A stretch of DNA of 64,000 bases from Saccharofermentans sp. (GTDB lineage Bacteria; Bacillota; Clostridia; Saccharofermentanales; Saccharofermentanaceae), in assembly GCA_016292215.1 (NCBI GenBank), contig JAEFBB010000001.1, positions 1 through 64,000 of the forward strand, in the 5' to 3' direction. Below the pieces are notes generated by a model. It was not told the DNA's origin. It did no database searches and saw only the letters and a program-made list of their open reading frames with translations. Position 1 is the first letter of the stretch. The number at the start of each line of letters is the position of its first letter. Below, one piece after another: positions 1 through 64,000 of the stretch. A program made the position numbers and the translations under genes.

Positions 1-2
1 AA

Positions 3-38
3 GCCTTCATGAGCGTACTTAAGTTAGACGACGAGTAA
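3..38 (+). CDS. C-terminal end of an unidentified protein (partial)
   Basis: The window opens inside a reading frame that ends AFMSVLKLDDE followed by TAA at 36-38. A strong terminator follows 7 bases later, which supports this as a real gene end. Only 11 residues are visible, so no family can be given. The alternative is that the frame is open by chance. Confidence 0.5.
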   Translation, partial: AFMSVLKLDDE

Positions 39-45
39 TAATAAT

Positions 46-80
46 AAATCCCGGATGATATTGATTCATCCGGGATTTTT
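46..80 (+). terminator. Rho-independent terminator, probably bidirectional
   Basis: A 13-bp perfect stem (46-58 with 66-78, core AATCCCGGATGA) with a 7-base loop is followed by a T run. The left flank is A/T rich, so the same hairpin can also end the leftward transcript of the gene at 104-1702. Confidence 0.9.
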
Positions 81-103
81 AGTTTTGCGTAAAAACAAAA
101 GGA

Positions 104-1702
104 TCAGAACTGATCGTTATCCTGCATCATCTTACGGCCAAAGCCCTGCTTCTGGAATTCAGTGGCATTCTCATCCAGTGTATCTTCCTTGATCTCAGGC
201 ATTGCGGTCTTGAAGTCATAGCTTTCTTCCTCACCGTAATTCCAGCCTTCTTCAAGAGATACAAAATCTTTTGTTGTCTCATATGCCGTGATCGGGAATG
301 AAGTGTCGTAATATGCTTCAACACCTTGTTCGGGAGCGATGTCATGTGAACTTGCACGAGACAGTATATCGATGTCTTTTTTCTCTCTTCCTTTAAGGAT
401 CTTCGGAAGTATCTCTCCAAGAAAATACATAATAGCACCGACCAGTATTGCCAGGAGGAAGAGCTCTAAGGGGTGGTCGTAAACAAGCTTCATGAACCGG
501 AATGTGTCTCTGAAACTGGATAACAGCCTTAACAGACCTACTGCAAGAACAGGAATAAGATAAAGACTCGTACGAAGACCGGTGTTCAAGCTTATAGCTT
601 CCATCCTTGCTTTTCTTCCGGTGCGCTCCATAGTTTCCCAGCCTCTTGCATACGGGAATTCGCCTGAGACTTTTCCGGTCTGACCGTTAACGATGTACTG
701 ATAGTTGATATCATCGTAAGTTATGCTTAAGAACCAGCAGGGAAGAAGTGCATACTTGATGTCCTGGTTGTTGTACATTGTCGTGCTGGTATCTGATTCA
801 GGAACGAAATCATCGTAGCCGAAAGAGATCTCATCGCATACGGCAAGTGCGTATTTATCAAGGCGCTTATAGATCCTGTCTGTCATATCCAGAGGCTGTT
901 CGTCGTACTTCTCTGAAAAGAACCCCTGAAGGAATTCAGGTCTGAATCTGATAAGCTCCGAGTAGTCAAAAGGTTCAGCTGCTGCCATAAGGCGGTTAGC
1001 GATCCTCTTCTCACCGTCAAAAGGAACGTTCTTAAGCCTGAACTTAACTTTACCGTAAGTAAGATGCTGGTAGTCAGTTCCGGTGGAAGAGAAATTCTGA
1101 GAGTAAGCGTCGTCTGTCATCTTGCCCATCTTGCCCTTGCCGACTACGTTGACCTCTACCTCAGTTGATATGATCCAGGTAGGCACATAAAGACCTGTCA
1201 TCTTGGATAAGACTTTCTTCGATTTGAAGTCTTTGGGAAGATGGCTTATGCCTTCGCAGTGTTCCTCGAAAAGCTTGATAGCCTTTTCCTTATCGAATTT
1301 GAAAGGAATGATGTAATCAGGCTTAAACTCTCTTGTAAGTCTTCTTGTTACGAGAGCAGGTGAGCCGCAGAATGCGCAGAATGTGGACGCGGTATTCTTA
1401 TCTGTTACGATCTCGGCGCCGCATGAGTTGCACACGATCTCGATACGTTCAGCATCTTCTTTGCTGATCTCGATCGTTCCGTCGTAATTCTTTTCGGGGT
1501 TAACAATTCCGAAAGAGCCTACTTTATCAAGTGTTTCAGGATCGAAAAGACCGCCGCAGTTTCTGCAGATACAAGCTCCGTGTGTGGAGTCATAAATCAG
1601 GTTCGAAGCGCAGTTAGGGCACTTGGTAGAATCAGCAGAGAAAGTCTTTACTCCAGAGCCCTTGAAGCGTTGAAAATTAGCGGGATTATCCCAAATAGCC
1701 AT
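104..1702 (-). CDS. Zinc-ribbon membrane protein (TFIIB/PriA-like zinc ribbon family), unknown function
   Basis: This 532-residue protein has two CxxC-CxxC zinc ribbons at the N-terminus (C28/C31 with C46/C49, and C91/C94 with C109/C112). A mixed alpha/beta region follows, then two hydrophobic segments near residues 380-399 and 417-437 and an acidic tail. Proteins like this are common in Clostridia and are often labelled TFIIB-type zinc ribbon or, misleadingly, primosomal-PriA-like; their role is not known. It is a single-gene unit: GGGG lies just upstream of the ATG and a consensus promoter sits at 1740-1769. Similar short zinc-ribbon proteins occur elsewhere in the window (11898, 33146), suggesting a lineage-expanded group. 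No helicase motif is present, so a PriA function is not supported. Confidence 0.8.
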   Translation of the reverse strand: MAIWDNPANFQRFKGSGVKTFSADSTKCPNCASNLIYDSTHGACICRNCGGLFDPETLDKVGSFGIVNPEKNYDGTIEISKEDAERIEIVCNSCGAEIVTDKNTASTFCAFCGSPALVTRRLTREFKPDYIIPFKFDKEKAIKLFEEHCEGISHLPKDFKSKKVLSKMTGLYVPTWIISTEVEVNVVGKGKMGKMTDDAYSQNFSSTGTDYQHLTYGKVKFRLKNVPFDGEKRIANRLMAAAEPFDYSELIRFRPEFLQGFFSEKYDEQPLDMTDRIYKRLDKYALAVCDEISFGYDDFVPESDTSTTMYNNQDIKYALLPCWFLSITYDDINYQYIVNGQTGKVSGEFPYARGWETMERTGRKARMEAISLNTGLRTSLYLIPVLAVGLLRLLSSFRDTFRFMKLVYDHPLELFLLAILVGAIMYFLGEILPKILKGREKKDIDILSRASSHDIAPEQGVEAYYDTSFPITAYETTKDFVSLEEGWNYGEEESYDFKTAMPEIKEDTLDENATEFQKQGFGRKMMQDNDQF

Positions 1703-1739
1703 AGAAACTACCCCTTTGTTGTATTCTTATTCCTAGTAA

Positions 1740-1769
1740 AATATACAATACTAGTCAAATCGTTGTCAA
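1740..1769 (-). promoter_or_regulatory. Sigma-A promoter of the zinc-ribbon gene
   Basis: On the minus strand TTGACA (1764-1769) and TATATT (1740-1745) are separated by 18 bases, upstream of the start at 1702. CTAGT/ACTAG half-sites flank the -10 region (about 1734-1755) and could be a regulator site. Confidence 0.7.
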
Positions 1770-1777
1770 TTTATATT

Positions 1778-1891
1778 GATATTAACCAGGGCGAGGATAT
1801 ACGTTCTGCAATGCGTGTGGCAGATGAAAGAATGTATGCCGATAAGAAGGCTTATTACGCTAAGTATCCCGAGAGAAAATACAGGGGATAA
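1778..1891 (+). pseudogene. Remnant of a GGDEF (diguanylate cyclase) domain C-terminus
   Basis: The last 37 codons of an open frame read DINQGEDIR, then a VADERMY block, then DKKAYYAKYPERKYRG and a stop. This is the closing helix and tail typical of clostridial GGDEF domains (ADxxMYxxK). The catalytic GGDEF core and everything upstream is missing; the region before it holds the promoter of the gene on the other strand. I read it as a truncated gene fragment left after a deletion. No start codon or ribosome site serves it. Confidence 0.7.
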
Positions 1892-1922
1892 AAATCAGGT
1901 ATCTGACATAATGATTTACTTA

Positions 1923-1949
1923 AAACGGTCCTTCATCAAAGGACCGTTT
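1923..1949 (-). terminator. Terminator overlapping the GNAT stop codon
   Basis: An 11-bp perfect stem (1923-1933 with 1939-1949) with a 5-base loop. The stop codon of the leftward GNAT gene (1936-1938) lies in the loop, so the last codons form one arm of the hairpin. Confidence 0.85.
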
Positions 1950-2406
1950 CCATTCCTGTCTTTTGAGGCTTGAATCCCAGTGATTCATAGAAGCTTCTGG
2001 CGCCCGGATTACACTCCCAGACGTTTAATGTGATGTTATAAAAACCGCCTGCTTTGGCATATTCTTTTACATGTTCATAAAGCATTGTACCGATATGCTG
2101 TCCATGGTGGTTCTCATCAACGCATATGTCATCGATATAAAGAGTCTTTATGTCTGTAAGTACTGAATTGTTAAGTTCCTGCTTCTCGATGCAGAAGGCA
2201 TGTCCTGCAACAAAACCATTATCGTCCACACATACGAAAACAGGTGTCTTATTGTCCCTGATGATATCTTCCAATTCCGAAGCGTTATATTTGGTGGCAG
2301 GACCCTTGAAAAGGTCAGGACGGCCTAAGTGATGCACCATATCGACCTGTATAAGCAGATCCAGTATTCCGGGAATGTCTTTTGCCTCAGCGCGTCTTAC
2401 GTTCAT
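1936..2406 (-). CDS. GNAT family N-acetyltransferase
   Basis: This 156-residue protein has the length of a single-domain Gcn5-related acetyltransferase. The acetyl-CoA-binding motif A is seen as IDDICVDENHHGQHIGTMLY (around residues 91-110), and the C-terminal motif B as NPGARSFYESLGF (about 133-145). It should transfer acetyl from acetyl-CoA to an amine; the substrate cannot be told. GAGGAG sits 6 bases before the ATG. It is transcribed alone, divergently from the ABC exporter operon, and ends in an overlapping terminator. The family call is secure, the specific function is not. Confidence 0.9.
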   Translation of the reverse strand: MNVRRAEAKDIPGILDLLIQVDMVHHLGRPDLFKGPATKYNASELEDIIRDNKTPVFVCVDDNGFVAGHAFCIEKQELNNSVLTDIKTLYIDDICVDENHHGQHIGTMLYEHVKEYAKAGGFYNITLNVWECNPGARSFYESLGFKPQKTGMETVL

Positions 2407-2463
2407 GGTAGCTCCTCAGGTTCTTTTCAGATTATTGTCCTAATAAGTGAATCATTTTAGCAA

Positions 2464-2492
2464 AATTGCAGATTTACTCTTGGGAATATAAT
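2464..2492 (+). promoter_or_regulatory. Probable promoter of the ABC exporter operon
   Basis: TATAAT at 2487-2492 with a poor -35 (AATTGC at 17 bases or TTGCAG at 15). Between it and the ABC gene is a 10-codon frame (2511-2543) whose TGA overlaps the ABC ATG; this could be chance or a translational leader. Confidence 0.5.
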
Positions 2493-2539
2493 GATATCAT
2501 TCTTTACATTATGGGGGAAAGGAAAGAGTATCGCTTATC

Positions 2540-4270
2540 ATGAAGAAGAATCTTAGACGTATGATCAGTTACTATAAGCCCTATCTGGGAACGTTTTTCC
2601 TGGATATGTTTTTCGCGATCATAGCATCTGCGATATCTCTTGTGATCCCTCTCGTGGTAAGGGATATTACGACTGATATTCCGAACATGACACCTGAAGC
2701 GGGAATGAATAAGATACTTCTTCTAGGAGGCCTTCTCATCGTTCTCGTAATAGTTCAGTTCTTTGCCAACTACTTCATATCCTACATCGGACATGTTATG
2801 GGTGCGAAGATGGAATACGATATGAGAGCTGAGATCTTCTCGCATTATCAGAAACTGTCTTTCTCTTTTTTCGACGATCAGAAGGTCGGACAGCTGATGA
2901 GCAGGATCACGAATGACCTGTTCGAGATCACGGAACTTCTTCATCACGGACCTGAGAACATCATCATCTCAGGCATCAAGATAATTGGTGCGTTCATTAT
3001 TCTTCTCGGCATAAGCGGATATCTTACGGCAGCAGCATTTGCAATGCTTCCGTTCATGTTCATCTTCGCATACATCCTGAACAAAAGGATGCGCAAGGCA
3101 TTCAGGAAGAACAGGGAGAAGATTGCTGAGATCAATACACAGATCGAAGATAACCTGTCAGGTATAAGAGTCGTCAAATCTTTTGCCAACGAAGCTATCG
3201 AGAATGAGAAGTTCAAGGTCGGCAATGAAGGCTTCCTTAAGGCTAAGAAAGCCAGTTATTTCAACATGGGTATATTTCATTCCGGAATGACGGCTTTTAC
3301 TTTCCTTATCAACATCTTCGTTATCGTAACGGGCGGAGTGCTCATGGTTAAAGGTCTTGTGGATGTGCCGGACTTCGTGGCATTCCTTCTCTACATAAAT
3401 GTATTCACGGATCCTGTAAGAACGCTCATCGACTTTACTGAGCAGTTCCAGAACGGTTATACGGGATTTGAGCGTTTTGCCGAGATGATCAGCATCGTTC
3501 CCGACATCCAGGACAAAGAAGATGCTGTGCCTCTTACCGGTGTTAAAGGCGATATCGAGTTTTCCGATGTATCGTTCAAGTATAAGGATGGTGCACACAG
3601 GGTTCTGCGACATATCAATCTCGATATACCTGAAGGTTCATATGTCGCTCTTGTAGGATCTTCAGGCGGCGGCAAGACCACGCTCTGCAGCCTTATTCCA
3701 AGGTTCTATGATGTTACCAGCGGCTCCATTAAGATCGACGGCAAGGATATAAGAGACGTTACTTTAAAGAGCCTTCGTGACAGCATCGGAATCGTTCAGC
3801 AGGATGTGTATATGTTTGCCGGAACGATAATGGAGAACATCAGTTACGGCAGACCAGGTGCTACGAAAGAAGAGATAATCGAAGCTGCCAAGCTTGCGAA
3901 TGCCCACGACTTCATCATGGAGCTTCCCAACGGTTACGATACTGATATCGGACAGCGCGGAATCAAGCTTTCAGGCGGTCAGAAACAGAGGCTTTCTATC
4001 GCGAGAGTGTTTTTGAAGAACCCGCCGATCCTTATCTTCGATGAGGCAACAAGCGCACTTGATAACGAGAGCGAGAATATCGTAAAAGAGTCTTTGGAAA
4101 AGCTAGCAAAGAACAGAACGACGATAGTTATTGCGCACCGCTTGTCCACGGTAAGAAATGCCGGGCGCATTCTGGTTCTTACTGAGAATGGCATCGAAGA
4201 GAGCGGCACCCATGAAGAACTCATGGCCAAGGACGGTATCTACGCAGGACTTTATAAGTGGAATGCATAA
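2540..4270 (+). CDS. ABC transporter, fused permease and ATPase (MsbA/BmrA type exporter)
   Basis: This 576-residue half-transporter has six N-terminal membrane helices (ABC_membrane, about residues 15-310) and a C-terminal nucleotide-binding domain. Walker A GSSGGGKTTL is near residue 373, the signature LSGGQKQR near 477, and Walker B ILIFDEATSALD near 498. It would act as a homodimer that expels a lipid, drug or peptide at the expense of ATP; the substrate is not evident. The length is normal for the family. It leads a six-gene operon (to 7505) with tiny gaps. The ribosome site is weak and distant (GGAAAG), and an upstream short frame overlaps the start. Confidence 0.93.
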   Translation: MKKNLRRMISYYKPYLGTFFLDMFFAIIASAISLVIPLVVRDITTDIPNMTPEAGMNKILLLGGLLIVLVIVQFFANYFISYIGHVMGAKMEYDMRAEIFSHYQKLSFSFFDDQKVGQLMSRITNDLFEITELLHHGPENIIISGIKIIGAFIILLGISGYLTAAAFAMLPFMFIFAYILNKRMRKAFRKNREKIAEINTQIEDNLSGIRVVKSFANEAIENEKFKVGNEGFLKAKKASYFNMGIFHSGMTAFTFLINIFVIVTGGVLMVKGLVDVPDFVAFLLYINVFTDPVRTLIDFTEQFQNGYTGFERFAEMISIVPDIQDKEDAVPLTGVKGDIEFSDVSFKYKDGAHRVLRHINLDIPEGSYVALVGSSGGGKTTLCSLIPRFYDVTSGSIKIDGKDIRDVTLKSLRDSIGIVQQDVYMFAGTIMENISYGRPGATKEEIIEAAKLANAHDFIMELPNGYDTDIGQRGIKLSGGQKQRLSIARVFLKNPPILIFDEATSALDNESENIVKESLEKLAKNRTTIVIAHRLSTVRNAGRILVLTENGIEESGTHEELMAKDGIYAGLYKWNA

Positions 4271-4281
4271 GAGGTGATCAA

Positions 4282-5073
4282 ATGGATATTTTTGCAGACG
4301 AAAGAGACTATAAGCTTTTAGATCAGGACAAGTATACATTCTCGGTATTGTCGAGGATCATCAGAGGCGAACTGGAGCTTTGCCTGACTGATCACGAGAA
4401 GCTCATTATCTGTTTTTCGGGCCAGCCGTATCCGGTATGGATCTGGACACCGGATAGCGCGTCTGAAGCTGATATGGAGCGCGCTTATCAGATTGCAAAA
4501 GAGAATTCATTTATGGATGGTGAGCACCATTTCAACATTAAGTATGAGCTCGCCGGATACTTCATTAAGAGAGCTGCGGAAGACGGTCTGGAGCTTAAGA
4601 TAACTACGAACCTTTATGCTTACGATTGTCCTTCTCCAATCGCTCCGGCATCTGTAATTGACGGTGAACTTCACCAGTGCACTGCAGAGGACGCTGATGT
4701 TATGGTCGGGTTTTTCGACATGTTCCATACTGAGCTCAACATCGATCAGGAGAGCAGGGAACAGTACAGGCTCTATGTTGAGGACGGTATAAAGACCGGT
4801 TCACTTTATACATGGAAAAACGGTGATGGCAAGATCATCGCCAGCTGCAACTGGCATCCTGTTCAGGAGATGGCTTCAATAGGCCTGGTCTATACGCTCA
4901 AGGAATTTAGAAGGAAGCATTACGCAGAGCATCTTGTATATCAGGTAACGAAGATAGTTCAGGATGCAGGATATCTTCCGATGCTTTATACCGATGCTGA
5001 TTATGTCGCTTCGAATAAGTGTTATGAGAAGATCGGTTATATACTCAGAGGCAAACTCTGCACGATAGGATAA
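4282..5073 (+). CDS. GNAT family N-acetyltransferase with N-terminal extension
   Basis: I start this 263-residue protein at the ATG at 4282, which has GAGGTG 8 bases upstream; an earlier in-frame start overlaps the ABC gene and lacks a ribosome site. The C-terminal half carries the acetyltransferase fold: GLVYTLKEFRRKHYAEHLVY is motif A and ASNKCYEKIGY is motif B. The N-terminal 130 residues are unassigned, as in other clostridial GNAT proteins of this size. It lies 11 bases after the ABC exporter and 3 bases before the HAD gene, so it is co-transcribed. The substrate is unknown. Confidence 0.85.
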   Translation: MDIFADERDYKLLDQDKYTFSVLSRIIRGELELCLTDHEKLIICFSGQPYPVWIWTPDSASEADMERAYQIAKENSFMDGEHHFNIKYELAGYFIKRAAEDGLELKITTNLYAYDCPSPIAPASVIDGELHQCTAEDADVMVGFFDMFHTELNIDQESREQYRLYVEDGIKTGSLYTWKNGDGKIIASCNWHPVQEMASIGLVYTLKEFRRKHYAEHLVYQVTKIVQDAGYLPMLYTDADYVASNKCYEKIGYILRGKLCTIG

Positions 5074-5076
5074 GTT

Positions 5077-5721
5077 ATGGGATACAAGTATTGTTTATTT
5101 GATCTTGACGGCACGCTTACGGATCCTGCGATCGGCATTACCAATTCCGTTATGCATGCTCTTGAAAAGTATGATATCCACGTAGAGGACAGATCAGAAC
5201 TCTATCCTTTTATCGGACCGCCGCTGGATTATTCATTCAAGACCTTTTATGGTTTTTCTGATGAACAGGCTGTAGAAGCGATCAAGTACTATAGAGAATA
5301 TTTCAGCGTGACGGGACTGTTCGAGAACAAGGTCTATGACGGTGTTCCCGAGATGCTCGAAGGACTTAAGGAAAAGCAGGTTAAGATCGCTCTAGCTACT
5401 TCGAAGCCTTACGAATTCTCTATCAAGATCCTTAAGCATTTTGACCTCTATAAGTATTTTGATTTCTTCGGTGCTGCCACGATGGATGGCAGGATAAGCA
5501 AGAAGGAAGACGTTATTTCTCATCTGTTAGAAGAGATGGGCGCAGAAAGCAAAGATGAGATCCTGATGGTAGGAGACAGATATCACGATATTGACGGCGC
5601 CAAGGCTAATGATATTAAGAGCGCCGGTGTATTATGGGGTTACGGTTCAAAAGAAGAATTGCAGAAAGCCGGGGCGGAATACATTCTTTCCGAACCTTCA
5701 GAGATTTTGCAGTTGTTTTGA
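5077..5721 (+). CDS. HAD-family hydrolase, phosphoglycolate-phosphatase-like
   Basis: This 214-residue protein is of normal length for a Gph/PpaX-type HAD phosphatase. Motif I is FDLDGTLTD with nucleophile D9 and acid D11; motif II is the ATSKP segment near residue 108; the motif III lysine is near 146 (SKKED) and motif IV is GDRYHDI near 167. The helical cap (residues 20-85) is the C1 type. It would remove phosphate from a small phosphorylated metabolite; phosphoglycolate or pyrophosphate are family-level guesses. It is third in the operon beginning at 2540. Confidence 0.88.
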   Translation: MGYKYCLFDLDGTLTDPAIGITNSVMHALEKYDIHVEDRSELYPFIGPPLDYSFKTFYGFSDEQAVEAIKYYREYFSVTGLFENKVYDGVPEMLEGLKEKQVKIALATSKPYEFSIKILKHFDLYKYFDFFGAATMDGRISKKEDVISHLLEEMGAESKDEILMVGDRYHDIDGAKANDIKSAGVLWGYGSKEELQKAGAEYILSEPSEILQLF

Positions 5722-5736
5722 AATACAGGGGATAAT

Positions 5737-6225
5737 ATGAAAAAGATACAGCTTATCAATGATGATTATTGGGGACATTTCGAGCGTCTCCGTCATGCGT
5801 GCAGAGGCATTGTCGTAAGTGACGGCAAAGTCCTCTTAAGTTATGAGACAAAGAACAACAAGTACATGATCCCGGGCGGCGGCGTCGAAGAAGGTGAGAC
5901 GTATTCGGAATGCTGCGAGAGAGAGCTTCTTGAAGAGACAGGAATGAAGGTCAAAGCAATTGAAGAGTATCTTGAGATCGAGGAGCTTTTCGAGAACTGG
6001 AAGCATGTAAACCATTACTTTATCTGCGAACTCATTGAGGATACCGGTATCCAGCATCTTACGGACGGCGAGAAGGAAGCAGGATATGTGAGCAGATGGA
6101 TAGATCTTGATGAAGCGATAAAAGACTTCGGCGATTACGAGCGATTCCATAATGTTGACATTGCTGATTACGGACTTTACAGAAGAGAATTTATGTCACT
6201 CAAAGAGTATAAGGAGTTCAAATGA
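5737..6225 (+). CDS. NUDIX hydrolase
   Basis: The 162-residue protein contains a complete Nudix box of the form GX5EX7REUXEEXGU, starting at GGGVEEGETY and ending ERELLEETGM (about residues 46-68). It would hydrolyse a nucleoside diphosphate linked to another moiety. AGGGG precedes the start. Its stop overlaps the next start in an ATGA arrangement (6222-6225), indicating translational coupling. Together with the HAD and radical SAM genes it suggests a metabolite-repair or house-cleaning operon, which is inference. Confidence 0.92.
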   Translation: MKKIQLINDDYWGHFERLRHACRGIVVSDGKVLLSYETKNNKYMIPGGGVEEGETYSECCERELLEETGMKVKAIEEYLEIEELFENWKHVNHYFICELIEDTGIQHLTDGEKEAGYVSRWIDLDEAIKDFGDYERFHNVDIADYGLYRREFMSLKEYKEFK

Positions 6226-6623
6226 AATACTATCGAATTCACACTGCAGACCAGGCATACTTAACGAAGCAGCCGAGAGGCGTATTTACCGCGGTTGCCA
6301 AGCTTTCTGAGAGCAAGACGCTTACCGAAGAGGAAGAAAAGGAATATCTGCGCAATCACGATTACTTCGAGAGCATCCTTCCCGTGCCTCCTTTCTATAA
6401 AGACAATAATCCTGACGGAGCAATAACATGGTTCAAGGATACTCCCGAAGGCAAGAGCGTCTGGGACCAGATGAAGTTTTACCGCGAGATGTGCAGCAAG
6501 TACGGCCTTCAGCTCTATGTGTCCGAGTGCGATTTTATTCCCGGAGACCTGGTCTATGAAGATGATTACCAGATCGCCGTCAAGAATCCTGTTGCGGAAA
6601 ACATTACTACGAGAGAGCTTTGA
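6222..6623 (+). CDS. Conserved hypothetical protein, coupled to NUDIX and radical SAM genes
   Basis: A 133-residue soluble protein without a recognisable domain, signal or membrane segment. It starts MKYYRIHTADQAYLTKQPRG and is rich in aromatic and charged residues. It overlaps the NUDIX stop by 4 bases and ends 9 bases before the radical SAM gene, so it is almost certainly expressed with them. I have seen no motif that gives a function; a partner role for the radical SAM enzyme is possible only by position. Confidence 0.75.
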   Translation: MKYYRIHTADQAYLTKQPRGVFTAVAKLSESKTLTEEEEKEYLRNHDYFESILPVPPFYKDNNPDGAITWFKDTPEGKSVWDQMKFYREMCSKYGLQLYVSECDFIPGDLVYEDDYQIAVKNPVAENITTREL

Positions 6624-6632
6624 TCTGTTTTA

Positions 6633-7505
6633 ATGCATTTTGTTGAAGCAAAGGGAATTCTCCATAACAAGGGCGGATACCACGGTATGAACATTTACCG
6701 CGGCTGTACGCACGGCTGCATCTACTGTGACAGCAGGAGCCTTTGCTATCAGTTCACGCATAAATTCGAAGATATCGAAGTCAAGAAGAATGCGCCTGAG
6801 CTCCTTGAGCAGGCTTTGAAGTCAAAGCGCTCGAAATGCATGATCGGCACAGGCTCGATGTCTGATCCTTACATGCATTGTGAGACAGAGCTCAGACTTA
6901 CCAGAAAATGCCTCGAAGTGATACACAAATACGGCTTTGGAGTAGCGATCCAGACTAAATCTGACAGGATACTTGAAGATATCGATCTATTGGATCAGAT
7001 CAATAAAGATGCCAAGTGTGTTGTGCAGGTGACGCTTACTACTTACGATGATGATCTTTGCAGTATCTTAGAACCAAATGTCTGCAATACAAAAAGGCGC
7101 ATCGAAGTCTTGGAAGAAATGCAGAAAAGGGGTATCCCGACAGTTGTTTGGATGACGCCCATTTTGCCGTTTATTAACGATACGGAAGAGAACATCACTA
7201 AGATCTTAAGTGAATGCGTCCGTGTTGGCGTCAAAGGAATTATCTGCTTTGGTATGGGTTTGACGTTAAGAGAGGGCGACAGGGAGTATTTCTATGAGGC
7301 TCTCGACAAGCATTTCCCGGGACTTAAGGAAAGATACATCAAGACATACGGAAATGCCTACGAAGTCCCTTCGCCTGACAGCGGCAGGCTTATGCAGCTT
7401 TTCAAGCGCACATGCAATGAAAACGGCATTATCTGTGATCCTGACGAATGTTTTAAGTATCTTAATGATCTGCCCGATAAGCAGATTAGTATTTTTGATC
7501 TGTAA
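6633..7505 (+). CDS. SPL-family radical SAM protein (spore photoproduct lyase-like)
   Basis: This 290-residue enzyme carries the cluster motif CTHGCIYC (CX3CX2C) at residues 25-32, in the setting NIYRGCTHGCIYCDSRS typical of the SplB-related/Rv2578c-like radical SAM group. A 4Fe-4S cluster and SAM would generate a 5'-deoxyadenosyl radical. True spore photoproduct lyases are longer and carry a distinct C-terminal cysteine, so this is a relative of unknown substrate rather than SplB. Few ribosome-site bases precede the ATG at 6633, but the start matches the family N-terminus (MHFVEAKGIL). It is the last gene of the operon. Confidence 0.85.
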   Translation: MHFVEAKGILHNKGGYHGMNIYRGCTHGCIYCDSRSLCYQFTHKFEDIEVKKNAPELLEQALKSKRSKCMIGTGSMSDPYMHCETELRLTRKCLEVIHKYGFGVAIQTKSDRILEDIDLLDQINKDAKCVVQVTLTTYDDDLCSILEPNVCNTKRRIEVLEEMQKRGIPTVVWMTPILPFINDTEENITKILSECVRVGVKGIICFGMGLTLREGDREYFYEALDKHFPGLKERYIKTYGNAYEVPSPDSGRLMQLFKRTCNENGIICDPDECFKYLNDLPDKQISIFDL

Positions 7506-7564
7506 GACTGCTGTTTTCTCTGCATAATCACGAAAAATATCAAATCTGGCGCCGCTTTTTCTTA

Positions 7565-7573
7565 TGCTATAAT
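7565..7573 (+). promoter_or_regulatory. Extended -10 promoter of the 7TM sensor gene
   Basis: TGC-TATAAT with no convincing -35, about 80 bases before the start at 7656. The same extended form recurs at many genes in this window. Confidence 0.65.
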
Positions 7574-7655
7574 GAGCCATAGTTGCAGGGTAAAAGTCGG
7601 TTTTTTTGTTTTTTCATATTGAATATTTGTGATTATCTAAGGGGGTATCCGCACA

Positions 7656-8762
7656 ATGGTCCTTAGTTTTTACATAATCATGTGTGTGCTTTCTTTGATC
7701 TGCTGTGTGCTTTTCTTCTGGAATAAACGCAGCTATTATCCTTTGCTTTATGCCATGGTCTATATCCTGGCGTTGTTTGCACACGTTTGTTATGTGCTTC
7801 TGGCGTTAGCCAAAGATGCCGGGGAAGCTATTATCATCAATAAGGGCATATACATCAGCGGATGCTTTTTCTCGCTCGTAGGATTGATGATCGTTATCTC
7901 CATTTGCCAGATAAAGCTCCCGAAGATCGTCAGCTTCATTTTGCTTCTTTTCGCATCAGGCATATATTGTTTGTCATTTACTGCAGGTTACAGCCCGATA
8001 TTCTACAAAAGCGTTGATATAGAGCAACGGTACGGCATAACTGTTCTGGTCAAGGAGTACGGGCCTTTGCACTCTTTGTTCTACCTCATGATCGTCCTTT
8101 TCCTGATAGCCACGTTTATCGTTCTTGCTTACGGATGGTTTAAGAAGCCGAATATCTCCAAAAGAGATCTGGCTATCGCTGCATTCATGCAGATCTTCTC
8201 AATCTTCTGTTACTTCATCGGCCGTATGGTAATGAAAGAGATCGAGTGGATGGCATTGGCAGACCTCGTTGACGAAATAGGGTTCCTCCTCATTATGAAC
8301 CATATCGGACTTTACCGCGTTGATGACCTTGTAATAAGCTCTATCCAGAACGACGGCAAAGTCGGTTATGTTGCGATGGATTATAAAAAGCGTTATTTGA
8401 GTGCTACAGATGTTGCCAAGCGCTTTATACCAGAGATCGCTAAAAACCACGCTGACCGTGAGATCGAAGATGAGAATCTGCGCGAGCTCTTTAACAAGTG
8501 GATAGACCAGTACAGTGTTGAGAATCTTTCGATCGATCACACATTCCATAAGGATAAGTCGATATACCTGATCCACGTACAGGATCTTTATGACGGCAAT
8601 CAGAAGCGAGGATATCTTCTTGAGATAACTGATGACACTGAGCATCTGGGACGCATGGAAGATATCGAACGCTATAACATGAGCCTCAACAGAGAGCTCA
8701 TGGAGAAGTCCAAAAAGATCAGAGAGCTTGAATCTCAAAAGGAAAATTCTCCCAAAGAATAA
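7656..8762 (+). CDS. 7TM sensor protein (histidine-kinase N-terminal 7TM type) lacking an output domain
   Basis: The 368-residue protein has seven hydrophobic segments in residues 1-215 that resemble the 7TM input region of many clostridial GGDEF and HD-GYP proteins. Residues 220-330 look like a PAS-type sensor (ending YLLEITDDTEHL), followed by a coiled coil (residues 330-368). Family members normally continue after this coiled coil into a GGDEF, HD-GYP or kinase domain; here the frame ends cleanly with TAA and the next 68 bases hold the TetR promoter. It may be a truncated receptor that works through a partner. AAGGGGG precedes the start. Confidence 0.75.
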   Translation: MVLSFYIIMCVLSLICCVLFFWNKRSYYPLLYAMVYILALFAHVCYVLLALAKDAGEAIIINKGIYISGCFFSLVGLMIVISICQIKLPKIVSFILLLFASGIYCLSFTAGYSPIFYKSVDIEQRYGITVLVKEYGPLHSLFYLMIVLFLIATFIVLAYGWFKKPNISKRDLAIAAFMQIFSIFCYFIGRMVMKEIEWMALADLVDEIGFLLIMNHIGLYRVDDLVISSIQNDGKVGYVAMDYKKRYLSATDVAKRFIPEIAKNHADREIEDENLRELFNKWIDQYSVENLSIDHTFHKDKSIYLIHVQDLYDGNQKRGYLLEITDDTEHLGRMEDIERYNMSLNRELMEKSKKIRELESQKENSPKE

Positions 8763-8771
8763 GCATTCCGG

Positions 8772-8800
8772 TTGACAGTCTAACAGTCGTTAGATAAAAT
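8772..8800 (+). promoter_or_regulatory. Consensus promoter of the tetR operon
   Basis: TTGACA (8772-8777), exactly 17 bases, then TAAAAT (8795-8800). The spacer is filled by an operator-like palindrome, so the promoter should be tightly repressed by the TetR protein encoded next. Confidence 0.88.
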
Positions 8801-8820
8801 GTCTCTAACAATCGTTAGAG
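8779..8820 (+). promoter_or_regulatory. Twin TetR operator
   Basis: Two near-identical palindromes, TCTAACAGTCGTTAGA (8779-8794) and CTCTAACAATCGTTAGAG (8803-8820). The first lies between -35 and -10, the second just past the expected transcription start. The arms CTAAC/GTTAG and a 4-base centre fit a TetR dimer site. Binding by the adjacent TetR is inference from position. Confidence 0.85.
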
Positions 8821-8830
8821 AGGTTTGCTT

Positions 8831-9436
8831 ATGAGTACCAGAGACAAGATAATGGATGTCGCGCTCAACATGTTCTCTGAAAGAGGCTATGAAGCTGTTT
8901 CCATAAGAGACATCTGCGGAGAAGTAGGCATCAAGGAAAGCACTCTTTATTATCATTTCAAGAACAAGGAAGACATCCTTAATTCACTTATAGATAAGTT
9001 CAGGTCCCATATAGACGGGCTTCTTATTCATGTTGATGAGATCGCAGGAATGCCGGGAAAGAAGGAAAAGAAATCTGATGATGCCGGCCTTCAGATGATG
9101 GATTCTTACATGATCGACAGCTATTTGTTTGATCCTTTCTGCAATCTGATGTTAAGGCTCATGATGATCGAGCAGTTCCATAATGAAGAGATCAGGGCTC
9201 TTTATGAGAAGACATTGTTTACTGATCCGTATGAGATCCAGCTTAGTGTCTTCAGAAAACTCTCATCAGCCGGAGCAATACCCGAGAAGGACGTTGAGTG
9301 GATCGTTAAAGAATACCATTCATACATGACGATGCTTACATTCAAATATCTTCTTAACGGCGACCTTACCGAGAAGCGCAAGAATGCGTATTACAGGGAA
9401 GTTCATGAATTCATGACAAGAAGGTTTTTGGCATGA
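8831..9436 (+). CDS. TetR/AcrR family transcriptional regulator (autoregulator)
   Basis: The 201-residue protein has a TetR_N helix-turn-helix at residues 5-50 (ALNMFSERGYEAVSIRDICG, then KESTLYYHFKNKEDIL) and an all-helical ligand domain behind it. I use the ATG at 8831, with GAGAGG about 8 bases upstream, rather than a TTG two codons earlier. Two matching palindromes cover its own promoter, so it should repress itself and the three genes behind it until a ligand binds. The inducer is unknown; glycosyltransferase targets such as aglycones or antibiotics are candidates. Its stop overlaps the next start (ATGA). Confidence 0.93.
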   Translation: MSTRDKIMDVALNMFSERGYEAVSIRDICGEVGIKESTLYYHFKNKEDILNSLIDKFRSHIDGLLIHVDEIAGMPGKKEKKSDDAGLQMMDSYMIDSYLFDPFCNLMLRLMMIEQFHNEEIRALYEKTLFTDPYEIQLSVFRKLSSAGAIPEKDVEWIVKEYHSYMTMLTFKYLLNGDLTEKRKNAYYREVHEFMTRRFLA

Positions 9437-10647
9437 AGAAGATAGCGATGTTTACGATGGGCACCAGAGGAGATGTCCAGCCGTATATTTATCTTTCAAA
9501 AGGCCTGATGAGAAAAGGATATGATGTGGTCCTCGGTACGCATCCCTGTTGGAGAGGGCTGGTTGAAGAAGCGGGAATTCATTTCGAGCCTGTAGGACCT
9601 GATATCGATATCGAGAAAGTGACTACGATAATCCGCGGCCAGTCAAAGAACGCGATGATGAGCCTGCTTAAGACGATGAATTTCATCATGAAGATCATCG
9701 AAGGGTCATCCGAAGAGGTATATGAGATCTGCAAAGGCAAGGACCTTGTTATCGTTACCCACAGCCAGATGGGAGCTGTCGAAGCCGGAGTATTAGGCAT
9801 CCCGAAGGTTAACGTAACTCTCCAGACTGAGATGATCGGCGAGAAGCTTCGTAAGCAGAAATTCGGAGAGAAACTTATTGGAGGTTTTATCGCTAAGCAG
9901 GCTGCAAAACCGACAAATAAGATCCGCAAGTTATACGGACTTAAGCCCGTAAAATCAGCCGATGAAGAGATGTCCGACAAGCTCAATCTAATACCGATAA
10001 GCAAGTATGTGTTAGACAGAAATCCATATTGGGAAGAGAAGAATGTCATCTGCGGTTACTGGTGCGATGAGGAAGAAGAATACATTCCTGATGAGAGACT
10101 GAAATCTTTTGTTGAGAGTGGCGAAAAGCCTGTCATTCTAGCGTTGGGAGCGATGTCTTTCGAAGCAGAAGCAGACAGGAACAAGCTCGACATGTTTGTG
10201 AGAGCATTTCAAAAAACAGGCTGCAGAGCGATCATCCAGGGCTTCCAGAAAACGCTCAAGGACTACGATCTTCCCGATACCATGATCGCGGTAGGAAGCG
10301 TGCCGCACAGCTGGCTTTTCAGAAATGCGAAGTTTGTTATTCATCACTGCGGATTCGGGACGACAGCAGCAACGATGATATACGGTGTTCCGTCGATACC
10401 TGTGCCGCACGTCCTGGACCAGTTAGGATTTGCGATGCAGCTTGAGAAAAAGAATGTTGCGACAAAGCACATCAAAGCAAAAGATTTGAGTGAGCAGACG
10501 ATCACGGAAGCGATAGAAGAAATGAACGTCAATTATGCGGACAAAAAGAGAAACGCAGAGTCGATATCCGGGAAGATTGCCACTGAAAACGGTGTCGCCG
10601 AAGCCGTAAGACTGATAGAATCTGTTATAGATGACGGATTACTCTAA
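9433..10647 (+). CDS. GT1-family glycosyltransferase (UDP-glucuronosyltransferase/MGT-like)
   Basis: The 404-residue GT-B enzyme begins IAMFTMGTRGDVQPYIYLSK, the N-terminal acceptor-domain signature of GT1 sterol/macrolide glycosyltransferases (GxxGDVxP). The C-terminal nucleotide-sugar region holds the HHCGFGTTAATMIYGVPSIP segment and the DQ pair (about residues 296-330), which usually contacts the sugar. It would glycosylate a small lipophilic acceptor such as a lipid, macrolide or plant aglycone in the cytosol. The 4-base overlap with tetR shows co-regulation, pointing to detoxification or a tailoring step; this role is inferred. Confidence 0.9.
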   Translation: MKKIAMFTMGTRGDVQPYIYLSKGLMRKGYDVVLGTHPCWRGLVEEAGIHFEPVGPDIDIEKVTTIIRGQSKNAMMSLLKTMNFIMKIIEGSSEEVYEICKGKDLVIVTHSQMGAVEAGVLGIPKVNVTLQTEMIGEKLRKQKFGEKLIGGFIAKQAAKPTNKIRKLYGLKPVKSADEEMSDKLNLIPISKYVLDRNPYWEEKNVICGYWCDEEEEYIPDERLKSFVESGEKPVILALGAMSFEAEADRNKLDMFVRAFQKTGCRAIIQGFQKTLKDYDLPDTMIAVGSVPHSWLFRNAKFVIHHCGFGTTAATMIYGVPSIPVPHVLDQLGFAMQLEKKNVATKHIKAKDLSEQTITEAIEEMNVNYADKKRNAESISGKIATENGVAEAVRLIESVIDDGLL

Positions 10648-10667
10648 GAAAGAGAAATTGACTGAAG

Positions 10668-11360
10668 ATGAGAATATTATTCATAAGACACGGCGAACCT
10701 GATTACGAGCATGATGACGTTACTGAAGCGGGCGCGAGGCAGGCTCTTCTGGTCGCTGAAAGACTCAAAGATGAAGGCATAGAAGAGATCTGGTCTTCTA
10801 CTCACGGCAGAGCGGTAAACACGGCAAAGCCTACAGCTGAGCTTTTGGGACTTCCGATCAAGACCGTTGATTTCATCCGCGAAGTCACATGGGGTCCGAA
10901 GACCGGTGAGGAGATTTTCGCAGGCGGTCATCCGTGGGATATCGCGGACGAGATGGCGCGGAACGGAATGAACCTCAATGATCCTGACTGGCGCAGCAAT
11001 CCCTGCTTTAAGACCAACATGGTCTTGGACTGTGTCGATACGATAGAGAAGGGCATAGACGAATGGCTTCTGGATCTGGGCTATAAGAGAAACGGCCTTT
11101 ATTACGATCACTTGGTAGAGGAAGACCATCACCGCACGATTGCGTTCTTCTGCCACGGAGGTTCCGCGAGTGCAGCGATAGCGCATATCATGAACCTGCC
11201 GTTTCCTTACGTCTGTGCATTGCTGCACATGGAGTTCACGGGTATTACGATACTTCGCATGGACAGACATGCCGGACCTTGCACGCTTCCTTGCATGGAG
11301 CTTGCCAATGACGGAAGGCATGTAAAGGAAGGCTATTATCACCGCTTATCGAATAAATGA
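10668..11360 (+). CDS. Histidine phosphatase superfamily protein (phosphoglycerate-mutase-like)
   Basis: This 230-residue protein starts MRILFIRHGEPDYE with the RHG catalytic motif (H8 phospho-acceptor) and carries the second histidine in FFCHGGSASAAI near residue 164. These mark branch 1 histidine phosphatases. It lacks obvious features of glycolytic phosphoglycerate mutase, so a small-molecule phosphatase is more likely. It is third in the tetR operon, 20 bases after the glycosyltransferase. Confidence 0.88.
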   Translation: MRILFIRHGEPDYEHDDVTEAGARQALLVAERLKDEGIEEIWSSTHGRAVNTAKPTAELLGLPIKTVDFIREVTWGPKTGEEIFAGGHPWDIADEMARNGMNLNDPDWRSNPCFKTNMVLDCVDTIEKGIDEWLLDLGYKRNGLYYDHLVEEDHHRTIAFFCHGGSASAAIAHIMNLPFPYVCALLHMEFTGITILRMDRHAGPCTLPCMELANDGRHVKEGYYHRLSNK

Positions 11361-11372
11361 GCAGGAGTCTTT

Positions 11373-11813
11373 ATGGATAAAAGGATAATTGATTTTTTGA
11401 TCAGGGCTAAGAAAGCCACATACGCCGGAAAGGGCGCGGAGACTGCATCTTCAAGACCTGAATCTCACGATCTGATCTATCGTGAAGATGACCTGATGTA
11501 TTACGACACATATCTTGGCGGCAATAAGTTTGCGGGCGAAGAAGCGTTGTGGATATCAGATAAGCCGTACTGGAGTATGAACTACGTCGGACGTGTAACC
11601 GGCGAGAACTTCAGCGGTGATTTCCTGAAGGAAGCATTGCTGAATGTGCCTTATGAGATTCCTTTCAGAGGACCGTTATCTTACGTAAATGGTGACTATA
11701 CATATAAGTGTGAAGTGACAGGCTCTTTCGAGTGGTTCCAAGGATATGAGACCATTTGTTATCAGGGCAAAGAGATATATGATTGTTACTTCCACGGTGG
11801 AATGATCGAGTGA
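11373..11813 (+). CDS. DUF5680 domain protein
   Basis: A 146-residue soluble protein that matches my recollection of DUF5680, a small domain often found alone or after an XRE helix-turn-helix in Firmicutes (features RAKKATYAG near the start, YYDTYLGG and a GxxWxMNYxG-like block). Here there is no DNA-binding part. It closes the tetR operon 12 bases after the phosphatase. The function is unknown. Confidence 0.7.
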   Translation: MDKRIIDFLIRAKKATYAGKGAETASSRPESHDLIYREDDLMYYDTYLGGNKFAGEEALWISDKPYWSMNYVGRVTGENFSGDFLKEALLNVPYEIPFRGPLSYVNGDYTYKCEVTGSFEWFQGYETICYQGKEIYDCYFHGGMIE

Positions 11814-11846
11814 TCAGGCATAAGCTCAACAGAATCGGGCGTGCAA

Positions 11847-11855
11847 TGTTATAAT
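11847..11855 (+). promoter_or_regulatory. Extended -10 promoter of the zinc-ribbon/VWA/PurA-like operon
   Basis: TGT-TATAAT 43 bases before the start at 11898, without a clear -35. Confidence 0.6.
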
Positions 11856-11897
11856 CAAATAAGTTTGAATTCTGTTCAGGAATAGGGAAGGAATAAT

Positions 11898-12785
11898 ATG
11901 GAAAGCAAGCTTCTTAATATCAGATGTGATAATTGCGGAGCTGAGTACAGGATCAGCTCCCAGGGCGAGATGATCTGCCGTTTCTGCGGTTCAAAGGTCT
12001 ATCTCTCCGATAAGGACTTCAAGGCTTATAAGAAGACCAGAGACAACATGCTCCATAATGACCGCTTCCTCAATGATGAGGCTGCCGATGAGGGCGATGT
12101 GCTCTGTCTCTGGAATAATTCCTCCAAGGCCAATTTTACGACCGACAGAGGCAGTACGATCACCTTGGACAGTTACTACTCCGTGATCTTGGATGAGAAA
12201 GAAGTTTACATTGGTTCTGATAAGATCGCGATCGTATTTAAGAACGCGCTGAGTGCCGCAAATTTCACGATCATGCTGTCTAAGATCGAGTATCCGTCTG
12301 CTGACATCAAGGGCCTTAGCAGGTTTCTGCCGAACGTTATCTATAAGGCAAATCTTGAAGACGGCAGAGCCCTGTTGATCGTCTCGAAAACAGAGAACAT
12401 CTATCCTTTGTTCCTTTTCGAGAATTTAAAAGCTACTACAGTCGCGTGGATAATCTCCCGTTTTGAAAATCTGGGATGTCTTCTTGAGTTTAATGATATG
12501 GATTTCAAGGCCATTAAGGCTGAAGATGTTTACATCAACCCCAAGACTCACGAGCTCTTTATCCTGGACGGCTGGGAAGGCGTGGAGGTGACATCAAGGC
12601 GCAATTACCTTAAGGATATGAGAAAGATCGCAAAGGACATCATGGATGAGTCCACGGCGCCTGAGCTTTGTATGAAGTTCCTTAACGGCAGCCCTGCTGA
12701 GACTGCGTACGACGATTTCAGCGCCTGGGATGATGTCATAGAGAACGGTTTTAACGGACACAATTTCCATCAATTCAATACATGA
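11898..12785 (+). CDS. Zinc-ribbon protein of unknown function, first gene of VWA/PurA-like operon
   Basis: The 295-residue protein has an N-terminal zinc ribbon (CDNCGAEY at residues 10-17 with CRFCGSK at 28-34). The remainder is soluble, alpha/beta and not recognisable; it contains ILDGWEGVEV near residue 220, a late position for a folded domain core. GGAAGG precedes the ATG. It is 15 bases upstream of the VWA gene. Zinc ribbon, VWA and nucleotide-ligase neighbours suggest a multiprotein assembly, but no function is established. Confidence 0.75.
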   Translation: MESKLLNIRCDNCGAEYRISSQGEMICRFCGSKVYLSDKDFKAYKKTRDNMLHNDRFLNDEAADEGDVLCLWNNSSKANFTTDRGSTITLDSYYSVILDEKEVYIGSDKIAIVFKNALSAANFTIMLSKIEYPSADIKGLSRFLPNVIYKANLEDGRALLIVSKTENIYPLFLFENLKATTVAWIISRFENLGCLLEFNDMDFKAIKAEDVYINPKTHELFILDGWEGVEVTSRRNYLKDMRKIAKDIMDESTAPELCMKFLNGSPAETAYDDFSAWDDVIENGFNGHNFHQFNT

Positions 12786-12800
12786 TAAAGGAGTAACAAA

Positions 12801-13658
12801 ATGGGACGCGGAAGTTATACTGCAAGAGACTGGGAAAGACTTAGAACTGCCAGAAAGATCACTTCTGATTCATCTGCCGAGAATCTTTTTAAGAACACAC
12901 AGATGCTCGATAAGTTCAATCCTAAATTCATAAGTGTGAGAGAATCAAGAGATAACGATGAACATCCGAATTCCACACCTATTGCTATCGGTGTTGATGT
13001 AACAGGTTCGATGGGTTATCTGTCTGAGGAGATCATCAAGAATTCCCTTAACGAACTTATGAAGAAGCTCTATGCTTCGAATGTTATTCCGGATCCGCAG
13101 CTTATGTTCGCGGCTATCGGTGACGCGGAAGAAGACGACGCGCCTTTGCAGGTAACACAATTTGAATCTGATATCCGTATCGCAGAGCAGCTCCTCGAGC
13201 TATGGCTTGAAGGCAGAGGCGGTGATACCCCGGAAGATTATGCTTTATTCTGGTATTTCCTCGCAAAGCACACAGATACCGACAGCATGAAGAAGAGAGG
13301 CCGGAAGGGCTTTGCTTTTACGATCGGTGACGCTCCTAATCATCCTTCTCTTTCGAATAACGCGATCAAGAAGATCTTTAATGATGATGTCCAGGGCGAT
13401 TTGAAAGAGACAGAGATAATTGAAGAGACATTGAAGAGCTATGAGCTTTTCCACATCAATATATCTACAAGGAGCGAGATAACGGTAATTGACGGCAGAA
13501 CGATCAACGTGCCCAGAGAATGCGTTTTCCTCCTTCCTGAGCTGATCATCAGCGTTATCTGCAAGGTCAAGGGACTTAATGCCGCTGATATTCTCGGAGA
13601 TCTTACTCCTGATGTGACCAAGAGACTCAACAGAATGATGGGCAGCATAATAATCTGA
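12801..13658 (+). CDS. VWA-like (von Willebrand A) domain protein with MIDAS motif
   Basis: This 285-residue protein has a Rossmann-like VWA domain from about residue 55 onwards. The metal-ion-dependent adhesion site is visible as DVTGSMGYL (DxTGSM, about residues 67-75), with a second element GRGGDTPEDY (about 138-147) and a third acidic site IGDAPNH (about 176-182). No signal peptide is present, so it acts in the cytosol, where VWA proteins usually scaffold AAA+ or other enzymes. Its stop overlaps the start of the PurA-like gene by one base (TGATG), a strong sign of coupled synthesis. No MoxR ATPase is nearby. Confidence 0.85.
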   Translation: MGRGSYTARDWERLRTARKITSDSSAENLFKNTQMLDKFNPKFISVRESRDNDEHPNSTPIAIGVDVTGSMGYLSEEIIKNSLNELMKKLYASNVIPDPQLMFAAIGDAEEDDAPLQVTQFESDIRIAEQLLELWLEGRGGDTPEDYALFWYFLAKHTDTDSMKKRGRKGFAFTIGDAPNHPSLSNNAIKKIFNDDVQGDLKETEIIEETLKSYELFHINISTRSEITVIDGRTINVPRECVFLLPELIISVICKVKGLNAADILGDLTPDVTKRLNRMMGSIII

Positions 13659-14800
13659 TGTATTACGCTGTAATCGGAAATAATTACGGTGACGAAGGAA
13701 AAGGCCTGGCAGTCGATTATCTGACGCTGTCAGGTCATAATCTTGTTGTAAGACATAACGGCGGCGCCCAGGCGGGTCACACCGTTGACAAAGAAGACAG
13801 GCGCTTTGTTTTCCACGAGCTTTCTTCGGGCTCATTTAACGGCGCTGACACATACTGGGCAAGCACTTTCCTGCCTGATCTTTATAAGCTTGAAGAAGAG
13901 ATAAACGACTTCGCGAAAGTGTCTTCTGCACCGATGAAGATCTTTGCTTCTCCTTTATGCTGCATAACGCTTCTTTACGATGTCTATATTAACCAGAAAA
14001 GGGAAGAATTACGTGGCGAAGATAAGCACGGCAGCTGCGGTATGGGCATCTGGGAAGCGACCAAGAGATCGCAAAACGGATTCGGTGTTACTTTAGGAGA
14101 GATACGGTCAAGCACTGTATCTGAACTGGCTTCAAAGCTGTCGCAGATCGAAGCGGATTATGTGTCTTCAAAGATCGCAAAATTCGGCATAAGCGAGGAT
14201 CTCAATCTCGATACTTTTGAGTATGCGGCTATTCTTAAGGCTGCGCTCGAAAAGCACGTGGTGCTGGTAGAAGACGAACGGTCTTTATTTATGTTTTACG
14301 ACAATGTGGTTTTCGAAGGCGGACAGGGACTTCTGCTTGATACAGCAAGAGATGATCTGTGGCCTCACACGACGTGCAGCAGGACGAATCTGACCAATCC
14401 CGCGACGATCCTCGGGAATCACGGACTAAAGCTCGACGAGGCTGTCTATGTGACGCGCACATACCTGACGCGTCACGGCGCGGGACCTTTTAATGAGGAT
14501 CCGGATCTGTGCTTTGAGGATGCGACAAATATCCCGAATCCATGGCAGGACAAGTTGAGATTCGGAAGATTTGATTCTGCCTCATCGCTGATAGAAAGGG
14601 CAGTCAAAGACAGGCGTGATAATTGTCCTGAAGCAAAGACATCGCTGTTTGTCACGCACCTTAATGAGACCGGTGATAAAGTGCTTACAGAAGAAGGCGA
14701 CGTTGATATTGCAGAGTTTACGAAGACTGCGATATCTGCAGGTGTAGATAAAATATTTTGCTCGCGTAGCAAACTTAGTAATGAAGTAAAAACAGAATAA
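13658..14800 (+). CDS. Divergent adenylosuccinate synthetase-family protein
   Basis: The 380-residue protein belongs to the PurA family: GNNYGDEGKGLAVDY holds catalytic D12 and the P-loop-like glycines, and RHNGGAQAGHTV holds catalytic H41. A distant GQGLLLDT threonine loop (about residue 225) and RTYLTRHGAGPF (about 267-278) are also kept. It is about 50 residues shorter than the usual 430, and the IMP-binding segment reads GSCGMGIWEATKR instead of the normal GIGPAYEDK-like block. It overlaps a VWA gene rather than purine genes. I infer a paralogue with changed substrate rather than the housekeeping enzyme; retention of D12 argues against a phage PurZ. Confidence 0.85.
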   Translation: MYYAVIGNNYGDEGKGLAVDYLTLSGHNLVVRHNGGAQAGHTVDKEDRRFVFHELSSGSFNGADTYWASTFLPDLYKLEEEINDFAKVSSAPMKIFASPLCCITLLYDVYINQKREELRGEDKHGSCGMGIWEATKRSQNGFGVTLGEIRSSTVSELASKLSQIEADYVSSKIAKFGISEDLNLDTFEYAAILKAALEKHVVLVEDERSLFMFYDNVVFEGGQGLLLDTARDDLWPHTTCSRTNLTNPATILGNHGLKLDEAVYVTRTYLTRHGAGPFNEDPDLCFEDATNIPNPWQDKLRFGRFDSASSLIERAVKDRRDNCPEAKTSLFVTHLNETGDKVLTEEGDVDIAEFTKTAISAGVDKIFCSRSKLSNEVKTE

Positions 14801-14814
14801 GGAAGAGATTTGGG

Positions 14815-16374
14815 ATGATTCATTTTGGTTTTTCTTATGTGGGACTGTTGTTCTTCATAATGCTCTTTGTGCCGAATATTATCTGGACGAAGCACAAGCC
14901 CGGGGATTACGACAAGTATGTAGGCAACGAGAATAAAGTGCTTCTCATGATCGAGAGGATCGGCGAGGCCACGACGCTTACGGCTGCTCTTATCTTCAGC
15001 GATTACAATCTAAGAAGGTTTACCATCTGGTCGCTGTGGCTTTGCGCCGCGTTCTTTTTCATGGTCCTCTATGAACTGTACTGGATCAGATATTTCAGAA
15101 GCGAAAAGACCATGGCAGACATGTATTCAAGCTATGCGGGTTTCCCTGTAGCAGGCGCTTCACTGCCATGCATCGCTTTCTTCTGTCTGGGTATCTACGG
15201 CACCAACATATTCCTCATCGTAAGCAGCTTGTTCCTTTCGATCGGGCACATAGGTATTCATCTCAATCACAGAAAAGAAGCAGTCGGTAAAAAGAAGACT
15301 AAGAAGGCCATAAAAGTCATCAGAGTGCTTTTGCTTATCCCGGTTGTTTTCTTGCTCCTTATTACTGTAGTCGCGATCGCAGGCAGGAACATCAACTGGT
15401 TTAAGTTCAGCGTCAACACGCCTAATGGTATTGATGAGATGTCCTATGTTGAGATCGGAGGTCAGGAGCAGTATATCCACATTATGGGAAAAGATAAAAA
15501 TAACCCTGTTATCCTTTATCTGCACGGCGGACCTGCAGGCCCGGACTCAGCAATTATGCCGTTTTTTACTGATCCTCTTATCGACGATTACACTATCGTC
15601 TGCTGGGACCAGCGAGGCTGCGGCAGGACGTATTTTCATAATGCCGGTAAAGATCCTGATAATCTTACTGTTAACTTCGAGACTGCCCTCAGCGATACGG
15701 ATGAGATGGTGGATTATCTTTGCAAAAGATTTAACACTGACAAGGTCACGCTGATGTGCCATTCGTACGGCACGATCGTCGGTACGAGATATGTACAGGA
15801 GCACAGTGAGAGGGTAGAAGCATATATCGGCATCGGCCAGTTCGTAAGCTGCAGAAGATCTGATGAACTGGCTTATGAGGATGCTCTGGCAGCAGCAAAG
15901 GCGAATGGCGAAGATACTTCGGACCTTGAAGAAGTGTACAAGACATACCGTGAAGGCGATTCGCTGAAAGAGTATCTCGCGCTCCGCAATGCTACTTCGG
16001 GTTATCATCCGGCTAAGAATAAAGTCAACACTGCGTTGCTTGCTGTTTTCTGTCCTTATGCCGGCACAGATGATGTCAGGTGGGTCATGAAGCAGGCGGA
16101 CCTCGAGCTTTATGAGAAGCTCGAAAACAGCCTGATGGATACTACATACGAGTATGACGTCTATGACTACGATCTCGAATATGATGTCCCGATGTATTTT
16201 ATTTCGGGCAGCATGGATTATGTATGCAACACGAGTCTTACCAGGACTTTCAGCGAAGATATCACAGCTCCGCGCACGGCCTTCGCGGTAATCGAAGGCG
16301 GAGGCCACACTCCCCAGTATGAGACTCCTGAAGCGTTTGGAGAACTGGTAAAGCAGATGCTTAAGCTCGGTTGA
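14815..16374 (+). CDS. Membrane domain fused to alpha/beta hydrolase (proline-iminopeptidase-like)
   Basis: The 519-residue protein is a fusion. Residues 1-195 contain about six hydrophobic helices of an unrecognised integral membrane domain. Residues 205-519 form an alpha/beta hydrolase: HGGPAGPDS oxyanion region near 237, DQRGCGRT near 263, nucleophile elbow CHSYGT (S about 320), acid in ISGSMDY (about 467) and histidine in EGGGHTPQ (about 497). The elbow has Cys in place of the first Gly of GxSxG. The HGGPG/DQRGxGxS pattern is that of proline iminopeptidase-like enzymes. It follows the PurA-like gene by 14 bases. Confidence 0.85.
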   Translation: MIHFGFSYVGLLFFIMLFVPNIIWTKHKPGDYDKYVGNENKVLLMIERIGEATTLTAALIFSDYNLRRFTIWSLWLCAAFFFMVLYELYWIRYFRSEKTMADMYSSYAGFPVAGASLPCIAFFCLGIYGTNIFLIVSSLFLSIGHIGIHLNHRKEAVGKKKTKKAIKVIRVLLLIPVVFLLLITVVAIAGRNINWFKFSVNTPNGIDEMSYVEIGGQEQYIHIMGKDKNNPVILYLHGGPAGPDSAIMPFFTDPLIDDYTIVCWDQRGCGRTYFHNAGKDPDNLTVNFETALSDTDEMVDYLCKRFNTDKVTLMCHSYGTIVGTRYVQEHSERVEAYIGIGQFVSCRRSDELAYEDALAAAKANGEDTSDLEEVYKTYREGDSLKEYLALRNATSGYHPAKNKVNTALLAVFCPYAGTDDVRWVMKQADLELYEKLENSLMDTTYEYDVYDYDLEYDVPMYFISGSMDYVCNTSLTRTFSEDITAPRTAFAVIEGGGHTPQYETPEAFGELVKQMLKLG

Positions 16375-16461
16375 GTTCTTCTCAACGGTCAGTTGTTTGT
16401 ATTGGCGAACGAGTAAAGATATCATTTGGCTAAATTCAGATTGCAAAGGGGGCGTAGTGAT

Positions 16462-17511
16462 ATGGGCACAACGCTTGGAAAGAATATTAAGATCTACCGC
16501 AAGAATAAAGGCCTGACACAGGAAGAACTCGCAGATCTTCTTAACGTCACTCCGCAGGCGGTGAGCAAGTGGGAATCCGAGAACGGACTTCCTGACGTGT
16601 CTATGCTTATCCCGCTCGCGCAGGCTTTAGGCGTCAGCACGGACGCGCTCTTGGGATATGATTCACTGTCTGAGCAGGAAGAGCTGATCGCCAGAGTCAA
16701 AGAGACTGTTGCGGCTATGAAAAGCAGCGGTGACAGCAGAGAACGGAGGGCTCTTCGCGTCAGTGAATATCTGTCAACGGAGACATCACTTAATCCGGGA
16801 TGTTTCGAGCTGATCAAGGACTTTGCACAGGAGACTGCGGATCTGAGCATGTATGCTGATCCTGTGCTCGAGAATTGTTTCCCTGATGAGATGGACCTAA
16901 TCAAGAAGCTTTACCAGGACGCGATCCGCAAGGGCGCATATCTCATCAGCCACTGTAATGACAAGAGCCTTATCGAGAAGACACATTTTGCTGTCGCATG
17001 GATATATATTCATGACAAAGATTTCGATAATGCAAGAGAGCACATCAACGTGCTGCCGAGCATCTCTTCTAACCGCATAAAGGAAAAGCTCAGCATGGAG
17101 CTCACGTTCTTTGAGAGCGGCTTTGAGAAGATGAAAGGTGACATCAAGGAAAACTCTGTCATTCTGTTTGATCTCGTTAGCAGCATGCTTAATACTTTTG
17201 CCCAAAACTACGGATGGTGGTGTAAGGATAAGGACGAGGCGCTTGAGATCTGTGACTGGTGCGAGGGTATAGTTAAAGCTTTCGCGGCCAAAAAGGATTA
17301 TATCAGCATGCGTCACTATTTAAGGGCCAGAAGAAGCATAGTTTTCTTTAAGCTGGTAGCAGTCAAGAAGGCGGGCGATGACAAAGGCGCAGAAGCTTTG
17401 TATGGTGAGTTTGTAAAAGAGATCAGCGGTGAAGACCTTACTGACGAAGAAAAGGCTGTGGCAATAGAGCTTCTGAACAACGACATTGCTCATTACAGCA
17501 AGTATTGTTAA
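16462..17511 (+). CDS. XRE-family transcriptional regulator
   Basis: The 349-residue protein has a Cro/C1 helix-turn-helix at residues 5-60 (KNKGLTQEELADLLNVTPQA, then VSKWESENGLPDVSMLIPLA) and a long all-helical C-terminus that may be TPR-like. I choose the ATG at 16462 with GGGGG 9 bases upstream; a TTG twelve codons earlier has no ribosome site. It may regulate the neighbouring operon on either side, but no operator is evident. Target and signal are unknown. Confidence 0.88.
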   Translation: MGTTLGKNIKIYRKNKGLTQEELADLLNVTPQAVSKWESENGLPDVSMLIPLAQALGVSTDALLGYDSLSEQEELIARVKETVAAMKSSGDSRERRALRVSEYLSTETSLNPGCFELIKDFAQETADLSMYADPVLENCFPDEMDLIKKLYQDAIRKGAYLISHCNDKSLIEKTHFAVAWIYIHDKDFDNAREHINVLPSISSNRIKEKLSMELTFFESGFEKMKGDIKENSVILFDLVSSMLNTFAQNYGWWCKDKDEALEICDWCEGIVKAFAAKKDYISMRHYLRARRSIVFFKLVAVKKAGDDKGAEALYGEFVKEISGEDLTDEEKAVAIELLNNDIAHYSKYC

Positions 17512-17540
17512 TATTTTGGGGATTAATAAGGTAAGGGAAA

Positions 17541-18110
17541 ATGAACGATCATTATTCGGATTATGTAAAAAAGAATATTCCTCATTCGGATATCGTTTTC
17601 GATAAGATCGAAGAGAAAGATAAGGCACTGGTCAAGATCATTCATGGCCAGCACATAAAGAACAATCTCGGGACGCTGATATTGTTCACGGTAGGATTTA
17701 TCCCTCTGCTCTGGTTCTTTGTAAGATCGCTGTTTATCAGGCTTCCTAATCTCTTCTTCGATATCCTTACGCTCACGCTGATAGGTGCGGCTTTGCTTGC
17801 CCTGGCCTACTTTATCTACGATGTTATCGGTCCTTTCAAGGGCATAAGAAAGGGCATTGTTCTGGCTTCTGAGAGGATACAGGAAGTTAAGGATAACAAG
17901 AACGCGACTTATCAGTATGTGTTCGATATCTATCTGCCGGATACTGATCAGACCCTGATGAGCTATCCGGTCAGCAGGGAAGTTTTTGAGAGTGTTAATC
18001 CGGGTGACGGCATCGTGATCTTTAAGACTATGCGCAAGGTCAAGGCTCTTCCCGATCCTGAACGCAAAGGCGTAATGGACGTCAGCAGGATCAAGTCAGG
18101 CGTGCGCTGA
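17541..18110 (+). CDS. Two-helix membrane protein, unknown
   Basis: A 189-residue protein with two adjacent hydrophobic helices (about residues 47-65 and 70-92) and a soluble C-terminal half, containing a VFDIYLPDTDQ strand-like stretch and a VNPGD turn. This layout resembles small DUF-type membrane proteins with an OB-like domain. It follows the XRE gene by 29 bases, with AAGGG before the start. No function can be assigned. Confidence 0.7.
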   Translation: MNDHYSDYVKKNIPHSDIVFDKIEEKDKALVKIIHGQHIKNNLGTLILFTVGFIPLLWFFVRSLFIRLPNLFFDILTLTLIGAALLALAYFIYDVIGPFKGIRKGIVLASERIQEVKDNKNATYQYVFDIYLPDTDQTLMSYPVSREVFESVNPGDGIVIFKTMRKVKALPDPERKGVMDVSRIKSGVR

Positions 18111-18149
18111 TTTTTGTACCGTCAAACCGAATGCTGAAAGGACAGAAAT

Positions 18150-18722
18150 ATGGATAAGTTCAGCGGTGAAGATCTGTTATTGGGATTATATGCGATCCAG
18201 AAGAAAGCTGCCGAGGCTCCGTGGGCGCTCAAAGAGCATGAACTGCCCAAAGGCAACTGGAAAAGAGTGATAGATCCTGACGGAGAAGCCTTTTGTAACA
18301 TTGTTACAAAGAACTATGTCATAGGCATAAAGACCGGAAGAGTCATATTTTTGGATAAGAATACCAAGAAGCGCCTGACTCCGATCATGGGATTCCATCA
18401 CCTGAACTCAGGGGACGTAAAACCCGATGAATCAGAGCTTGTTGTGCTCGAGAACGGCAAGCATTTCCATGTTATCTCGCTCAAGACGTTTGAAGTTATT
18501 AAGAAAGTGCTGGTCCCGCGCGGCACCTATACCGGCGACGTTTACTGCACTTTTTCTGAAGACGGCAAGATCCTTTATGTCCCTGTCCAGCTCTACGATT
18601 ACGATATCAGGCAGTACAAGTACTTCATGTGCGAGTATGAGACAGAGAACTATACTCTGCTCAAAAAGACTGAGATAAAACGCGAAGAATCAGACTGGTG
18701 GACAGACGAGAAAAAGGACTGA
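18150..18722 (+). CDS. Hypothetical protein with beta-propeller-like repeats
   Basis: A 190-residue soluble protein. Repeated strand patterns such as VIGIKTGRVIFLDKNTKKR and KPDESELVVLENGKHFHVIS look like blades of a WD40/YVTN-type propeller, but only three or four blades would fit. GAAAGGAC precedes the start. It ends 6 bases from the convergent NlpC/P60 gene with no terminator between them. A 19-base palindrome containing GTAACATTGTTAC lies inside the gene (18300-18312 region). Confidence 0.6.
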   Translation: MDKFSGEDLLLGLYAIQKKAAEAPWALKEHELPKGNWKRVIDPDGEAFCNIVTKNYVIGIKTGRVIFLDKNTKKRLTPIMGFHHLNSGDVKPDESELVVLENGKHFHVISLKTFEVIKKVLVPRGTYTGDVYCTFSEDGKILYVPVQLYDYDIRQYKYFMCEYETENYTLLKKTEIKREESDWWTDEKKD

Positions 18723-18728
18723 GCAGCT

Positions 18729-20276
18729 TTATTCCTCAGGCTTTAGTGTCAGCGCCGTCTTAGATACATCGAGCCACGTTTTAAGGCTCGTGGTCCTGAC
18801 GTAAAGGCTGCTGACGATTACCGTGTAAGGATGAATGGCATCAGTCGATCCCGGAGCGGGCGCGACATATGTGCCGGTGGCGCTGATAACGTAAGGAATT
18901 CCGTCGACTGTACCGAGATAGATCGTCATGTGGCCGGGGAATGATATCAGGCTTCCGGGTGCGAGATCCTTGATCACGGCAAGCTTCTCATCTTTTGACA
19001 TATCGCTCATATCGACCTTGTAAATTCCCTTCGAATCAGACTGGCCGACGCGCGGGAGGAGTACTCCAAAGCAGCGGTAGATCTCTCTGGTGATGCCCGT
19101 GCAGTCATTGGCCCTTAGGTCGCCGCCCCAGCCGTATCTGTCGCCTAAGAGCTTAAATGCCTGTCTTACTATGTTTGCGGGCGTAAGCGGCAGGTAGCCG
19201 ATCGTGACGTTATCTGATATCGGGATCAAAGTATATTCGTCCTTGATGTAGCCGTCAGAGCCTCTGGTGGGGACTTTGACAATGTAATCGCCGTAAGTCG
19301 CGCGCTTGTTGATGACAGAAGGCGCTTCGGATACGGGAATCAATTCCATTCTCGTACCCATGGGGAGCACAAGATCTCTTAAAGATTCTGCATAAGGATC
19401 GTCGCCGAGCCTGATCTCCCTGGCGGTGACAGTCAGCCAATTAGCAGGGTTTTGTCTGGCTGTCCATTCTTCGCGGTCTTTGCAAAGAGCGACAGCGTCC
19501 TTTCTGACCCATGCTGCGTAGCTGTCAAAAGATACGTAAAGATATTCGCCGTCAAGGCTCTCGTGGAGCACGATCAAAGGCATATAAGGCATGCACTCGG
19601 CATAGAGCATATAGTCGAACAGAAGGTTAGAGTTATCCTTGATAACGCGGTCTTCGGTAGGGAAAAGCCTTAATGTCATTCGCTTTACGGAATAGCCGAA
19701 TCTTACTTCTACTTTATCCCCGACGCCGTCGATGTTTGAGAGCTCGATCAGTTTATCCCAGTAATCCTTAGTGGTCTTGCTGCCGTTGAGATAGTATTCT
19801 GACGGGTCATCGGGAGCCATGCCCGCATTCTCGTTCAGGAAAGCTCTGAGGATATCTCCGTCAAGAGTATCTTCAAACTCATCGAAATAAGGCATCTGCA
19901 CGCCGTCACCTGTCTTCTGGTGGACGCGGTTTGCGTAATTGAATGCCGCGATCTGGTCTGCATTCATCAATATCTCGTTATCTTCTTCGCTAATCCAGTA
20001 ATCAGCATTCATCATCTGGGGATCGACGCCTTCAACGATGCGTACAAAGTCAGTATCGGCAAGGCTGGTTGTAGTGCTCGGTTCTGTTATGAAATCAACT
20101 GAGGTCGTCTCAGTGGTGGTTTCAGTTGATGTGGCAGGCGGTTCCGTAGCAGGCGTTTCTGAGGCATGCGGGTTTGTGCTGATGCTCTCGGCACCGCCCG
20201 AACTGCACGCGCATAGAGACGCTGCCAGAGCAGCTGAGAGAATCAAAGAAGTTGTTCTATATCTGAAAGCAGCCAT
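18729..20276 (-). CDS. NlpC/P60 peptidoglycan hydrolase lipoprotein with SH3-type domains
   Basis: The 515-residue precursor has a lipoprotein signal (lipobox SLCAC, lipidated C24) and a Thr/Ser/Pro-rich linker (25-75). A helical region and SH3-like beta domains (about 240-375) come next, then an NlpC/P60 domain. Catalytic Cys is in ANDCTGITRE (near 391) and His in SFPGHMTIY (near 448). It should cleave D-glutamyl-meso-diaminopimelate links in peptidoglycan at the cell surface. Architecture and order match YgiM/YkfC-like gamma-endopeptidases. GGAGAGCG precedes the start. It is transcribed divergently from the PEBP lipoprotein. Confidence 0.9.
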   Translation of the reverse strand: MAAFRYRTTSLILSAALAASLCACSSGGAESISTNPHASETPATEPPATSTETTTETTSVDFITEPSTTTSLADTDFVRIVEGVDPQMMNADYWISEEDNEILMNADQIAAFNYANRVHQKTGDGVQMPYFDEFEDTLDGDILRAFLNENAGMAPDDPSEYYLNGSKTTKDYWDKLIELSNIDGVGDKVEVRFGYSVKRMTLRLFPTEDRVIKDNSNLLFDYMLYAECMPYMPLIVLHESLDGEYLYVSFDSYAAWVRKDAVALCKDREEWTARQNPANWLTVTAREIRLGDDPYAESLRDLVLPMGTRMELIPVSEAPSVINKRATYGDYIVKVPTRGSDGYIKDEYTLIPISDNVTIGYLPLTPANIVRQAFKLLGDRYGWGGDLRANDCTGITREIYRCFGVLLPRVGQSDSKGIYKVDMSDMSKDEKLAVIKDLAPGSLISFPGHMTIYLGTVDGIPYVISATGTYVAPAPGSTDAIHPYTVIVSSLYVRTTSLKTWLDVSKTALTLKPEE

Positions 20277-20405
20277 TTTCGCTCTCCGTAAAACGATTTT
20301 ATGTCTACTATTTTATCAATCATTTCGAAAATGCAGAAAGGCAGGATTGTGTGCAGATATTGCTAATCAATATGTAAATAATTCTAATTGGCGCGAATTA
20401 ACTAT

Positions 20406-20414
20406 TGGTATAAT
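20406..20414 (+). promoter_or_regulatory. Extended -10 promoter of the PEBP lipoprotein gene
   Basis: TGG-TATAAT 31 bases before the ATG at 20446. The -35 region is poor. Confidence 0.6.
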
Positions 20415-20445
20415 ACCCGTAAGGATATAAAAGGAGATACTCAAG

Positions 20446-21087
20446 ATGAAAAAGACAAGAATCACAGCTTTATTGCTTGGCGTTGCAATGCTCCTTAGCG
20501 CTTCAGGCTGTTCTTCAGCTGAGAAAGAGACGGAGGCAGTTACAGCACAGCCTTCTGCAACATCAGAAAATGCTACTGAGGAAGAGGCTGCAGGATCTTC
20601 GGCTGAAGCTGTCACTGAGCCTTTGACAGATTACCTTTCAGGCCATGCGACTTTCGAGCTCACTTCAGAAGACCTCCAGGGCGGTGTCTGGGCAGATGTC
20701 ATATCAAATACAAATAAAGGTGAGAACGTATCTCCGCAGCTTTCATGGGCTCCGGTCGAAGGCGCTTCATCTTATGTCATTATCATGGTCGACACATCTG
20801 TAAAATCCTGGGTGCATTGGATATCTGATAATGTAACGGAAACAGAACTTCCCGGAGGATGGGCTCCTTCTTCCGATTACATCGGACCTTATCCGCCGAG
20901 CGGAGATACGCATGTTTATGAGATCTATGTCGTAGCTCTGCGTGCGCCGGTCGAGAAGGTCAAATGCGCATTTAACGCTACGAATCCCAAATTCGAGACA
21001 GCTATCACGAATCTTGATACCGATGCCGACGGTAATGAAGGCAATATAATCGCTTTCGGCCACATCGCGGGCAAGTTCACAAGCTGA
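20446..21087 (+). CDS. YbhB/YbcL-like (PEBP family) lipoprotein
   Basis: A 213-residue lipoprotein: signal peptide with lipobox SASGC (C22), an acidic Ala/Glu/Thr linker (23-62), and a phosphatidylethanolamine-binding-protein fold. PEBP hallmarks are NVSPQLSWAPVEGASSYVII, VDTSVKSWVHW and GPYPPSGDTHVYEIYVVAL. Its ligand is unknown; bacterial family members are linked to kinase-inhibitor-like or small-molecule binding. GGAGAT precedes the start and a strong terminator follows, so it is monocistronic. Confidence 0.9.
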   Translation: MKKTRITALLLGVAMLLSASGCSSAEKETEAVTAQPSATSENATEEEAAGSSAEAVTEPLTDYLSGHATFELTSEDLQGGVWADVISNTNKGENVSPQLSWAPVEGASSYVIIMVDTSVKSWVHWISDNVTETELPGGWAPSSDYIGPYPPSGDTHVYEIYVVALRAPVEKVKCAFNATNPKFETAITNLDTDADGNEGNIIAFGHIAGKFTS

Positions 21088-21116
21088 TACTTTACTTAAG
21101 TTAATCCGAGATCAAG

Positions 21117-21150
21117 CACCTTCTGCATTTCCGGATGCAGGAGGTGTTTT
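21117..21150 (+). terminator. Terminator of the PEBP gene
   Basis: A 12-bp stem (21117-21128 with 21135-21146, one T-G wobble) with a 6-base loop followed by TTTT. Confidence 0.85.
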
Positions 21151-21193
21151 CGTTTGCCCGGAGACCAGAAAATCAACGATTCTTGCCAATTTA

Positions 21194-21202
21194 TGCTATA
21201 AT
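21194..21202 (+). promoter_or_regulatory. Extended -10 promoter of the Cys-Ala/radical SAM operon
   Basis: TGC-TATAAT, 30 bases before the ATG at 21232; no -35 of quality. Confidence 0.62.
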
Positions 21203-21231
21203 TTTCCTTGGAATTAAGGAAGGGATAGAAT

Positions 21232-22539
21232 ATGTTTTACAACAAGGATAATCCACAATGGAAATTTAATGAGGACCAGTACCTCAGTAACGATGATTAT
21301 TATGGCATGGTCGAGGAGTATGATGAACTTGCCAGGTCGATGCTGAGGGCCGATTTCCGCGACATCAACGAGAAATTCTACGGCGTCAAGGAGACCTACA
21401 CTTCCGAAGAAGACAGAGAACGCAAAAGAAAAAAGCAGCTGATCGGCGGAATCTGCGCTGCAGTATTATTCGCAGGGCTCGTATTGGCGCTGTTGTTCAA
21501 GCAGATCCTGATTTTCGGATATGCTATGTGTGCTATTTTCCTGCTTGCCGGCATATCGGTAATGGTCTCCGGCAAAGGCGAGATCGTCGAGTCGACCAGC
21601 AAAGCGATCTTTAACAGAGTCCTGGGATTTTGCATTACTTTTGCTTCCGTGCTGATAATTCTATTGATGCTGTTCAGAACGAAGATGGAGGGAGGAGAGT
21701 TTTTCCTTCTGCTGGGCGTTGTTGTTTTCGGAATAACCGGATTGGCGCTTCTGGTATTAACGGTCATGAAGGCTTTGTCAGGCAAGATCGTGTACACCGA
21801 AGAAGTCAATGCTACATGCGCGGGTTATGTCCGCTATGTCAGCCACGATTCCGGAGACCATGGAAGCAGATTTACGTTTATCCACACATCTCCGTTGTTT
21901 AAGTATTCTTACGGCGGAGTACAATATGAAGCTGTCTACGATGACTTTATAGTCAAGAAGGATTCGGATGTTGCCCTGGGGCAGAACATGAACATCAGCG
22001 TAGACCCCAAGCATCCGGAGAACATCATGTCTCCTGCAACGACACATAAGGGCGGCATCGGCTTCATGATCATCATGGGCATTATAAGCTTAGGTGTCGC
22101 AGTATTCCTGGCGGTCTACGTCTTTAGCGGCTCAGCTAAGACCATGACAGTCGAGACCCGGTGGAACACTCCGGTAGACCTGGTTAACGGTGAAGAGACA
22201 GTGGCTGAGACTACTATCAGGCAGCTTACCGATGAAATGATCGAAGAGGCTTACGCCGATCAGTTGAAAGGCGGGAAATGGTATATCGAGACGACGACTA
22301 TTAAGTATACGCACACTCCTGCAGATTCAGACGTCATTGAGCTCTATTTCTCTGACGATACTTTCGTCCGCGGCCTTACTAAAGATGATACGCTGAAGCC
22401 GGGCACGGAGCTGATACTGTTCTATACAGTTGACGAAGAGTACAAGGAAGACGATCAGCCGTATAAGTTTGTTTTCTCGTTCGGCAGGCCCGATGAATTT
22501 GAATATGCCGGTTCGCACTCGGCATATGTTAGCAATTAA
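21232..22539 (+). CDS. Multi-pass membrane protein, unknown
   Basis: The 435-residue protein has an acidic N-terminus, about four hydrophobic helices between residues 65 and 185, a soluble central domain (190-275) and another helix around 280-305. The soluble part containing FKYSYGGVQYEAVYDDF and VDPKHPENI resembles DUF3592-like domains. GGAAGG precedes the ATG. It lies 37 bases upstream of the Cys-Ala-tailed protein and is probably co-transcribed with it and the radical SAM gene. Confidence 0.7.
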   Translation: MFYNKDNPQWKFNEDQYLSNDDYYGMVEEYDELARSMLRADFRDINEKFYGVKETYTSEEDRERKRKKQLIGGICAAVLFAGLVLALLFKQILIFGYAMCAIFLLAGISVMVSGKGEIVESTSKAIFNRVLGFCITFASVLIILLMLFRTKMEGGEFFLLLGVVVFGITGLALLVLTVMKALSGKIVYTEEVNATCAGYVRYVSHDSGDHGSRFTFIHTSPLFKYSYGGVQYEAVYDDFIVKKDSDVALGQNMNISVDPKHPENIMSPATTHKGGIGFMIIMGIISLGVAVFLAVYVFSGSAKTMTVETRWNTPVDLVNGEETVAETTIRQLTDEMIEEAYADQLKGGKWYIETTTIKYTHTPADSDVIELYFSDDTFVRGLTKDDTLKPGTELILFYTVDEEYKEDDQPYKFVFSFGRPDEFEYAGSHSAYVSN

Positions 22540-22576
22540 TGGTTTGGCCTAAAGCCAGGCTCGAAAGGAATAAGAA

Positions 22577-23527
22577 ATGACAAGGGTATGTACAAAGATA
22601 ATGGCTGCACTGGCTGCACTTCTCGTGGCAGCTTCAGTTTTACTTATGCTGCCCCGCAAGACGGAAGCTTTGCAGGTCTATTACGATAAGATCCACTACT
22701 ACGGCATCGAAGCTAATTTGCTTGATAACGGTGCTGTCGAGTTCATTTATACATTTGATTGGGAAGTTGTTATTGATGTTGTTGACGAGCCATTCAAATG
22801 GGTCAAGATAGGTATTCCTAATTCTAATGCGCATAAGTTCAAAGCGCTGACGGATAATATCAAGTCAGTTAAATATATGAGTGACTACGGCAGCTATGCA
22901 AAGGTCAAGTTCCGTAAGACATACCATGCGGGTGATGTCATTCACTTCAGTTTCTCTTTTGTTCAGGAGAATCTTTTTGAGACGCCGGACCTCTACGGCA
23001 ACGGTGGCGTATGGTCGGGCCTTTATGTCTATGACTATACTCCGGGGTGGTTTGATGAGATTCCGGTCGAGAAATATGAGATCAAGTGGAACGTCGCTAA
23101 TGTCGTCAAGTACACCAACAACGCTCGCGTTGAGGGCCAGTATCTGGTTTGTACCGGATCTTTGAAAGCCGGCGAAAGAGCCAACATAGTGATCGGGTAC
23201 AGGCCCGGGTCTTACAGTTTTCAATATAAGGATGTATCTCATTTTTGGACCGAGCTGGGAGCTTTTACTGAAGCTGCCGGACCTATAATATTGGTGGCAG
23301 TTGTTCTTTTTGTTCTTACCCGTGTTTCTGACAAATATAGAGGACATACCGGCGGATATCACGGCCATTACGGCGGTCACGGCGGAGGCTGTGCCTGTGC
23401 TTGCGCCTGTGCGTGTGCCTGTGCCGGCGGCGGCCGTGCGGGCTGCACGAAAAAGGATTTCTACGGGACAAAGGTCTCTACCATGAGGATCAGAAAGATC
23501 CTGAAGGACGGTGCCGAAGATGTTTAA
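22577..23527 (+). CDS. DUF2207-like membrane protein with (Cys-Ala)6 cytoplasmic tail, candidate radical SAM substrate
   Basis: The 316-residue protein has a signal peptide (1-31), an extracytoplasmic beta-rich domain like DUF2207 (32-230), a single membrane helix (about 236-254) and a short cytoplasmic tail. The tail is Gly/His-rich, then carries six consecutive Cys-Ala pairs (residues 272-283), GGGRAGC and a basic end. The repeat uses mixed Cys and Ala codons, so selection acts on the protein. The next gene, overlapping its end, is a radical SAM enzyme, which makes the tail a probable site of thioether or other modification. The predicted topology puts the cysteines in the cytosol with the enzyme. 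The family assignment of the ectodomain is moderate. Confidence 0.8.
   Translation: MTRVCTKIMAALAALLVAASVLLMLPRKTEALQVYYDKIHYYGIEANLLDNGAVEFIYTFDWEVVIDVVDEPFKWVKIGIPNSNAHKFKALTDNIKSVKYMSDYGSYAKVKFRKTYHAGDVIHFSFSFVQENLFETPDLYGNGGVWSGLYVYDYTPGWFDEIPVEKYEIKWNVANVVKYTNNARVEGQYLVCTGSLKAGERANIVIGYRPGSYSFQYKDVSHFWTELGAFTEAAGPIILVAVVLFVLTRVSDKYRGHTGGYHGHYGGHGGGCACACACACACAGGGRAGCTKKDFYGTKVSTMRIRKILKDGAEDV
23390..23425 (+). repeat. Six tandem Cys-Ala codon pairs
   Basis: 36 bases encode CA six times. Ala codons vary (GCC, GCT, GCC, GCG, GCC, GCC) and one Cys codon is TGC, so this is a protein-level repeat rather than fresh slippage. Confidence 0.9.
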
Positions 23528-24875
23528 ACAAAAGCTGTATGAATTAGCCAACTGGAAACAGGTGATCCATACGACCTGGAATCCCGATGGTCCGGGCGTC
23601 ATCAGGATGCACATGATCCCACCCAAGTTCACGCCCTTCAAGTTAGCAAAGACCATTGTCATCATCAACGGCCATGAGATCCTGCCGATCAACGAATCCG
23701 GCGCGATCCTTCTGACCGAATACGTCAAGCACGTAAACGAATTCGGCGAAGGCGCCATGACCGATGAGGACTTGGAAAAGATCATCCGGAAGACTTTCCA
23801 CGGAGTTAAGAAAGTGTTCCCGTTAGTAAAAGATCAGGTGCTCAAAGATGACCTCAACTATTACATCGATCTTTTCGAAGCAATCGCGAAAGGCGAAGCT
23901 GTAGAGACTGACTATCCCGGCATGACGATCGGCGAATACGCCCGCTTCATGAGCGCGCCTCACAGGATGGATCTTCTCGTCTCATCAATGTCCAAGGACG
24001 GCCGTTGGAACTGCAATCAAAAGTGCGTCCACTGTTACGCTGCCGACCAAAAGTGCGCCGAAGAGAAAGAGCTTACGACCGATGAATGGAAGAAGATAAT
24101 CGGGATCCTGCGCAAGGAGAAGGTCTCTCAGATCACCTTCACTGGCGGCGAACCCACCATCCGCGAAGATATCCCCGAGCTCATCAAGGAAGGCCGCTGG
24201 TTTATCACGCGCCTTAACACTAACGGTGTAAGACTTACGGAAGATTACTGCCGCCGCCTCCGCGAAGCCGAGCTCGATAATCTGCAGGTCACTTTCTATT
24301 CCTGCGATGAGGAGATCCACAACAGGCTCGTAGGTGCGCCCAACTATCAGAAGACGCTTGCCGGTATCAAGAACGCAATCGCCGCAGGCATCAACATGAG
24401 CATAAACACGCCTATCTGCAGACTCAATAAAGATTACAAGAAGACATTGGAATTTCTGCACGATCTGGGCATCATATATGTGACATGTTCAGGTCTGATC
24501 CTTACAGGCAACGCGAAAGGCGAAGAGTCAGAAGAGCTTAGGATCGAAGGCGAAGAGCTTTATGAATCTCTGCGGGAAGCCGTCGAGTATGCATATTCGC
24601 ACGACATGGAGATAAGCTTCACGTCGCCCGGTCTGATCAGTCAGGAAAAGCTCACTGAGATGGGGCTTGATGTGCCTTCGTGCGGCGCGTGCCTGAGCAA
24701 CATGGCGATCACTCCGTCCGGCAATGTAGTACCGTGCCAGAGCTGGCTCTCAGACGAGCCCCTCGGTAATATCCTCACCGATAAATGGAAGAAGATCTGG
24801 GAAGGTCCGCGCTGCAAGAGTATCAGGGATATTGCTGCGAAAGAAGAGCAAAAATGCCAGCTGCGCGATAAGTGA
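23520..24875 (+). CDS. Radical SAM peptide-modifying enzyme with N-terminal RRE-like and C-terminal SPASM/twitch-like regions
   Basis: I start this 451-residue protein at the ATG at 23520; a GTG three codons earlier is possible. Residues 1-130 look like a PqqD/RRE-type winged fold that binds a peptide. The radical SAM core begins at CNQKCVHC (CX3CX2C, about residues 164-171), with TFTGGEPTIRED as the GGEP motif. The end has further cysteines (CGACLSNMAITPSG, VPCQSWL, EQKC), a SPASM or shorter twitch auxiliary-cluster region. The gene overlaps the Cys-Ala protein by 8 bases. This is the pattern of RiPP or protein-maturation radical SAM enzymes that crosslink cysteine sulfur to a carbon. The product is unproven. 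Confidence 0.88.
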   Translation: MFKQKLYELANWKQVIHTTWNPDGPGVIRMHMIPPKFTPFKLAKTIVIINGHEILPINESGAILLTEYVKHVNEFGEGAMTDEDLEKIIRKTFHGVKKVFPLVKDQVLKDDLNYYIDLFEAIAKGEAVETDYPGMTIGEYARFMSAPHRMDLLVSSMSKDGRWNCNQKCVHCYAADQKCAEEKELTTDEWKKIIGILRKEKVSQITFTGGEPTIREDIPELIKEGRWFITRLNTNGVRLTEDYCRRLREAELDNLQVTFYSCDEEIHNRLVGAPNYQKTLAGIKNAIAAGINMSINTPICRLNKDYKKTLEFLHDLGIIYVTCSGLILTGNAKGEESEELRIEGEELYESLREAVEYAYSHDMEISFTSPGLISQEKLTEMGLDVPSCGACLSNMAITPSGNVVPCQSWLSDEPLGNILTDKWKKIWEGPRCKSIRDIAAKEEQKCQLRDK

Positions 24876-24899
24876 TCAGATTACCAATTGAAGTGTTTG

Positions 24900-24935
24900 A
24901 ACGGCATCGCCACAAATAAGGCGGTGCCGTTTTTA
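24900..24935 (+). terminator. Terminator after the radical SAM gene
   Basis: A 12-bp stem (24900-24911 with 24920-24931, one wobble) followed by a T tract. Confidence 0.88.
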
Positions 24936-25081
24936 TATGCGTTCAAAACATTTTTGAATTAAGAGAACCCTTTGCGTATCTTTGTCGTCCTATACTGGTT
25001 CTGACCTGAAAGCGCTGCGATTTGGCCCAAGAAAAAATTTTTCAAAAAATTTCGCAAAACCTATTGCATTTTCTGAAATTG

Positions 25082-25090
25082 TGATATACT
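25082..25090 (+). promoter_or_regulatory. Extended -10 promoter of the decayed FecR copy
   Basis: TGA-TATACT with TTGCAT 15 bases upstream, 41 bases before the ATG at 25132. The promoter survives although the gene is deleted internally. Confidence 0.5.
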
Positions 25091-25131
25091 TATCAGGTTT
25101 GTCAAAGCACAAACCAGAAGGGTTATATCCT

Positions 25132-25830
25132 ATGGCTTTGATTAACGTTTTCAAGATTATTCCCGAGAAAACTAAGATAATTATGGCCGTTGCCGCAGTA
25201 GCTGTTATTGCTTTTGCCGCGGCAGGTTTTGTATTGAGCCGTAGTGGTTATAAAGCTGCGACGATGAGACTGATCCGCGTCGAAATATCAGCAACAAACC
25301 CCAAGACAATTCAGACAAAAACCGCCCAAGTGAAAGGTGGAAAGCAGATAAAAGTTTACCTCTATTCCGGCAGGAAGGAAGATACTGTCGCATTCGAGCT
25401 TAGCGTGGTCTCTGAAGACGGCCTCCCCAAATTCCCTCTTCAGAGGCTCGCTGAGGGCGAAGCTCTTCCCGACAGAGTATGCGGATTTACCTGTTGGGAT
25501 AAGGAAGAACTGCTGAACACTAAAAGTGGCATTCTCAATATTGTTAAAAAAGGGGACTCAGTAACTCCTTGGGCCGCTCCCTCTGAGGAGCGCACACTTA
25601 CACCTGAACCCGTCTACGGAACGCTTGCCGGCCCCTCTGCACCGACTTTTATTCCGCCGGTTTCCATAACGCCGGCGGTCATGCCTGCAGGCGTTCCGAC
25701 GGGTTCTATTTTCGCTGGTCCTGGCAGCTGCTATACAGCCACGGCCTTGAATTTGAACTCAATGCTGTGTCCGAGACATACCTCCCTGACTTACCACTCC
25801 GTATGCCCGCAGAGAATTAAGAACTCCTAG
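25132..25830 (+). pseudogene. Internally deleted FecR-domain protein
   Basis: This frame (232 codons from the ATG at 25132, GAAGGG upstream) matches the intact protein at 25999. The N-terminal membrane segment ending GYKAATMRLIRVE is joined directly to ISATNPKTIQTKTAQVKGGK, which aligns with the region after the FecR domain of the neighbour. About 120 residues are missing, in frame; the junction is at a Val-Glu pair present at both ends of the deletion. The similarity ends near CWDKEELLN. The rest is Pro/Thr/Ser rich and then meaningless, without the surface modules of the neighbours. The product, if made, lacks the FecR domain. Confidence 0.8.
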
Positions 25831-25874
25831 ACAAAGTCTGCGAGCATACAGGGTGGGACAAGGAAAGCTGTTAA
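25809..25874 (+). pseudogene. Second FecR-paralogue remnant
   Basis: In another frame from the overlapping pseudogene, 22 codons read AEN-stop-ELLDKVCEHTGWDKESC-stop. The intact neighbour has AENDELLDRVCEYTGWDKEK at the matching place. A nonsense change and a frameshift near the end show decay. This is the residue of a third, older copy fused behind the first remnant. Confidence 0.75.
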
Positions 25875-25942
25875 CGAAAGCAAGACGTAGAAGACGACTA
25901 AAAACAGACAGCAGTTTTTGAGCAAATTGCTCTGAAACTGTA

Positions 25943-25951
25943 TGCTACAAT
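25943..25951 (+). promoter_or_regulatory. Extended -10 promoter of the first intact FecR gene
   Basis: TGC-TACAAT 48 bases before the ATG at 25999. Confidence 0.5.
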
Positions 25952-25998
25952 CGCAGAAGATGAGGACGACACAAAGAGCACTTGGGAGGGATGATCTT

Positions 25999-27849
25999 AT
26001 GTCAGTGATCGATAAGATTAAGAGTTTACCAAAAGCTAAAAAGATAGCTTTCGCAGGCATCGGCGCGGTCATGATCGTCGGCATCATCGTGGCCGTTATC
26101 CTTTTTTCCAACAATGGCTATACTGCTACGACCATGAGACTCCTCCGTGTTGAGGGAACGGTCAACATCGAAGATTCAAAGGGCGGAACAAAGCCCGCTC
26201 TTGATAAGATCAGATTCCAGTCCGGAGATGCCCTTAGTACAGGTGATGACGGACTTGCATCAGTCGGTCTCGACGATACTAAGATCGTCACCCTCCAGTC
26301 TGACAGCCGGGTTGAATTCCAAAAGCAGAATAAGAAGCTTGAGTTAAAGCTTACAAAGGGTGCGCTGTTCTTTGAAGTAACAGAGCATCTTAAAGATGAC
26401 GAGCTCTACGAGATCCACACCTCAAACATGACCGTTGGTATCAGAGGTACTTCAGGCTATGTTTACTACGATGAATCTGACAAAAGAGAATCCCTTGTTG
26501 TTACTGACGGCGTAGTGGAAGTTTCTGCGACCAACCCTGAAACAGGTGAGACAAAGACCGCAAGAGTAGAAGGCGGAAAGCAGATCAAGGTTTATCTGTA
26601 TTCAGACAGAACAAAAGATACAGTTGAATTTGAGCTTAATGACGTATCGGAAGAAGAACTTCCGGAGTTCGCGCTTCAAAGGCTCGCAGAGAATGACGAA
26701 CTCTTAGACAGAGTTTGCGAGTACACCGGTTGGGACAAAGAAAAACTGTTAGAAGTGCTGGAAGAGGCTATTGCCGTAATCGAGAGCGAAGAAACGGAAG
26801 AGACTGAGGAGACAGAAGAGTCTTCAGGCGAGTCGGAGGATCCTACGCCTACAACTACTCCGTCAGTTACCCCCACTCTAACAGCCACACCGACGACAAC
26901 GCCGCCTGTCACAGCGACACCTACTGTCAAACCGACAGCGGGAACATCAGAAACACCTACAGCTACTGCTTCTGCTACACCGACAGAGGCTGAGACGGAT
27001 ACTCCAACTACTTCGGATACTCCTACTGTTACATCGTTACCTCCGGATGATGGCCCGAGTGTACCGTCCGGATATATAAAGTCATCTTTATGGGGTGTTA
27101 CTTATAGAAGTTCAACGGTATACATTTGTCAGCTTGATAATGCCGGTGCAGCTGAGGACTATGGAAAAGGTATTCCTCAATACAGAGGTTACGACGATGG
27201 CGACTGGTACGATCTTAGAGGTCCTGATTCAAACAATACTTTTACGTTAGAAGTCTTCAACTTTGTTTATTATTCAGACGCTATGGTATTCGGATCGGGA
27301 ATCGCGGCGGTTTCAATAGATCCTGATTCGTATAGTGAAGATGTAAAAGTACCAGGAGCCTGGGGCAAAACTTATAATGGTTATACGGTTTACATAACTC
27401 AATCCGGATCTTCATATCAAGGTTACTATCGTGAGAATTGGTTTGATCTAAAGCGCACCGAGAATAACGGAACAATTACTTTTACCTTAGCCGGTTCCAC
27501 AAAAGTCTATTTTAAGTACTCCGTAAGTATTTCTACGCCCGGTTCCAAGCCTGAGATTACACCTGAGGCCGGATACGACAAGTTGATATGGGATGAAAAA
27601 TTTACCGATAATATTTCCGGTGTTACCCGAACAGTCTATATAGAGACTAAGGGCGACGGCAATGATAAAGTTTACAGAGGCTATGTAGACGGAGACGGCT
27701 GGGTCGATCTTGATTACAATGTTACTTATACAAACGGAGACGGTAATTACTATAACTATAATTTTAAGGGAACAAATGACACTTATTATTTTTACAAAAC
27801 CGGAGGAATGATCATATTTGATTCAGACTTCATTGACAATACTACATAG
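25999..27849 (+). CDS. FecR-domain surface protein with Thr/Pro linker and three C-terminal repeat modules
   Basis: I start at the ATG at 25999 with GGGAGG 9 bases upstream (616 residues). A short cytoplasmic N-terminus is followed by one membrane helix (about 14-35) and a FecR domain (about 50-165: IRFQSGDALSTGDDGLASVG, NMTVGIRGTSG). A conserved region to about 265, a Glu-rich and then Thr/Pro-rich linker (265-350) come next. Three related modules of about 60-80 residues fill the C-terminus (about 361-430, 451-510, 527-611), each with a W-TVYI-YxGY-WxDL pattern. FecR domains sense or display signals outside the membrane; in other phyla they pair with CHASE2 cyclases, as here (29498). The modules are not known to me. 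Confidence 0.85.
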   Translation: MSVIDKIKSLPKAKKIAFAGIGAVMIVGIIVAVILFSNNGYTATTMRLLRVEGTVNIEDSKGGTKPALDKIRFQSGDALSTGDDGLASVGLDDTKIVTLQSDSRVEFQKQNKKLELKLTKGALFFEVTEHLKDDELYEIHTSNMTVGIRGTSGYVYYDESDKRESLVVTDGVVEVSATNPETGETKTARVEGGKQIKVYLYSDRTKDTVEFELNDVSEEELPEFALQRLAENDELLDRVCEYTGWDKEKLLEVLEEAIAVIESEETEETEETEESSGESEDPTPTTTPSVTPTLTATPTTTPPVTATPTVKPTAGTSETPTATASATPTEAETDTPTTSDTPTVTSLPPDDGPSVPSGYIKSSLWGVTYRSSTVYICQLDNAGAAEDYGKGIPQYRGYDDGDWYDLRGPDSNNTFTLEVFNFVYYSDAMVFGSGIAAVSIDPDSYSEDVKVPGAWGKTYNGYTVYITQSGSSYQGYYRENWFDLKRTENNGTITFTLAGSTKVYFKYSVSISTPGSKPEITPEAGYDKLIWDEKFTDNISGVTRTVYIETKGDGNDKVYRGYVDGDGWVDLDYNVTYTNGDGNYYNYNFKGTNDTYYFYKTGGMIIFDSDFIDNTT

Positions 27850-27950
27850 CCGCTGATGCCTGCACCTCAAGTGCCGGATGGATATGTTAGTCTGAATCAT
27901 TGTCGGAATGTGGAGTAAACGGAAAAAATAGATCTGTTGCGTTCCCGGTA

Positions 27951-27990
27951 AATAACCGTTCCTGTAAACAGTACAGCGGGCGGTTATTTT
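27951..27990 (+). terminator. Terminator of the first FecR gene
   Basis: An 8-bp AATAACCG/CGGTTATT stem (27951-27958 with 27981-27988) with a 22-base loop and a T run. The loop is long and can form a small inner pairing. Confidence 0.7.
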
Positions 27991-28035
27991 GTATAAAACC
28001 TTAGTGAAGCATTAAAAGATAGCCACTTCTTTCTA

Positions 28036-28044
28036 TGATATAAT
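28036..28044 (+). promoter_or_regulatory. Extended -10 promoter of the second FecR gene and signalling operon
   Basis: TGA-TATAAT 43 bases before the start at 28087. Confidence 0.6.
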
Positions 28045-28086
28045 TATTAAATGATCAATTGACCTTTAGCGGGGGAGGCATTGCTT

Positions 28087-29490
28087 ATGAGCCTGATCGA
28101 TAAAATTAATAGTTTATCCAAGAAAACCAAGATATTTATTGCTGCTGCAGCGCTCGTTGCAGTAGCTGGCATTGTGGCAGTTATTGCTCTTTCCGGGAAC
28201 AAGTATACGGCTACGACTATGAGACTTCTCCGGGTTGAAGGAATGGTCAATATCGAGAATTCCGCAGGTGAGATCAAGCCTGTTATGAAGAACATCAGGT
28301 TCCAATCGGGCGATGCTCTCAGCACCGGTTATGACGGACTGGCGTCTGTAGGACTTGATGAGACCAAAATCGTTACTCTGGAACCGAACAGCAGAGTCGA
28401 GTTTACTAAGAGTGCCAAGCAGCTTCAGCTTAATCTGACTGAGGGCGGTATGTTTTTAGAAGTTACCGAAAAACTTAAGGACGATGAGATTTTTGATATT
28501 ACGACTTCCAACATGACTGTCGGTATAAGAGGAACATCGTGTTATATTTTGGCAAATGAAAAGATGAAAAGCACACTGGTTCAGCTTACGTCCGGACATA
28601 TCACAGTCAGAGTTACGGATCCTCTAACGTCAAATGATAAAGAAGTTTCATTAACTGCCGGTCAACAGGTTTTGATCGTGGCGAAAACGGTTAACGGGGA
28701 AATAAAAAACGAAGTTGTAGTAAGCCGTTTTGGTGCAAAAGATTTACCTGTGTTTGTAGCAAAAGCCATTTTACAGAGTCCCAAGACTCTCAATGACGTT
28801 ATTCTGGGATCCGGAATAACTCAAGATGATCTGGAAGATCGCGCAAACGGTGCCCCGGCAGATTCAAACAACGGTAATGATGATGATGAGCCTTCGCCTT
28901 CAGTGACTACTACGCCTACACCGTCTGCCGCGCCTGAAGATGATGGAAACGGCACCACACCGACTGCTACAGCGACGGCTACGCCTACAATAACTCCGCC
29001 GTTGACAACAACGCCGACGCTTACAACTACGCCGAAGCCAACGGCAACGTCTAAGCCTACGGCAACGTCTAAGCCTACGGCAACTTCTAAGCCGACTGAT
29101 ACTCTTACAACTACACCTACACCTGATGCATCGTCATCGCCGACTAATACTGTATCAACAACGCCGACTGATACTGTCTCAACAACGCCGACAAATGATC
29201 CAATAGCTGAGCCGACGACAACTGAGCCTACCGGATCGGCCACACCGACAGTTCCGGATAACTGTGCTTCGGTATTCTGGGGTGTTGAGGATCCTGATTT
29301 CGGAACCGTTTACATAGTTGTAAACCGTAATGGAGGTTATCTTGGCTGGGTAGATAATAAATGGGTCAGCCTCAGATATGAAGAATCTAACGACGGCGGT
29401 TTGTATCAGTCTTTCTATGCAGGAGATGATCTTTACTACGAAGTTTTTACTGAGTTACAGACTGAAGAACCCTTAGGCAGTCAAGGTTGA
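28087..29490 (+). CDS. FecR-domain surface protein with Thr/Pro linker and one repeat module
   Basis: The 467-residue protein (ATG at 28087, GGGGGAGG upstream, in preference to a TTG two codons earlier) is a paralogue of the 25999 product. The N-terminal membrane helix and FecR domain are nearly identical in pattern (KYTATTMRLLRVEG, IRFQSGDALSTG, SNMTVGIRGTS). The region after FecR differs (LTAGQQVLIVAKTV), and the Thr/Pro linker (about 262-385) contains three copies of an 18-bp repeat encoding SKPTAT. One C-terminal module (392-460) matches the repeat modules of the neighbour. It ends 7 bases before the CHASE2 cyclase, so they are co-expressed. Confidence 0.85.
   Translation: MSLIDKINSLSKKTKIFIAAAALVAVAGIVAVIALSGNKYTATTMRLLRVEGMVNIENSAGEIKPVMKNIRFQSGDALSTGYDGLASVGLDETKIVTLEPNSRVEFTKSAKQLQLNLTEGGMFLEVTEKLKDDEIFDITTSNMTVGIRGTSCYILANEKMKSTLVQLTSGHITVRVTDPLTSNDKEVSLTAGQQVLIVAKTVNGEIKNEVVVSRFGAKDLPVFVAKAILQSPKTLNDVILGSGITQDDLEDRANGAPADSNNGNDDDEPSPSVTTTPTPSAAPEDDGNGTTPTATATATPTITPPLTTTPTLTTTPKPTATSKPTATSKPTATSKPTDTLTTTPTPDASSSPTNTVSTTPTDTVSTTPTNDPIAEPTTTEPTGSATPTVPDNCASVFWGVEDPDFGTVYIVVNRNGGYLGWVDNKWVSLRYEESNDGGLYQSFYAGDDLYYEVFTELQTEEPLGSQG
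29041..29094 (+). repeat. 18-bp tandem repeat in the Thr/Pro linker
   Basis: Three copies of ACGGCAACGTCTAAGCCT, the third with two changes, encoding TATSKP. This part of the surface stalk is prone to length variation. Confidence 0.85.
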
Positions 29491-29497
29491 TTGATAT

Positions 29498-31321
29498 ATG
29501 AAGAAAAGCAATACCAAGGTACTTGCGGCTTCGCTTATAGGAGCACTGATCATAACTGTATTGTGCGGTTCTGGTGTGTTCAGCCGCGCTGAATTGTGGG
29601 TTAGTGACGAGCTTTTTCAGCGGCGTGAGGCTGTGCCCGGTGATATCGTAGTCATTGGTATTGATGAGAGCGATTTCCAGGCACTTGGTCCTTATAACAC
29701 ATGGGACAGATCGGTCATGGCTGCAGCTCTTGATGCGCTCGCTTCTGATCCTGATAATCTTCCTGCAGTTGTTGCGATAGACACGCTTTATGCGGGTCAT
29801 ACCAGTGAAGAAGCAGATGCGGCGCTTGCCGGATCTGCTGCAAATCTCGGCACTGTCGTTACTGCTTCAGAGGCACATTTCGGCACGCAGAGAACGTTCG
29901 GAACGACAGTTGTAGTTAACGATTACGCTATCTTAAGTTATGAAGAACCCTATGATGAACTCAAGAATGCAGCTGTTGAAGGCCACATTAATGCGATGTA
30001 TGACTCCGATGGAGTTATGCGCCACGCGGTCTGGTATATCGAGCCTGAAGGCGATGGCGGAAGACGCGTTTATTCAATGGCTTATGAGACTGCTTCTGCC
30101 TACGCTAAAACTAAGGGCATGACCATAGAGAATCCTCCTGTTGACAGCAGAGGCCGTTTCTTTGTCTCTTATACAGGCGGTCCTTCGGATTATTATGACG
30201 GCATCTCCATAAGCAAACTGATCAACGGTGAAGTCCCTTCATCTTATTACGCTGGTAAGATCGTTCTTATCGGACCATATGCACCCGGACTTCAGGATGC
30301 TTATTTCACACCGATCGAGAGAGGCGAGATGATGTATGGCGTCGAGTATCAGGCCAACGTTATCCAGTGTCTTCTGGCAGGCAACTACAAGGTGGAAGCG
30401 CCTGGTTTTATCCAGCTTTGCGTATTGTTCCTCGTATGTTTTGCCTTCTTCCTTTTCTGCAATAACAGAAGACTTCTTTTCGCTGTGCCCGCACTGATAA
30501 TCTGTGAGGCCGCAGCGATCGGATGCTCAATGATGCTCTACTCAATGGGTTACATAACGCACGTGTTGTGGATCCCGTTGGGACTTTTCGTACTGTTCGT
30601 GGTAAGCGTCGCGTCCAATTATATCCGCGCCGCTATCGCGAAGCAGAGCGTTACCAAGACTTTCGAGAGATACGTTGCTCCTAATATCGTAGGCGAGATC
30701 CTGAAGGAAGGTACGGACGCGTTGAAGCTCGGCGGCAAGACTGTCGATATCGCGGTGCTTTTCGTTGATGTCAGAGGCTTTACGACGATGTCAGAAAGAC
30801 TCTCGCCTGAGGTGGTCGTTAAGATCCTCAACAGATATCTGACGATGGCGAGCGCATGCGTTGATGACACCAAGGGCACTGTCGACAAGTTCGTCGGCGA
30901 TGCCATGATGGCCTTCTGGGGCGCGCCCATTGATGACGACGATCCGGTATACCATGCCGCTGTTACTGCTCTCGGTATTGTTGAGGGCGCGAAAAAGATC
31001 TCAGCAGAGCTTAAAGAGGAGATCGGTGAGGAGCTCAATGTCGGCGTCGGCATCAATTACGGTCCTGCGGTCGTAGGCAACATGGGCTCTGAGAAGCGAA
31101 TGGATTACACGGCCATCGGTGATACGGTCAACACGTCTGCAAGACTTGAGGCCAATGCTCCCGGCGGCACAGTATATATCAGCCGTTCCTGCGCTGACAG
31201 GCTTGAGGGAAGAATGAAGTTCGAACCTTTGGATCACCCCATCAAGCTCAAGGGTAAGGCGGACGGATTCGAGATATTGAGACTTATCGGACCTGCTCAA
31301 GGTTCTGAGAAGGAGGAATAA
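29498..31321 (+). CDS. CHASE2-domain class III adenylate cyclase
   Basis: The 607-residue protein has an N-terminal membrane helix (10-29), an extracytoplasmic CHASE2 sensor (30-300; DIVVIGIDESDFQALGPY, VAIDTLYAG) and three further helices (about 302-385). A catalytic class III nucleotidyl cyclase domain follows (415-595). Metal-binding aspartates are in FVDVRGFTTMS and KFVGDAMMAFWGAP, and the TAIGDTVNTSARL block carries the transition-state Asn and Arg. The Lys in DKFVGD and the Asp in AIGD favour ATP over GTP. cAMP would be made in the cytosol in response to an envelope signal. It follows a FecR gene by 7 bases and overlaps the operon with the GGDEF gene 2 bases later. Confidence 0.93.
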   Translation: MKKSNTKVLAASLIGALIITVLCGSGVFSRAELWVSDELFQRREAVPGDIVVIGIDESDFQALGPYNTWDRSVMAAALDALASDPDNLPAVVAIDTLYAGHTSEEADAALAGSAANLGTVVTASEAHFGTQRTFGTTVVVNDYAILSYEEPYDELKNAAVEGHINAMYDSDGVMRHAVWYIEPEGDGGRRVYSMAYETASAYAKTKGMTIENPPVDSRGRFFVSYTGGPSDYYDGISISKLINGEVPSSYYAGKIVLIGPYAPGLQDAYFTPIERGEMMYGVEYQANVIQCLLAGNYKVEAPGFIQLCVLFLVCFAFFLFCNNRRLLFAVPALIICEAAAIGCSMMLYSMGYITHVLWIPLGLFVLFVVSVASNYIRAAIAKQSVTKTFERYVAPNIVGEILKEGTDALKLGGKTVDIAVLFVDVRGFTTMSERLSPEVVVKILNRYLTMASACVDDTKGTVDKFVGDAMMAFWGAPIDDDDPVYHAAVTALGIVEGAKKISAELKEEIGEELNVGVGINYGPAVVGNMGSEKRMDYTAIGDTVNTSARLEANAPGGTVYISRSCADRLEGRMKFEPLDHPIKLKGKADGFEILRLIGPAQGSEKEE

Positions 31322-31323
31322 AG

Positions 31324-33033
31324 ATGCTGACTTTCTTCGGCAGAGGCTCTGCGTTCTCTGATCAGCAGAACAGTGCTTACTTTGAGGACAATAACGACCT
31401 TATTCTTGTCGATTGTCCTATGGATACTTTCGATATTCTTAAGAAGTGGGATCTCACAAACTATAAGCATATCTATATCCTTGTAACGCATACTCACGGC
31501 GACCACATAAGCGGCGTCGGCCTCCTTGTTGATTATCTTTATTTCCTCGTGAATATTCCCGTTACCATCGTCGCTCCCAGTGAAGAAGTTAGGAAGGATA
31601 TCAAGTTTTATCTCTCCAGGCTTGAGGGCTGCAATGACTTCTGGTATGAGCTTATCTCCTGCGAAGAGCTTAATAAGCCATGGTTTATTTGCTCTATTCC
31701 CACCAAGCATTCGCCTGAACTTGAGGGCAAGTGCTTCGGCTACAACCTGAAGCTCCAGGGCAACAATGTCGTCTATACAGGTGATACGAATATTGTTAAG
31801 CCTTACGAGAAATACTTGGCTGAAGGCACATACCTTTATATCGAGATCTCAGCGCACCGCTCCAATGTGCATCTTTACTATGAAAGTCTTATCCCTAAGC
31901 TCGAAGAATACATTGCAAAGGGCGTTAAGGTCTACCTCATGCACATGGACGATGAGAAGAAGATCATGGAGAAGGTGAGTGATATTGATGTTAAGCCTGC
32001 GCCTCTCGTAAGTGAGGTCATCCTGGGCGATAATTCCACGATCCTTAATACGATACTTGAGATCACTGACAGCCTTTACAAAGATATGTGCATGAACGGC
32101 AGTGATGATCACAATCTCCTGTTCTCTTATCTTACCGACCTCGCGAAAACGATCGTCGACGCTGACAGAGCAAGCTTCTGGAAGTGGGATAAGAGGAAGA
32201 AGCAGCTCTGGACAATGTCTGCTACGGACGTTGATAAGCTCGTTATATCCGATAAGTCCGGTCTTGTCGGAAAGGCACTGAAATTACAGAAAACCCTCAT
32301 CACGAACGATCCGTATAACGATCCTGATTTTAACCACGAGATCGATATCCAGACAGGATATAAGACCAAGTCTGTAATGGTGCTTCCTGTAGCTGATATC
32401 AACGGCAACTTTATCGGTGCTTTGCAGCTCATCAACAAGAAAGCCGACAGGGGTTTTGACGCTGAATCTGACGTCAAGAAACTCTCGCTCGCAGCGCTTA
32501 TATGCGGCATCGCGTTAGAGTCTGAGACATTCCTTGAAGACTCTCACCACGATAAGCTCACCGGTCTTAAGAACAGAATGGGTTTCTATTACGATTTCGG
32601 AGGCAAGTATAAGGACTACCTTATTCCCGGTTCCGGCAAGATCATGTCTGTCTTTATCAGTGACATCGATAAGTTTAAGAACGTCAACGATACATACGGA
32701 CATAATGCCGGCGATGATGTACTGAGATTTACATCGAATCTTCTTGAATCCTCATGCGGCGAGAACGACAGCCTTTACAGATGGGGCGGCGAGGAATTCG
32801 TAATGGTAATGCGTGATACGGATCTTGATGGCGCAGTGAAGAAGGCTGAAGCTATGAGGCTTAAACTCATGGAATCTGATATCGATGCTGACGGTACCGT
32901 GATAAGGTGTACGATGAGCTTCGGTTGTAGCCTTTTCGATCCTGCGAAAACGATCGAAGATAATATCAGCGCAGCAGATGAAAAGCTTTACACCGCGAAA
33001 GAAACGGGCAGGAACAAGGTCTGCTGGGAATAA
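31324..33033 (+). CDS. Metallo-beta-lactamase-fold / GAF / GGDEF three-domain signalling protein
   Basis: The 569-residue protein combines three domains. Residues 1-220 are an MBL fold with THTHGDH (H56, H58, D60, H61), a later His near 140, the Asp of YTGDTN and the His of LMHMDD, a full two-metal set. Residues 235-395 are GAF-like (DADRASFWKW, KSVMVLPVAD). Residues 405-569 are GGDEF with RWGGEEF. The RxxD inhibitory site five residues before GGEEF is absent. It should make c-di-GMP; the MBL part may hydrolyse a cyclic nucleotide or RNA. GAAGGAGG precedes the ATG 2 bases after the cyclase stop. I do not know this fusion from common families. Confidence 0.88.
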   Translation: MLTFFGRGSAFSDQQNSAYFEDNNDLILVDCPMDTFDILKKWDLTNYKHIYILVTHTHGDHISGVGLLVDYLYFLVNIPVTIVAPSEEVRKDIKFYLSRLEGCNDFWYELISCEELNKPWFICSIPTKHSPELEGKCFGYNLKLQGNNVVYTGDTNIVKPYEKYLAEGTYLYIEISAHRSNVHLYYESLIPKLEEYIAKGVKVYLMHMDDEKKIMEKVSDIDVKPAPLVSEVILGDNSTILNTILEITDSLYKDMCMNGSDDHNLLFSYLTDLAKTIVDADRASFWKWDKRKKQLWTMSATDVDKLVISDKSGLVGKALKLQKTLITNDPYNDPDFNHEIDIQTGYKTKSVMVLPVADINGNFIGALQLINKKADRGFDAESDVKKLSLAALICGIALESETFLEDSHHDKLTGLKNRMGFYYDFGGKYKDYLIPGSGKIMSVFISDIDKFKNVNDTYGHNAGDDVLRFTSNLLESSCGENDSLYRWGGEEFVMVMRDTDLDGAVKKAEAMRLKLMESDIDADGTVIRCTMSFGCSLFDPAKTIEDNISAADEKLYTAKETGRNKVCWE

Positions 33034-33082
33034 TTGTTGTAAAGAAATATTTATTATTGTATTATTTAATCGATTGAGGAAG

Positions 33083-33108
33083 CCTGTGCCTAAAAGCGCA
33101 GGTTTTTT
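33083..33108 (+). terminator. Terminator of the FecR/cyclase/GGDEF operon
   Basis: A 7-bp stem (33083-33089 with 33096-33102) and six T. Confidence 0.85.
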
Positions 33109-33145
33109 CTAAAGAAATAAGGGTAGATCTTTTAGGAGGTTGCAT

Positions 33146-33862
33146 ATGGAATATTGCAGATTTTGCGGCGCACTGATGAATCCTCTGGCATCGGCTTGTC
33201 CCAAGTGCGGAATGAAGCCCCGGGACTTCAGCGACACGTCTGAATCACCGAAGACCGTTCTGATCTCTAAGCTCGAGAGATACAAGGAGCTCATGGGTGA
33301 GACGGAGGAGCTTAAGAGGTACATCAGGCCTCAGAGCGAATTCCCGATGTATGAGTCTTCAGACTACAAGAAGAGGTCATTGATGAAGTTCTTCTGGCCC
33401 TTCCTGGTTGGCGGCATAGGTTCGTATATCCTCATCACTGTTATCTCTTGCATTATCGCTGTCAATTCAGTTTATGCCAAAGGCAGCTATGCTTTGTCTT
33501 CATCACAGTATGCTATAACTCAAAAAGAGATGGCTGATACGATCTTCGGCGGTGTCATCGTAGGCTTGGTCGTTTGCCTCGGAGTAATCCTCATCGGTCT
33601 TAAGATCTCAAGAAGAAAGAGAGACGACTTCAATAAGAACGCTGACTACATGAATATGCAGAAGACTGAGAAGTACAGAGAAGGCCTTAAGAACCAGAAG
33701 ATGATCGATATGTATCAGGAAGACATCAACGAGATGTATAAGTATGAACAGCTCGTTCCCAAGGAATACCGCACGATTCCCCAGATCACAAAGATCATCG
33801 AATTGATCGAGAATGACCAGGCTGCAACAGTCGAAGAAGCTTGCGCAATGATGGGCGCATGA
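33146..33862 (+). CDS. Zinc-ribbon membrane protein
   Basis: The 238-residue protein starts at the ATG at 33146, which has a perfect AGGAGG 6 bases upstream; a TTG two codons earlier overlaps that site. An N-terminal zinc ribbon (CRFCGAL with CPKCGMK, residues 4-26) is followed by a linker and two membrane helices (about 80-100 and 130-155). The C-terminus is a charged helix. Zinc ribbon plus two helices is a common clostridial arrangement of unknown role. Confidence 0.8.
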   Translation: MEYCRFCGALMNPLASACPKCGMKPRDFSDTSESPKTVLISKLERYKELMGETEELKRYIRPQSEFPMYESSDYKKRSLMKFFWPFLVGGIGSYILITVISCIIAVNSVYAKGSYALSSSQYAITQKEMADTIFGGVIVGLVVCLGVILIGLKISRRKRDDFNKNADYMNMQKTEKYREGLKNQKMIDMYQEDINEMYKYEQLVPKEYRTIPQITKIIELIENDQAATVEEACAMMGA

Positions 33863-33920
33863 ATTTCCAAGGCATAAGAGCTAAGGTAACATTGTTACGT
33901 ATTAAATAATCGTATATAAA

Positions 33921-33962
33921 CCGTCCCGGGTATCGGAAATGATCCCGGGACGGTGTTATTTT
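33921..33962 (+). terminator. Terminator after the zinc-ribbon membrane protein
   Basis: A 10-bp perfect stem CCGTCCCGGG/CCCGGGACGG (33921-33930 with 33944-33953) followed by TGTTATTTT. Just before it (33887-33899) is the palindrome GTAACATTGTTAC. Confidence 0.85.
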
Positions 33963-34069
33963 CGAGTTTTTCGGGAAAGGATTGCGATCCCCCATCATTA
34001 TAGTCCCGCTCCCAAAAAGCGGCGCGTTAAAATCTGCACAAAAAGAATCAGCAAAATTGTTCAGAAGAA

Positions 34070-34096
34070 TTAGCACTCTCGCATTGACAGTGCTAA
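34070..34096 (+). promoter_or_regulatory. CIRCE element (HrcA operator)
   Basis: TTAGCACTC, nine bases, then CAGTGCTAA. The consensus is TTAGCACTC-N9-GAGTGCTAA, so only one base differs. The right arm overlaps the -35 hexamer of the hsp20 promoter. HrcA binding and heat induction follow from established knowledge of this box. Confidence 0.95.
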
Positions 34097-34111
34097 TTCG
34101 CGGACTATAAT
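34084..34111 (+). promoter_or_regulatory. hsp20 promoter
   Basis: TTGACA (34084-34089), 16 bases, TATAAT (34106-34111), leaving an 80-base untranslated leader. The CIRCE right arm covers the -35. Confidence 0.9.
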
Positions 34112-34196
34112 CGGAGGTGGAACAAAGGAACGAAGATCAATAGATCAGACCTCCGCTCTAATGCTCGGATAACAACGATCAAAGGAGATGATTATT

Positions 34197-34643
34197 ATGT
34201 TGATGTCCGGATTATTTGGAGAAGATTTATTTGATGATTTATGGGGTTTCCCGACACGCGAGCTTGCGAACATCGATAAGCGCCTTTACGGTAAGCACGC
34301 ACGTTCCATGATGGCAACCGACGTTAACGAGACAGATACCGATTATGAGCTCGAGATGAATCTTCCGGGATTCAAGAAAGACCAGATCAACGTTAAGCTC
34401 GAAGACGGTTACATGACCATCAGTGCCTCAAAGGGTCACGATCAGGAAAAGAAAGACAAGCACGGCAAGATCATCCGTCAGGAGAGATATGCTGGCTCAA
34501 TGCAGAGGAGCTTCTACGTAGGTGAGGGCGTCAAGACAGAAGATGTCAAAGCCAAGTACGAAGACGGCGTCCTCAAGCTCTTTATCCCGAAGAAGGAATT
34601 AAAGGAGCTGCCCGGCAACAATACCATAGCCATCGAAGGCTGA
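34197..34643 (+). CDS. hsp20: Small heat-shock protein, Hsp20/alpha-crystallin family
   Basis: The 148-residue chaperone begins MLMSGLFGEDLFDDLWGFP and has an alpha-crystallin domain (about residues 40-135) with ETDTDYELEMNLPGFKKDQI and the family GVLKLFIPKK motif near the end. I choose the ATG at 34197, 9 bases after AAGGAG; an in-frame ATG at 34188 overlaps that site. It holds unfolded proteins in an ATP-independent way. The CIRCE box predicts HrcA control. It is monocistronic with terminators on both sides. Confidence 0.95.
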   Translation: MLMSGLFGEDLFDDLWGFPTRELANIDKRLYGKHARSMMATDVNETDTDYELEMNLPGFKKDQINVKLEDGYMTISASKGHDQEKKDKHGKIIRQERYAGSMQRSFYVGEGVKTEDVKAKYEDGVLKLFIPKKELKELPGNNTIAIEG

Positions 34644-34677
34644 TGGAGATAAGGAACAATTACATAAGTGAAGAAGG

Positions 34678-34707
34678 GGTTGTCTCAATTGAGGCAACCT
34701 CTTTTTT
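34678..34707 (+). terminator. hsp20 terminator
   Basis: A 9-bp GGTTGTCTC/GAGGCAACC stem (one wobble) with a 4-base loop, followed by CTCTTTTTT. Confidence 0.85.
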
Positions 34708-34733
34708 GTCTGGTTGCGGGCGCGAAAGAACAG

Positions 34734-34849
34734 TGACGGGGAATGACACGTTTCCACCGGGTTTTGTGTCAGTTTTCGTCACTTCCGCAGATATTGCCGG
34801 GAAGTGACACGTTTCAGCATCAATACGTGTCACTTTTCGTCACTGCCGC
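34734..34849. repeat. Two-copy palindromic intergenic repeat
   Basis: Two about 47-base units (34742-34788 and 34802-34849) share TGACACGTTTC, GTGTCA, TTTTCGTCACT and CCGC in the same order. Each unit contains inverted repeats, TGACAC with GTGTCA; in the second the arms GTGACACGT and ACGTGTCAC are perfect. An outer GTGACG/CGTCAC pair (34733-34738 with 34777-34782) encloses the first. It looks like a small REP-like element between hsp20 and the convergent dehydrogenase; nothing else is seen in this stretch. Confidence 0.75.
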
Positions 34850-34877
34850 GAAACACACGAAAAAGGCCCCTTTGGTT

Positions 34878-35840
34878 TTAGTATCCTTTCTTCCTGTCGA
34901 CCTCATATTTCAGAGGGCGGCCTTCAAGGAAATTGTTTAAGTCTTCAGTGAACATGTCGACGTTCTTTTCGAGCGTGTAACCGAGCGTAAGATTGCCTGC
35001 GATGTGAGGCGTGATGAGAAGGTTCTTTGTCTTCCAAAGTCTGCTGTCAGAAGGCAGCGGCTCAGTCTTAAAGACATCGAGCGCCGCACCTGCCAGATGA
35101 CCGCACTCAAGCGCATCAAATAAGGCGTCTTCATCAATGGCATTTCCGCGGCCCACATTGACCACATAAGAACCTTCGGGCATCGCAAAAATGCGGTCGC
35201 GGTTAAGAATATCATTTGTCTCCGGAGTAGAAGGAAGACTCATTACAAGAAGGTCAGTCCCGGGAAGGACATCATCGAGCGAATCTATCTTATACATGGC
35301 ATCGTAGGAAGGATCATTACTCATACCGGATCTGCTTACACCGATGATTTTATCTGGCTCGAAGGCACGCGCCCTTCTTGCAAAAGACGTGCCGATATCG
35401 CCAGTGCCGAGCAACGTGATCCTCGAATCTTTGAGAGAGCTCTGCGACCAATGCGTAGTCTCCCATCTGCCTTCAAGAGCTGCTCCGTAGTAAGAAGTGA
35501 GACGGCGCATCATCATGAGAGCGACAGTGATTATATGCTCTGCGATCGTTACACCATAAGAGCCTGAAGAGTTGCTGAGTATGCAGTTATCGTTAGCAAA
35601 GACATCCGGCTTCATCAGATAATCAACACCTGCCGAAGGCACGCAGAGCCACTTAAGGTTCTTGTTAGTTTTAGCGATATTCATGCCGAATCCGTATATG
35701 ATGTCAGGCTCTTCAAAGCCTGTAGGAAGCTTGTCTTCAGATTCCGTGAAGCATACTTCGGCACCGTGGCTTTCTGCGATCCTGCTTATCTTATCTATAT
35801 GTTCCTGCTTAAGTGATGAGCTGATAACGAGTATCTTCAT
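34878..35840 (-). CDS. D-isomer-specific 2-hydroxyacid dehydrogenase (hydroxypyruvate-reductase-like)
   Basis: The 320-residue NAD-dependent enzyme carries the dinucleotide motif LLGTGDIGTSFARRA (about residue 148) and a catalytic-domain set with VNVGRGNAID (Arg, about 237) and LITPHIAGN (His, near 283). These are signatures of the D-2-hydroxyacid dehydrogenase family. The operon partner is a glycerate kinase whose gene overlaps it by 4 bases, so reduction of hydroxypyruvate or glyoxylate to D-glycerate is the likely job. The start is at 35840 with GGAGGTG upstream. Confidence 0.9.
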   Translation of the reverse strand: MKILVISSSLKQEHIDKISRIAESHGAEVCFTESEDKLPTGFEEPDIIYGFGMNIAKTNKNLKWLCVPSAGVDYLMKPDVFANDNCILSNSSGSYGVTIAEHIITVALMMMRRLTSYYGAALEGRWETTHWSQSSLKDSRITLLGTGDIGTSFARRARAFEPDKIIGVSRSGMSNDPSYDAMYKIDSLDDVLPGTDLLVMSLPSTPETNDILNRDRIFAMPEGSYVVNVGRGNAIDEDALFDALECGHLAGAALDVFKTEPLPSDSRLWKTKNLLITPHIAGNLTLGYTLEKNVDMFTEDLNNFLEGRPLKYEVDRKKGY

Positions 35841-36943
35841 GTGGGCACCTCCGTAAGATAATTCTCGAACAGGGTCCGGGTCGTTTCTATCACGCTTTGG
35901 ATGGCTTTTGTAGTATCCATTGTGGGAGTTATGAGAGGCACGATCCTTTCAAATCCTGCTTCGAGACATTCCTCGTAACCGCCACCCAAGATACCGGTTA
36001 TTCCGATCACGCGCCTGCCGTGTTTTTGCCCAAGCTGAAGTATCTTGAAAGGTGCTTTGCCGTTAACTGTCTGGCTGTCCATTCTGCCTTCGCCGGTGAT
36101 GACGATATCGCACTCTTTGATAAGCGGTTCCGCGCCCGTGATCTCCGTCACGATGTCAGCACCGGAACGGATATTTGCTCCAAGGAAATTCTTAAGAGCG
36201 AAGCTCATTCCGCCTGCAGCACCGGTTCCTTTCTCATATGGATCAAATCCTGAGATCTCAGCGAAATGTTTTAACCAGCCATCCATCTCTTCCGCTTCTT
36301 CATAAGCCGCACCTTTCTGAGGTCCGTAAACATGGCTCGCGCCGTCAGGTCCGCAGAGAGGATTAGTAACGTCGCTTGCGATTGTTATATCAAGACCTTT
36401 TCCTGTGAGGCCTGAGAGATCGGCCGCTGCCAGATCTTTAAGTCCGGCACAGCCTGTACGGATATCGTTGCCGTCTTTATCCGTAAGCTTTGCTCCAAGT
36501 GCCTGAAGCATTCCTGCGCCGCCGTCATTTGTGGCGCTCCCGCCTATGCAGATAACAAGCTTTTCTGCGCCGTTGCCGATTGCGTCTTTTATGAGCTCAC
36601 CAGTTCCGAAAGTGGTAGCAAGATAAGGGTCGCGTTCTTCCGTTTTAACGAGTGTCAGGCCGGATGCTTTTGCCATCTCGATGTACGCAGTCTTGCTGTC
36701 CGGCTCGAAAATATAATCCGCATCAACAGGTGTGCCAAGAGGTCCCGTGACGGTTATGGTTTTCTTGATGCCGTGAATATATGGCGCTATCGCATCGACA
36801 GTTCCTTCACCGCCGTCAGCGAGAGGGATAACTGTAACTTCAGCTGAAGGGCAGGATGCCAGGATGCCTTCGCGGACGGCATTGCCCGCTTCCAAAGAAG
36901 TGAGACTGCCTTTGAATGAATCCATTGCGACGACGATCTTCAT
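35837..36943 (-). CDS. Glycerate kinase (GlxK/GarK type)
   Basis: The 368-residue protein starts MKIVVAMDSFKGSLTSLEAG and contains PLADGGEGTVD, GSATNDGGAGMLQALGAKL and GEGRMDSQT, the signature blocks of the glycerate kinase type 1 fold. It phosphorylates D-glycerate, in this family usually to 2-phosphoglycerate. It is followed by a 2-hydroxyacid dehydrogenase with a 4-base overlap, giving a two-step path from hydroxypyruvate into lower glycolysis. GGAGGG precedes the ATG. An operator-like palindrome lies upstream at 37000-37020. Confidence 0.93.
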   Translation of the reverse strand: MKIVVAMDSFKGSLTSLEAGNAVREGILASCPSAEVTVIPLADGGEGTVDAIAPYIHGIKKTITVTGPLGTPVDADYIFEPDSKTAYIEMAKASGLTLVKTEERDPYLATTFGTGELIKDAIGNGAEKLVICIGGSATNDGGAGMLQALGAKLTDKDGNDIRTGCAGLKDLAAADLSGLTGKGLDITIASDVTNPLCGPDGASHVYGPQKGAAYEEAEEMDGWLKHFAEISGFDPYEKGTGAAGGMSFALKNFLGANIRSGADIVTEITGAEPLIKECDIVITGEGRMDSQTVNGKAPFKILQLGQKHGRRVIGITGILGGGYEECLEAGFERIVPLITPTMDTTKAIQSVIETTRTLFENYLTEVPT

Positions 36944-36970
36944 GTGCCCTCCTGATAAGTGATTTGATTG

Positions 36971-37020
36971 AATTATACATTAAGAAAGTGTCCGGATATT
37001 AACTCAAGTACAACTTGAAT
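36971..37020 (-). promoter_or_regulatory. Promoter and palindrome of the glycerate kinase operon
   Basis: On the minus strand a TATAAT -10 lies at 36971-36976. The expected -35 (36994-36999) is poor. Directly upstream is AACTCAAGT-ACA-ACTTGAATT (37000-37020), a 9-bp imperfect dyad with one mismatch. A dyad next to a poor -35 suggests an activator site. Confidence 0.55.
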
Positions 37021-37180
37021 TATTCGTTGAAACTTCAATTCCCGCTCGCTAAAATATTGATGTGCGATCCTCTATTCTAAGGCTGAAGGAGGTGAGACAT
37101 ATGGAAGATACGATGACGACGAGAAGATGGAACCAATAGAAAGCTTGCTGGATGTTTATAAGAGACTGATGTAAAAGCCT

Positions 37181-37555
37181 ATGAACCGCCAAACAGTAAT
37201 AGATCACATCAATAACCAATACGGAGTTGAGCCGGATTTTCCATGGGAGGGAGATCTTGTTTCCGGTGTCTTCAGGCACAGAGATAATCGAAAATGGTTT
37301 GCCCTCATAATGCTTGTAAGAAGAGACAGACTTGGTCTTGAGGGCGATGAACCGGTAGACTGCATGAATCTGAAGATCAACGATCCGATGCTTCATGACA
37401 TGCTGTGCCACGAAGACGGAATAATGCCTTCATATCACATGAACAAGAGACACTGGATAACCGTTTTGCTGGATGGGACGGTCGCAGATGAGAAGGTTTT
37501 CGAGTTGATAGATGTGAGCTATCAGGCTACAGCATCCAAGAATAAAAAGAGATAA
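37181..37555 (+). CDS. MmcQ/YjbR family protein
   Basis: The 124-residue protein has the length and blocks of the MmcQ/YjbR DUF: VEPDFPWEGD, KWFALIMLV, MNLKINDP, MNKRHWITVLLDG and a closing YQAT. The fold is CyaY-like; function is unknown, with a proposed DNA-binding role. The start at 37181 has no ribosome site of its own, and two overlapping micro-frames with a strong AAGGAGG lie just before it, so translation may be coupled. Confidence 0.88.
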   Translation: MNRQTVIDHINNQYGVEPDFPWEGDLVSGVFRHRDNRKWFALIMLVRRDRLGLEGDEPVDCMNLKINDPMLHDMLCHEDGIMPSYHMNKRHWITVLLDGTVADEKVFELIDVSYQATASKNKKR

Positions 37556-37599
37556 CAGACATTAACACCTTTCAGTGTTTTCAAAACATAAAAAATCCG

Positions 37600-37608
37600 T
37601 GATATAAT
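37600..37608 (+). promoter_or_regulatory. Extended -10 promoter that makes a leaderless GGDEF transcript
   Basis: TGA-TATAAT ends 6 bases before the ATG at 37615, so transcription should begin on or next to the start codon. No ribosome site is present. Confidence 0.7.
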
Positions 37609-37614
37609 TCCGGT

Positions 37615-38775
37615 ATGCAACTGGACTATACGTTTTATTATGTAGAGGCCAATATCGTCTGCATCATCATTTTCGGAATGATGCTTATAAGAGAGATGGG
37701 ATCTGTCGGCAGACAGACTAAGCAGGTGATATTCGTCAACATTACTATTAGCCACATGCTGTATTTTATTAGTGACATAGCATGGGTGCTTATTCTTGCG
37801 GACATTATTCCTTATACAAGATTTTCAGCAGCGGCAGCTAATTTCACGAATGCACTTCTGCTTTGTGCCATTACGGGATTGTGGTTCGTATATGTTGAGC
37901 TCTCGCAAGGTGAGCAATACATTACTTCATACAAAAAGCGCATGCTTGTCCTGGTCCCTGCGATGGTAAATCCGGTTGTTATGCTGGCACTGTTACTGAT
38001 TGCTCCAGGAAGCATTATAACCGAGGACAAAGCGTTAACACCTCTGTACTACATCTTTTTCCTGACGGTGCCGGCTTTGTACATTTGTATCAGCGCTGTC
38101 AGATCTGCCATAAGAGCATTCAAAAAGGAGAACTATGCTGTCAGGACCCAGTACCTGGTGTGCGCGATCTATCCGGTGATACTTACGGTGTTCGGTATCT
38201 GGCAGACACTGTGGCTTGCAGCACCGATCTTCTGCTTCGGCTGTACGATCATGATGCTCTATGTCTATATCATCTCGCTGAATGACCAGGTATCGATCGA
38301 TGAGCTGACACGTCTTAACAACAGAACGCAGCTTAAGAGATTTGTCGCAAGTGAAGCAATGAAGCAGAATACCGACAGGATGACACATTACGTGCTCATG
38401 ATCGATCTCAACAAGTTTAAGCAGATCAATGACCAGCACGGTCATGTTGAAGGCGACAATGCGCTTAAGAGAACAGCAGACGCTCTCAAGGTATCCTGTG
38501 CCGACAACACCTATAAGACATTCATCGCAAGGTACGGCGGAGACGAATTCATCATCATCGCCAAGACCGATAATGAGGAGCTTATCAAAGAACTGTGCAG
38601 CAGGATCAAGTCCACGCTGATCCGCATGAATGATGAAGCAGGTGCGAAGTATGAGCTCTCGGCCTGCATCGGTTACGCCTGTTACAATGGTGAGCTCGAC
38701 ACATTCCAGGTAGCACTTGCCCAGGCTGACGAAGCGCTCTACAAAGAGAAGGCCGAGCGCGGCGCGATGAGGTAA
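37615..38775 (+). CDS. Membrane-bound diguanylate cyclase (GGDEF)
   Basis: The 386-residue protein has six or seven hydrophobic helices in residues 8-225, probably a sensor of the 7TM-like type, then a GGDEF domain (about 230-386) with DELTRLNNR, MIDLNKFKQINDQHGHVEGD and ARYGGDEF. All residues for GTP and metal binding are present, so it should make c-di-GMP. There is no RxxD inhibitory site. The transcript appears leaderless. No EAL or PilZ domain is linked. Confidence 0.9.
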   Translation: MQLDYTFYYVEANIVCIIIFGMMLIREMGSVGRQTKQVIFVNITISHMLYFISDIAWVLILADIIPYTRFSAAAANFTNALLLCAITGLWFVYVELSQGEQYITSYKKRMLVLVPAMVNPVVMLALLLIAPGSIITEDKALTPLYYIFFLTVPALYICISAVRSAIRAFKKENYAVRTQYLVCAIYPVILTVFGIWQTLWLAAPIFCFGCTIMMLYVYIISLNDQVSIDELTRLNNRTQLKRFVASEAMKQNTDRMTHYVLMIDLNKFKQINDQHGHVEGDNALKRTADALKVSCADNTYKTFIARYGGDEFIIIAKTDNEELIKELCSRIKSTLIRMNDEAGAKYELSACIGYACYNGELDTFQVALAQADEALYKEKAERGAMR

Positions 38776-38805
38776 TTATTTCAGCTGAAGATTTCTTAAA
38801 TATTT

Positions 38806-38839
38806 TTGCACTCCTGTTTCAGGGGAGTATAATATCCCC
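38806..38839 (+). promoter_or_regulatory. Promoter of the sensor-GGDEF gene, leaderless type with flanking palindrome
   Basis: TTGCAC (38806-38811), 16 bases, TATAAT (38828-38833), then the ATG 6 bases later at 38840. GGGGA (38822-38826) and TCCCC (38835-38839) flank the -10 as an inverted repeat. GGGGAG is 12 bases from the ATG and could be a poor ribosome site instead. Confidence 0.65.
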
Positions 38840-40672
38840 ATGAAGATATGCGCGTTTATCGGAGATATGTACAGGGACTTTTCCCTGTCCATCATAAGAC
38901 ACCTTGATTACTATGCTCAGGAAAAGGGGCATAGGATCGATGTGTTCGGCATGTGCTCGGTTACCACGAGCAATCCTCTCCACGTCAACGGATTAAAGAG
39001 TATCCTGACTCTCCCTAACGTCCACGACTATGACGGCATCATCCTCTGCTACGATACGCTTATCCATGAAGATCTCGGCAAGGACTTGGTCGAAGATCTT
39101 TTAGATGATATGGAAGCTCCTCCGGTGGTTTGCATCAGAGCAGCCATTCCGGGTTTCTACAACATCATCCCTGATAACAGAGCGCTCATGTATGAAGTCG
39201 CAAAGCATGTCATCTCAAAGTGCAAGACTGATGATATCGGTTTTGTAACCGGAATGGATGAGCTTGAAGATTCCTACGAGAGACGCGAGGGCTTCGAGAA
39301 GGCCATGCAGGAAGCAGGCCACGAGATCCGTGAGGACATGATATACCACGGCAATTACTGGATCACCCAGGGTCCTGAGATGGCTGACTGCTTCATTAAG
39401 CCTGACGGCACGCTTCCTGAAGCGATAATCTGTTCGAATGACTACGAGGCGATCGCGCTTTGTAACGAACTGATCCAGAGAGGTTACCAGATCCCCGGTG
39501 ACACCATGATCAGCGGTGTCGACAATACTTACGAAGCCAGAGACCATATCCCTTCAATGACCACGATCGAGATCTCCAACGAGACCTTCGTTGACATTGC
39601 AATGCAGGTCCTTGAAGATGCTGCCAACGGCAAGAAGCGGGATCTTAATATCTATGTGCCCGGTAACCTTATTCTGCGCGAGAGCACAGGTGATCTGGTA
39701 GTCGAGAGAGATATCTATAAGTCCCTCTGCCTTCAGAATGTTGCATCTTCCGTGTCGATGGATGACAGAAGAGAGTTTGTTGTCATAAATGCTCTTTTCG
39801 AGGGTGCCCTCACGAAGGAGACATCGATCCAGGTCACGCTTGACCAGTTCAGGACCATAGACAGTATCCTATCGGTTTACCTGGTTCAGTACAGAGAGAA
39901 CGACAGAGTGCTCGTCGGTTACTATTCTGATCAGGGAGAAGACCACATCAAGGATGTTACGTTCTCAAATGATATACTTCTTCCTCAGGGGCTCGAAAAC
40001 GACGAGCGCGGAACACGCATTTATCTGCCTCTGGCTTATAAGAACGAAGTATACGGCTATGCGCTTTTTGTTGTTGACACTGATGTGGCAAACTTCATTA
40101 ACTTCAAGATCGAATATATTCTCTCGCAGGCCGGCCAGAACATAAATAAGCTCGAGCTTTACAGCAAGCTCTTCGGTATCGCCGATGTCATGAGTCTTTA
40201 TATCAAGGATCCTCTTACGGGTACACTTAACAGACGCGGCTTCGAGAAGCACATCTCCGAGCTGTTCAATGACGAGGGCAAGATGATCAAAGCATGTGCC
40301 GTCGCGTCTATCGATATGGATGAACTGAAGTTCATTAACGACAATTTCGGCCACAATGCCGGTGATGAAGCGATCAAGGAGACCGCTAACGCGATCGAGA
40401 GCGCTCTTAATCCGGGAGAGTTTGTAGCCAGAATGGGCGGCGACGAATTCGAAGCAGTTATTTTCCTTTCAGATCCCGGTAGACTCGGCAAGTTCATCAG
40501 GAACGTCCGCAACAACATCCGTGAAGTCAATTTGTCCGGCAAATACCAGTTCGAATTAAGCTCCAGTATCGGAACATGCGATCTTACGGATTGGCACGGC
40601 GTCACCGACTGCATGAAGAAGGCTGACAAGGCCATGTATCTTGAGAAGAAGGCTAAGAAAAAGAACAGATAA
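38840..40672 (+). CDS. LacI-type periplasmic-binding-fold sensor with GGDEF output
   Basis: The 610-residue cytosolic protein has no signal or membrane helix. Residues 1-275 form a Peripla_BP_3-like ligand domain (AAIPGFYNIIPDNRALMYEV, ICSNDYEAIALCNELIQRGY, ISGVDNTYEARDHIPSMTTI), the same fold as LacI effector domains but without helix-turn-helix. Residues 290-430 are GAF-like, then a GGDEF domain (440-610) with DELKFINDNFGHNAGD and ARMGGDEF. It probably reads a cytoplasmic sugar or nucleoside and makes c-di-GMP. The RxxD site is absent. It sits 64 bases after another GGDEF gene. Confidence 0.88.
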   Translation: MKICAFIGDMYRDFSLSIIRHLDYYAQEKGHRIDVFGMCSVTTSNPLHVNGLKSILTLPNVHDYDGIILCYDTLIHEDLGKDLVEDLLDDMEAPPVVCIRAAIPGFYNIIPDNRALMYEVAKHVISKCKTDDIGFVTGMDELEDSYERREGFEKAMQEAGHEIREDMIYHGNYWITQGPEMADCFIKPDGTLPEAIICSNDYEAIALCNELIQRGYQIPGDTMISGVDNTYEARDHIPSMTTIEISNETFVDIAMQVLEDAANGKKRDLNIYVPGNLILRESTGDLVVERDIYKSLCLQNVASSVSMDDRREFVVINALFEGALTKETSIQVTLDQFRTIDSILSVYLVQYRENDRVLVGYYSDQGEDHIKDVTFSNDILLPQGLENDERGTRIYLPLAYKNEVYGYALFVVDTDVANFINFKIEYILSQAGQNINKLELYSKLFGIADVMSLYIKDPLTGTLNRRGFEKHISELFNDEGKMIKACAVASIDMDELKFINDNFGHNAGDEAIKETANAIESALNPGEFVARMGGDEFEAVIFLSDPGRLGKFIRNVRNNIREVNLSGKYQFELSSSIGTCDLTDWHGVTDCMKKADKAMYLEKKAKKKNR

Positions 40673-40698
40673 AGCCTTTTAAATTATTTGTTTCTCAG

Positions 40699-40728
40699 AC
40701 CCCGGAGAATATATGTCTTCGGGGTTTT
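40699..40728 (+). terminator. Terminator of the sensor-GGDEF gene
   Basis: A 10-bp stem (40699-40708 with 40716-40725, one G-T pair) and TTTT. The next promoter's TGA-TATAAT (40728-40736) begins at the last T, so terminator and promoter abut. Confidence 0.88.
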
Positions 40729-40736
40729 GATATAAT
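40728..40736 (+). promoter_or_regulatory. Extended -10 promoter of the repeat lipoprotein gene
   Basis: TGA-TATAAT directly after the terminator T run. Confidence 0.6.
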
Positions 40737-40820
40737 TACTCTTCGCCGGCAGTGCAACATTTTTGATTGGATGTCTGTATTAATGGCATAAACCAAAACG
40801 AAAATGAATGGAGTAATAAA

Positions 40821-41543
40821 ATGAAGAACTTTACGACAAAGCTTTTGGCATTAGGACTTACGGCAACGATTTTTGCATGCGGCCTTACGGCATGCAAGAC
40901 AGAGCAGAAGGGAAGCTCTAATGCAAATGCAGAAACTACACAGAGCGAAGAGACAACGCAGAGCAACTTAGGTATGTGGGTCGCATCAGAATCTACAGAG
41001 ATCACACCTGAGATCAAGGGTTATTTCGATGAGGCTATAGGTGAGATCGACGGGTATTTTTATGAACCCGTTGCATGTCTCGGAACAATGGTTTTCGGAG
41101 GCACCAATTACTGCCTCGTATGCCAGCCCAATGTCATTGCTGCAAATGCGATGAATTCACTGGTCATCACATATATTAAAGTAGATATTTCCGGCAAGGC
41201 ATCCTTCCTTAAGGATGAACGCTTAGTCCTTCCCGGCACCGAGAACGCAGACGATAATATGGTCGGCAGTTGGGCATATGCCGAATCCACTGAGATCACA
41301 CCTGAGATCGAAGCTGTCATGGCTAAGGCCACTGAGACTATCACAGGCGAGACCTATGAGCCTGTCGTTTATGTCGGCTCTCAGGTCGTAGCCGGCACTA
41401 ACCACGCGATCCTCTGCAAGGCTACACCGTCCACTTCAGGCCTTGATACACCTGCATCCTATGTCATCCTCTACATCTACGAGGACCTCGAAGGCAACTG
41501 CTCCATCACGGAGACAGAAGCAATTCAAATGAAAGCAACATAA
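40821..41543 (+). CDS. Lipoprotein with two internal repeats
   Basis: I start at the ATG at 40821 with GGAG 7 bases upstream; an upstream in-frame start has none. The 240-residue precursor has a lipoprotein signal (lipobox LTAC, lipidated Cys near residue 25). Two tandem copies of about 90 residues follow. Copy 1 reads ASESTEITPEIKGYFDEA and YEPVACLGTMVFGGTNYCLV; copy 2 reads AESTEITPEIEAVMAKA and YEPVVYVGSQVVAGTNHAIL. The repeat recalls cystatin-like folds, but I cannot assign a function. It ends at a bidirectional terminator. Confidence 0.8.
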   Translation: MKNFTTKLLALGLTATIFACGLTACKTEQKGSSNANAETTQSEETTQSNLGMWVASESTEITPEIKGYFDEAIGEIDGYFYEPVACLGTMVFGGTNYCLVCQPNVIAANAMNSLVITYIKVDISGKASFLKDERLVLPGTENADDNMVGSWAYAESTEITPEIEAVMAKATETITGETYEPVVYVGSQVVAGTNHAILCKATPSTSGLDTPASYVILYIYEDLEGNCSITETEAIQMKAT

Positions 41544-41569
41544 TCACTGCTCCCATAATAGACTCCTAA

Positions 41570-41593
41570 AAAGCCGCCCTGATAGGCGGCTTT
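41570..41593 (+). terminator. Bidirectional terminator between convergent genes
   Basis: A 9-bp AAAGCCGCC/GGCGGCTTT stem with a 6-base loop; it has T-rich flanks on both strands and serves the lipoprotein and the GntR gene. Confidence 0.88.
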
Positions 41594-41613
41594 AATCATT
41601 TAAAACGCAGTTA

Positions 41614-42288
41614 TCATTCGGTGATGTACTCGCTGTATTCTTTCTTGATGATGTCCCAGTCAAGATCGAATCTGGACATGTGCTTTGAGAAAGCTGCTTC
41701 TGCGGCGTCCTTGTCGTGAGCTGCGATAGCATCAGCGATTGCCTTATGGTCTGATACGAGCTTCTGGTCCTTGATGGTCTTGAGGGACAAAGATCTTACG
41801 CGGTCAAAGTGAAGGCTCATGAGGCCTACCATGTAGAAGCACTGCATCTTGTTGCAGGCGACATAGATATTCTTATGGAATTCGTTGTCGAGATCCAGGA
41901 ACTTCGGAGGATCGTTCTCGAGATAGAACTGCTGGAGCTTGATGTTTGCATAGAGCTTCTGGATATCTTCTTCTGTAGCGACGTCGCATGCTTCCTTGAT
42001 GAGTGCTGTCTCGACTGCGATACGGAGGAAACGTGATTCCTTGATGAGCTCGTAGTCAATGAGTGAGACACTGCAGCCCTTCTGGGGAAGGATGTTGACG
42101 ATCTTGGACTTGGACAGTTCAAGGAAAGCCTCGTGAACGGGCGTTCTTGAGATTCCGAGCTGGGTTGCGATCTCCTGCTCGCCGATAAGGCTGCCGGGCT
42201 TGATCTCCATATTGATGATGTTGTCTTTTACAATGCGGAAAGCATATTCGCGGTTAGGTTCAAATGTTTTCTTTGGCGTAATGATCAT
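41614..42288 (-). CDS. GntR/FadR-type regulator, probable hexuronate repressor
   Basis: The 224-residue protein has a winged helix-turn-helix (about residues 12-75: IGEQEIATQLGISRTPVHEA) and an FCD-type helical ligand domain with conserved metal-ligand histidines (DNEFHKNIY, SDHKAIADAI). This is the FadR subfamily, which includes UxuR and ExuR. It is the third gene of the uxuA-uxuB leftward unit, so it likely binds fructuronate, mannonate or a related acid and controls the locus; the ligand is inferred. An ACATAAA/TTTATGT inverted repeat at 42328-42347 may be a local operator or hairpin. GGGGAT precedes the start. Confidence 0.9.
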   Translation of the reverse strand: MIITPKKTFEPNREYAFRIVKDNIINMEIKPGSLIGEQEIATQLGISRTPVHEAFLELSKSKIVNILPQKGCSVSLIDYELIKESRFLRIAVETALIKEACDVATEEDIQKLYANIKLQQFYLENDPPKFLDLDNEFHKNIYVACNKMQCFYMVGLMSLHFDRVRSLSLKTIKDQKLVSDHKAIADAIAAHDKDAAEAAFSKHMSRFDLDWDIIKKEYSEYITE

Positions 42289-42361
42289 TATAGAAATCCC
42301 CTTTAATCGAAATCTATAAAAAAACTAACATAAAAGATAATTTATGTCTACAACTTACATA

Positions 42362-43984
42362 CTAATTAGCAACAGCTTCGTGAAGCGTTTTTCTGACAGC
42401 ACCTGTCTCCTTGATGAGCTTATCCAGATAGCACTCGATAGCAGGGGTTAAGCCTGCCTTATTGAGATCTGATCCGAATACTGTCTCGTTGGCAAGGATA
42501 GAAGTGAGCTTACCCTTAACGCTGTCAGTCATGCCGAAGGAAATGCCTGCTTTTTTTAGCTCATTCCGGAAGAATTCAGCCAGCGGATCTGAGCTTAATT
42601 CAAAAGCATTTCCATTATCATCTACTGCGAGAAGATATCTGAGCCACCCTGCGATAACGAGCGGGATGAGCTTTAATGAAGGGATCTTTTCGGGCGCATC
42701 ATTAACATAAGAATTGATCGTGATCCCGTATCTGATAGGAAGCTTTTGGCTTGTGTCAGTAGCGATCCTTTGAGGTGTGTCAGGCAGGAAAGGATTAGGG
42801 AATCTCTCTTCCAATACTTCTTTAAGGAAAGCCTCGGGGTTAAGGATCTTAGGGTCGCAAACGACAGGGAGACATTCGTTATAGCCCATGGTCGTAACAA
42901 GCTTCTTTAAGTCTTCGTCATTCATCTCGTCTGAGATCTTTGTAAAGCCTAAAAGGCATCCGAAGATCGCGAGCGCCGTATGCAAAGGATTGAGACAAGC
43001 AGTTACCTTCATTCTCTCAGCCTTGTCTACCGTATCCCTGTCAGTTAAGATCACGCCGCCTTTAGCGAGGTCAGGTCTGCCGTTAGGGAAGAGGTCTTCA
43101 ACGACCAGGTATTCCGGGACTTCAGCATTGACAAAAGGAGCAGCGTAAACTCCGGTTGTGGTTTTGACGCTCTTGAGATTATCGATGCCCAGAAAGGTAA
43201 GCTGGTTCAGTATCTCGTCTGAAGGCCTGGGTGTTATCTTATCGATCATGGTCCATGGGAATGCTACAAGGGTCGGATCATCTACATAATCTTTGAAGGC
43301 ACCATCCACAAGGCCCTTATCAGTCCAGGCACCGATTATCTCTAAAACTGATGTCTTAAGCTTATCTCCGTTATGGCTGCAGTTATCCATGCTGACCAGC
43401 GCCAGAGGGAATTTTCCTGCTTTGAATCTTTCATAGAGAGCAGATGCGATAAATCCCATACATGTAACAGGATGTGCAGGTCCGTTCTCCATATCTTCCA
43501 CAGCCTGCGCGAAAAGCTTGCCGTCAGCATCTCTTAATGCGTAGCCCTTCTCCGTGATCGTGAAAGAAATAATCTGAAGGGAAGGGTTAGTAACGATCTC
43601 GTTTAATCTTTTTATATTCTCTTCGTTATCGTAGTTTGCGGGAACTGCTTCAGTGATATTGCCGATGATCTCATAACCTGTATTGCCATCGGATTTAAGG
43701 TCGCAGATGATCGTGAGATTATCGAAAGGCTTATAGATCTTCTCGAAGTTCTCATAATCCTGGGTGCCGCATACGATGATGCCGGTATCAGCAAGTCCCT
43801 GATTGAGGAGCCTTTGATTGATCCTTGCGATGAATGCCCTGAAGATATTTCCGCCTCCTACATGAAGCCAGGTCGGATTAGCAGTCGTGTTGGCAATGAC
43901 TTTATCAATGTCGTACTTAGGAAGGACAACATTTATGCTGTCCCAGAATTCGGTGTTCTTAAGATTGGTTTTAGAAAGATCCAT
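42362..43984 (-). CDS. uxuB: D-mannonate oxidoreductase / fructuronate reductase
   Basis: The 540-residue NAD-dependent enzyme starts at 43984 (AAAGGAAC upstream, rather than an in-frame start 14 codons earlier). It belongs to the long-chain mannitol dehydrogenase family: LHVGGGNIFRAFIARINQRL near residue 35 is the nucleotide-binding entry, VSMDNCSHNGDKLK near 204 and KVTACLNPLHTALAIF near 330 are family signatures. It interconverts fructuronate and mannonate. It is flanked by uxuA and the GntR gene. A non-terminating hairpin (44025-44066) lies between uxuA and uxuB and may tune relative levels. Confidence 0.93.
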   Translation of the reverse strand: MDLSKTNLKNTEFWDSINVVLPKYDIDKVIANTTANPTWLHVGGGNIFRAFIARINQRLLNQGLADTGIIVCGTQDYENFEKIYKPFDNLTIICDLKSDGNTGYEIIGNITEAVPANYDNEENIKRLNEIVTNPSLQIISFTITEKGYALRDADGKLFAQAVEDMENGPAHPVTCMGFIASALYERFKAGKFPLALVSMDNCSHNGDKLKTSVLEIIGAWTDKGLVDGAFKDYVDDPTLVAFPWTMIDKITPRPSDEILNQLTFLGIDNLKSVKTTTGVYAAPFVNAEVPEYLVVEDLFPNGRPDLAKGGVILTDRDTVDKAERMKVTACLNPLHTALAIFGCLLGFTKISDEMNDEDLKKLVTTMGYNECLPVVCDPKILNPEAFLKEVLEERFPNPFLPDTPQRIATDTSQKLPIRYGITINSYVNDAPEKIPSLKLIPLVIAGWLRYLLAVDDNGNAFELSSDPLAEFFRNELKKAGISFGMTDSVKGKLTSILANETVFGSDLNKAGLTPAIECYLDKLIKETGAVRKTLHEAVAN

Positions 43985-44024
43985 GCTCAAGTTCCTTTCT
44001 TCGTGAGCTTGCCTGATTTCAGAC

Positions 44025-44066
44025 AAAACCGATAACCTTATAAGGATATATAAGATTATCGGTTTT
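44025..44066 (-). other. Intercistronic hairpin between uxuA and uxuB
   Basis: An 11-bp perfect stem AAAACCGATAA/TTATCGGTTTT (44025-44035 with 44056-44066) encloses a smaller palindrome CCTTATAAGG (44036-44045). There is no U run after it in the leftward direction, so mRNA stabilisation or partial termination fits better than a full stop. Confidence 0.7.
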
Positions 44067-44096
44067 GCGGGAGGAGTGCTCTATGAATACAAAAAA

Positions 44097-45170
44097 TTAC
44101 TTACTTAATTTACTTACGGCTTCCCATAAACCGTTAATATATGTCGCGCCCAGCGCCCTGTCGTAAAGACCATAGCCTGGTCTGCCTTCTTCACCCCATA
44201 TCATGCGGCCGTGATCAGGACGGATGTAACCGTCGAATCCGTTATCGTAAAGTGCCTTAACAATTGCAAACATATCGAGATCGCCTTCAGATGACAGGTG
44301 AGCTGACTCGTGGAAATCTGTCTCTGACTCGTGCTTTACATTTCTCAAGTGTACGAAATGAACTTTGCCTTTTGGAGTGAATGTTTTCGCGATATCAACA
44401 ACATCATTATGAATGCCTGCGCCGAGACTGCCTGTGCAGAGCGTAAGACCGTTGCGCTTTGAAGTGTTGAGATTAAGATACTTCTCGATCGACTCCTTGC
44501 TGTTAACCACCTTGGGCAGGTTGAAAAGCGGGAACGGCGGATCATCCGGATGCACCGCGAAATTAATATCGAGTTCCTCGGCTTCAGGAATGACTGCATC
44601 GAGGAAATACTTAATGTTCTTAAAATACTCTTCAGAGGAAACATTCTGATAGAACTTGATGTCTTCAGCCATCTGACCGAATCTCTCAGGCTCCCATCCG
44701 GGAAGGCTGAAGTTATTAGAGCCGCCGATCATGGAAGAGGTGATAGCTTCAAGGGTGAGCTTGGTAGCTTCATCATGGCTGTAAGCCATAGCGGTACTGC
44801 CGTCAGAAAGCTCTTTTGCAAGATTGCTCCTGTACCAGTCCATAACAGGCATGAAATTATAACAGATGCACTTAACTCCGGCAGATGCAAGATTCTTCAT
44901 CGAGGCAATGTAATTGTCGATGAACAAATTTCTGGTAGGCAAGCCCTTCTTAATGTCTTCGTGGATATTAAGGCTCTCAATGACTTCCATCTCAAGGCCG
45001 TAGGAATTGATCTCGTTCTTGACCAGATTGATCTCATCCATAGTCCAGATATCGCCGACGGGAATTCTGGTAAGATGAGTAGCGACTCCGCTAACGCCGG
45101 GAACCTGCTTAATGTGCTTCAGCGATACACTGTCATCGCCGTATGGAAACCACCTTAACACCAATTTCAT
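44097..45170 (-). CDS. uxuA: Mannonate dehydratase
   Basis: The 357-residue enzyme starts at 45170 with MKLVLRWFPYGDDSVSLKHI, the usual UxuA N-terminus; a longer frame to 45305 crosses the promoter. It has the TIM-barrel blocks CYNFMPVMDW, AVHPDDPPFP, LCTGSLG and RPDHGRMIWGE, with metal-binding His, Asp and Cys. It dehydrates D-mannonate to 2-keto-3-deoxygluconate. It is first in a leftward unit with uxuB and the GntR gene, under a consensus promoter overlapped by a palindromic operator. Confidence 0.96.
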   Translation of the reverse strand: MKLVLRWFPYGDDSVSLKHIKQVPGVSGVATHLTRIPVGDIWTMDEINLVKNEINSYGLEMEVIESLNIHEDIKKGLPTRNLFIDNYIASMKNLASAGVKCICYNFMPVMDWYRSNLAKELSDGSTAMAYSHDEATKLTLEAITSSMIGGSNNFSLPGWEPERFGQMAEDIKFYQNVSSEEYFKNIKYFLDAVIPEAEELDINFAVHPDDPPFPLFNLPKVVNSKESIEKYLNLNTSKRNGLTLCTGSLGAGIHNDVVDIAKTFTPKGKVHFVHLRNVKHESETDFHESAHLSSEGDLDMFAIVKALYDNGFDGYIRPDHGRMIWGEEGRPGYGLYDRALGATYINGLWEAVSKLSK

Positions 45171-45237
45171 ATGAATTATTACCCTTGAATCAAAGTCTGA
45201 AAGAGAATCCCGAGCCATACTGAGTCTCATTCTGTAA

Positions 45238-45269
45238 ACTAGTATACTAGTAGGCTTGAAGGCTGTCAA
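45238..45269 (-). promoter_or_regulatory. uxuA promoter with GntR-type operator
   Basis: On the minus strand TTGACA (45264-45269), 17 bases, TATACT (45241-45246). The -10 is buried in the perfect palindrome ACTAGTATACTAGT (45238-45251). A related site lies upstream of the importer (48417-48431). Binding by the GntR protein of this unit is inferred. Confidence 0.88.
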
Positions 45270-45312
45270 TAGATTATGACATATTGAAATGTTAACTCTA
45301 TTCAAATATCAG

Positions 45313-45343
45313 AAAAACCCCTCAAACTATAGCAAAATAGGGG
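45313..45343 (-). terminator. Possible terminator of the YesL-like unit
   Basis: A CCCCT/AGGGG stem (45318-45322 with 45339-45343) with a 16-base loop, followed on the minus strand by a T run. The stem is short, so it is tentative. Confidence 0.4.
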
Positions 45344-45434
45344 ATAAGTTATGAATCCGCGGGCTCATTTAATGCATTTTTATGCATATAAATGGTTAAG
45401 TGTTGTTTTAGCCCGGCTGACTTTTTTAAGCAGA

Positions 45435-45818
45435 TCAGTTTTCTTCTGATCCTTCAACGTCTTCCGTTTCTTCTTCCTGTTTCTTTACGGACTTTGGTTT
45501 AAACAGTCTGAAGATGACAGGGATAAGTGCGACAAAACCGAACAGCTTTATTACTTCGCCCAAAGTCGCGAAATATACAGCCCAGACATCGTACTGTTCT
45601 CCGGTAACGCCTGTCAGGTTGGTGCAGGTTTTCATGCCCGTATAAAGGAAAAGACCTACGAGTATGAGACATACTGAGATAACCGTTGTCTTCATTGGAA
45701 TGGTCTCATATTTCTCGGGATTGAGTTTTTTAACGCTTAAAAAGATACCGATAAAGATGAAGACGGCAGCGGCGATACCTAATCCCAGCTGAATGTAGTT
45801 TAGATAAGATTCAGGCAT
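45435..45818 (-). CDS. Small membrane protein coupled to the YesL-like gene
   Basis: A 127-residue protein with three hydrophobic helices (about residues 9-28, 44-62, 81-103) and an acidic, Glu-rich C-terminus. Its start overlaps the end of the YesL-like gene by 8 bases. I do not recognise the family. Position suggests a partner of the YesL-like membrane protein. Confidence 0.7.
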   Translation of the reverse strand: MPESYLNYIQLGLGIAAAVFIFIGIFLSVKKLNPEKYETIPMKTTVISVCLILVGLFLYTGMKTCTNLTGVTGEQYDVWAVYFATLGEVIKLFGFVALIPVIFRLFKPKSVKKQEEETEDVEGSEEN

Positions 45819-46575
45819 TATCTTCTTCCTCGTTTATTGTATCGGTGCCGTTATCTTCTGATGTATCATCTGTTTCTTCCTCAGATATATCTTCTTCGGA
45901 ATCATCATCGATAAATTCTTCGTTCAGTTCAGGTTCTGATTCTTTTTCTTCGCGGGCTTTCTCAACTCTTACAGCAGCGGCGAAAGCCTTCTCGGTGATC
46001 ATCTGAACAAGATATGTCGCAGCAACCGGTGTGATAAGTGCGGCCGGCGGGAAAACGATGCTGATGCCTAATGCGATTATCTCTATAAACCAGATGAGGA
46101 AAAACTTCGGGAAGAAAATCATGCAAAGCGTGAAGCTGTTAGTGATCGTGCCTTTGATACCGTTTCTGAATCTCGACAGAAGCGGATATACGAAGGGCAG
46201 GGAGAATATGACCGGTATCACCGGAATAAATGCAACGAGAGTATACCAGGCCGGAAGCTTTATGCCGTTAAAACCGTTAAGCGCAAAGTAGATATTAAAT
46301 CCTGCGGCTGCGCTGTAAGCAATATAAAGAATATGAATGATAATTCCGTTTTTGAGATTATCTTTCAAAGAGTGCATGAAGTCTTTGGTAATCGTAGTGC
46401 TCTTCTTTTTGTATTTACGGTATACGGTGTAGTAAAGAGCAGAGCATGACGCACCGATCGTCACGACAGGAATGCAGAACGCCAGGAACAGACAGGAAAT
46501 GATTACCACATTTCCTATTGATTCAGTGAGCTTATAGAGCCAGCTCGATGTAATTCTGTCAAATGAACTTTTCAT
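45811..46575 (-). CDS. YesL-like (DUF624) membrane protein
   Basis: The 254-residue protein is started at 46575 (AAGGAG upstream). It has five or six hydrophobic helices in residues 15-205, with the DUF624 pattern of an early IISCLFLAFCIPVVTIGAS helix, and a very acidic tail (about 215-254). YesL-type proteins accompany LplABC-type oligosaccharide importers in pectin and xylan loci of Firmicutes; their role is unknown. It is divergent from the acetylesterase, and a half-operator ACTAGTAT lies at 46629-46636. Confidence 0.8.
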   Translation of the reverse strand: MKSSFDRITSSWLYKLTESIGNVVIISCLFLAFCIPVVTIGASCSALYYTVYRKYKKKSTTITKDFMHSLKDNLKNGIIIHILYIAYSAAAGFNIYFALNGFNGIKLPAWYTLVAFIPVIPVIFSLPFVYPLLSRFRNGIKGTITNSFTLCMIFFPKFFLIWFIEIIALGISIVFPPAALITPVAATYLVQMITEKAFAAAVRVEKAREEKESEPELNEEFIDDDSEEDISEEETDDTSEDNGTDTINEEEDNA

Positions 46576-46599
46576 CAGATCTCGTCTCCTTGTAGTGTC

Positions 46600-46629
46600 A
46601 GTATAATGAAATAAACAACGAGTTGTCAA
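46600..46629 (-). promoter_or_regulatory. Promoter of the YesL-like unit
   Basis: On the minus strand TTGACA (46624-46629), 18 bases, TATACT (46600-46605). The half-operator ACTAGTAT abuts the -35 upstream. Confidence 0.75.
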
Positions 46630-46652
46630 CTAGTATGCAAGGCAAGAATTTG

Positions 46653-46661
46653 TGTTATACT
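46653..46661 (+). promoter_or_regulatory. Extended -10 promoter of the acetylesterase gene
   Basis: TGT-TATACT 78 bases before the ATG at 46739, with no clear -35. Confidence 0.5.
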
Positions 46662-46738
46662 TACAGTACTTGCGGAAAGATCCGTTAGTGATATAAGTAA
46701 ATATATTCAGTGTTTACATAAGAAGGGCGGTAAAGGAA

Positions 46739-48259
46739 ATGTCTGCAACTAAGCTTCTCGGCATCTATTCAGACGGAATGATTTTCCAGAGAAATAAGGA
46801 AATAATAATCGAAGGAACGGAAAATGTTTTACCTGAGGTCAAGGTAACTTTCGCCGGCACCATTAAGACTGCTGTGGTTGAGAATGGCAAGTTCAAGGCT
46901 GTCCTTCCTCCCTTTGATGTAACGCGCGGTGAATCACTTAAAGTGGAAGGCACCGATACCATCGAAGTTACTGATGTCTGCGTAGGTGACGTCTTTATGC
47001 TCGCAGGCCAATCGAATATGGAGCTTCCTGTTGTAAGAACAGTAGATCTTAATAAAGACGAGATCGAAGCGAATGACTATCCCGAAGTAAGACAGTTCCA
47101 GCTGGTTCCCGATTATGAACTTCCGTTAAAGGGTGAAGAGTCGATATGCGCCTTTCCCGACGGCAAATGGATCAAAGCAACCGGTGAAGACAAGTATGCT
47201 TTCAGCGCCATCGGTTTTTATGCAGCGAAAAGAATATACGAGAAGACCGGAGTTCCGATCGGCCTTATCCTTAATGCGCAGGGCGGTGCAACTATTGAAG
47301 CCTACATGTCTGAAGAAGATAACGAAGCTTGTGGTACTAAGGAAGAAGATATCGCGCCTTATAGAGGCAAGGGCGCCATCAAGGATTACCTTGCAAGATG
47401 TGAGCAGAACACGATTACGTGGCGCGGCAATACAGTGGTAAAGGATTTTGATCTCGAGGCAGCTTTGGCTGATGCAAAAGATGTCGAACTTCCCGGAATA
47501 GTTGTTACCGGTTTCTCGGGAAGCATCTGGTTCGTAAAAGAGTTCGAGCTTGATACTGTTCCGGAAGGGCAGTGCCTGCTGAAGTTAGGTGATCTTATTG
47601 ATGCTGATGTCACTTACGTAAACGGTGTTGAAGTAGGACGTACCGAGTATCAGTACCCGCCACGGAAATATTATTTCGACGGATCGATACTTAAGACAGG
47701 CAAGAATATTATCAGCACGAGACTCATCATAGAATTAGGCAAGGGAGGATTTGTTCCCGGACATCCTTATTACCTTGAGACTGAGTTCGGTAAGATCGAT
47801 CTTACCGGAACATGGAAGATGGTGCCCGAGAAGAAGCTGGATGATTTTGTTCCCGGCAAGCTTGCTCAGATGATACCGCTTACGCTTTATTATGCGGCAC
47901 TTATTCCTCTTCGGAATTTTGCAGTCTCCCAGATCTGGTGGTGCCAGGGCGAGTCTAATTCCGGTGAGCCTGAAGGATACGATAAAAAGATGATCCTCAT
48001 GTTTAAGAAGATGAGAGAGATGTATGGTGATGTTCCGGCTATCATTATCAGGATCGCTGATTACATCAATCCGCTGACATTTGAGACTGAAGTTCCCGAA
48101 GGCTGGAGAGAAGTACAAAGACTGCAGGATGAAGCACCGAACTACATAGATAATGTAAAAGTAGTGAGAAGTCCGTGCCCGGATCCGATACATGAACTTC
48201 ATCCGCAGAACAAGAGCGGAATCGGAGCAGATGTTGCAAAAGCATCGCTGGAATTCTGA
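46739..48259 (+). CDS. SASA-domain (sialate O-acetylesterase-type) carbohydrate esterase
   Basis: The 506-residue protein has no signal peptide, so it acts in the cytosol. The catalytic serine lies in LAGQSNMELP (S about residue 97), and the Asp-x-x-His pair is in CPDPIHELHPQNKSG near the end. An inserted jelly-roll-like region (about 260-350) interrupts the SASA domain, a common layout in acetyl-xylan/sialate esterases. It would remove acetyl groups from imported oligosaccharides, which fits the glucuronate locus. Sialate itself is unlikely, as no Neu5Ac genes are present. A terminator follows. Confidence 0.88.
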   Translation: MSATKLLGIYSDGMIFQRNKEIIIEGTENVLPEVKVTFAGTIKTAVVENGKFKAVLPPFDVTRGESLKVEGTDTIEVTDVCVGDVFMLAGQSNMELPVVRTVDLNKDEIEANDYPEVRQFQLVPDYELPLKGEESICAFPDGKWIKATGEDKYAFSAIGFYAAKRIYEKTGVPIGLILNAQGGATIEAYMSEEDNEACGTKEEDIAPYRGKGAIKDYLARCEQNTITWRGNTVVKDFDLEAALADAKDVELPGIVVTGFSGSIWFVKEFELDTVPEGQCLLKLGDLIDADVTYVNGVEVGRTEYQYPPRKYYFDGSILKTGKNIISTRLIIELGKGGFVPGHPYYLETEFGKIDLTGTWKMVPEKKLDDFVPGKLAQMIPLTLYYAALIPLRNFAVSQIWWCQGESNSGEPEGYDKKMILMFKKMREMYGDVPAIIIRIADYINPLTFETEVPEGWREVQRLQDEAPNYIDNVKVVRSPCPDPIHELHPQNKSGIGADVAKASLEF

Positions 48260-48293
48260 TAAATATATATATATACATTGAAACAGCATAAAA

Positions 48294-48332
48294 AGCGTCT
48301 CAAAAACATCAGTTTTGGGACGCTGATTTTTT
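48294..48332 (+). terminator. Terminator of the acetylesterase gene
   Basis: A 12-bp stem AGCGTCTCAAAA/TTTTGGGACGCT (one wobble) with a 7-base loop and a T run. Confidence 0.88.
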
Positions 48333-48368
48333 GCACTAAGAGTCCTTGTTACAGACCGAATAAATCTA

Positions 48369-48431
48369 TTGACATATCACAAATGTGGTGATAATCTCAT
48401 AACAAGCCAACTAACATACAAGTATACAAGT
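48369..48431 (+). promoter_or_regulatory. Promoter and operator region of the oligosaccharide importer
   Basis: TTGACA (48369-48374) is followed by a palindrome TATCAC/GTGATA (48375-48380 with 48388-48393) overlapping a GATAAT-type -10. Downstream, in the leader, is TACAAGTATACAAGT (48417-48431), 13 of 15 bases like the uxuA operator. A regulator bound there would act as a roadblock. Confidence 0.7.
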
Positions 48432-48484
48432 ACGGTTACGAGTAAGAATTTTAGTTGACAAGAACGTAAGAGGGATATCTGAAG

Positions 48485-49507
48485 ATGAGTAAGAAGAAAG
48501 AGAATCAGGAACAGATTCAGCAGGAACTTCAGGAAGAAATCCTGGAAGAGGTTCAGGATGAAGCGGTAGCTGAATGGTCTCCCAAGCAGATAACCAGGCG
48601 CCAGAGAGCGTTGAAGGATTTCCGTGTCAACTGGCAGCTTTATCTTATGGTCATTGTGCCTGTTATATATTATGTGATCTTCAGATACGTTCCGATGTTC
48701 GGTAATATCCTTGCTTTCCGTAAGTACAATTCTGGCGGAAGCATCTTCGGTACGGGCCCTCTGACTCTTAAGTACTTTAAGCAGTTCATTACTTCCAAGC
48801 CTTTCTGGCAGGCATTTTCAAATACTCTTATCCTTAACGGTCTCTATCTGATAGTCAGATTCCCGTTAACACTTATTTTCGCTTTGCTCATAAACGAGAT
48901 CAGAAATCTTCATTGGAAGAAATTCGTACAGACAGTATCTTATCTTCCTCACTTCATCTCAATGGTTATCGTATGCGGCATGATCAAGGAACTCTTATCA
49001 ACATCAGGTCCTATCAATGCTTTGATCGCCAGCTGGGGCGGAGAGAAGATCCCCTTCATCTCACTTGCTCAATGGTTCAGAACGATCTTCGTTACATCCG
49101 GCGTATGGCAGAGCTTAGGATGGGGAACGATACTTTACCTCGCAGCTATGACCGGAATCAATCCTTCTCTTTATGAAGCAGCAACTGTTGACGGTGCTTC
49201 ACATTTCCAGAAGGTTCTCCACGTTACGATCCCCTGCATCCTTCCTACTATCGCTACGCTCCTTATCCTTGATATCGGCGGACTTGTAGGTTCAGGCGGT
49301 GCATTCGAGAAGGTATATCTCCTTGGCAATCCTATGACAGCAGAGACATCCGAGATCGTATCGACATACGTATACAAGATGGGTGTCGAGTCAGGAAACA
49401 TGAACTTCGCTACTGCAGTAGGACTTTTTGAAGGACTCATTAACCTGATCCTTCTGACATGCGCAAATGTTGTATCGCGTAAAGTCGCGAAGACGAGTCT
49501 TTGGTAA
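48485..49507 (+). CDS. lplB: Oligosaccharide ABC transporter permease (LplB type)
   Basis: The 340-residue inner-membrane protein has an unusual N-terminal Glu/Gln-rich coiled coil (1-45), then six helices. The EAA loop that docks the ATPase is YEAATVDGASHFQKVLHVTI (near residue 231). It belongs to the LplB/YtcP-type CUT1 permeases for polyuronate or complex oligosaccharides. GAGGGA lies upstream. It pairs with the next permease and the lipoprotein at 50521. No ATPase gene is present; CUT1 systems often share one MsmX-type ATPase encoded elsewhere. Confidence 0.93.
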   Translation: MSKKKENQEQIQQELQEEILEEVQDEAVAEWSPKQITRRQRALKDFRVNWQLYLMVIVPVIYYVIFRYVPMFGNILAFRKYNSGGSIFGTGPLTLKYFKQFITSKPFWQAFSNTLILNGLYLIVRFPLTLIFALLINEIRNLHWKKFVQTVSYLPHFISMVIVCGMIKELLSTSGPINALIASWGGEKIPFISLAQWFRTIFVTSGVWQSLGWGTILYLAAMTGINPSLYEAATVDGASHFQKVLHVTIPCILPTIATLLILDIGGLVGSGGAFEKVYLLGNPMTAETSEIVSTYVYKMGVESGNMNFATAVGLFEGLINLILLTCANVVSRKVAKTSLW

Positions 49508-49519
49508 GGAGGTGCTGAT

Positions 49520-50458
49520 ATGAGTAATCTTGAAAAATCAACACCTGAGTTCAAAGTGGAAGAGATCCATATTCATAACCGCAAGAACAAGATCAAGGAA
49601 TCCACAGGATATAAGGTTTTCGTAGTAATAAATACGATCATCATGATACTGGTAGCGTTCGCTACTCTCTATCCGTTCCTTTATCTGGTATCGCAGTCTT
49701 TCTCATCAAAGGAAGCGATCATTGCAGGTCACACGAGCCTTATTCCGAAAGGCTTCAATATTGATACATACATCTACGTAATAAAGGGAGAACATAATAA
49801 ATATGAGTTCCTGAGGTATTACGGCAACACGATCCTTTATACGGTAATAGGTACTGTATTATCGCTTTTCTTCTCGTGTATGCTTGCATACCCGCTCTCG
49901 AAAAATAATCTTAAGATCAACAGGTTCCTGTCTCCGTTCGTTATCTTTACGATGTATTTCGGCGGCGGTCTTATCGCAAACTACGTCTTGATGTTAAAGC
50001 TCGAACTCAAGGATACGATGTGGGGATTCATTCTCCCGATGCTCATCAGCACATACTACGTAATCCTCATGAGATCGTTCTTTATGAGCATCCCGAAAGA
50101 TCTCGAAGAAGCAGGTGAGATCGACGGTCTTAACAAGTTTGGTGTCTTCTGGCATATCGCAAGACCTTTGTCCACACCTATCATTGCGACAATGACTTTG
50201 TTCTACGCGGTTATGTATTGGAACAACTGGTTCAACGCAAAGCTCTATCTCCAGGATAAGAAAAAGTGGCCTGTAGCTTACTACCTGCAGACGATCATCA
50301 GAGGTGGCGGGGGTGCGTCAGATCCCGATGCGGAACAAATGTCAGCAAACATCAAATCCTGTGCGATGGTACTTACGGTATTACCGATCATCTGTGTATA
50401 TCCGTTCATTCAGAGATATTACGTCCAGGGCATGATGCTCGGCGGCGTAAAAGAGTAA
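49520..50458 (+). CDS. Oligosaccharide ABC transporter permease (LplC/YtcP type)
   Basis: The 312-residue second permease has six membrane helices after a basic N-terminus and the EAA loop EEAGEIDGLNKFGVFWHIAR (near residue 196). GGAGG lies 7 bases upstream of the start at 49520, 12 bases after the first permease. The two together form the heterodimeric channel of a CUT1 importer. Confidence 0.93.
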   Translation: MSNLEKSTPEFKVEEIHIHNRKNKIKESTGYKVFVVINTIIMILVAFATLYPFLYLVSQSFSSKEAIIAGHTSLIPKGFNIDTYIYVIKGEHNKYEFLRYYGNTILYTVIGTVLSLFFSCMLAYPLSKNNLKINRFLSPFVIFTMYFGGGLIANYVLMLKLELKDTMWGFILPMLISTYYVILMRSFFMSIPKDLEEAGEIDGLNKFGVFWHIARPLSTPIIATMTLFYAVMYWNNWFNAKLYLQDKKKWPVAYYLQTIIRGGGGASDPDAEQMSANIKSCAMVLTVLPIICVYPFIQRYYVQGMMLGGVKE

Positions 50459-50520
50459 TCAGATTTGTGCTTTAGGGGTAACCCACGGCAATAGAAAAAT
50501 GAAAAAGAAAGGAACAAGTT

Positions 50521-52266
50521 ATGAAGACGACAACACTTAAAAAGTTATCATGTATCGGTCTTGCTGTCTCAATGCTTTCCGGCTTTGTTGCATGCAACAA
50601 GAATACGGAAGAGGAGACCTCCTCTGAAGCTACAACGATCCCGGAACAGATCGAGACAACTGAGGATCCGGATGCAAACTTGCCTTATACTTATGGTTTA
50701 GGTAAGACATTCCATGCGGATCAGCCCGTTACTTACACCATGTTCTTCAGTGATGCATCCTGGTATCCGATGGTAGACACATGGAAGACGGAGGGCATTT
50801 TCAAGGAAATCGAAAACAGAACCAATGTAACTCTTGACATCAAGTCTTACGACAGCGGCGACTACATGGACAATATCACTCTCGATATCAATGCAGGAAA
50901 TGCTGCTTACATTATTCCGAAGATCTATGATGATTCCGCTTTCGTTGACGGCGGCGCTATCGTTCCTATCTCCGACTATGTTGATAAGATGCCTTATTAC
51001 ACAGACTTCTATAATACTTACAATCTTGCTGACGACATCAAGACGATCACAAGAGCTAACGGTAAGTACTATAAGCTCCCCGGCATGAAGGAAGCTAACC
51101 TCATCAACTATTCTTTCGTTATCAGAAAGGATATCTGGGATGCAGCAGGTGTTGATGTTATTGAGCTTCAGAAGGACTGGGACTGGGCTGAATTCCTCGA
51201 TGCTCTCCAGAAGGTTAAGAAGTACATGGTAGCTCAGGGTATGTGCTCTGAGAGCGACTACATCTGGTCCGACCTCTGGTGCGGTAACGAATCCGGCCAG
51301 GGCAGCGGAGGAAACCTCCTCGGCGTTATGGGTTCTACTTATGAAGTAAATGCAGGATGGAACATCGGAAACGGTATGAGATATGACCAGGCTTCCGACA
51401 AGTATATCTTCTCACCCACGACAGACAACTTTAAGCAGTTTGTAACAACAGCTAACAGCTTCGTAGCTGCAGGAATCCTCGATCCCGAGACATTCACACA
51501 GGACGATGCTACGGCAACAGCTAAGTACTACAGCGGCAAGACAGCTATCATGTCTATCAACCAGGGCCAGTGGGCTAACTACGAAGAGAACATGACAGCA
51601 CAGCTCGGTGCAGGCAACTTTGAGAACTATGTAATCACGATCCCTGTAGGAACAACAAACAACTCTACAGTTGCTCCTGAGAGACTTGAGAACGGCGTTA
51701 TGATCTCACAGAAGGCTCTCGATGATCTCGGCGAAGACGGCTTCATCCAGATGCTCAGATTCGTTGACTGGCTCTTCTATTCTCATGAGGCATACGATCT
51801 CACAAAGTGGGGTGTTGAAGGCGTTCATTATGATGTAGTTGACGGTCAGAAGGTTCTTAAGGACGGTTTCTGCTGCGGTGGTTTAGGCTACGGCAACGAT
51901 GCAGAAGGTTCTATGACAGACATCAGACTCCAGTGGGGTTATGCAGGCGGTAACTTCTGGTACGGCGGCACAGTTGCAGAGATGACAGACAACCTCATTG
52001 CTCCTGTAGCAGATTACGTTAACCGTGATGCTGAGTTCAGAGACACACCTCCTCTCGCGCCCGGAATCGCTCCGACCGCAGATCAGAACGAGGAGATCAA
52101 CCTGATCGCTACACCTTTGATCAGTAACGTTAACTCCTGGACGTTGAAGTTCATCACAGGCCAGGAAGACATTAATGCTAAGTGGGATGAGTATGTTAAG
52201 TCCTGCGAAGACCTCAATTCACAGGGTCTTGTAGATATCTACGCTCAGCTCTATAAGGGTAAGTAA
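50521..52266 (+). CDS. Extracellular solute-binding lipoprotein (LplA/YtcQ type)
   Basis: The 581-residue lipoprotein has a signal with lipobox GFVAC (lipidated C25), an acidic Thr/Glu linker, and a family 1-like large binding domain (DADWPMVDTW-type aromatic blocks: SWYPMVDTWKTEGIFKEIEN, KGKYYKLPGMKEANLINYSF). Long LplA-type binders typically recognise oligomers of uronates or decorated xylan. It follows the two permeases and is closed by a strong terminator. GGAAC precedes the start. Ligand identity is inferred from the neighbouring glucuronate genes. Confidence 0.92.
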   Translation: MKTTTLKKLSCIGLAVSMLSGFVACNKNTEEETSSEATTIPEQIETTEDPDANLPYTYGLGKTFHADQPVTYTMFFSDASWYPMVDTWKTEGIFKEIENRTNVTLDIKSYDSGDYMDNITLDINAGNAAYIIPKIYDDSAFVDGGAIVPISDYVDKMPYYTDFYNTYNLADDIKTITRANGKYYKLPGMKEANLINYSFVIRKDIWDAAGVDVIELQKDWDWAEFLDALQKVKKYMVAQGMCSESDYIWSDLWCGNESGQGSGGNLLGVMGSTYEVNAGWNIGNGMRYDQASDKYIFSPTTDNFKQFVTTANSFVAAGILDPETFTQDDATATAKYYSGKTAIMSINQGQWANYEENMTAQLGAGNFENYVITIPVGTTNNSTVAPERLENGVMISQKALDDLGEDGFIQMLRFVDWLFYSHEAYDLTKWGVEGVHYDVVDGQKVLKDGFCCGGLGYGNDAEGSMTDIRLQWGYAGGNFWYGGTVAEMTDNLIAPVADYVNRDAEFRDTPPLAPGIAPTADQNEEINLIATPLISNVNSWTLKFITGQEDINAKWDEYVKSCEDLNSQGLVDIYAQLYKGK

Positions 52267-52296
52267 TCAGTCTCGGACTTTATTTAAGCAGTCAAG

Positions 52297-52330
52297 GGCA
52301 TTCCGGTGTAAAAGCCGGGATGCCTTTTTT
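52297..52330 (+). terminator. Terminator of the importer operon
   Basis: A 10-bp GGCATTCCGG/CCGGGATGCC stem (one wobble), 8-base loop, six T. Confidence 0.9.
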
Positions 52331-52348
52331 ATGCGTTGTTTAATGAGG

Positions 52349-52365
52349 TGTAACATTGTTACACA
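52349..52365. repeat. Perfect palindrome GTGTAACATTGTTACAC
   Basis: A 17-base dyad in the gap between the importer terminator and the convergent uxaC end. The core GTAACATTGTTAC also occurs at 33887-33899 and inside the gene at 18150 (about 18295-18310). It may be a regulator site; no function is known to me. Confidence 0.7.
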
Positions 52366-52434
52366 AAGGAAAACCTTTTCGCAAATTCCGTTTTTTGCGA
52401 ATCCATGAAAAAAGACCGTTGGGTTTTTAAGAGA

Positions 52435-53841
52435 TTACCGCTGAACCAGCATATCCCTCGCGTTCTTATAGCACACTCTCTCGATGATGTCCTTTAAGAT
52501 GCGCTTATCATCAGGGAATCTGCCGCGCTCGACTTCGGTGCCAAGGTAATTGCAGAAGATCCTTCTGAAGTATTCGTGCCTTGTGTAAGACAGGAAACAC
52601 CTTGAATCCGTGAGCATGCCCATGAAGCAGGGCAGAGGACTCTGTGCGCAGAGAGACTTAAGCTGCTCTTCCATACCAAGGAGATTGTCGTTGAACCACC
52701 ATGCTGCGCCGTGCGAGATCTTGCCCGGAATGCTGCCGTCGTTATAAGCGCCGCAGAGCGTGTCGATGACGGTGTTATCAACGGGGTTCAGTGAGTAGAT
52801 GATCATCCTGGGAAGAAGCCCTTCGCTGTTGAGTTTATCCATATATCCGGTGAGTGGAGTAACGAAGTCAAAAGCACCGGTGATTATGTCGCAGCCGCAG
52901 TTGATTCCGACCTTCCCGAGCATGACGGAATTGACGTTTCTCTTGCAACCGAAATGCAGCTGCATAGTCCAGCCGCGCTTAGCATATTCGCGTGCGAAAA
53001 ACAGCATAAGGTCAGTTTTATATGCAGTCAGTTCTTCCTTAGTTAATTTGGTATCAGGCGAAGTCATTTTCTTGGCGAAAACCTCATCGGAAGTAACGCT
53101 TAAGCCCTCTCCAAACCAGATGTATTCTGAACCGTGGTCTGAGAGCTTACATCCGTGCGCTTCAAAGTGATCAAGCCTTGTGAGCAGTGCGTTTTTAAGG
53201 TCTTCAACTGAATTGATCTTTATGCCGGAGACTTCTTCAAGCTTATCGACATAAGAGCAGAATGAATCCTTCTCGATATCGACGATGTTGTCCGGCCTGA
53301 ATGCAGGAAGTACTTTGGATTCGAAGCCGGATGCTTTTATCTGTTCATGGTAGACAAGCGAATCACAGGGATCGTCAGTCGTGCAGATGAGCTCGACGTT
53401 TGACTTTCTCATAATGTTTCTTGCAGAGAGTTCGCCTGATGAGAGCATTGCATTAGTCTTCTCCCATACGCTTTCGGCATTGAGACTCGTGAGAGGTTCA
53501 TTGATATCGAAGTATCTTGCCAGTTCGAGGTTAGTCCAGTGGTAAAGAGGATTGCCGAATGCTGATTCGACGGCCTTTGCCCACATCATGAACTTCTCTT
53601 TATCTGAAGCGTCACCTGTAATGAAACTCTCATCGATACCGGCGGCTCTCATGAGGCGCCATTTGTAATGGTCGCCGCCAAGCCAGAGCTCGGTGATGTT
53701 CTTGAAGTTTTTATCATGAGCGATCTCCGAAGATTCGATGTGACAGTGGTAATCTACTATCGGAAGAACTTTGGCATATTCGTTATAGAGCGCGAGGGCA
53801 GTGTTGTTTTCCAGAAGGAAGTTGTCGTTGATTAGTTTCAT
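52435..53841 (-). CDS. uxaC: Glucuronate isomerase
   Basis: The 468-residue enzyme has the amidohydrolase-like UxaC signatures: PIVDYHCHIESSEIA with the metal-binding His pair (about residues 28-42), MQLHFGCKRNVN near 302, and the family C-terminus with WWFNDNLLGME and DSRCFLSYTRHEYFRRIFC. It converts D-glucuronate to D-fructuronate (and galacturonate to tagaturonate), the first step of the pathway. It is divergent from kdgA-kdgK with a shared 100-base control region. AGAGGTG precedes the start. Confidence 0.96.
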   Translation of the reverse strand: MKLINDNFLLENNTALALYNEYAKVLPIVDYHCHIESSEIAHDKNFKNITELWLGGDHYKWRLMRAAGIDESFITGDASDKEKFMMWAKAVESAFGNPLYHWTNLELARYFDINEPLTSLNAESVWEKTNAMLSSGELSARNIMRKSNVELICTTDDPCDSLVYHEQIKASGFESKVLPAFRPDNIVDIEKDSFCSYVDKLEEVSGIKINSVEDLKNALLTRLDHFEAHGCKLSDHGSEYIWFGEGLSVTSDEVFAKKMTSPDTKLTKEELTAYKTDLMLFFAREYAKRGWTMQLHFGCKRNVNSVMLGKVGINCGCDIITGAFDFVTPLTGYMDKLNSEGLLPRMIIYSLNPVDNTVIDTLCGAYNDGSIPGKISHGAAWWFNDNLLGMEEQLKSLCAQSPLPCFMGMLTDSRCFLSYTRHEYFRRIFCNYLGTEVERGRFPDDKRILKDIIERVCYKNARDMLVQR

Positions 53842-53872
53842 GTGGCACCTCTTTTTGTTGCTTGACCCCTAT

Positions 53873-53901
53873 AAAATAACTTATTTTCGCTTTAATCGCA
53901 A
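53873..53901 (-). promoter_or_regulatory. uxaC promoter
   Basis: On the minus strand TTGCGA (53896-53901), 17 bases, TATTTT (53873-53878). The opposite strand carries an extended -10 TGC-TAGAAT (53911-53919) for kdgA. No TACWAGTATACWAGT site is seen here. Confidence 0.6.
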
Positions 53902-53942
53902 TTAGAAATATGCTAGAATGTTAGTCATTGCGAGGTGATATT

Positions 53943-54578
53943 ATGACATTCTTTGAAAAGGTTTGTAAGACCGGCATCGTACCGGTAGTTGTATTGAATA
54001 AAGTTGAAGACGCGGTGCCGCTCGCGAAGGCTTTGCTCAAAGGCGGGATCGACTTCATGGAGATAACGTTCAGGACGGAATGCGCAGCTGATGCTATCGC
54101 AGTCATAAGCAGGGAAGTTCCTGATATGACTGTCGGCGCAGGTACCGTCATCAACATAGAACAGGCTGTAAGAGCTGTGGGGAGCGGTGCTAAGTTTATC
54201 GTGTCACCGGGACTTGATGCCGGTGTAGTCGCATGGGCACAGGATAACGATATCCCTGTGATCCCCGGTTGTGTAACGCCGACTGAGATCATGAAGGCAA
54301 TCGGAATGGGACTTAATGTTATCAAGTTCTTCCCGGCAGATGTTTTCGGCGGAATAAAGGCTATAAAAGCCCTGTCCGCACCGTTCGGTCAGATAAAGTT
54401 CCTGCCGACAGGCGGAGTATCGGAAGCAAATCTTAATGAGTTCATATCCAACAAGGCTGTCGCTGCAATAGGCGGAAGCTGGGTGTGCAAAAAAGACGAC
54501 ATCGCAAACCACGACTGGGATAAAATAACAGCATTGTCAGCTAATGCAATAAAGATCATTGAGGAGACAAGAAAATGA
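53943..54578 (+). CDS. kdgA: KDPG/KHG aldolase
   Basis: The 211-residue enzyme (start at 53943 with GAGGTG upstream) has the class I aldolase features: catalytic Glu in MEITFRTE (about residue 40-47), Schiff-base Lys in [13 protein letters not shown] (about 130), and FLPTGGV near 154. It cleaves 2-keto-3-deoxy-6-phosphogluconate to pyruvate and glyceraldehyde 3-phosphate, ending the glucuronate branch of Entner-Doudoroff. It overlaps kdgK by 4 bases. Confidence 0.95.
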
Positions 54579-55603
54579 GCAAATATCTTACTTTCGGTGA
54601 ATTGATGTTAAGACTTAAGAGTCCGGGAAGAGAGCGCTTCCTGCAGTCTCCTTCGCTTGAGGCGACCTTCGGCGGCGGCGAAGCGAATGTCGCTGTATCG
54701 CTTGCAAACTACGGTCTTAACGCTGAGTTCTTATCGGTAATTCCCTCGAATGATATAGGACAGGCTGCCATAGGCGAGCTCAGAAGATTCAATGTCGGTA
54801 CTGACAAGATCATAAGAAGCGAAGGCAGGATGGGTATCTACTATCTCGAGACAGGCGCGAACCAGCGTCCGAGCAAGGTCATCTACGACAGGGCTTATTC
54901 CGCGTTCTCACTTTTTAAGCCCGAAGGTTACGACTGGGATGCCATATATGAAGACGTAAAGTGGCTTCACATCTCAGGCATTACGCCCGCGATCTCCGAA
55001 GAGACGAAGGATGCTTCGATCATTGCCGTCAAGGAAGCGAAAAAGCGCGGCATCACGGTATCTCTCGATCTTAACTACAGAAAGAACCTCTGGAAATACG
55101 GTGTTGATGCCAAGGAAGTAATGAAGGAACTCACTTCATATTCAGACATCATTATTGCCAATGAAGAGGACTGCCAGAAATCTCTGGGATTAAAGTGTGA
55201 GAGCAATGTCACGGGCGGCTCTCTTGACCGCGAAGACTATAAAAGGCTTAGTGACAGCCTTCTTGAGCAGTATCCGAATGTTAAGAAAGTCGCGATCACT
55301 TTAAGGGAATCCAAGAGTGCTGATATCAACTTCTGGGCGGCAGCTCTTAACAACGGCGAAGAGTTCATCGTAAGCCGCAAATATGAGATGTATGACATCG
55401 TTGACCGCGTCGGAGGAGGAGACTCATTTGCGGGCGGACTCATCTACGGACTTAATGAATTATCAGGCGATAAAGAGGCGCTGGAGTTCGCTGTTGCCGC
55501 AAGCTGCCTGAAGCACACGATCGACGGAGATTTCAACAGAGTAAGCATCGAAGAAGTCAGGAAACTTGCTGAAGGTGACGGATCAGGAAGAGTCCAGAGA
55601 TAA
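54575..55603 (+). CDS. kdgK: 2-keto-3-deoxygluconate kinase (PfkB family)
   Basis: The 342-residue ribokinase-family enzyme has [15 protein letters not shown] near residue 32 and the ATP/catalytic motif [17 protein letters not shown] near 272 (catalytic Asp in GGGDSF). It phosphorylates KDG on O6 to KDPG for KdgA. The ATGA overlap with kdgA ensures coupled synthesis. It completes the pathway uxaC-uxuB-uxuA-kdgK-kdgA. Confidence 0.94.
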
Positions 55604-55713
55604 GATTTTTTCGCGCTCATTTGTCACAGAACCGTATTATTCGAAGTGTCAAACAAGATTTACTAATGCGTTTTGCCTTGCTAAAATATCCTTTGGGGAA
55701 AAAGCGAGGTTGA

Positions 55714-56889
55714 ATGAGCTTTAAGAAAGTAAGGAACTATGCCGTTAAGGTATTAGCGTTATTATCTGTGGCCTGTTTGGCCGCGGGTATTGTTGGCGCA
55801 GGTCTGAAGCCCAACAAGGTAATAGCCGACGATAATCTTTACCCGACTCTCTATGACATGTTCAAGGAAAGATCAGGCAATCCCGACAGCTTTATGAGTC
55901 AAGAGGATCTGGTCAAAAAAGTTCTGAGCAACTGTAAAGAACTCGACGGCATCACTTATGACTACGGATCTGCTGAACACTATCTCGGCTGCGACGGATT
56001 TGTAAGTCTCGTATTGAGAATGACGTTCGGAACAGTACATGAATTTGAGCGCACCAGGACAAAGTACTGGGCAAAATTCGATTATCACGAAGAACATAAA
56101 CAGGCCGGAAGTTACGTCGATAAGTACGGCGTTTACAGACCGGGCGGCACTACTGTCACATGGCTTTACGAGCACTACGTAAACACTGAAGTCAAGTCGC
56201 TTACGAGCCGCAAATATGTTGAAGGCTGGGGAAGCAGCGACTGGGCGGAATACCTGGAAAGTGTCGGCGCACAGCCCGGCGACATCATGTTCTGGGACAA
56301 CGATAATATAAATGACTGCTGGAGCCATATCGGAATCTACGCAGGCAACGAAGACGGAGTGCCTAAGATGTGGCATGCATCCTCTATAGAGGAGAAGGTC
56401 TGCAAGCAGAGTCTTTCCGCAATTACCTGCGATGTCCAGTATCTTGACTATGTCCTCATCGTACCTATGACTGATCACCCCGCAAAGGTTGGTCTTTTTG
56501 TCGATACGGAAGCTGAGAATGAGTATGAGTTCTCATACTCGGTCTACAAGGATCCCGAGTGCACACAGTATCTCGGGCGCATCAGCAGTCTCTGCACATT
56601 GTCTTCCCAGTCTCCTTTGGAGAACATCAAGATCTATCCGAATGAGGATAAGAAGTCATTCGATCTGGCGGTATATGTGCGGCGCGACCAGTCGCCGTAT
56701 TCGGACAGTAATACCGACCAGGATGTTATCAAGATCAAGATAAGGATCGACCTTGATGATGATGGAATAGCGACGCTCAAATATGCGATCTATATGACCG
56801 CTGACATGCGGTATTACAGCGGAGATGAGATATATGACTACGACTATCTGAACGGCGGACAGGTGATACCGTTAGCGGATTTCAGATGA
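55714..56889 (+). CDS. Secreted NlpC/P60-like cysteine hydrolase
   Basis: The 391-residue protein has a signal peptide (1-38) and an NlpC/P60-type papain-like domain: catalytic Cys in YLGCDGFVSLVLRM (about residue 92) and His in DCWSHIGIYAGN (about 207). The GDIMFWDNDN strand precedes the histidine as in the family. A C-terminal beta-rich region (about 255-391) is unassigned. It probably cuts peptidoglycan stem peptides. GCGAGGTTG precedes the ATG. No operon partner is seen. Confidence 0.8.
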   Translation: MSFKKVRNYAVKVLALLSVACLAAGIVGAGLKPNKVIADDNLYPTLYDMFKERSGNPDSFMSQEDLVKKVLSNCKELDGITYDYGSAEHYLGCDGFVSLVLRMTFGTVHEFERTRTKYWAKFDYHEEHKQAGSYVDKYGVYRPGGTTVTWLYEHYVNTEVKSLTSRKYVEGWGSSDWAEYLESVGAQPGDIMFWDNDNINDCWSHIGIYAGNEDGVPKMWHASSIEEKVCKQSLSAITCDVQYLDYVLIVPMTDHPAKVGLFVDTEAENEYEFSYSVYKDPECTQYLGRISSLCTLSSQSPLENIKIYPNEDKKSFDLAVYVRRDQSPYSDSNTDQDVIKIKIRIDLDDDGIATLKYAIYMTADMRYYSGDEIYDYDYLNGGQVIPLADFR

Positions 56890-56905
56890 TCTGACAAGGC
56901 ATTGC

Positions 56906-56930
56906 AAGGGAGCTTAAGGCTCCCTTTTTT
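56906..56930 (+). terminator. Terminator of the NlpC/P60 gene
   Basis: An 8-bp AAGGGAGC/GCTCCCTT stem, 5-base loop and T run. Confidence 0.9.
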
Positions 56931-57069
56931 TCCCGAAAACCTTTGTATTTGACGGAATATATCACACGAATGTAATTTTGCGCTCGCGGGTTTTTAATAT
57001 ATAATAAGATGGAATTTATCTCGATTCGTGAGCAGTATTATGTCTGCACGTCGACGGAAGGAGCGCTTT

Positions 57070-59643
57070 ATGGATTTTATCGCTAAGACCACCGATGAGA
57101 TGACCAATATGGAGATCAGACACATGAATACCGTCAAGGAACTTGCGGGTGAGTGTCTCGTGCTCCTCGAGAATGACGGCGCGCTTCCTATAAGAAATCC
57201 GGGTAAAGTAGCGCTTTTCGGCAATGGTGCAAGACACACTGTTAAAGGCGGCGGCGGATCCGGAGAAGTAAATACCAGGACTAATGTGAATATCTGCGAA
57301 GGCCTTGAAGAAGCCGGTTTTGACGTCTCTTCAAAGGGCTGGCTCGACAGATATGACGATATCTACAACGCTAAGCTTTCAGACTATCTTGCAGAAGTTG
57401 ACAGGCTCGCAAAAGAGCGCAACACAGCTCCGATCAATATCTTTTTTGAGATGGCATTCGAGGCTCCTGCCTTGCCTGAGATCACAGAAGAGGATGCCGC
57501 TGAATCTGATACCGATACGGCTATCTTCGTTATCTCCAGAGATTCGACAGAAGGAAGAGACAGGACACCTGCTAAGGGTGACTACTATCTGACAGACGAA
57601 GAAGATTCGTTGCTCGATTTTGTTATCCATCATTACGACAAGGTCATCGTGCTGCTTAATGTAGGCGCAGTTATCGACATGTCCAGGCTTAAGCACCGCG
57701 CAGGCGTTAGCGCCATCCTTCTTGTCGGACAGATAGGAAGCTTCACGGGCAATATCGTTGCAGATGCGATTACGGGCAAGATAAATCCTTCCGGAAAGCT
57801 CGTTGATACATGGGCAAAGTCTTATGAGGATTATCCGTTCGCAACTGATTTCTCAAGCCAGAACGGCAATACCGACGACGAGTTCTACAAAGAAGGAATC
57901 TATGTCGGTTACAGATATTTCGATTCATTCGGTGTTCTTCCTTTGTATCCTTTCGGATACGGCAAGTCCTACACGACTTTTAACAACGAGACCATTGACG
58001 TTACACAGCAGGGTGCTGATATTAAGGTCACGGTGCTTGTTACGAATACGGGCGTCGAGTTTGCAGGAAAGCAGATCATCCAGGTATATTTCTCTGCTCC
58101 CGAAGGTCCGATCGACAGACCTTATCAGGAACTCGCCGGTTACGCGAAGAGCGGCCTTATCAGACCGGGCGAGAGCCAGATCGTTTCCGTTACTTTCCCG
58201 ATCGACAATTTCCGCTGCTACGACGATGAGATCCCCGCTACAGTTATCCCTGCGGGCGACTACATTATCAGAGTAGGTACGAGCTCAAGAGAGACTAAGA
58301 TCGAAGCAGTCCTCACGGTACCTCAGACAGTAGTTAAGGATAAGTTCTCAAGGATCCTGGAAGATGACGCGAGATATCTTTTCGAAGACCTGAAGAATCC
58401 CGGGACAGGCAAGAACGCACGCAAGGCTTTGGATGATTCACAGATCGCAGACTGCTACAGAAAGCTCACGCTCGATCTGTCACGCGTCAGAAGGAGCATC
58501 GTCAGATACAGAGGCGTAAGTGAGACATTTATCAACGAGAGAAGAGATGAGGTCCTCACTTTAGGTTCGGTTATCGGACGTAATGCCGGCGTCGGTGAAT
58601 TCGTTGCACAGTTCTCACTCGAAGAACTCTCCGAGCTTCTCGTAGGCAACTACATCAAAGAAGGCGATGAGGACGAAGTAGTATCCGCGGCTATGCATGT
58701 GCCCGGCGCTGCAGCTGAGACGACATCGCTTTTCGAAGGCAAGAGAAGATTCCCTGTCATGGTATTGGCTGACGGCCCTGCAGGCTTAAGGCTGCAGCCT
58801 CACTTCAAGGCAACGAAGACAGGTGAGCTCCTTAAGGGCGGTGAGACATTCGGTCTCATCACAGATCCTTTCCCGGAAGATACACCGGAAGACGCAGTCG
58901 ATTACTACCAGTACTGCACCATGATACCTACAGCCACAGCTCTTGCATGCACATGGAATACGTCACTTATCGAAAAGCTCGGTAAGCTCGTAGGTGAAGA
59001 GATGGAGGAATACGGCGTTCATCTCTGGCTTGCTCCCGGAATGAACATCCACAGAAATCCTTTGTGCGGAAGAAACTTCGAGTATTTCTCGGAAGATCCG
59101 CTCGTAACCGGTCTTTGCGCCGCAGCCGAGACAAAGGGTGTACAGTCTGTTGACGGCAAGGGCGTTACGATCAAGCACTTCGCCTGCAACAACCAGGAAG
59201 ATAACAGAATGTTCAGCAACTCTCACGTATCCGTAAGAGCTCTGCGCGACATATACCTTAGAGGATTCGAGATCGCCATCAAGACCGAACAGCCGTACGC
59301 TCTTATGGCTTCTTACAATCTTCTCAACGGAATCCATACAGCAAATAATTACGAGCTGCTTCAGAACGTTTTAAGAGACGAATGGGACTACGAAGGCGTC
59401 GTTATGAGCGACTGGTTCTCTTCTTTCGAAGACACCAGCGTGATCAACATCGACAACAGCAGTAAGAAGTATCCGCCGGCATTCTCAAGACTCTGCGTTT
59501 ATGCAGGGTGCGACCTTCAGATGCCGGGATGCGCTAAGAACGCTCAGGATATCGTTACGGCTGTTCATAACGGCAGACTTACATTAAGTGATGTACAGAA
59601 TGCTGCAATGAATGTCGTCCGTCTCGCGATCAAGTGCTTGTAA
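57070..59643 (+). CDS. Glycoside hydrolase family 3 beta-glycosidase with permuted domain order
   Basis: I start this 857-residue enzyme at the ATG at 57070 with AAGGAG 6 bases upstream. The domain usually found second (GH3_C: LLENDGALPI, VALFGNGARHTVKGGGGSGE) comes first, followed by a fibronectin-type-III-like domain (about 325-415). The TIM-barrel domain with the nucleophile comes last: NFEYFSEDPLVTG near 680, VTIKHFACNNQE near 710, and the Asp of GVVMSDWFS near 780. This permuted order is known in Ruminococcus albus and Butyrivibrio beta-glucosidases. There is no signal peptide, so it acts on imported oligosaccharides. Substrate is beta-glucoside or xyloside. Confidence 0.93.
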   Translation: MDFIAKTTDEMTNMEIRHMNTVKELAGECLVLLENDGALPIRNPGKVALFGNGARHTVKGGGGSGEVNTRTNVNICEGLEEAGFDVSSKGWLDRYDDIYNAKLSDYLAEVDRLAKERNTAPINIFFEMAFEAPALPEITEEDAAESDTDTAIFVISRDSTEGRDRTPAKGDYYLTDEEDSLLDFVIHHYDKVIVLLNVGAVIDMSRLKHRAGVSAILLVGQIGSFTGNIVADAITGKINPSGKLVDTWAKSYEDYPFATDFSSQNGNTDDEFYKEGIYVGYRYFDSFGVLPLYPFGYGKSYTTFNNETIDVTQQGADIKVTVLVTNTGVEFAGKQIIQVYFSAPEGPIDRPYQELAGYAKSGLIRPGESQIVSVTFPIDNFRCYDDEIPATVIPAGDYIIRVGTSSRETKIEAVLTVPQTVVKDKFSRILEDDARYLFEDLKNPGTGKNARKALDDSQIADCYRKLTLDLSRVRRSIVRYRGVSETFINERRDEVLTLGSVIGRNAGVGEFVAQFSLEELSELLVGNYIKEGDEDEVVSAAMHVPGAAAETTSLFEGKRRFPVMVLADGPAGLRLQPHFKATKTGELLKGGETFGLITDPFPEDTPEDAVDYYQYCTMIPTATALACTWNTSLIEKLGKLVGEEMEEYGVHLWLAPGMNIHRNPLCGRNFEYFSEDPLVTGLCAAAETKGVQSVDGKGVTIKHFACNNQEDNRMFSNSHVSVRALRDIYLRGFEIAIKTEQPYALMASYNLLNGIHTANNYELLQNVLRDEWDYEGVVMSDWFSSFEDTSVINIDNSSKKYPPAFSRLCVYAGCDLQMPGCAKNAQDIVTAVHNGRLTLSDVQNAAMNVVRLAIKCL

Positions 59644-59656
59644 TCTTAGGAGTTAA

Positions 59657-60658
59657 ATGAGCGAAGTAACTGATCAGGAAAAATTAACCGGGAAAACGGA
59701 AGAATTAGACCTCTCGAAAATGACACGCGAAGAAGCCCTTGCTTACATGGGGCTTCCTGCTGATGCAGACGTAAAGGATATCGAAGAGCGCTTCTGGCAG
59801 ATGTCCAAGAAGTACAGGGGCAAGGATGACGATGAGTCAAAAAAGCTCGAAGACGAGATCGCCTCTGTCTATGAGATTGCCAACGGCAGCCGCGACAGAA
59901 AGCTCAAAGAAGAGAAGGCCAAGGAGACCGAGCCTAAGATCTTCGGCAAGACCAAGAGCGAGTGGCTCAATTTCTGGGAATATTCCTGGAAGGGCATCGC
60001 TATCGGAGCCGCGGTCGTTATTTTCGTCGGTTACGTCCTCTACAGCGTATTCTCGAGTTCAAGATCCGCGTATTCTATCCTTGTTTTCGGACATATGGAT
60101 TTTGACGAGACATTTATCCGCCAGACGATGGAGGAGAAGGGCATCAAGCCTTACATCGGATGGGCAGATATCGTTGTGCCAAATGATGAGGGATTCACTT
60201 ATTCTGAAGCAGAGAACACGAAGTTTAACGCTATGTTCTATACCGAGCCCTGCGTTTTGATATCTGACAAAGAATCTTATCCGTATAATTTCTCGGTATT
60301 CAAAGACATGTCTCCTATTGCACAGGAAGTATGGGACGGCCTTTCTGACAAAGCCAAAGAAGGCGTTATCCCTGTCTACATGTCTGAGAGACAGTCCGTT
60401 GAATATCAGAATGAGATTACCATGAATTCGGACATCTACAATGAAGAGGATATTCTTAATCCCGATCTTTATGATGATGAGCCTATCCTGATCGGATTCA
60501 TGGTCAAAGATCCTGCGATCTCAGCCAAGCTCGGTGTCGACTGCTGGTGGCATTCCAGAGAGACTAATGTGCTCATCGGAGAGTGCTATAACAACGGTGC
60601 TGACGATAAGGCTGTGCTCGTTATCACCACGCTGCTTAACAAGGCTTTTGAAGAGTGA
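59657..60658 (+). CDS. Membrane protein with degenerate J-like N-terminal domain
   Basis: The 333-residue protein begins with a helical region (about 22-82: EALAYMGLPADADVKDIEER) resembling a J-domain in register but without the HPD motif. One membrane helix follows (about 110-132), then a 200-residue extracytoplasmic domain with aromatic and acidic residues (ADIVVPNDEGFTY). AGGAG precedes the start, 13 bases after GH3, so they may share a transcript. Its function is unknown; J-like domains without HPD bind helices rather than activate Hsp70. Confidence 0.7.
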   Translation: MSEVTDQEKLTGKTEELDLSKMTREEALAYMGLPADADVKDIEERFWQMSKKYRGKDDDESKKLEDEIASVYEIANGSRDRKLKEEKAKETEPKIFGKTKSEWLNFWEYSWKGIAIGAAVVIFVGYVLYSVFSSSRSAYSILVFGHMDFDETFIRQTMEEKGIKPYIGWADIVVPNDEGFTYSEAENTKFNAMFYTEPCVLISDKESYPYNFSVFKDMSPIAQEVWDGLSDKAKEGVIPVYMSERQSVEYQNEITMNSDIYNEEDILNPDLYDDEPILIGFMVKDPAISAKLGVDCWWHSRETNVLIGECYNNGADDKAVLVITTLLNKAFEE

Positions 60659-60673
60659 TCTTCCTTTAGGTTT

Positions 60674-61414
60674 TTAAGCCATTCCGGTTGCTTCGAAAAG
60701 CAGCTTTAATTCGCTGTCCGTAAGTGCTCTGAAAGACCCGCAACCGTCTAATCCTTCACTTACTTTTACACCTGCGAGCTCAATCCTTCGAAGCTCTAAT
60801 ACTTCTTTGTCGAAATGGGCAAATATTCTTCTTACTTCATGAGTCTTTCCTTCATGAAGTGTAAGCAATGCTCTGCCGGTACCGTCAGCAGTCTTATCTG
60901 CGGCTTTAAGCTCAGCAGGAGCTATCTGCTCTGCAAATCCTTTATCCCTTATGGTAAATCCTGAACGGATGGTCTTTATCTCGTCATCGGACCAGTCGGT
61001 CCCTCTGTATTCCGCAAGATAGATCTTTGGGACTTCGTATTTGGGAGACTGGAGGCGGTGCGATAATTCGCCGTCATTTGTGATTATGAGAAGCCCGGAT
61101 GTGTGATAGTCGAGCCTTCCGACGGGAGCAAGCTTTTTGGATTTGAGCTCGTTCGGGATATAGTCTGCAATGCAGGGAAGGCGCTTGTCTTCCATCGCGG
61201 TAAGTACGCCGTCGGGCTTATCGAAAAGGAAATACAGCTTGGTCTGGCAATTGATCTGCTGACCGTCAACTTCTATCGGATCATCTTCATTAACATGCAT
61301 GGAAGCGTCATTAACGACTGTGCCGTTAATGCTGACTTTGCCGTGCTGTATCAGTGCGCGGACCTGTGATCTGGTGCCTAAACCGCTGTTTGCGAGTAAT
61401 CTGTCAAGTCTCAT
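60674..61414 (-). CDS. rsuA: Ribosomal small-subunit pseudouridine synthase
   Basis: The 246-residue enzyme has an N-terminal S4 RNA-binding domain (MRLDRLLANSGLGTRSQVRA) and the RluB/RsuA catalytic motif GRLDYHTSGLLIITNDGEL with Asp near residue 102. It pseudouridylates rRNA, in RsuA at position 516 of 16S. The start lacks a ribosome site and a TATAAT lies 6 bases upstream, so the message may be leaderless. It is convergent with the J-like gene. Confidence 0.92.
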   Translation of the reverse strand: MRLDRLLANSGLGTRSQVRALIQHGKVSINGTVVNDASMHVNEDDPIEVDGQQINCQTKLYFLFDKPDGVLTAMEDKRLPCIADYIPNELKSKKLAPVGRLDYHTSGLLIITNDGELSHRLQSPKYEVPKIYLAEYRGTDWSDDEIKTIRSGFTIRDKGFAEQIAPAELKAADKTADGTGRALLTLHEGKTHEVRRIFAHFDKEVLELRRIELAGVKVSEGLDGCGSFRALTDSELKLLFEATGMA

Positions 61415-61420
61415 GAGATT

Positions 61421-61426
61421 ATTATA
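61421..61426 (-). promoter_or_regulatory. -10 of rsuA, giving a leaderless transcript
   Basis: TATAAT on the minus strand (61421-61426) ends 6 bases before the ATG at 61414. The -35 region is poor, so this is less certain than at 37615 and 38840. Confidence 0.5.
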
Positions 61427-61466
61427 ACTTATAGTTTATAATTGAAAGAGTCAGCGAGGTCTTTTA

Positions 61467-61805
61467 ATGGAAATAATCAATATCGAACAGGGACATCCTA
61501 CGGTCCAGCAGGCTATGGTAAAGCTCCAGAACGGCATCTACCGGGCGAGAGCTTCCGGCAAGCCTTTGGCTAAGATCGTTCACGGCTACGGGTCTTCGGG
61601 CACGGGCGGTGCGATCAAGCAGGCGATAGGTATTGAGCTCCGCAAATATATTTCCCGCCGCATGATCGTGGCTTATTGTCCCGGAGAAGACTTCGGACCG
61701 TTCTCTTCCGCAGGACGCGCGATCAGTGCGAAGCACCCCGAAGCATCGAGGGACCGCGACTGGGGACTTCAGAATGACGGTATCACGGTAATAATGTTTA
61801 AGTGA
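61467..61805 (+). CDS. Smr-domain protein
   Basis: A 112-residue protein that is essentially one Smr domain: TVQQAMVKLQNGIYRARASG and the HGYGSSGTGGAIKQAIGIEL signature (HGxG near residues 39-42). Smr domains nick or cleave nucleic acids, including RNA in ribosome-rescue MutS2. A stand-alone Smr protein may act on RNA or branched DNA. GAGG precedes the start. It is 27 bases from the UDG gene. Confidence 0.85.
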   Translation: MEIINIEQGHPTVQQAMVKLQNGIYRARASGKPLAKIVHGYGSSGTGGAIKQAIGIELRKYISRRMIVAYCPGEDFGPFSSAGRAISAKHPEASRDRDWGLQNDGITVIMFK

Positions 61806-61832
61806 TTTTTCGAAAAGGTTAAGGATAAAGAT

Positions 61833-62432
61833 ATGGCAGATGAGTTTGATATGAAGTGGGAGGCTTTCGAAGCCAAGTGCAAGGGCTGCAATAACTGCGG
61901 CTTAAGAGCAGGCTGCACCAATGTCGTGATCTACAGAGGCAGCCGCAAAGCACCCTTGATGATCATAGGCGAAGCACCCGGTGAGAACGAGGATATCCAG
62001 GGTCTGCCGTTCGTGGGAAGATCAGGTCAGCTCCTGCAAAATCTCCTGGGAAGCTACGGCTTTACGAGCAACGACTACCACATCTGCAATATTGCCAAGT
62101 GCCGTCCGCCCCAGAACAGGCGTCCTACTCCTGAAGAGATACATGCCTGCAAGCCGCTTCTTGCCGAGCAGTTTATGCTGGTAAGGCCTAAGGTGATCCT
62201 TTTGTGCGGCTCTACTGCTTACGAGGGATTCTTCGGTACAAAGCCCGTCATGCATGACGTGAGGGGAGTCTTCATCGAGAAGAACGGCTATTACATCATG
62301 ACCACATACCATCCCGCTTATGCCCTCCGCAATCCGGCCAACAAGATGCCGATCTATGAGGATATGGGCAAAGTCAGACAGAAACTGACCGAGATCGGAG
62401 CCATGCCGCCCCTGGAGGCCGTGACGGAATAA
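61833..62432 (+). CDS. Family 4 uracil-DNA glycosylase (4Fe-4S)
   Basis: The 199-residue enzyme has the cysteines for a 4Fe-4S cluster (CKGCNNCGL near residues 16-24, then Cys in AKCRPP and HACKPL), the active-site motif GEAPGENEDIQGLPFVGRSG and the second motif TYHPAYALRNP. It removes uracil from DNA as the first step of base-excision repair. AAGGTTAAGG precedes the start. A perfect hairpin CTTTTTGG/CCAAAAAG at 62435-62455 follows but lacks a T tract. Confidence 0.93.
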   Translation: MADEFDMKWEAFEAKCKGCNNCGLRAGCTNVVIYRGSRKAPLMIIGEAPGENEDIQGLPFVGRSGQLLQNLLGSYGFTSNDYHICNIAKCRPPQNRRPTPEEIHACKPLLAEQFMLVRPKVILLCGSTAYEGFFGTKPVMHDVRGVFIEKNGYYIMTTYHPAYALRNPANKMPIYEDMGKVRQKLTEIGAMPPLEAVTE

Positions 62433-62469
62433 GACTTTTTGGGCCTTCCAAAAAGAATTGCCAACTGTA

Positions 62470-62498
62470 TTGATTTTCAGAAATGGCTTTGCTATAAT
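62470..62498 (+). promoter_or_regulatory. tRNA-Gln promoter
   Basis: TTGATT (62470-62475), 17 bases, TATAAT (62493-62498), about 20 bases before the tRNA 5' end. Confidence 0.8.
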
Positions 62499-62518
62499 TC
62501 CTGAGTTGTAAAAAGCAT

Positions 62519-62592
62519 TGCCGAATTGTGTAACGGTAGCACACCGGTCTCTGACACCGTTTGTCAAGGTTCGAATCCTTGTTCGGCAGCCA
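62519..62592 (+). tRNA. tRNA-Gln (anticodon CTG)
   Basis: 74 bases fold into a full cloverleaf. The acceptor stem is TGCCGAA with TTCGGCA and the T arm contains GGTTCGAATCC. The anticodon loop CTCTGAC reads CTG, matching codon CAG. The discriminator G and an encoded CCA end it. The U1-A72 pair is typical of bacterial tRNA-Gln. The opening anticodon-stem pair is C-T. Confidence 0.95.
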
Positions 62593-62598
62593 AAAGTA

Positions 62599-62637
62599 AA
62601 ACCGCAGATAGCTTGTTAAAGCGTTTGCGGTTTTTTT
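62599..62637 (+). terminator. Terminator of tRNA-Gln
   Basis: AAACCGCA/TGCGGTTT (62599-62606 with 62626-62633), with an inner GCTT/AAGC pairing, followed by a T run. Confidence 0.85.
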
Positions 62638-62736
62638 ATTCCCCGACAAGAAAAATTGATATTCACCGCACAAGACTCAGGCGGCTTATTATTTGTGGTA
62701 TAAGTAATTATATTTTCTTCAAGGGGGTATATTTTT

Positions 62737-62967
62737 ATGCCGCACGTAGTCATTAAATGTTTTAAGGGACGCACTGAGGAAGTGAAGCAGAAGTGCGTTG
62801 ATAAGGTCGCTCAGGATGTAGCTGAGCTGATGGGGTGCGACCTTTCTTCTGTATCGGTATCCGTAAAAGAATTCGACAAGGAAGAATGGAAGCCTCAGGT
62901 ATGGGATAAAGAGATTGCGCCTGAGATGGATTCGCTTTACAAGAAACCCGGATATACATGTGATTAA
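62737..62967 (+). CDS. Tautomerase-family protein (4-oxalocrotonate tautomerase-like)
   Basis: A 76-residue protein starting MPHVVIKCFKGRTEEVKQKC; removal of the Met exposes Pro as the catalytic base, the family hallmark. The length is slightly above the usual 60-70 residues. It acts on enol-keto substrates; the physiological one is unknown. AAGGGGGT precedes the start. Confidence 0.88.
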   Translation: MPHVVIKCFKGRTEEVKQKCVDKVAQDVAELMGCDLSSVSVSVKEFDKEEWKPQVWDKEIAPEMDSLYKKPGYTCD

Positions 62968-63011
62968 TAATACTTTTATGTACCTATTTGGTAGGATTTG
63001 ATTTTTCGTGA

Positions 63012-63020
63012 TGTTATAAT
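63012..63020 (+). promoter_or_regulatory. Extended -10 promoter of the GH9-type lipoprotein
   Basis: TGT-TATAAT 38 bases before the ATG at 63059. Confidence 0.6.
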
Positions 63021-63058
63021 CCTTAACGGTTAACAAATCCTTTAGGGGGAGGTTAGTT

Positions 63059-64000
63059 ATGAAGAAAAAGATCGTGAGTATGGTCCTGGCATGTTCCATG
63101 ATCATCGGTGTGGCTTCCTGCAAGAAGGCTGACACGACGGAAGTCTCTGATTCTTCGGAATCATCTGAGATCACAGAGACCACAAAAGATCCGAATTCCA
63201 TCGTTGGCGAAAACCTGATGAAGAACGGTGATTTCTCTGATCCTGAGCTTTTATGGGGCACTTTTTTCGAGGGCGGAAGCGGTGAGCTTTTCATTAACGA
63301 CAAGCAGGAGCTTCAGTTCGACGCACAGAAGCTCGGCAGCGTTAACTGGGCAAACCAGGTCAATTATGACGGCTTCAGACTCTATCAGTCCTGCGTTTAT
63401 GAGATGCAGTTTGACGCATATGCGACCGTTGAGCGCGATGTCGAATACAGGATCCAGATCAACGGAAGCGACTATCATCCTTATAATATCGAGACTATCC
63501 ATCTGACGACTGAAGTACAGCATTTCGACTTCGTCTTCACGATGGAAGAAGAGACCGATCCGGCTCCCCGTCTTTGCTTAAATATGGGCTTCTTTGACGG
63601 ATATGAGGATATGGGCCCTCATTCTCTTATGTTCGATAACTTTGATCTGCAGTGCATCGACGATTCTGCTTATCTTGCAAGCAGCGGAAACGACACACCT
63701 ATGATCAACCTTAACCAGATCGGCTATTTCCCTGAAGCAGAGAAGGTAGCTGTCCTTAACGGCGATGCAATCGTTGATAAGGCTGCTGTTGTTGACGCGA
63801 AAACAGGAAGCACAGTATTCGAGGGCAATGTCGGTGCTGCATCACATAACGCTTCAACTGACAGAGACGAAGCAAGATTTGATTTCTCAAGCTTCACGAC
63901 TCCGGGTACTTATAAGATCGTAGCTAACGGCATTGAGTCGTACGAGTTTGCGATCGGCGAAGATATTTACGACGAAGCATTCAAGGCTACACTCCGCATG
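63059..64000 (+). CDS. GH9-type cellulase lipoprotein, N-terminal part (runs off the window)
   Basis: 314 codons are visible from the ATG at 63059 (GGGGGAGG upstream) to the window edge without a stop. A lipoprotein signal ends in VASC (lipidated C21), followed by an acidic Ser/Thr linker. Residues about 50-200 look like a CBM4/9-type carbohydrate-binding beta sandwich (LMKNGDFSDPELLWGTFFEG). Residues from about 217 match the CelD_N immunoglobulin-like domain that precedes GH9 catalytic domains (MINLNQIGYFPEAEKVAVLN). A GH9 endoglucanase domain is therefore expected downstream, but it is not in the window. Confidence 0.82.
   Translation, partial: MKKKIVSMVLACSMIIGVASCKKADTTEVSDSSESSEITETTKDPNSIVGENLMKNGDFSDPELLWGTFFEGGSGELFINDKQELQFDAQKLGSVNWANQVNYDGFRLYQSCVYEMQFDAYATVERDVEYRIQINGSDYHPYNIETIHLTTEVQHFDFVFTMEEETDPAPRLCLNMGFFDGYEDMGPHSLMFDNFDLQCIDDSAYLASSGNDTPMINLNQIGYFPEAEKVAVLNGDAIVDKAAVVDAKTGSTVFEGNVGAASHNASTDRDEARFDFSSFTTPGTYKIVANGIESYEFAIGEDIYDEAFKATLRM

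Follow-up and report, generated by a model that had tools for sequence, protein, structure and literature searches.

In sactipeptides and ranthipeptides, cysteine repeats and RRE-SPASM enzymes together form thioethers. The sporulation killing factor sactisynthase SkfB, which has an RRE-like N-domain, has been described as well (PMC6231123). Thioethers are also known within a protein that is retained: the radical SAM SPASM enzyme QhpD forms them in QhpC, the gamma subunit of an amine dehydrogenase (PMC8172795). TvgB acts iteratively on a repeated motif, making cyclopropylglycine from valine, and radical SAM clusters with Asp-Cys repeats are known as well (PMC9062424). Finally, integral membrane proteins of the TIGR04222 type, which have disordered Gly/Ser/Cys tails, have been proposed as MNIO substrates (PMC12452194).

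Here we analyse a pair of overlapping genes that recalls each of these systems and departs from each. The pair lies in a 64,000-nucleotide stretch of Saccharofermentans sp. DNA (hereafter the window, meaning the whole stretch). It belongs to contig 5, in a draft genome of 2.33 Mb, and the closest relatives that bear a name are Clostridiales/Saccharofermentans MAGs of rumen and gut origin. One gene encodes a radical SAM enzyme and the other a membrane protein ending in a (Cys-Ala)6 tail. SkfB shares with the enzyme an RRE-like N-domain, the radical SAM barrel and C-terminal Twitch-type cysteines. However, the two are only about 20% identical, and the substrate of SkfB is a short peptide that is secreted and bears its leader at the N-terminus. 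The partner here is a membrane protein whose putative core is C-terminal, and no genes for export accompany it. CteB/SCIFF and other ranthipeptide and sactipeptide maturases likewise combine a Cys-rich substrate with the RRE plus SPASM layout; unlike them, the enzyme here matches no NCBIfam model above cut-off, and a membrane protein with a regular Cys-Ala repeat takes the place of the short peptide as its proposed substrate. QhpD differs in that its thioethers go to Asp/Glu side chains; the enzyme subunit that carries them has neither a Cys-Ala repeat nor a membrane anchor. The Asp-Cys clusters resemble our pair in coupling a repeated Cys-containing dipeptide to a radical SAM enzyme, but both they and TvgB/TvgA use peptide precursors and a different motif. 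The ACGX system (radical SAM family TIGR04340), too, has a radical SAM/SPASM enzyme named for a Cys-containing repeat, a likeness by name alone.

The closest idea in print is the TIGR04222/MNIO proposal, of which the cassette described here is the radical SAM counterpart in a different protein family. There the enzyme class is another one and the tails are predicted to be periplasmic; here the tail is predicted to be cytosolic and the protein has no TIGR04222 match. A literature search, with most subscription papers outside its reach, found no paper naming the enzyme–tail pair. Our main reading, to which we assign a probability of roughly 0.6, is that the two genes form a modification cassette in which the enzyme acts iteratively on the membrane-anchored Cys-Ala tail, most likely through thioethers of its cysteines.

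Two overlapping genes

The pair is laid out as follows.

22577..23527, plus strand: tailed membrane protein, the proposed substrate (316 aa, stop included in the span; ORF with homologues adjacent to radical SAM genes)
23520..24875, plus strand: radical SAM/SPASM-Twitch enzyme (451 aa; 8-base overlap with the tail gene)

The ORF caller placed the start of the enzyme at a GTG (23511), whereas the alignment with homologues begins at the ATG at 23520; the bases common to both genes are thus 23520-23527. Farther 3′, an ORF at 24982-25827 looks like a copy, shortened and decayed, of the FecR-domain membrane proteins at 25942-27849 and 28081-29490, with which it shares ATTMRL..RVE and KGGKQIKVYLYS-like segments.

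The tail protein appears to consist of an exported domain, a single membrane anchor and a linker leading to the tail.

22577..22672, plus strand: signal peptide or N-terminal hydrophobic segment (residues 1-32; hydropathy 2.52 at residue 8; A-x-A-like site; kept in homologues)
22673..23242, plus strand: predicted extracellular beta-sandwich ectodomain (residues 33-222; model pLDDT mostly >90)
23243..23341, plus strand: transmembrane helix (residues 223-255, a 33-residue helix in the model; hydropathy over 229-247)
23342..23389, plus strand: His/Gly-rich linker (residues 256-271; from sequence; disordered in the model)
23390..23425, plus strand: (Cys-Ala)6 repeat, the proposed modified core (residues 272-283; sequence and tandem repeat detection)
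23426..23446, plus strand: GGGRAGC block holding the seventh tail Cys (residues 284-290)
23447..23524, plus strand: KDFY and basic amphipathic helix, the proposed follower or recognition segment (KDFY at residues 293-296; model helix 301-315)

In the AF2 model (m8a8f07b5c8ca; mean pLDDT 80), residues 256-300 are disordered and a C-terminal helix spans 301-315. The nearest solved fold to the ectodomain is Ost1/ribophorin I (Z 14.5, 178 aligned residues, ~10% identity), and M1 aminopeptidase N-domains also resemble it (Z about 11.8, ~10% identity). This resemblance of the model is one of fold and implies no function. DUF2207 (PF09972) gave no match in the window protein, nor did TIGR04222 among NCBIfam matches up to E = 1. 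One homologue, L035, reaches 17.5 bits against DUF2207, below the gathering cut-off of 24.4; a remote relation of the tail protein to this family is possible. Across homologues the partner is about 310-440 aa long.

Charge counts on the two sides of the helix differ little (46 before and 52 after), so the predicted topology rests on the signal peptide, the single transmembrane helix and a zinc ribbon found between helix and tail in Lachnospiraceae and Coriobacteriia homologues, a segment that would be expected if the tail side of the helix were cytosolic. All three agree in placing the tail in the cytoplasm, as far as the model and predictions go.

These results bear out, for the membrane protein, what the preliminary description had read from the DNA. 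The 8-base overlap is there, hydropathy and the AF2 model agree on a signal peptide and one membrane helix, and the six Cys-Ala pairs, the GGGRAGC block and the basic end are all present in the ORF at 22577-23527. Its placement of the cysteines in the same compartment as the enzyme agrees with the predicted cytosolic tail.

A Cys-Ala repeat conserved as protein

The window protein ends in the order (CA)6-GGGRAGC-TK-KDFY-basic helix. A repeat this regular might arise by chance or from repetitive DNA. Both origins are ruled out: no run longer than (CA)2 came up in 20,000 shuffles of the window protein, and identical tail residues are encoded by different synonymous codons among homologues. Within the repeat itself the codons are mixed, with TGT and TGC for Cys and GCC, GCT and GCG for Ala. 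Between homologues, 19-25 of 26 tail residues are identical, and 7-15 of those are written with a different codon. The mixed codons and synonymous changes indicate that the tail is selected as protein and not as a DNA repeat, as had been proposed at the outset. The tail is also far better kept than the ectodomain, where identity is 24-52% for every homologue compared except the nearest; relative to these homologues, 8-15 of the unchanged tail residues have a different codon.

For a wider view we gathered 47 distinct tails with the pattern [GSV][GS]GR[AV]GC, so that the presence of the block is built into this set. Ala follows 293 of the 301 core cysteines and Gly six, while Ala, Ser, Gly or His takes the preceding position. 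The number of core cysteines per tail varies from 3 to 9, truncated copies being among the low counts. In homologue alignment A2, GRAGC and KD are invariant, and the F and Y of KDFY nearly so. From these Cys and Ala counts, the spread of Cys number and the conservation of the block, it follows that the unit of the tail is Cys-Ala, loose in number, and that the GR[AV]GC block is fixed. Such a combination is the trace one might expect of an iterative enzyme that docks at one constant site, and the KDFY/basic helix end may serve in recognition.

Variation on this theme is seen at several loci. One tail contains CACACAYACACA. In the remote members G734, G806 and G814, the tail is (CA)n-[GV]GGRVGC-like and ends in SERGYQVLHWL in place of KDFY. 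In-frame TGA codons were flagged in G018 and G002; the one in G018 proved to be the normal stop near the end of the gene. Contigs of metagenome assemblies frequently end within the Cys-Ala or Gly-rich tail (L045/L100, L055, L096/L136, L098/L135), and MAG annotation of tail proteins will therefore often be truncated.

A radical SAM/SPASM-Twitch enzyme with an RRE-like domain

Three regions of the enzyme are relevant here.

23562..23888, plus strand: RRE-like N-terminal domain (residues 15-123; AF2 model and structural alignments)
24012..24035, plus strand: CX3CX2C radical SAM cluster motif (C165, C169, C172; invariant in 29 aligned homologues)
24681..24857, plus strand: SPASM/Twitch auxiliary-cluster cysteines (C388, C391, C406, C432, C446; PF13186)

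The enzyme scores 84.5 bits against PF04055 (radical SAM; cut-off 29.5) and, over residues 388-446, 37.3 bits against PF13186 (cut-off 21.5). Its C-terminal cysteines follow the pattern C391-x9-G-x4-C406; among the 29 homologues, C388 and C406 are invariant, and C391, C432 and C446 are at least 90% conserved. By these sequence features, the CX3CX2C motif with its domain and the C-terminal cysteines, the enzyme belongs to the radical SAM/SPASM-Twitch superfamily. An RRE is defined as a winged helix of strands followed by three helices (PMC12710340), and the same order is predicted for the enzyme's N-terminus. In an AF2 model built from 29 sequences (md70c6022f5ba; pLDDT 86.8), strands 16-20, 28-33, 45-49 and 53-57 precede helices 59-75, 82-97 and 105-123. 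The model and the homologue alignment thus recover two features that the preliminary description attributed to the enzyme, an RRE-like N-terminus and additional cysteines.

The best structural match of the model is SkfB (PDB 6efn; Z 25.6, 343 aligned residues, 4.7 A, model residues 28..444), followed by SuiB (Z 24.6, 355 aligned, 3.7 A, model residues 17..451) and CteB (Z 22.7, 268 aligned, 2.7 A). All three are RiPP maturases, and for SkfB and SuiB the alignment extends over the N-terminal domain; anSME and EpeE structures match the model as well. At the level of sequence, the closest NCBIfam models are NirJ2, AhbD and MoaA rather than SkfB or StsB. The SkfB equivalog TIGR04403 gives 59 bits against a cut-off of 300, and homologue L040 reaches 58.5 bits against TIGR04340 of the ACGX system, whose cut-off is 400. 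Since every NCBIfam score is far below cut-off, no known equivalog fits, and with NirJ2, AhbD and MoaA nearest, the chemistry is not readable from the family. A domain search found no cobalamin-binding domain in the enzyme.

A near-obligate pair in two phyla

We scanned 85,000 species genomes and obtained 37 homologues of the enzyme. They are 48-95% identical and come from Clostridia, Lachnospiraceae, Oscillospiraceae and Coriobacteriia/Eggerthellaceae. A tailed partner adjoins the enzyme at all of these loci except one, L059, and at 32 of the 37 the neighbouring tail is complete or nearly complete. Four loci that might pass for unpaired exceptions are contig-edge truncations: only the tail end is present at L028, L045 and L055 stop within the repeat, and L042 stops within the ectodomain. 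The remainder of the L045 tail lies on a second contig of the same genome (L100). The true exception, L059:4956-6254, is an orphan enzyme truncated at its C-terminus before C432/C446, and a search of its 1.8-Mb genome, run without a positive control, detected no partner. At G814 (L099, G814:C1:2350000-2366000), a complete single-contig genome, transposase-like ORFs split the partner gene between signal peptide and (CA)n tail, so that this copy is probably broken.

In a set of 99 relatives, enzyme matches at E < 1e-60 and tailed proteins fall in the same 10 genomes, the window's included; all 10 belong to one genus, most genomes of which have neither gene. In two of the 10 (G001 and G017), two tandem tail genes accompany a single enzyme. 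Tyr replaces a repeat Cys in one tandem copy of G001 (L020/L021), and one copy in G017 (L019/L022) has four CA pairs only. In a class-level sample of 391 genomes, the enzyme profile was found in 10 genomes. The partner profile was found in these 10 and also in G855, where the C-terminus of the enzyme is visible at a contig edge upstream of the tail gene and the rest is cut off. Enzyme, partner and genuine (CA)n tails therefore mark the same 11 genomes from 7 families, with a hypergeometric P of about 5e-19 for enzyme–partner co-occurrence if relatedness is ignored. The (CA)4 DNA pattern matched 14 of the 391 genomes, namely these 11 and three noise matches: no tail protein lies behind the matches in G569 and G594, and the one in G531 gave no repeat ORF. 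The window itself was the sole match to the tail motif among 398 genomes of the phylum, which indicates that the cassette is rare. A plasmid search returned just general radical SAM proteins at <60% identity.

The gene order offers a further view of the pair. In the window's clade the tail gene precedes the enzyme gene, and at every other paired locus it follows. Among the paired loci this swap amounts to one change on the enzyme tree, a quick tree with several weak forks, and adjacency was kept through it. The enzymes of G734, G806 and G814 sit on a long branch. Clustering of all neighbouring ORFs found no third gene family common to the loci, and therefore no common transporter, protease or regulator. 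The pairing extends into Actinomycetota. The Eggerthellaceae/Coriobacteriia loci L038, L048, L052, L053, L055 and L056 form one group inside the Lachnospiraceae-type part of the enzyme tree, and this nesting suggests transfer between phyla. Judged by the genomes compared, the pairing is real and old. The view that the pair is not conserved, on which the preliminary description would have fallen, is rejected by the counts of loci, relatives and class genomes alike.

What the enzyme may do to the tail

Because an enzyme resembling known crosslinkers almost always adjoins a membrane protein with a Cys-Ala tail, modification of the anchored tail suggests itself. We regard it as a strong inference, and it is very probable that the tail is what the enzyme modifies. 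The membrane protein would be inserted via Sec, leaving its tail in the cytosol. There, the RRE-like domain would bind the tail, most likely using the KDFY/helix end as a follower, and the radical SAM centre would pass from one Cys-Ala pair to the next, most likely forming thioethers between each Cys sulfur and a carbon atom in a residue close by. As no export or cleavage genes lie alongside, the crosslinked tail would stay on the membrane protein. Thioether chemistry is the best guess and, on balance, the probable one, because RRE-SPASM enzymes acting on Cys repeats form thioethers in sactipeptides, ranthipeptides and QhpC, and because TvgB iterates on a repeat. The varying Cys number together with the near-constant following Ala fits an iterative enzyme. 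The same Ala is compatible with a link from sulfur to its alpha carbon, though it is no proof. If every Cys were so joined, the result would be a membrane-anchored ladder of very small thioether rings, structural or redox-active and not secreted; we consider this specific product improbable. The interpretation put forward initially, crosslinks on an anchored protein, is thus partly supported, by a conserved near-obligate pair, the domain make-up of the enzyme and a predicted cytosolic tail, and the particular linkage it named is carried forward at this low estimate.

Several observations count against thioethers. Besides Ala, Gly, Ser and His the tail has no plentiful acceptor, and rings between neighbouring residues would be unusually small. 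The tail may instead undergo another reaction, such as conversion of Cys to formylglycine, epimerisation, or C-C/C-H chemistry on Ala or Gly. The SPASM/Twitch fold serves many reactions, the anSME and EpeE matches illustrate this for our model, the nearest sequence models are not sactisynthases, and Ala, nearly as conserved as Cys, could itself be the target. Against this stand the repetition of Cys, a hallmark of thioether-forming substrates, the identity of the full-length RRE-bearing structural neighbours (SkfB, SuiB and CteB) and the lack of a detectable cobalamin-binding domain. We therefore hold such other chemistry to be a good deal less probable than thioethers, though the most serious competitor.

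A more radical departure is that the tail is not modified at all, since a (CxC)n run as it stands is a possible ligand for metal or an Fe-S cluster. The tail would then resemble metallothionein, and the enzyme would use it as a membrane anchor, an electron source or a cluster donor while acting elsewhere. The overlapping CxC motifs, the His-rich linker just upstream and the cytoplasmic zinc ribbon of homologues all speak for such a role. However, the enzyme carries an RRE-like domain of the peptide-binding kind, and the loci share no other gene that could supply its substrate; the strict following Ala and the fixed GGGRAGC-KDFY context exceed the needs of metal binding; and one tail has Tyr for Cys with the alternation kept. 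An unmodified metal tail is thus quite unlikely. As for a pairing by chance or as mere operon neighbours, the data are mostly from MAGs and close relatives inflate the counts, but the pair is kept over the 7 families and Actinomycetota, in swapped order and among unrelated surrounding genes. The co-occurrence tests effectively refute this explanation, leaving it a negligible probability. Modification of the tail, with thioethers as the favoured product, remains the reading we prefer.

Significance

Where does the cassette belong among known systems? A sactipeptide is made from a short leader-core precursor that is cleaved and exported; the partner here has a signal peptide and a transmembrane helix, and no protease or transporter is conserved at the loci. 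Most likely, the cassette is a RiPP-type radical SAM system acting on a membrane protein, and we do not file it among sactipeptide systems. With a simple substrate and only two genes, its chemistry is directly testable, and the near-perfect co-occurrence together with the (CA)n-[GS]GR[AV]GC motif provides a handle for genome mining. If our reading is true, rumen and gut anaerobes of two phyla would carry out RiPP-style radical chemistry on a resident membrane protein, and the scope of radical SAM maturases would widen from peptide natural products to lasting proteins of the cell envelope.
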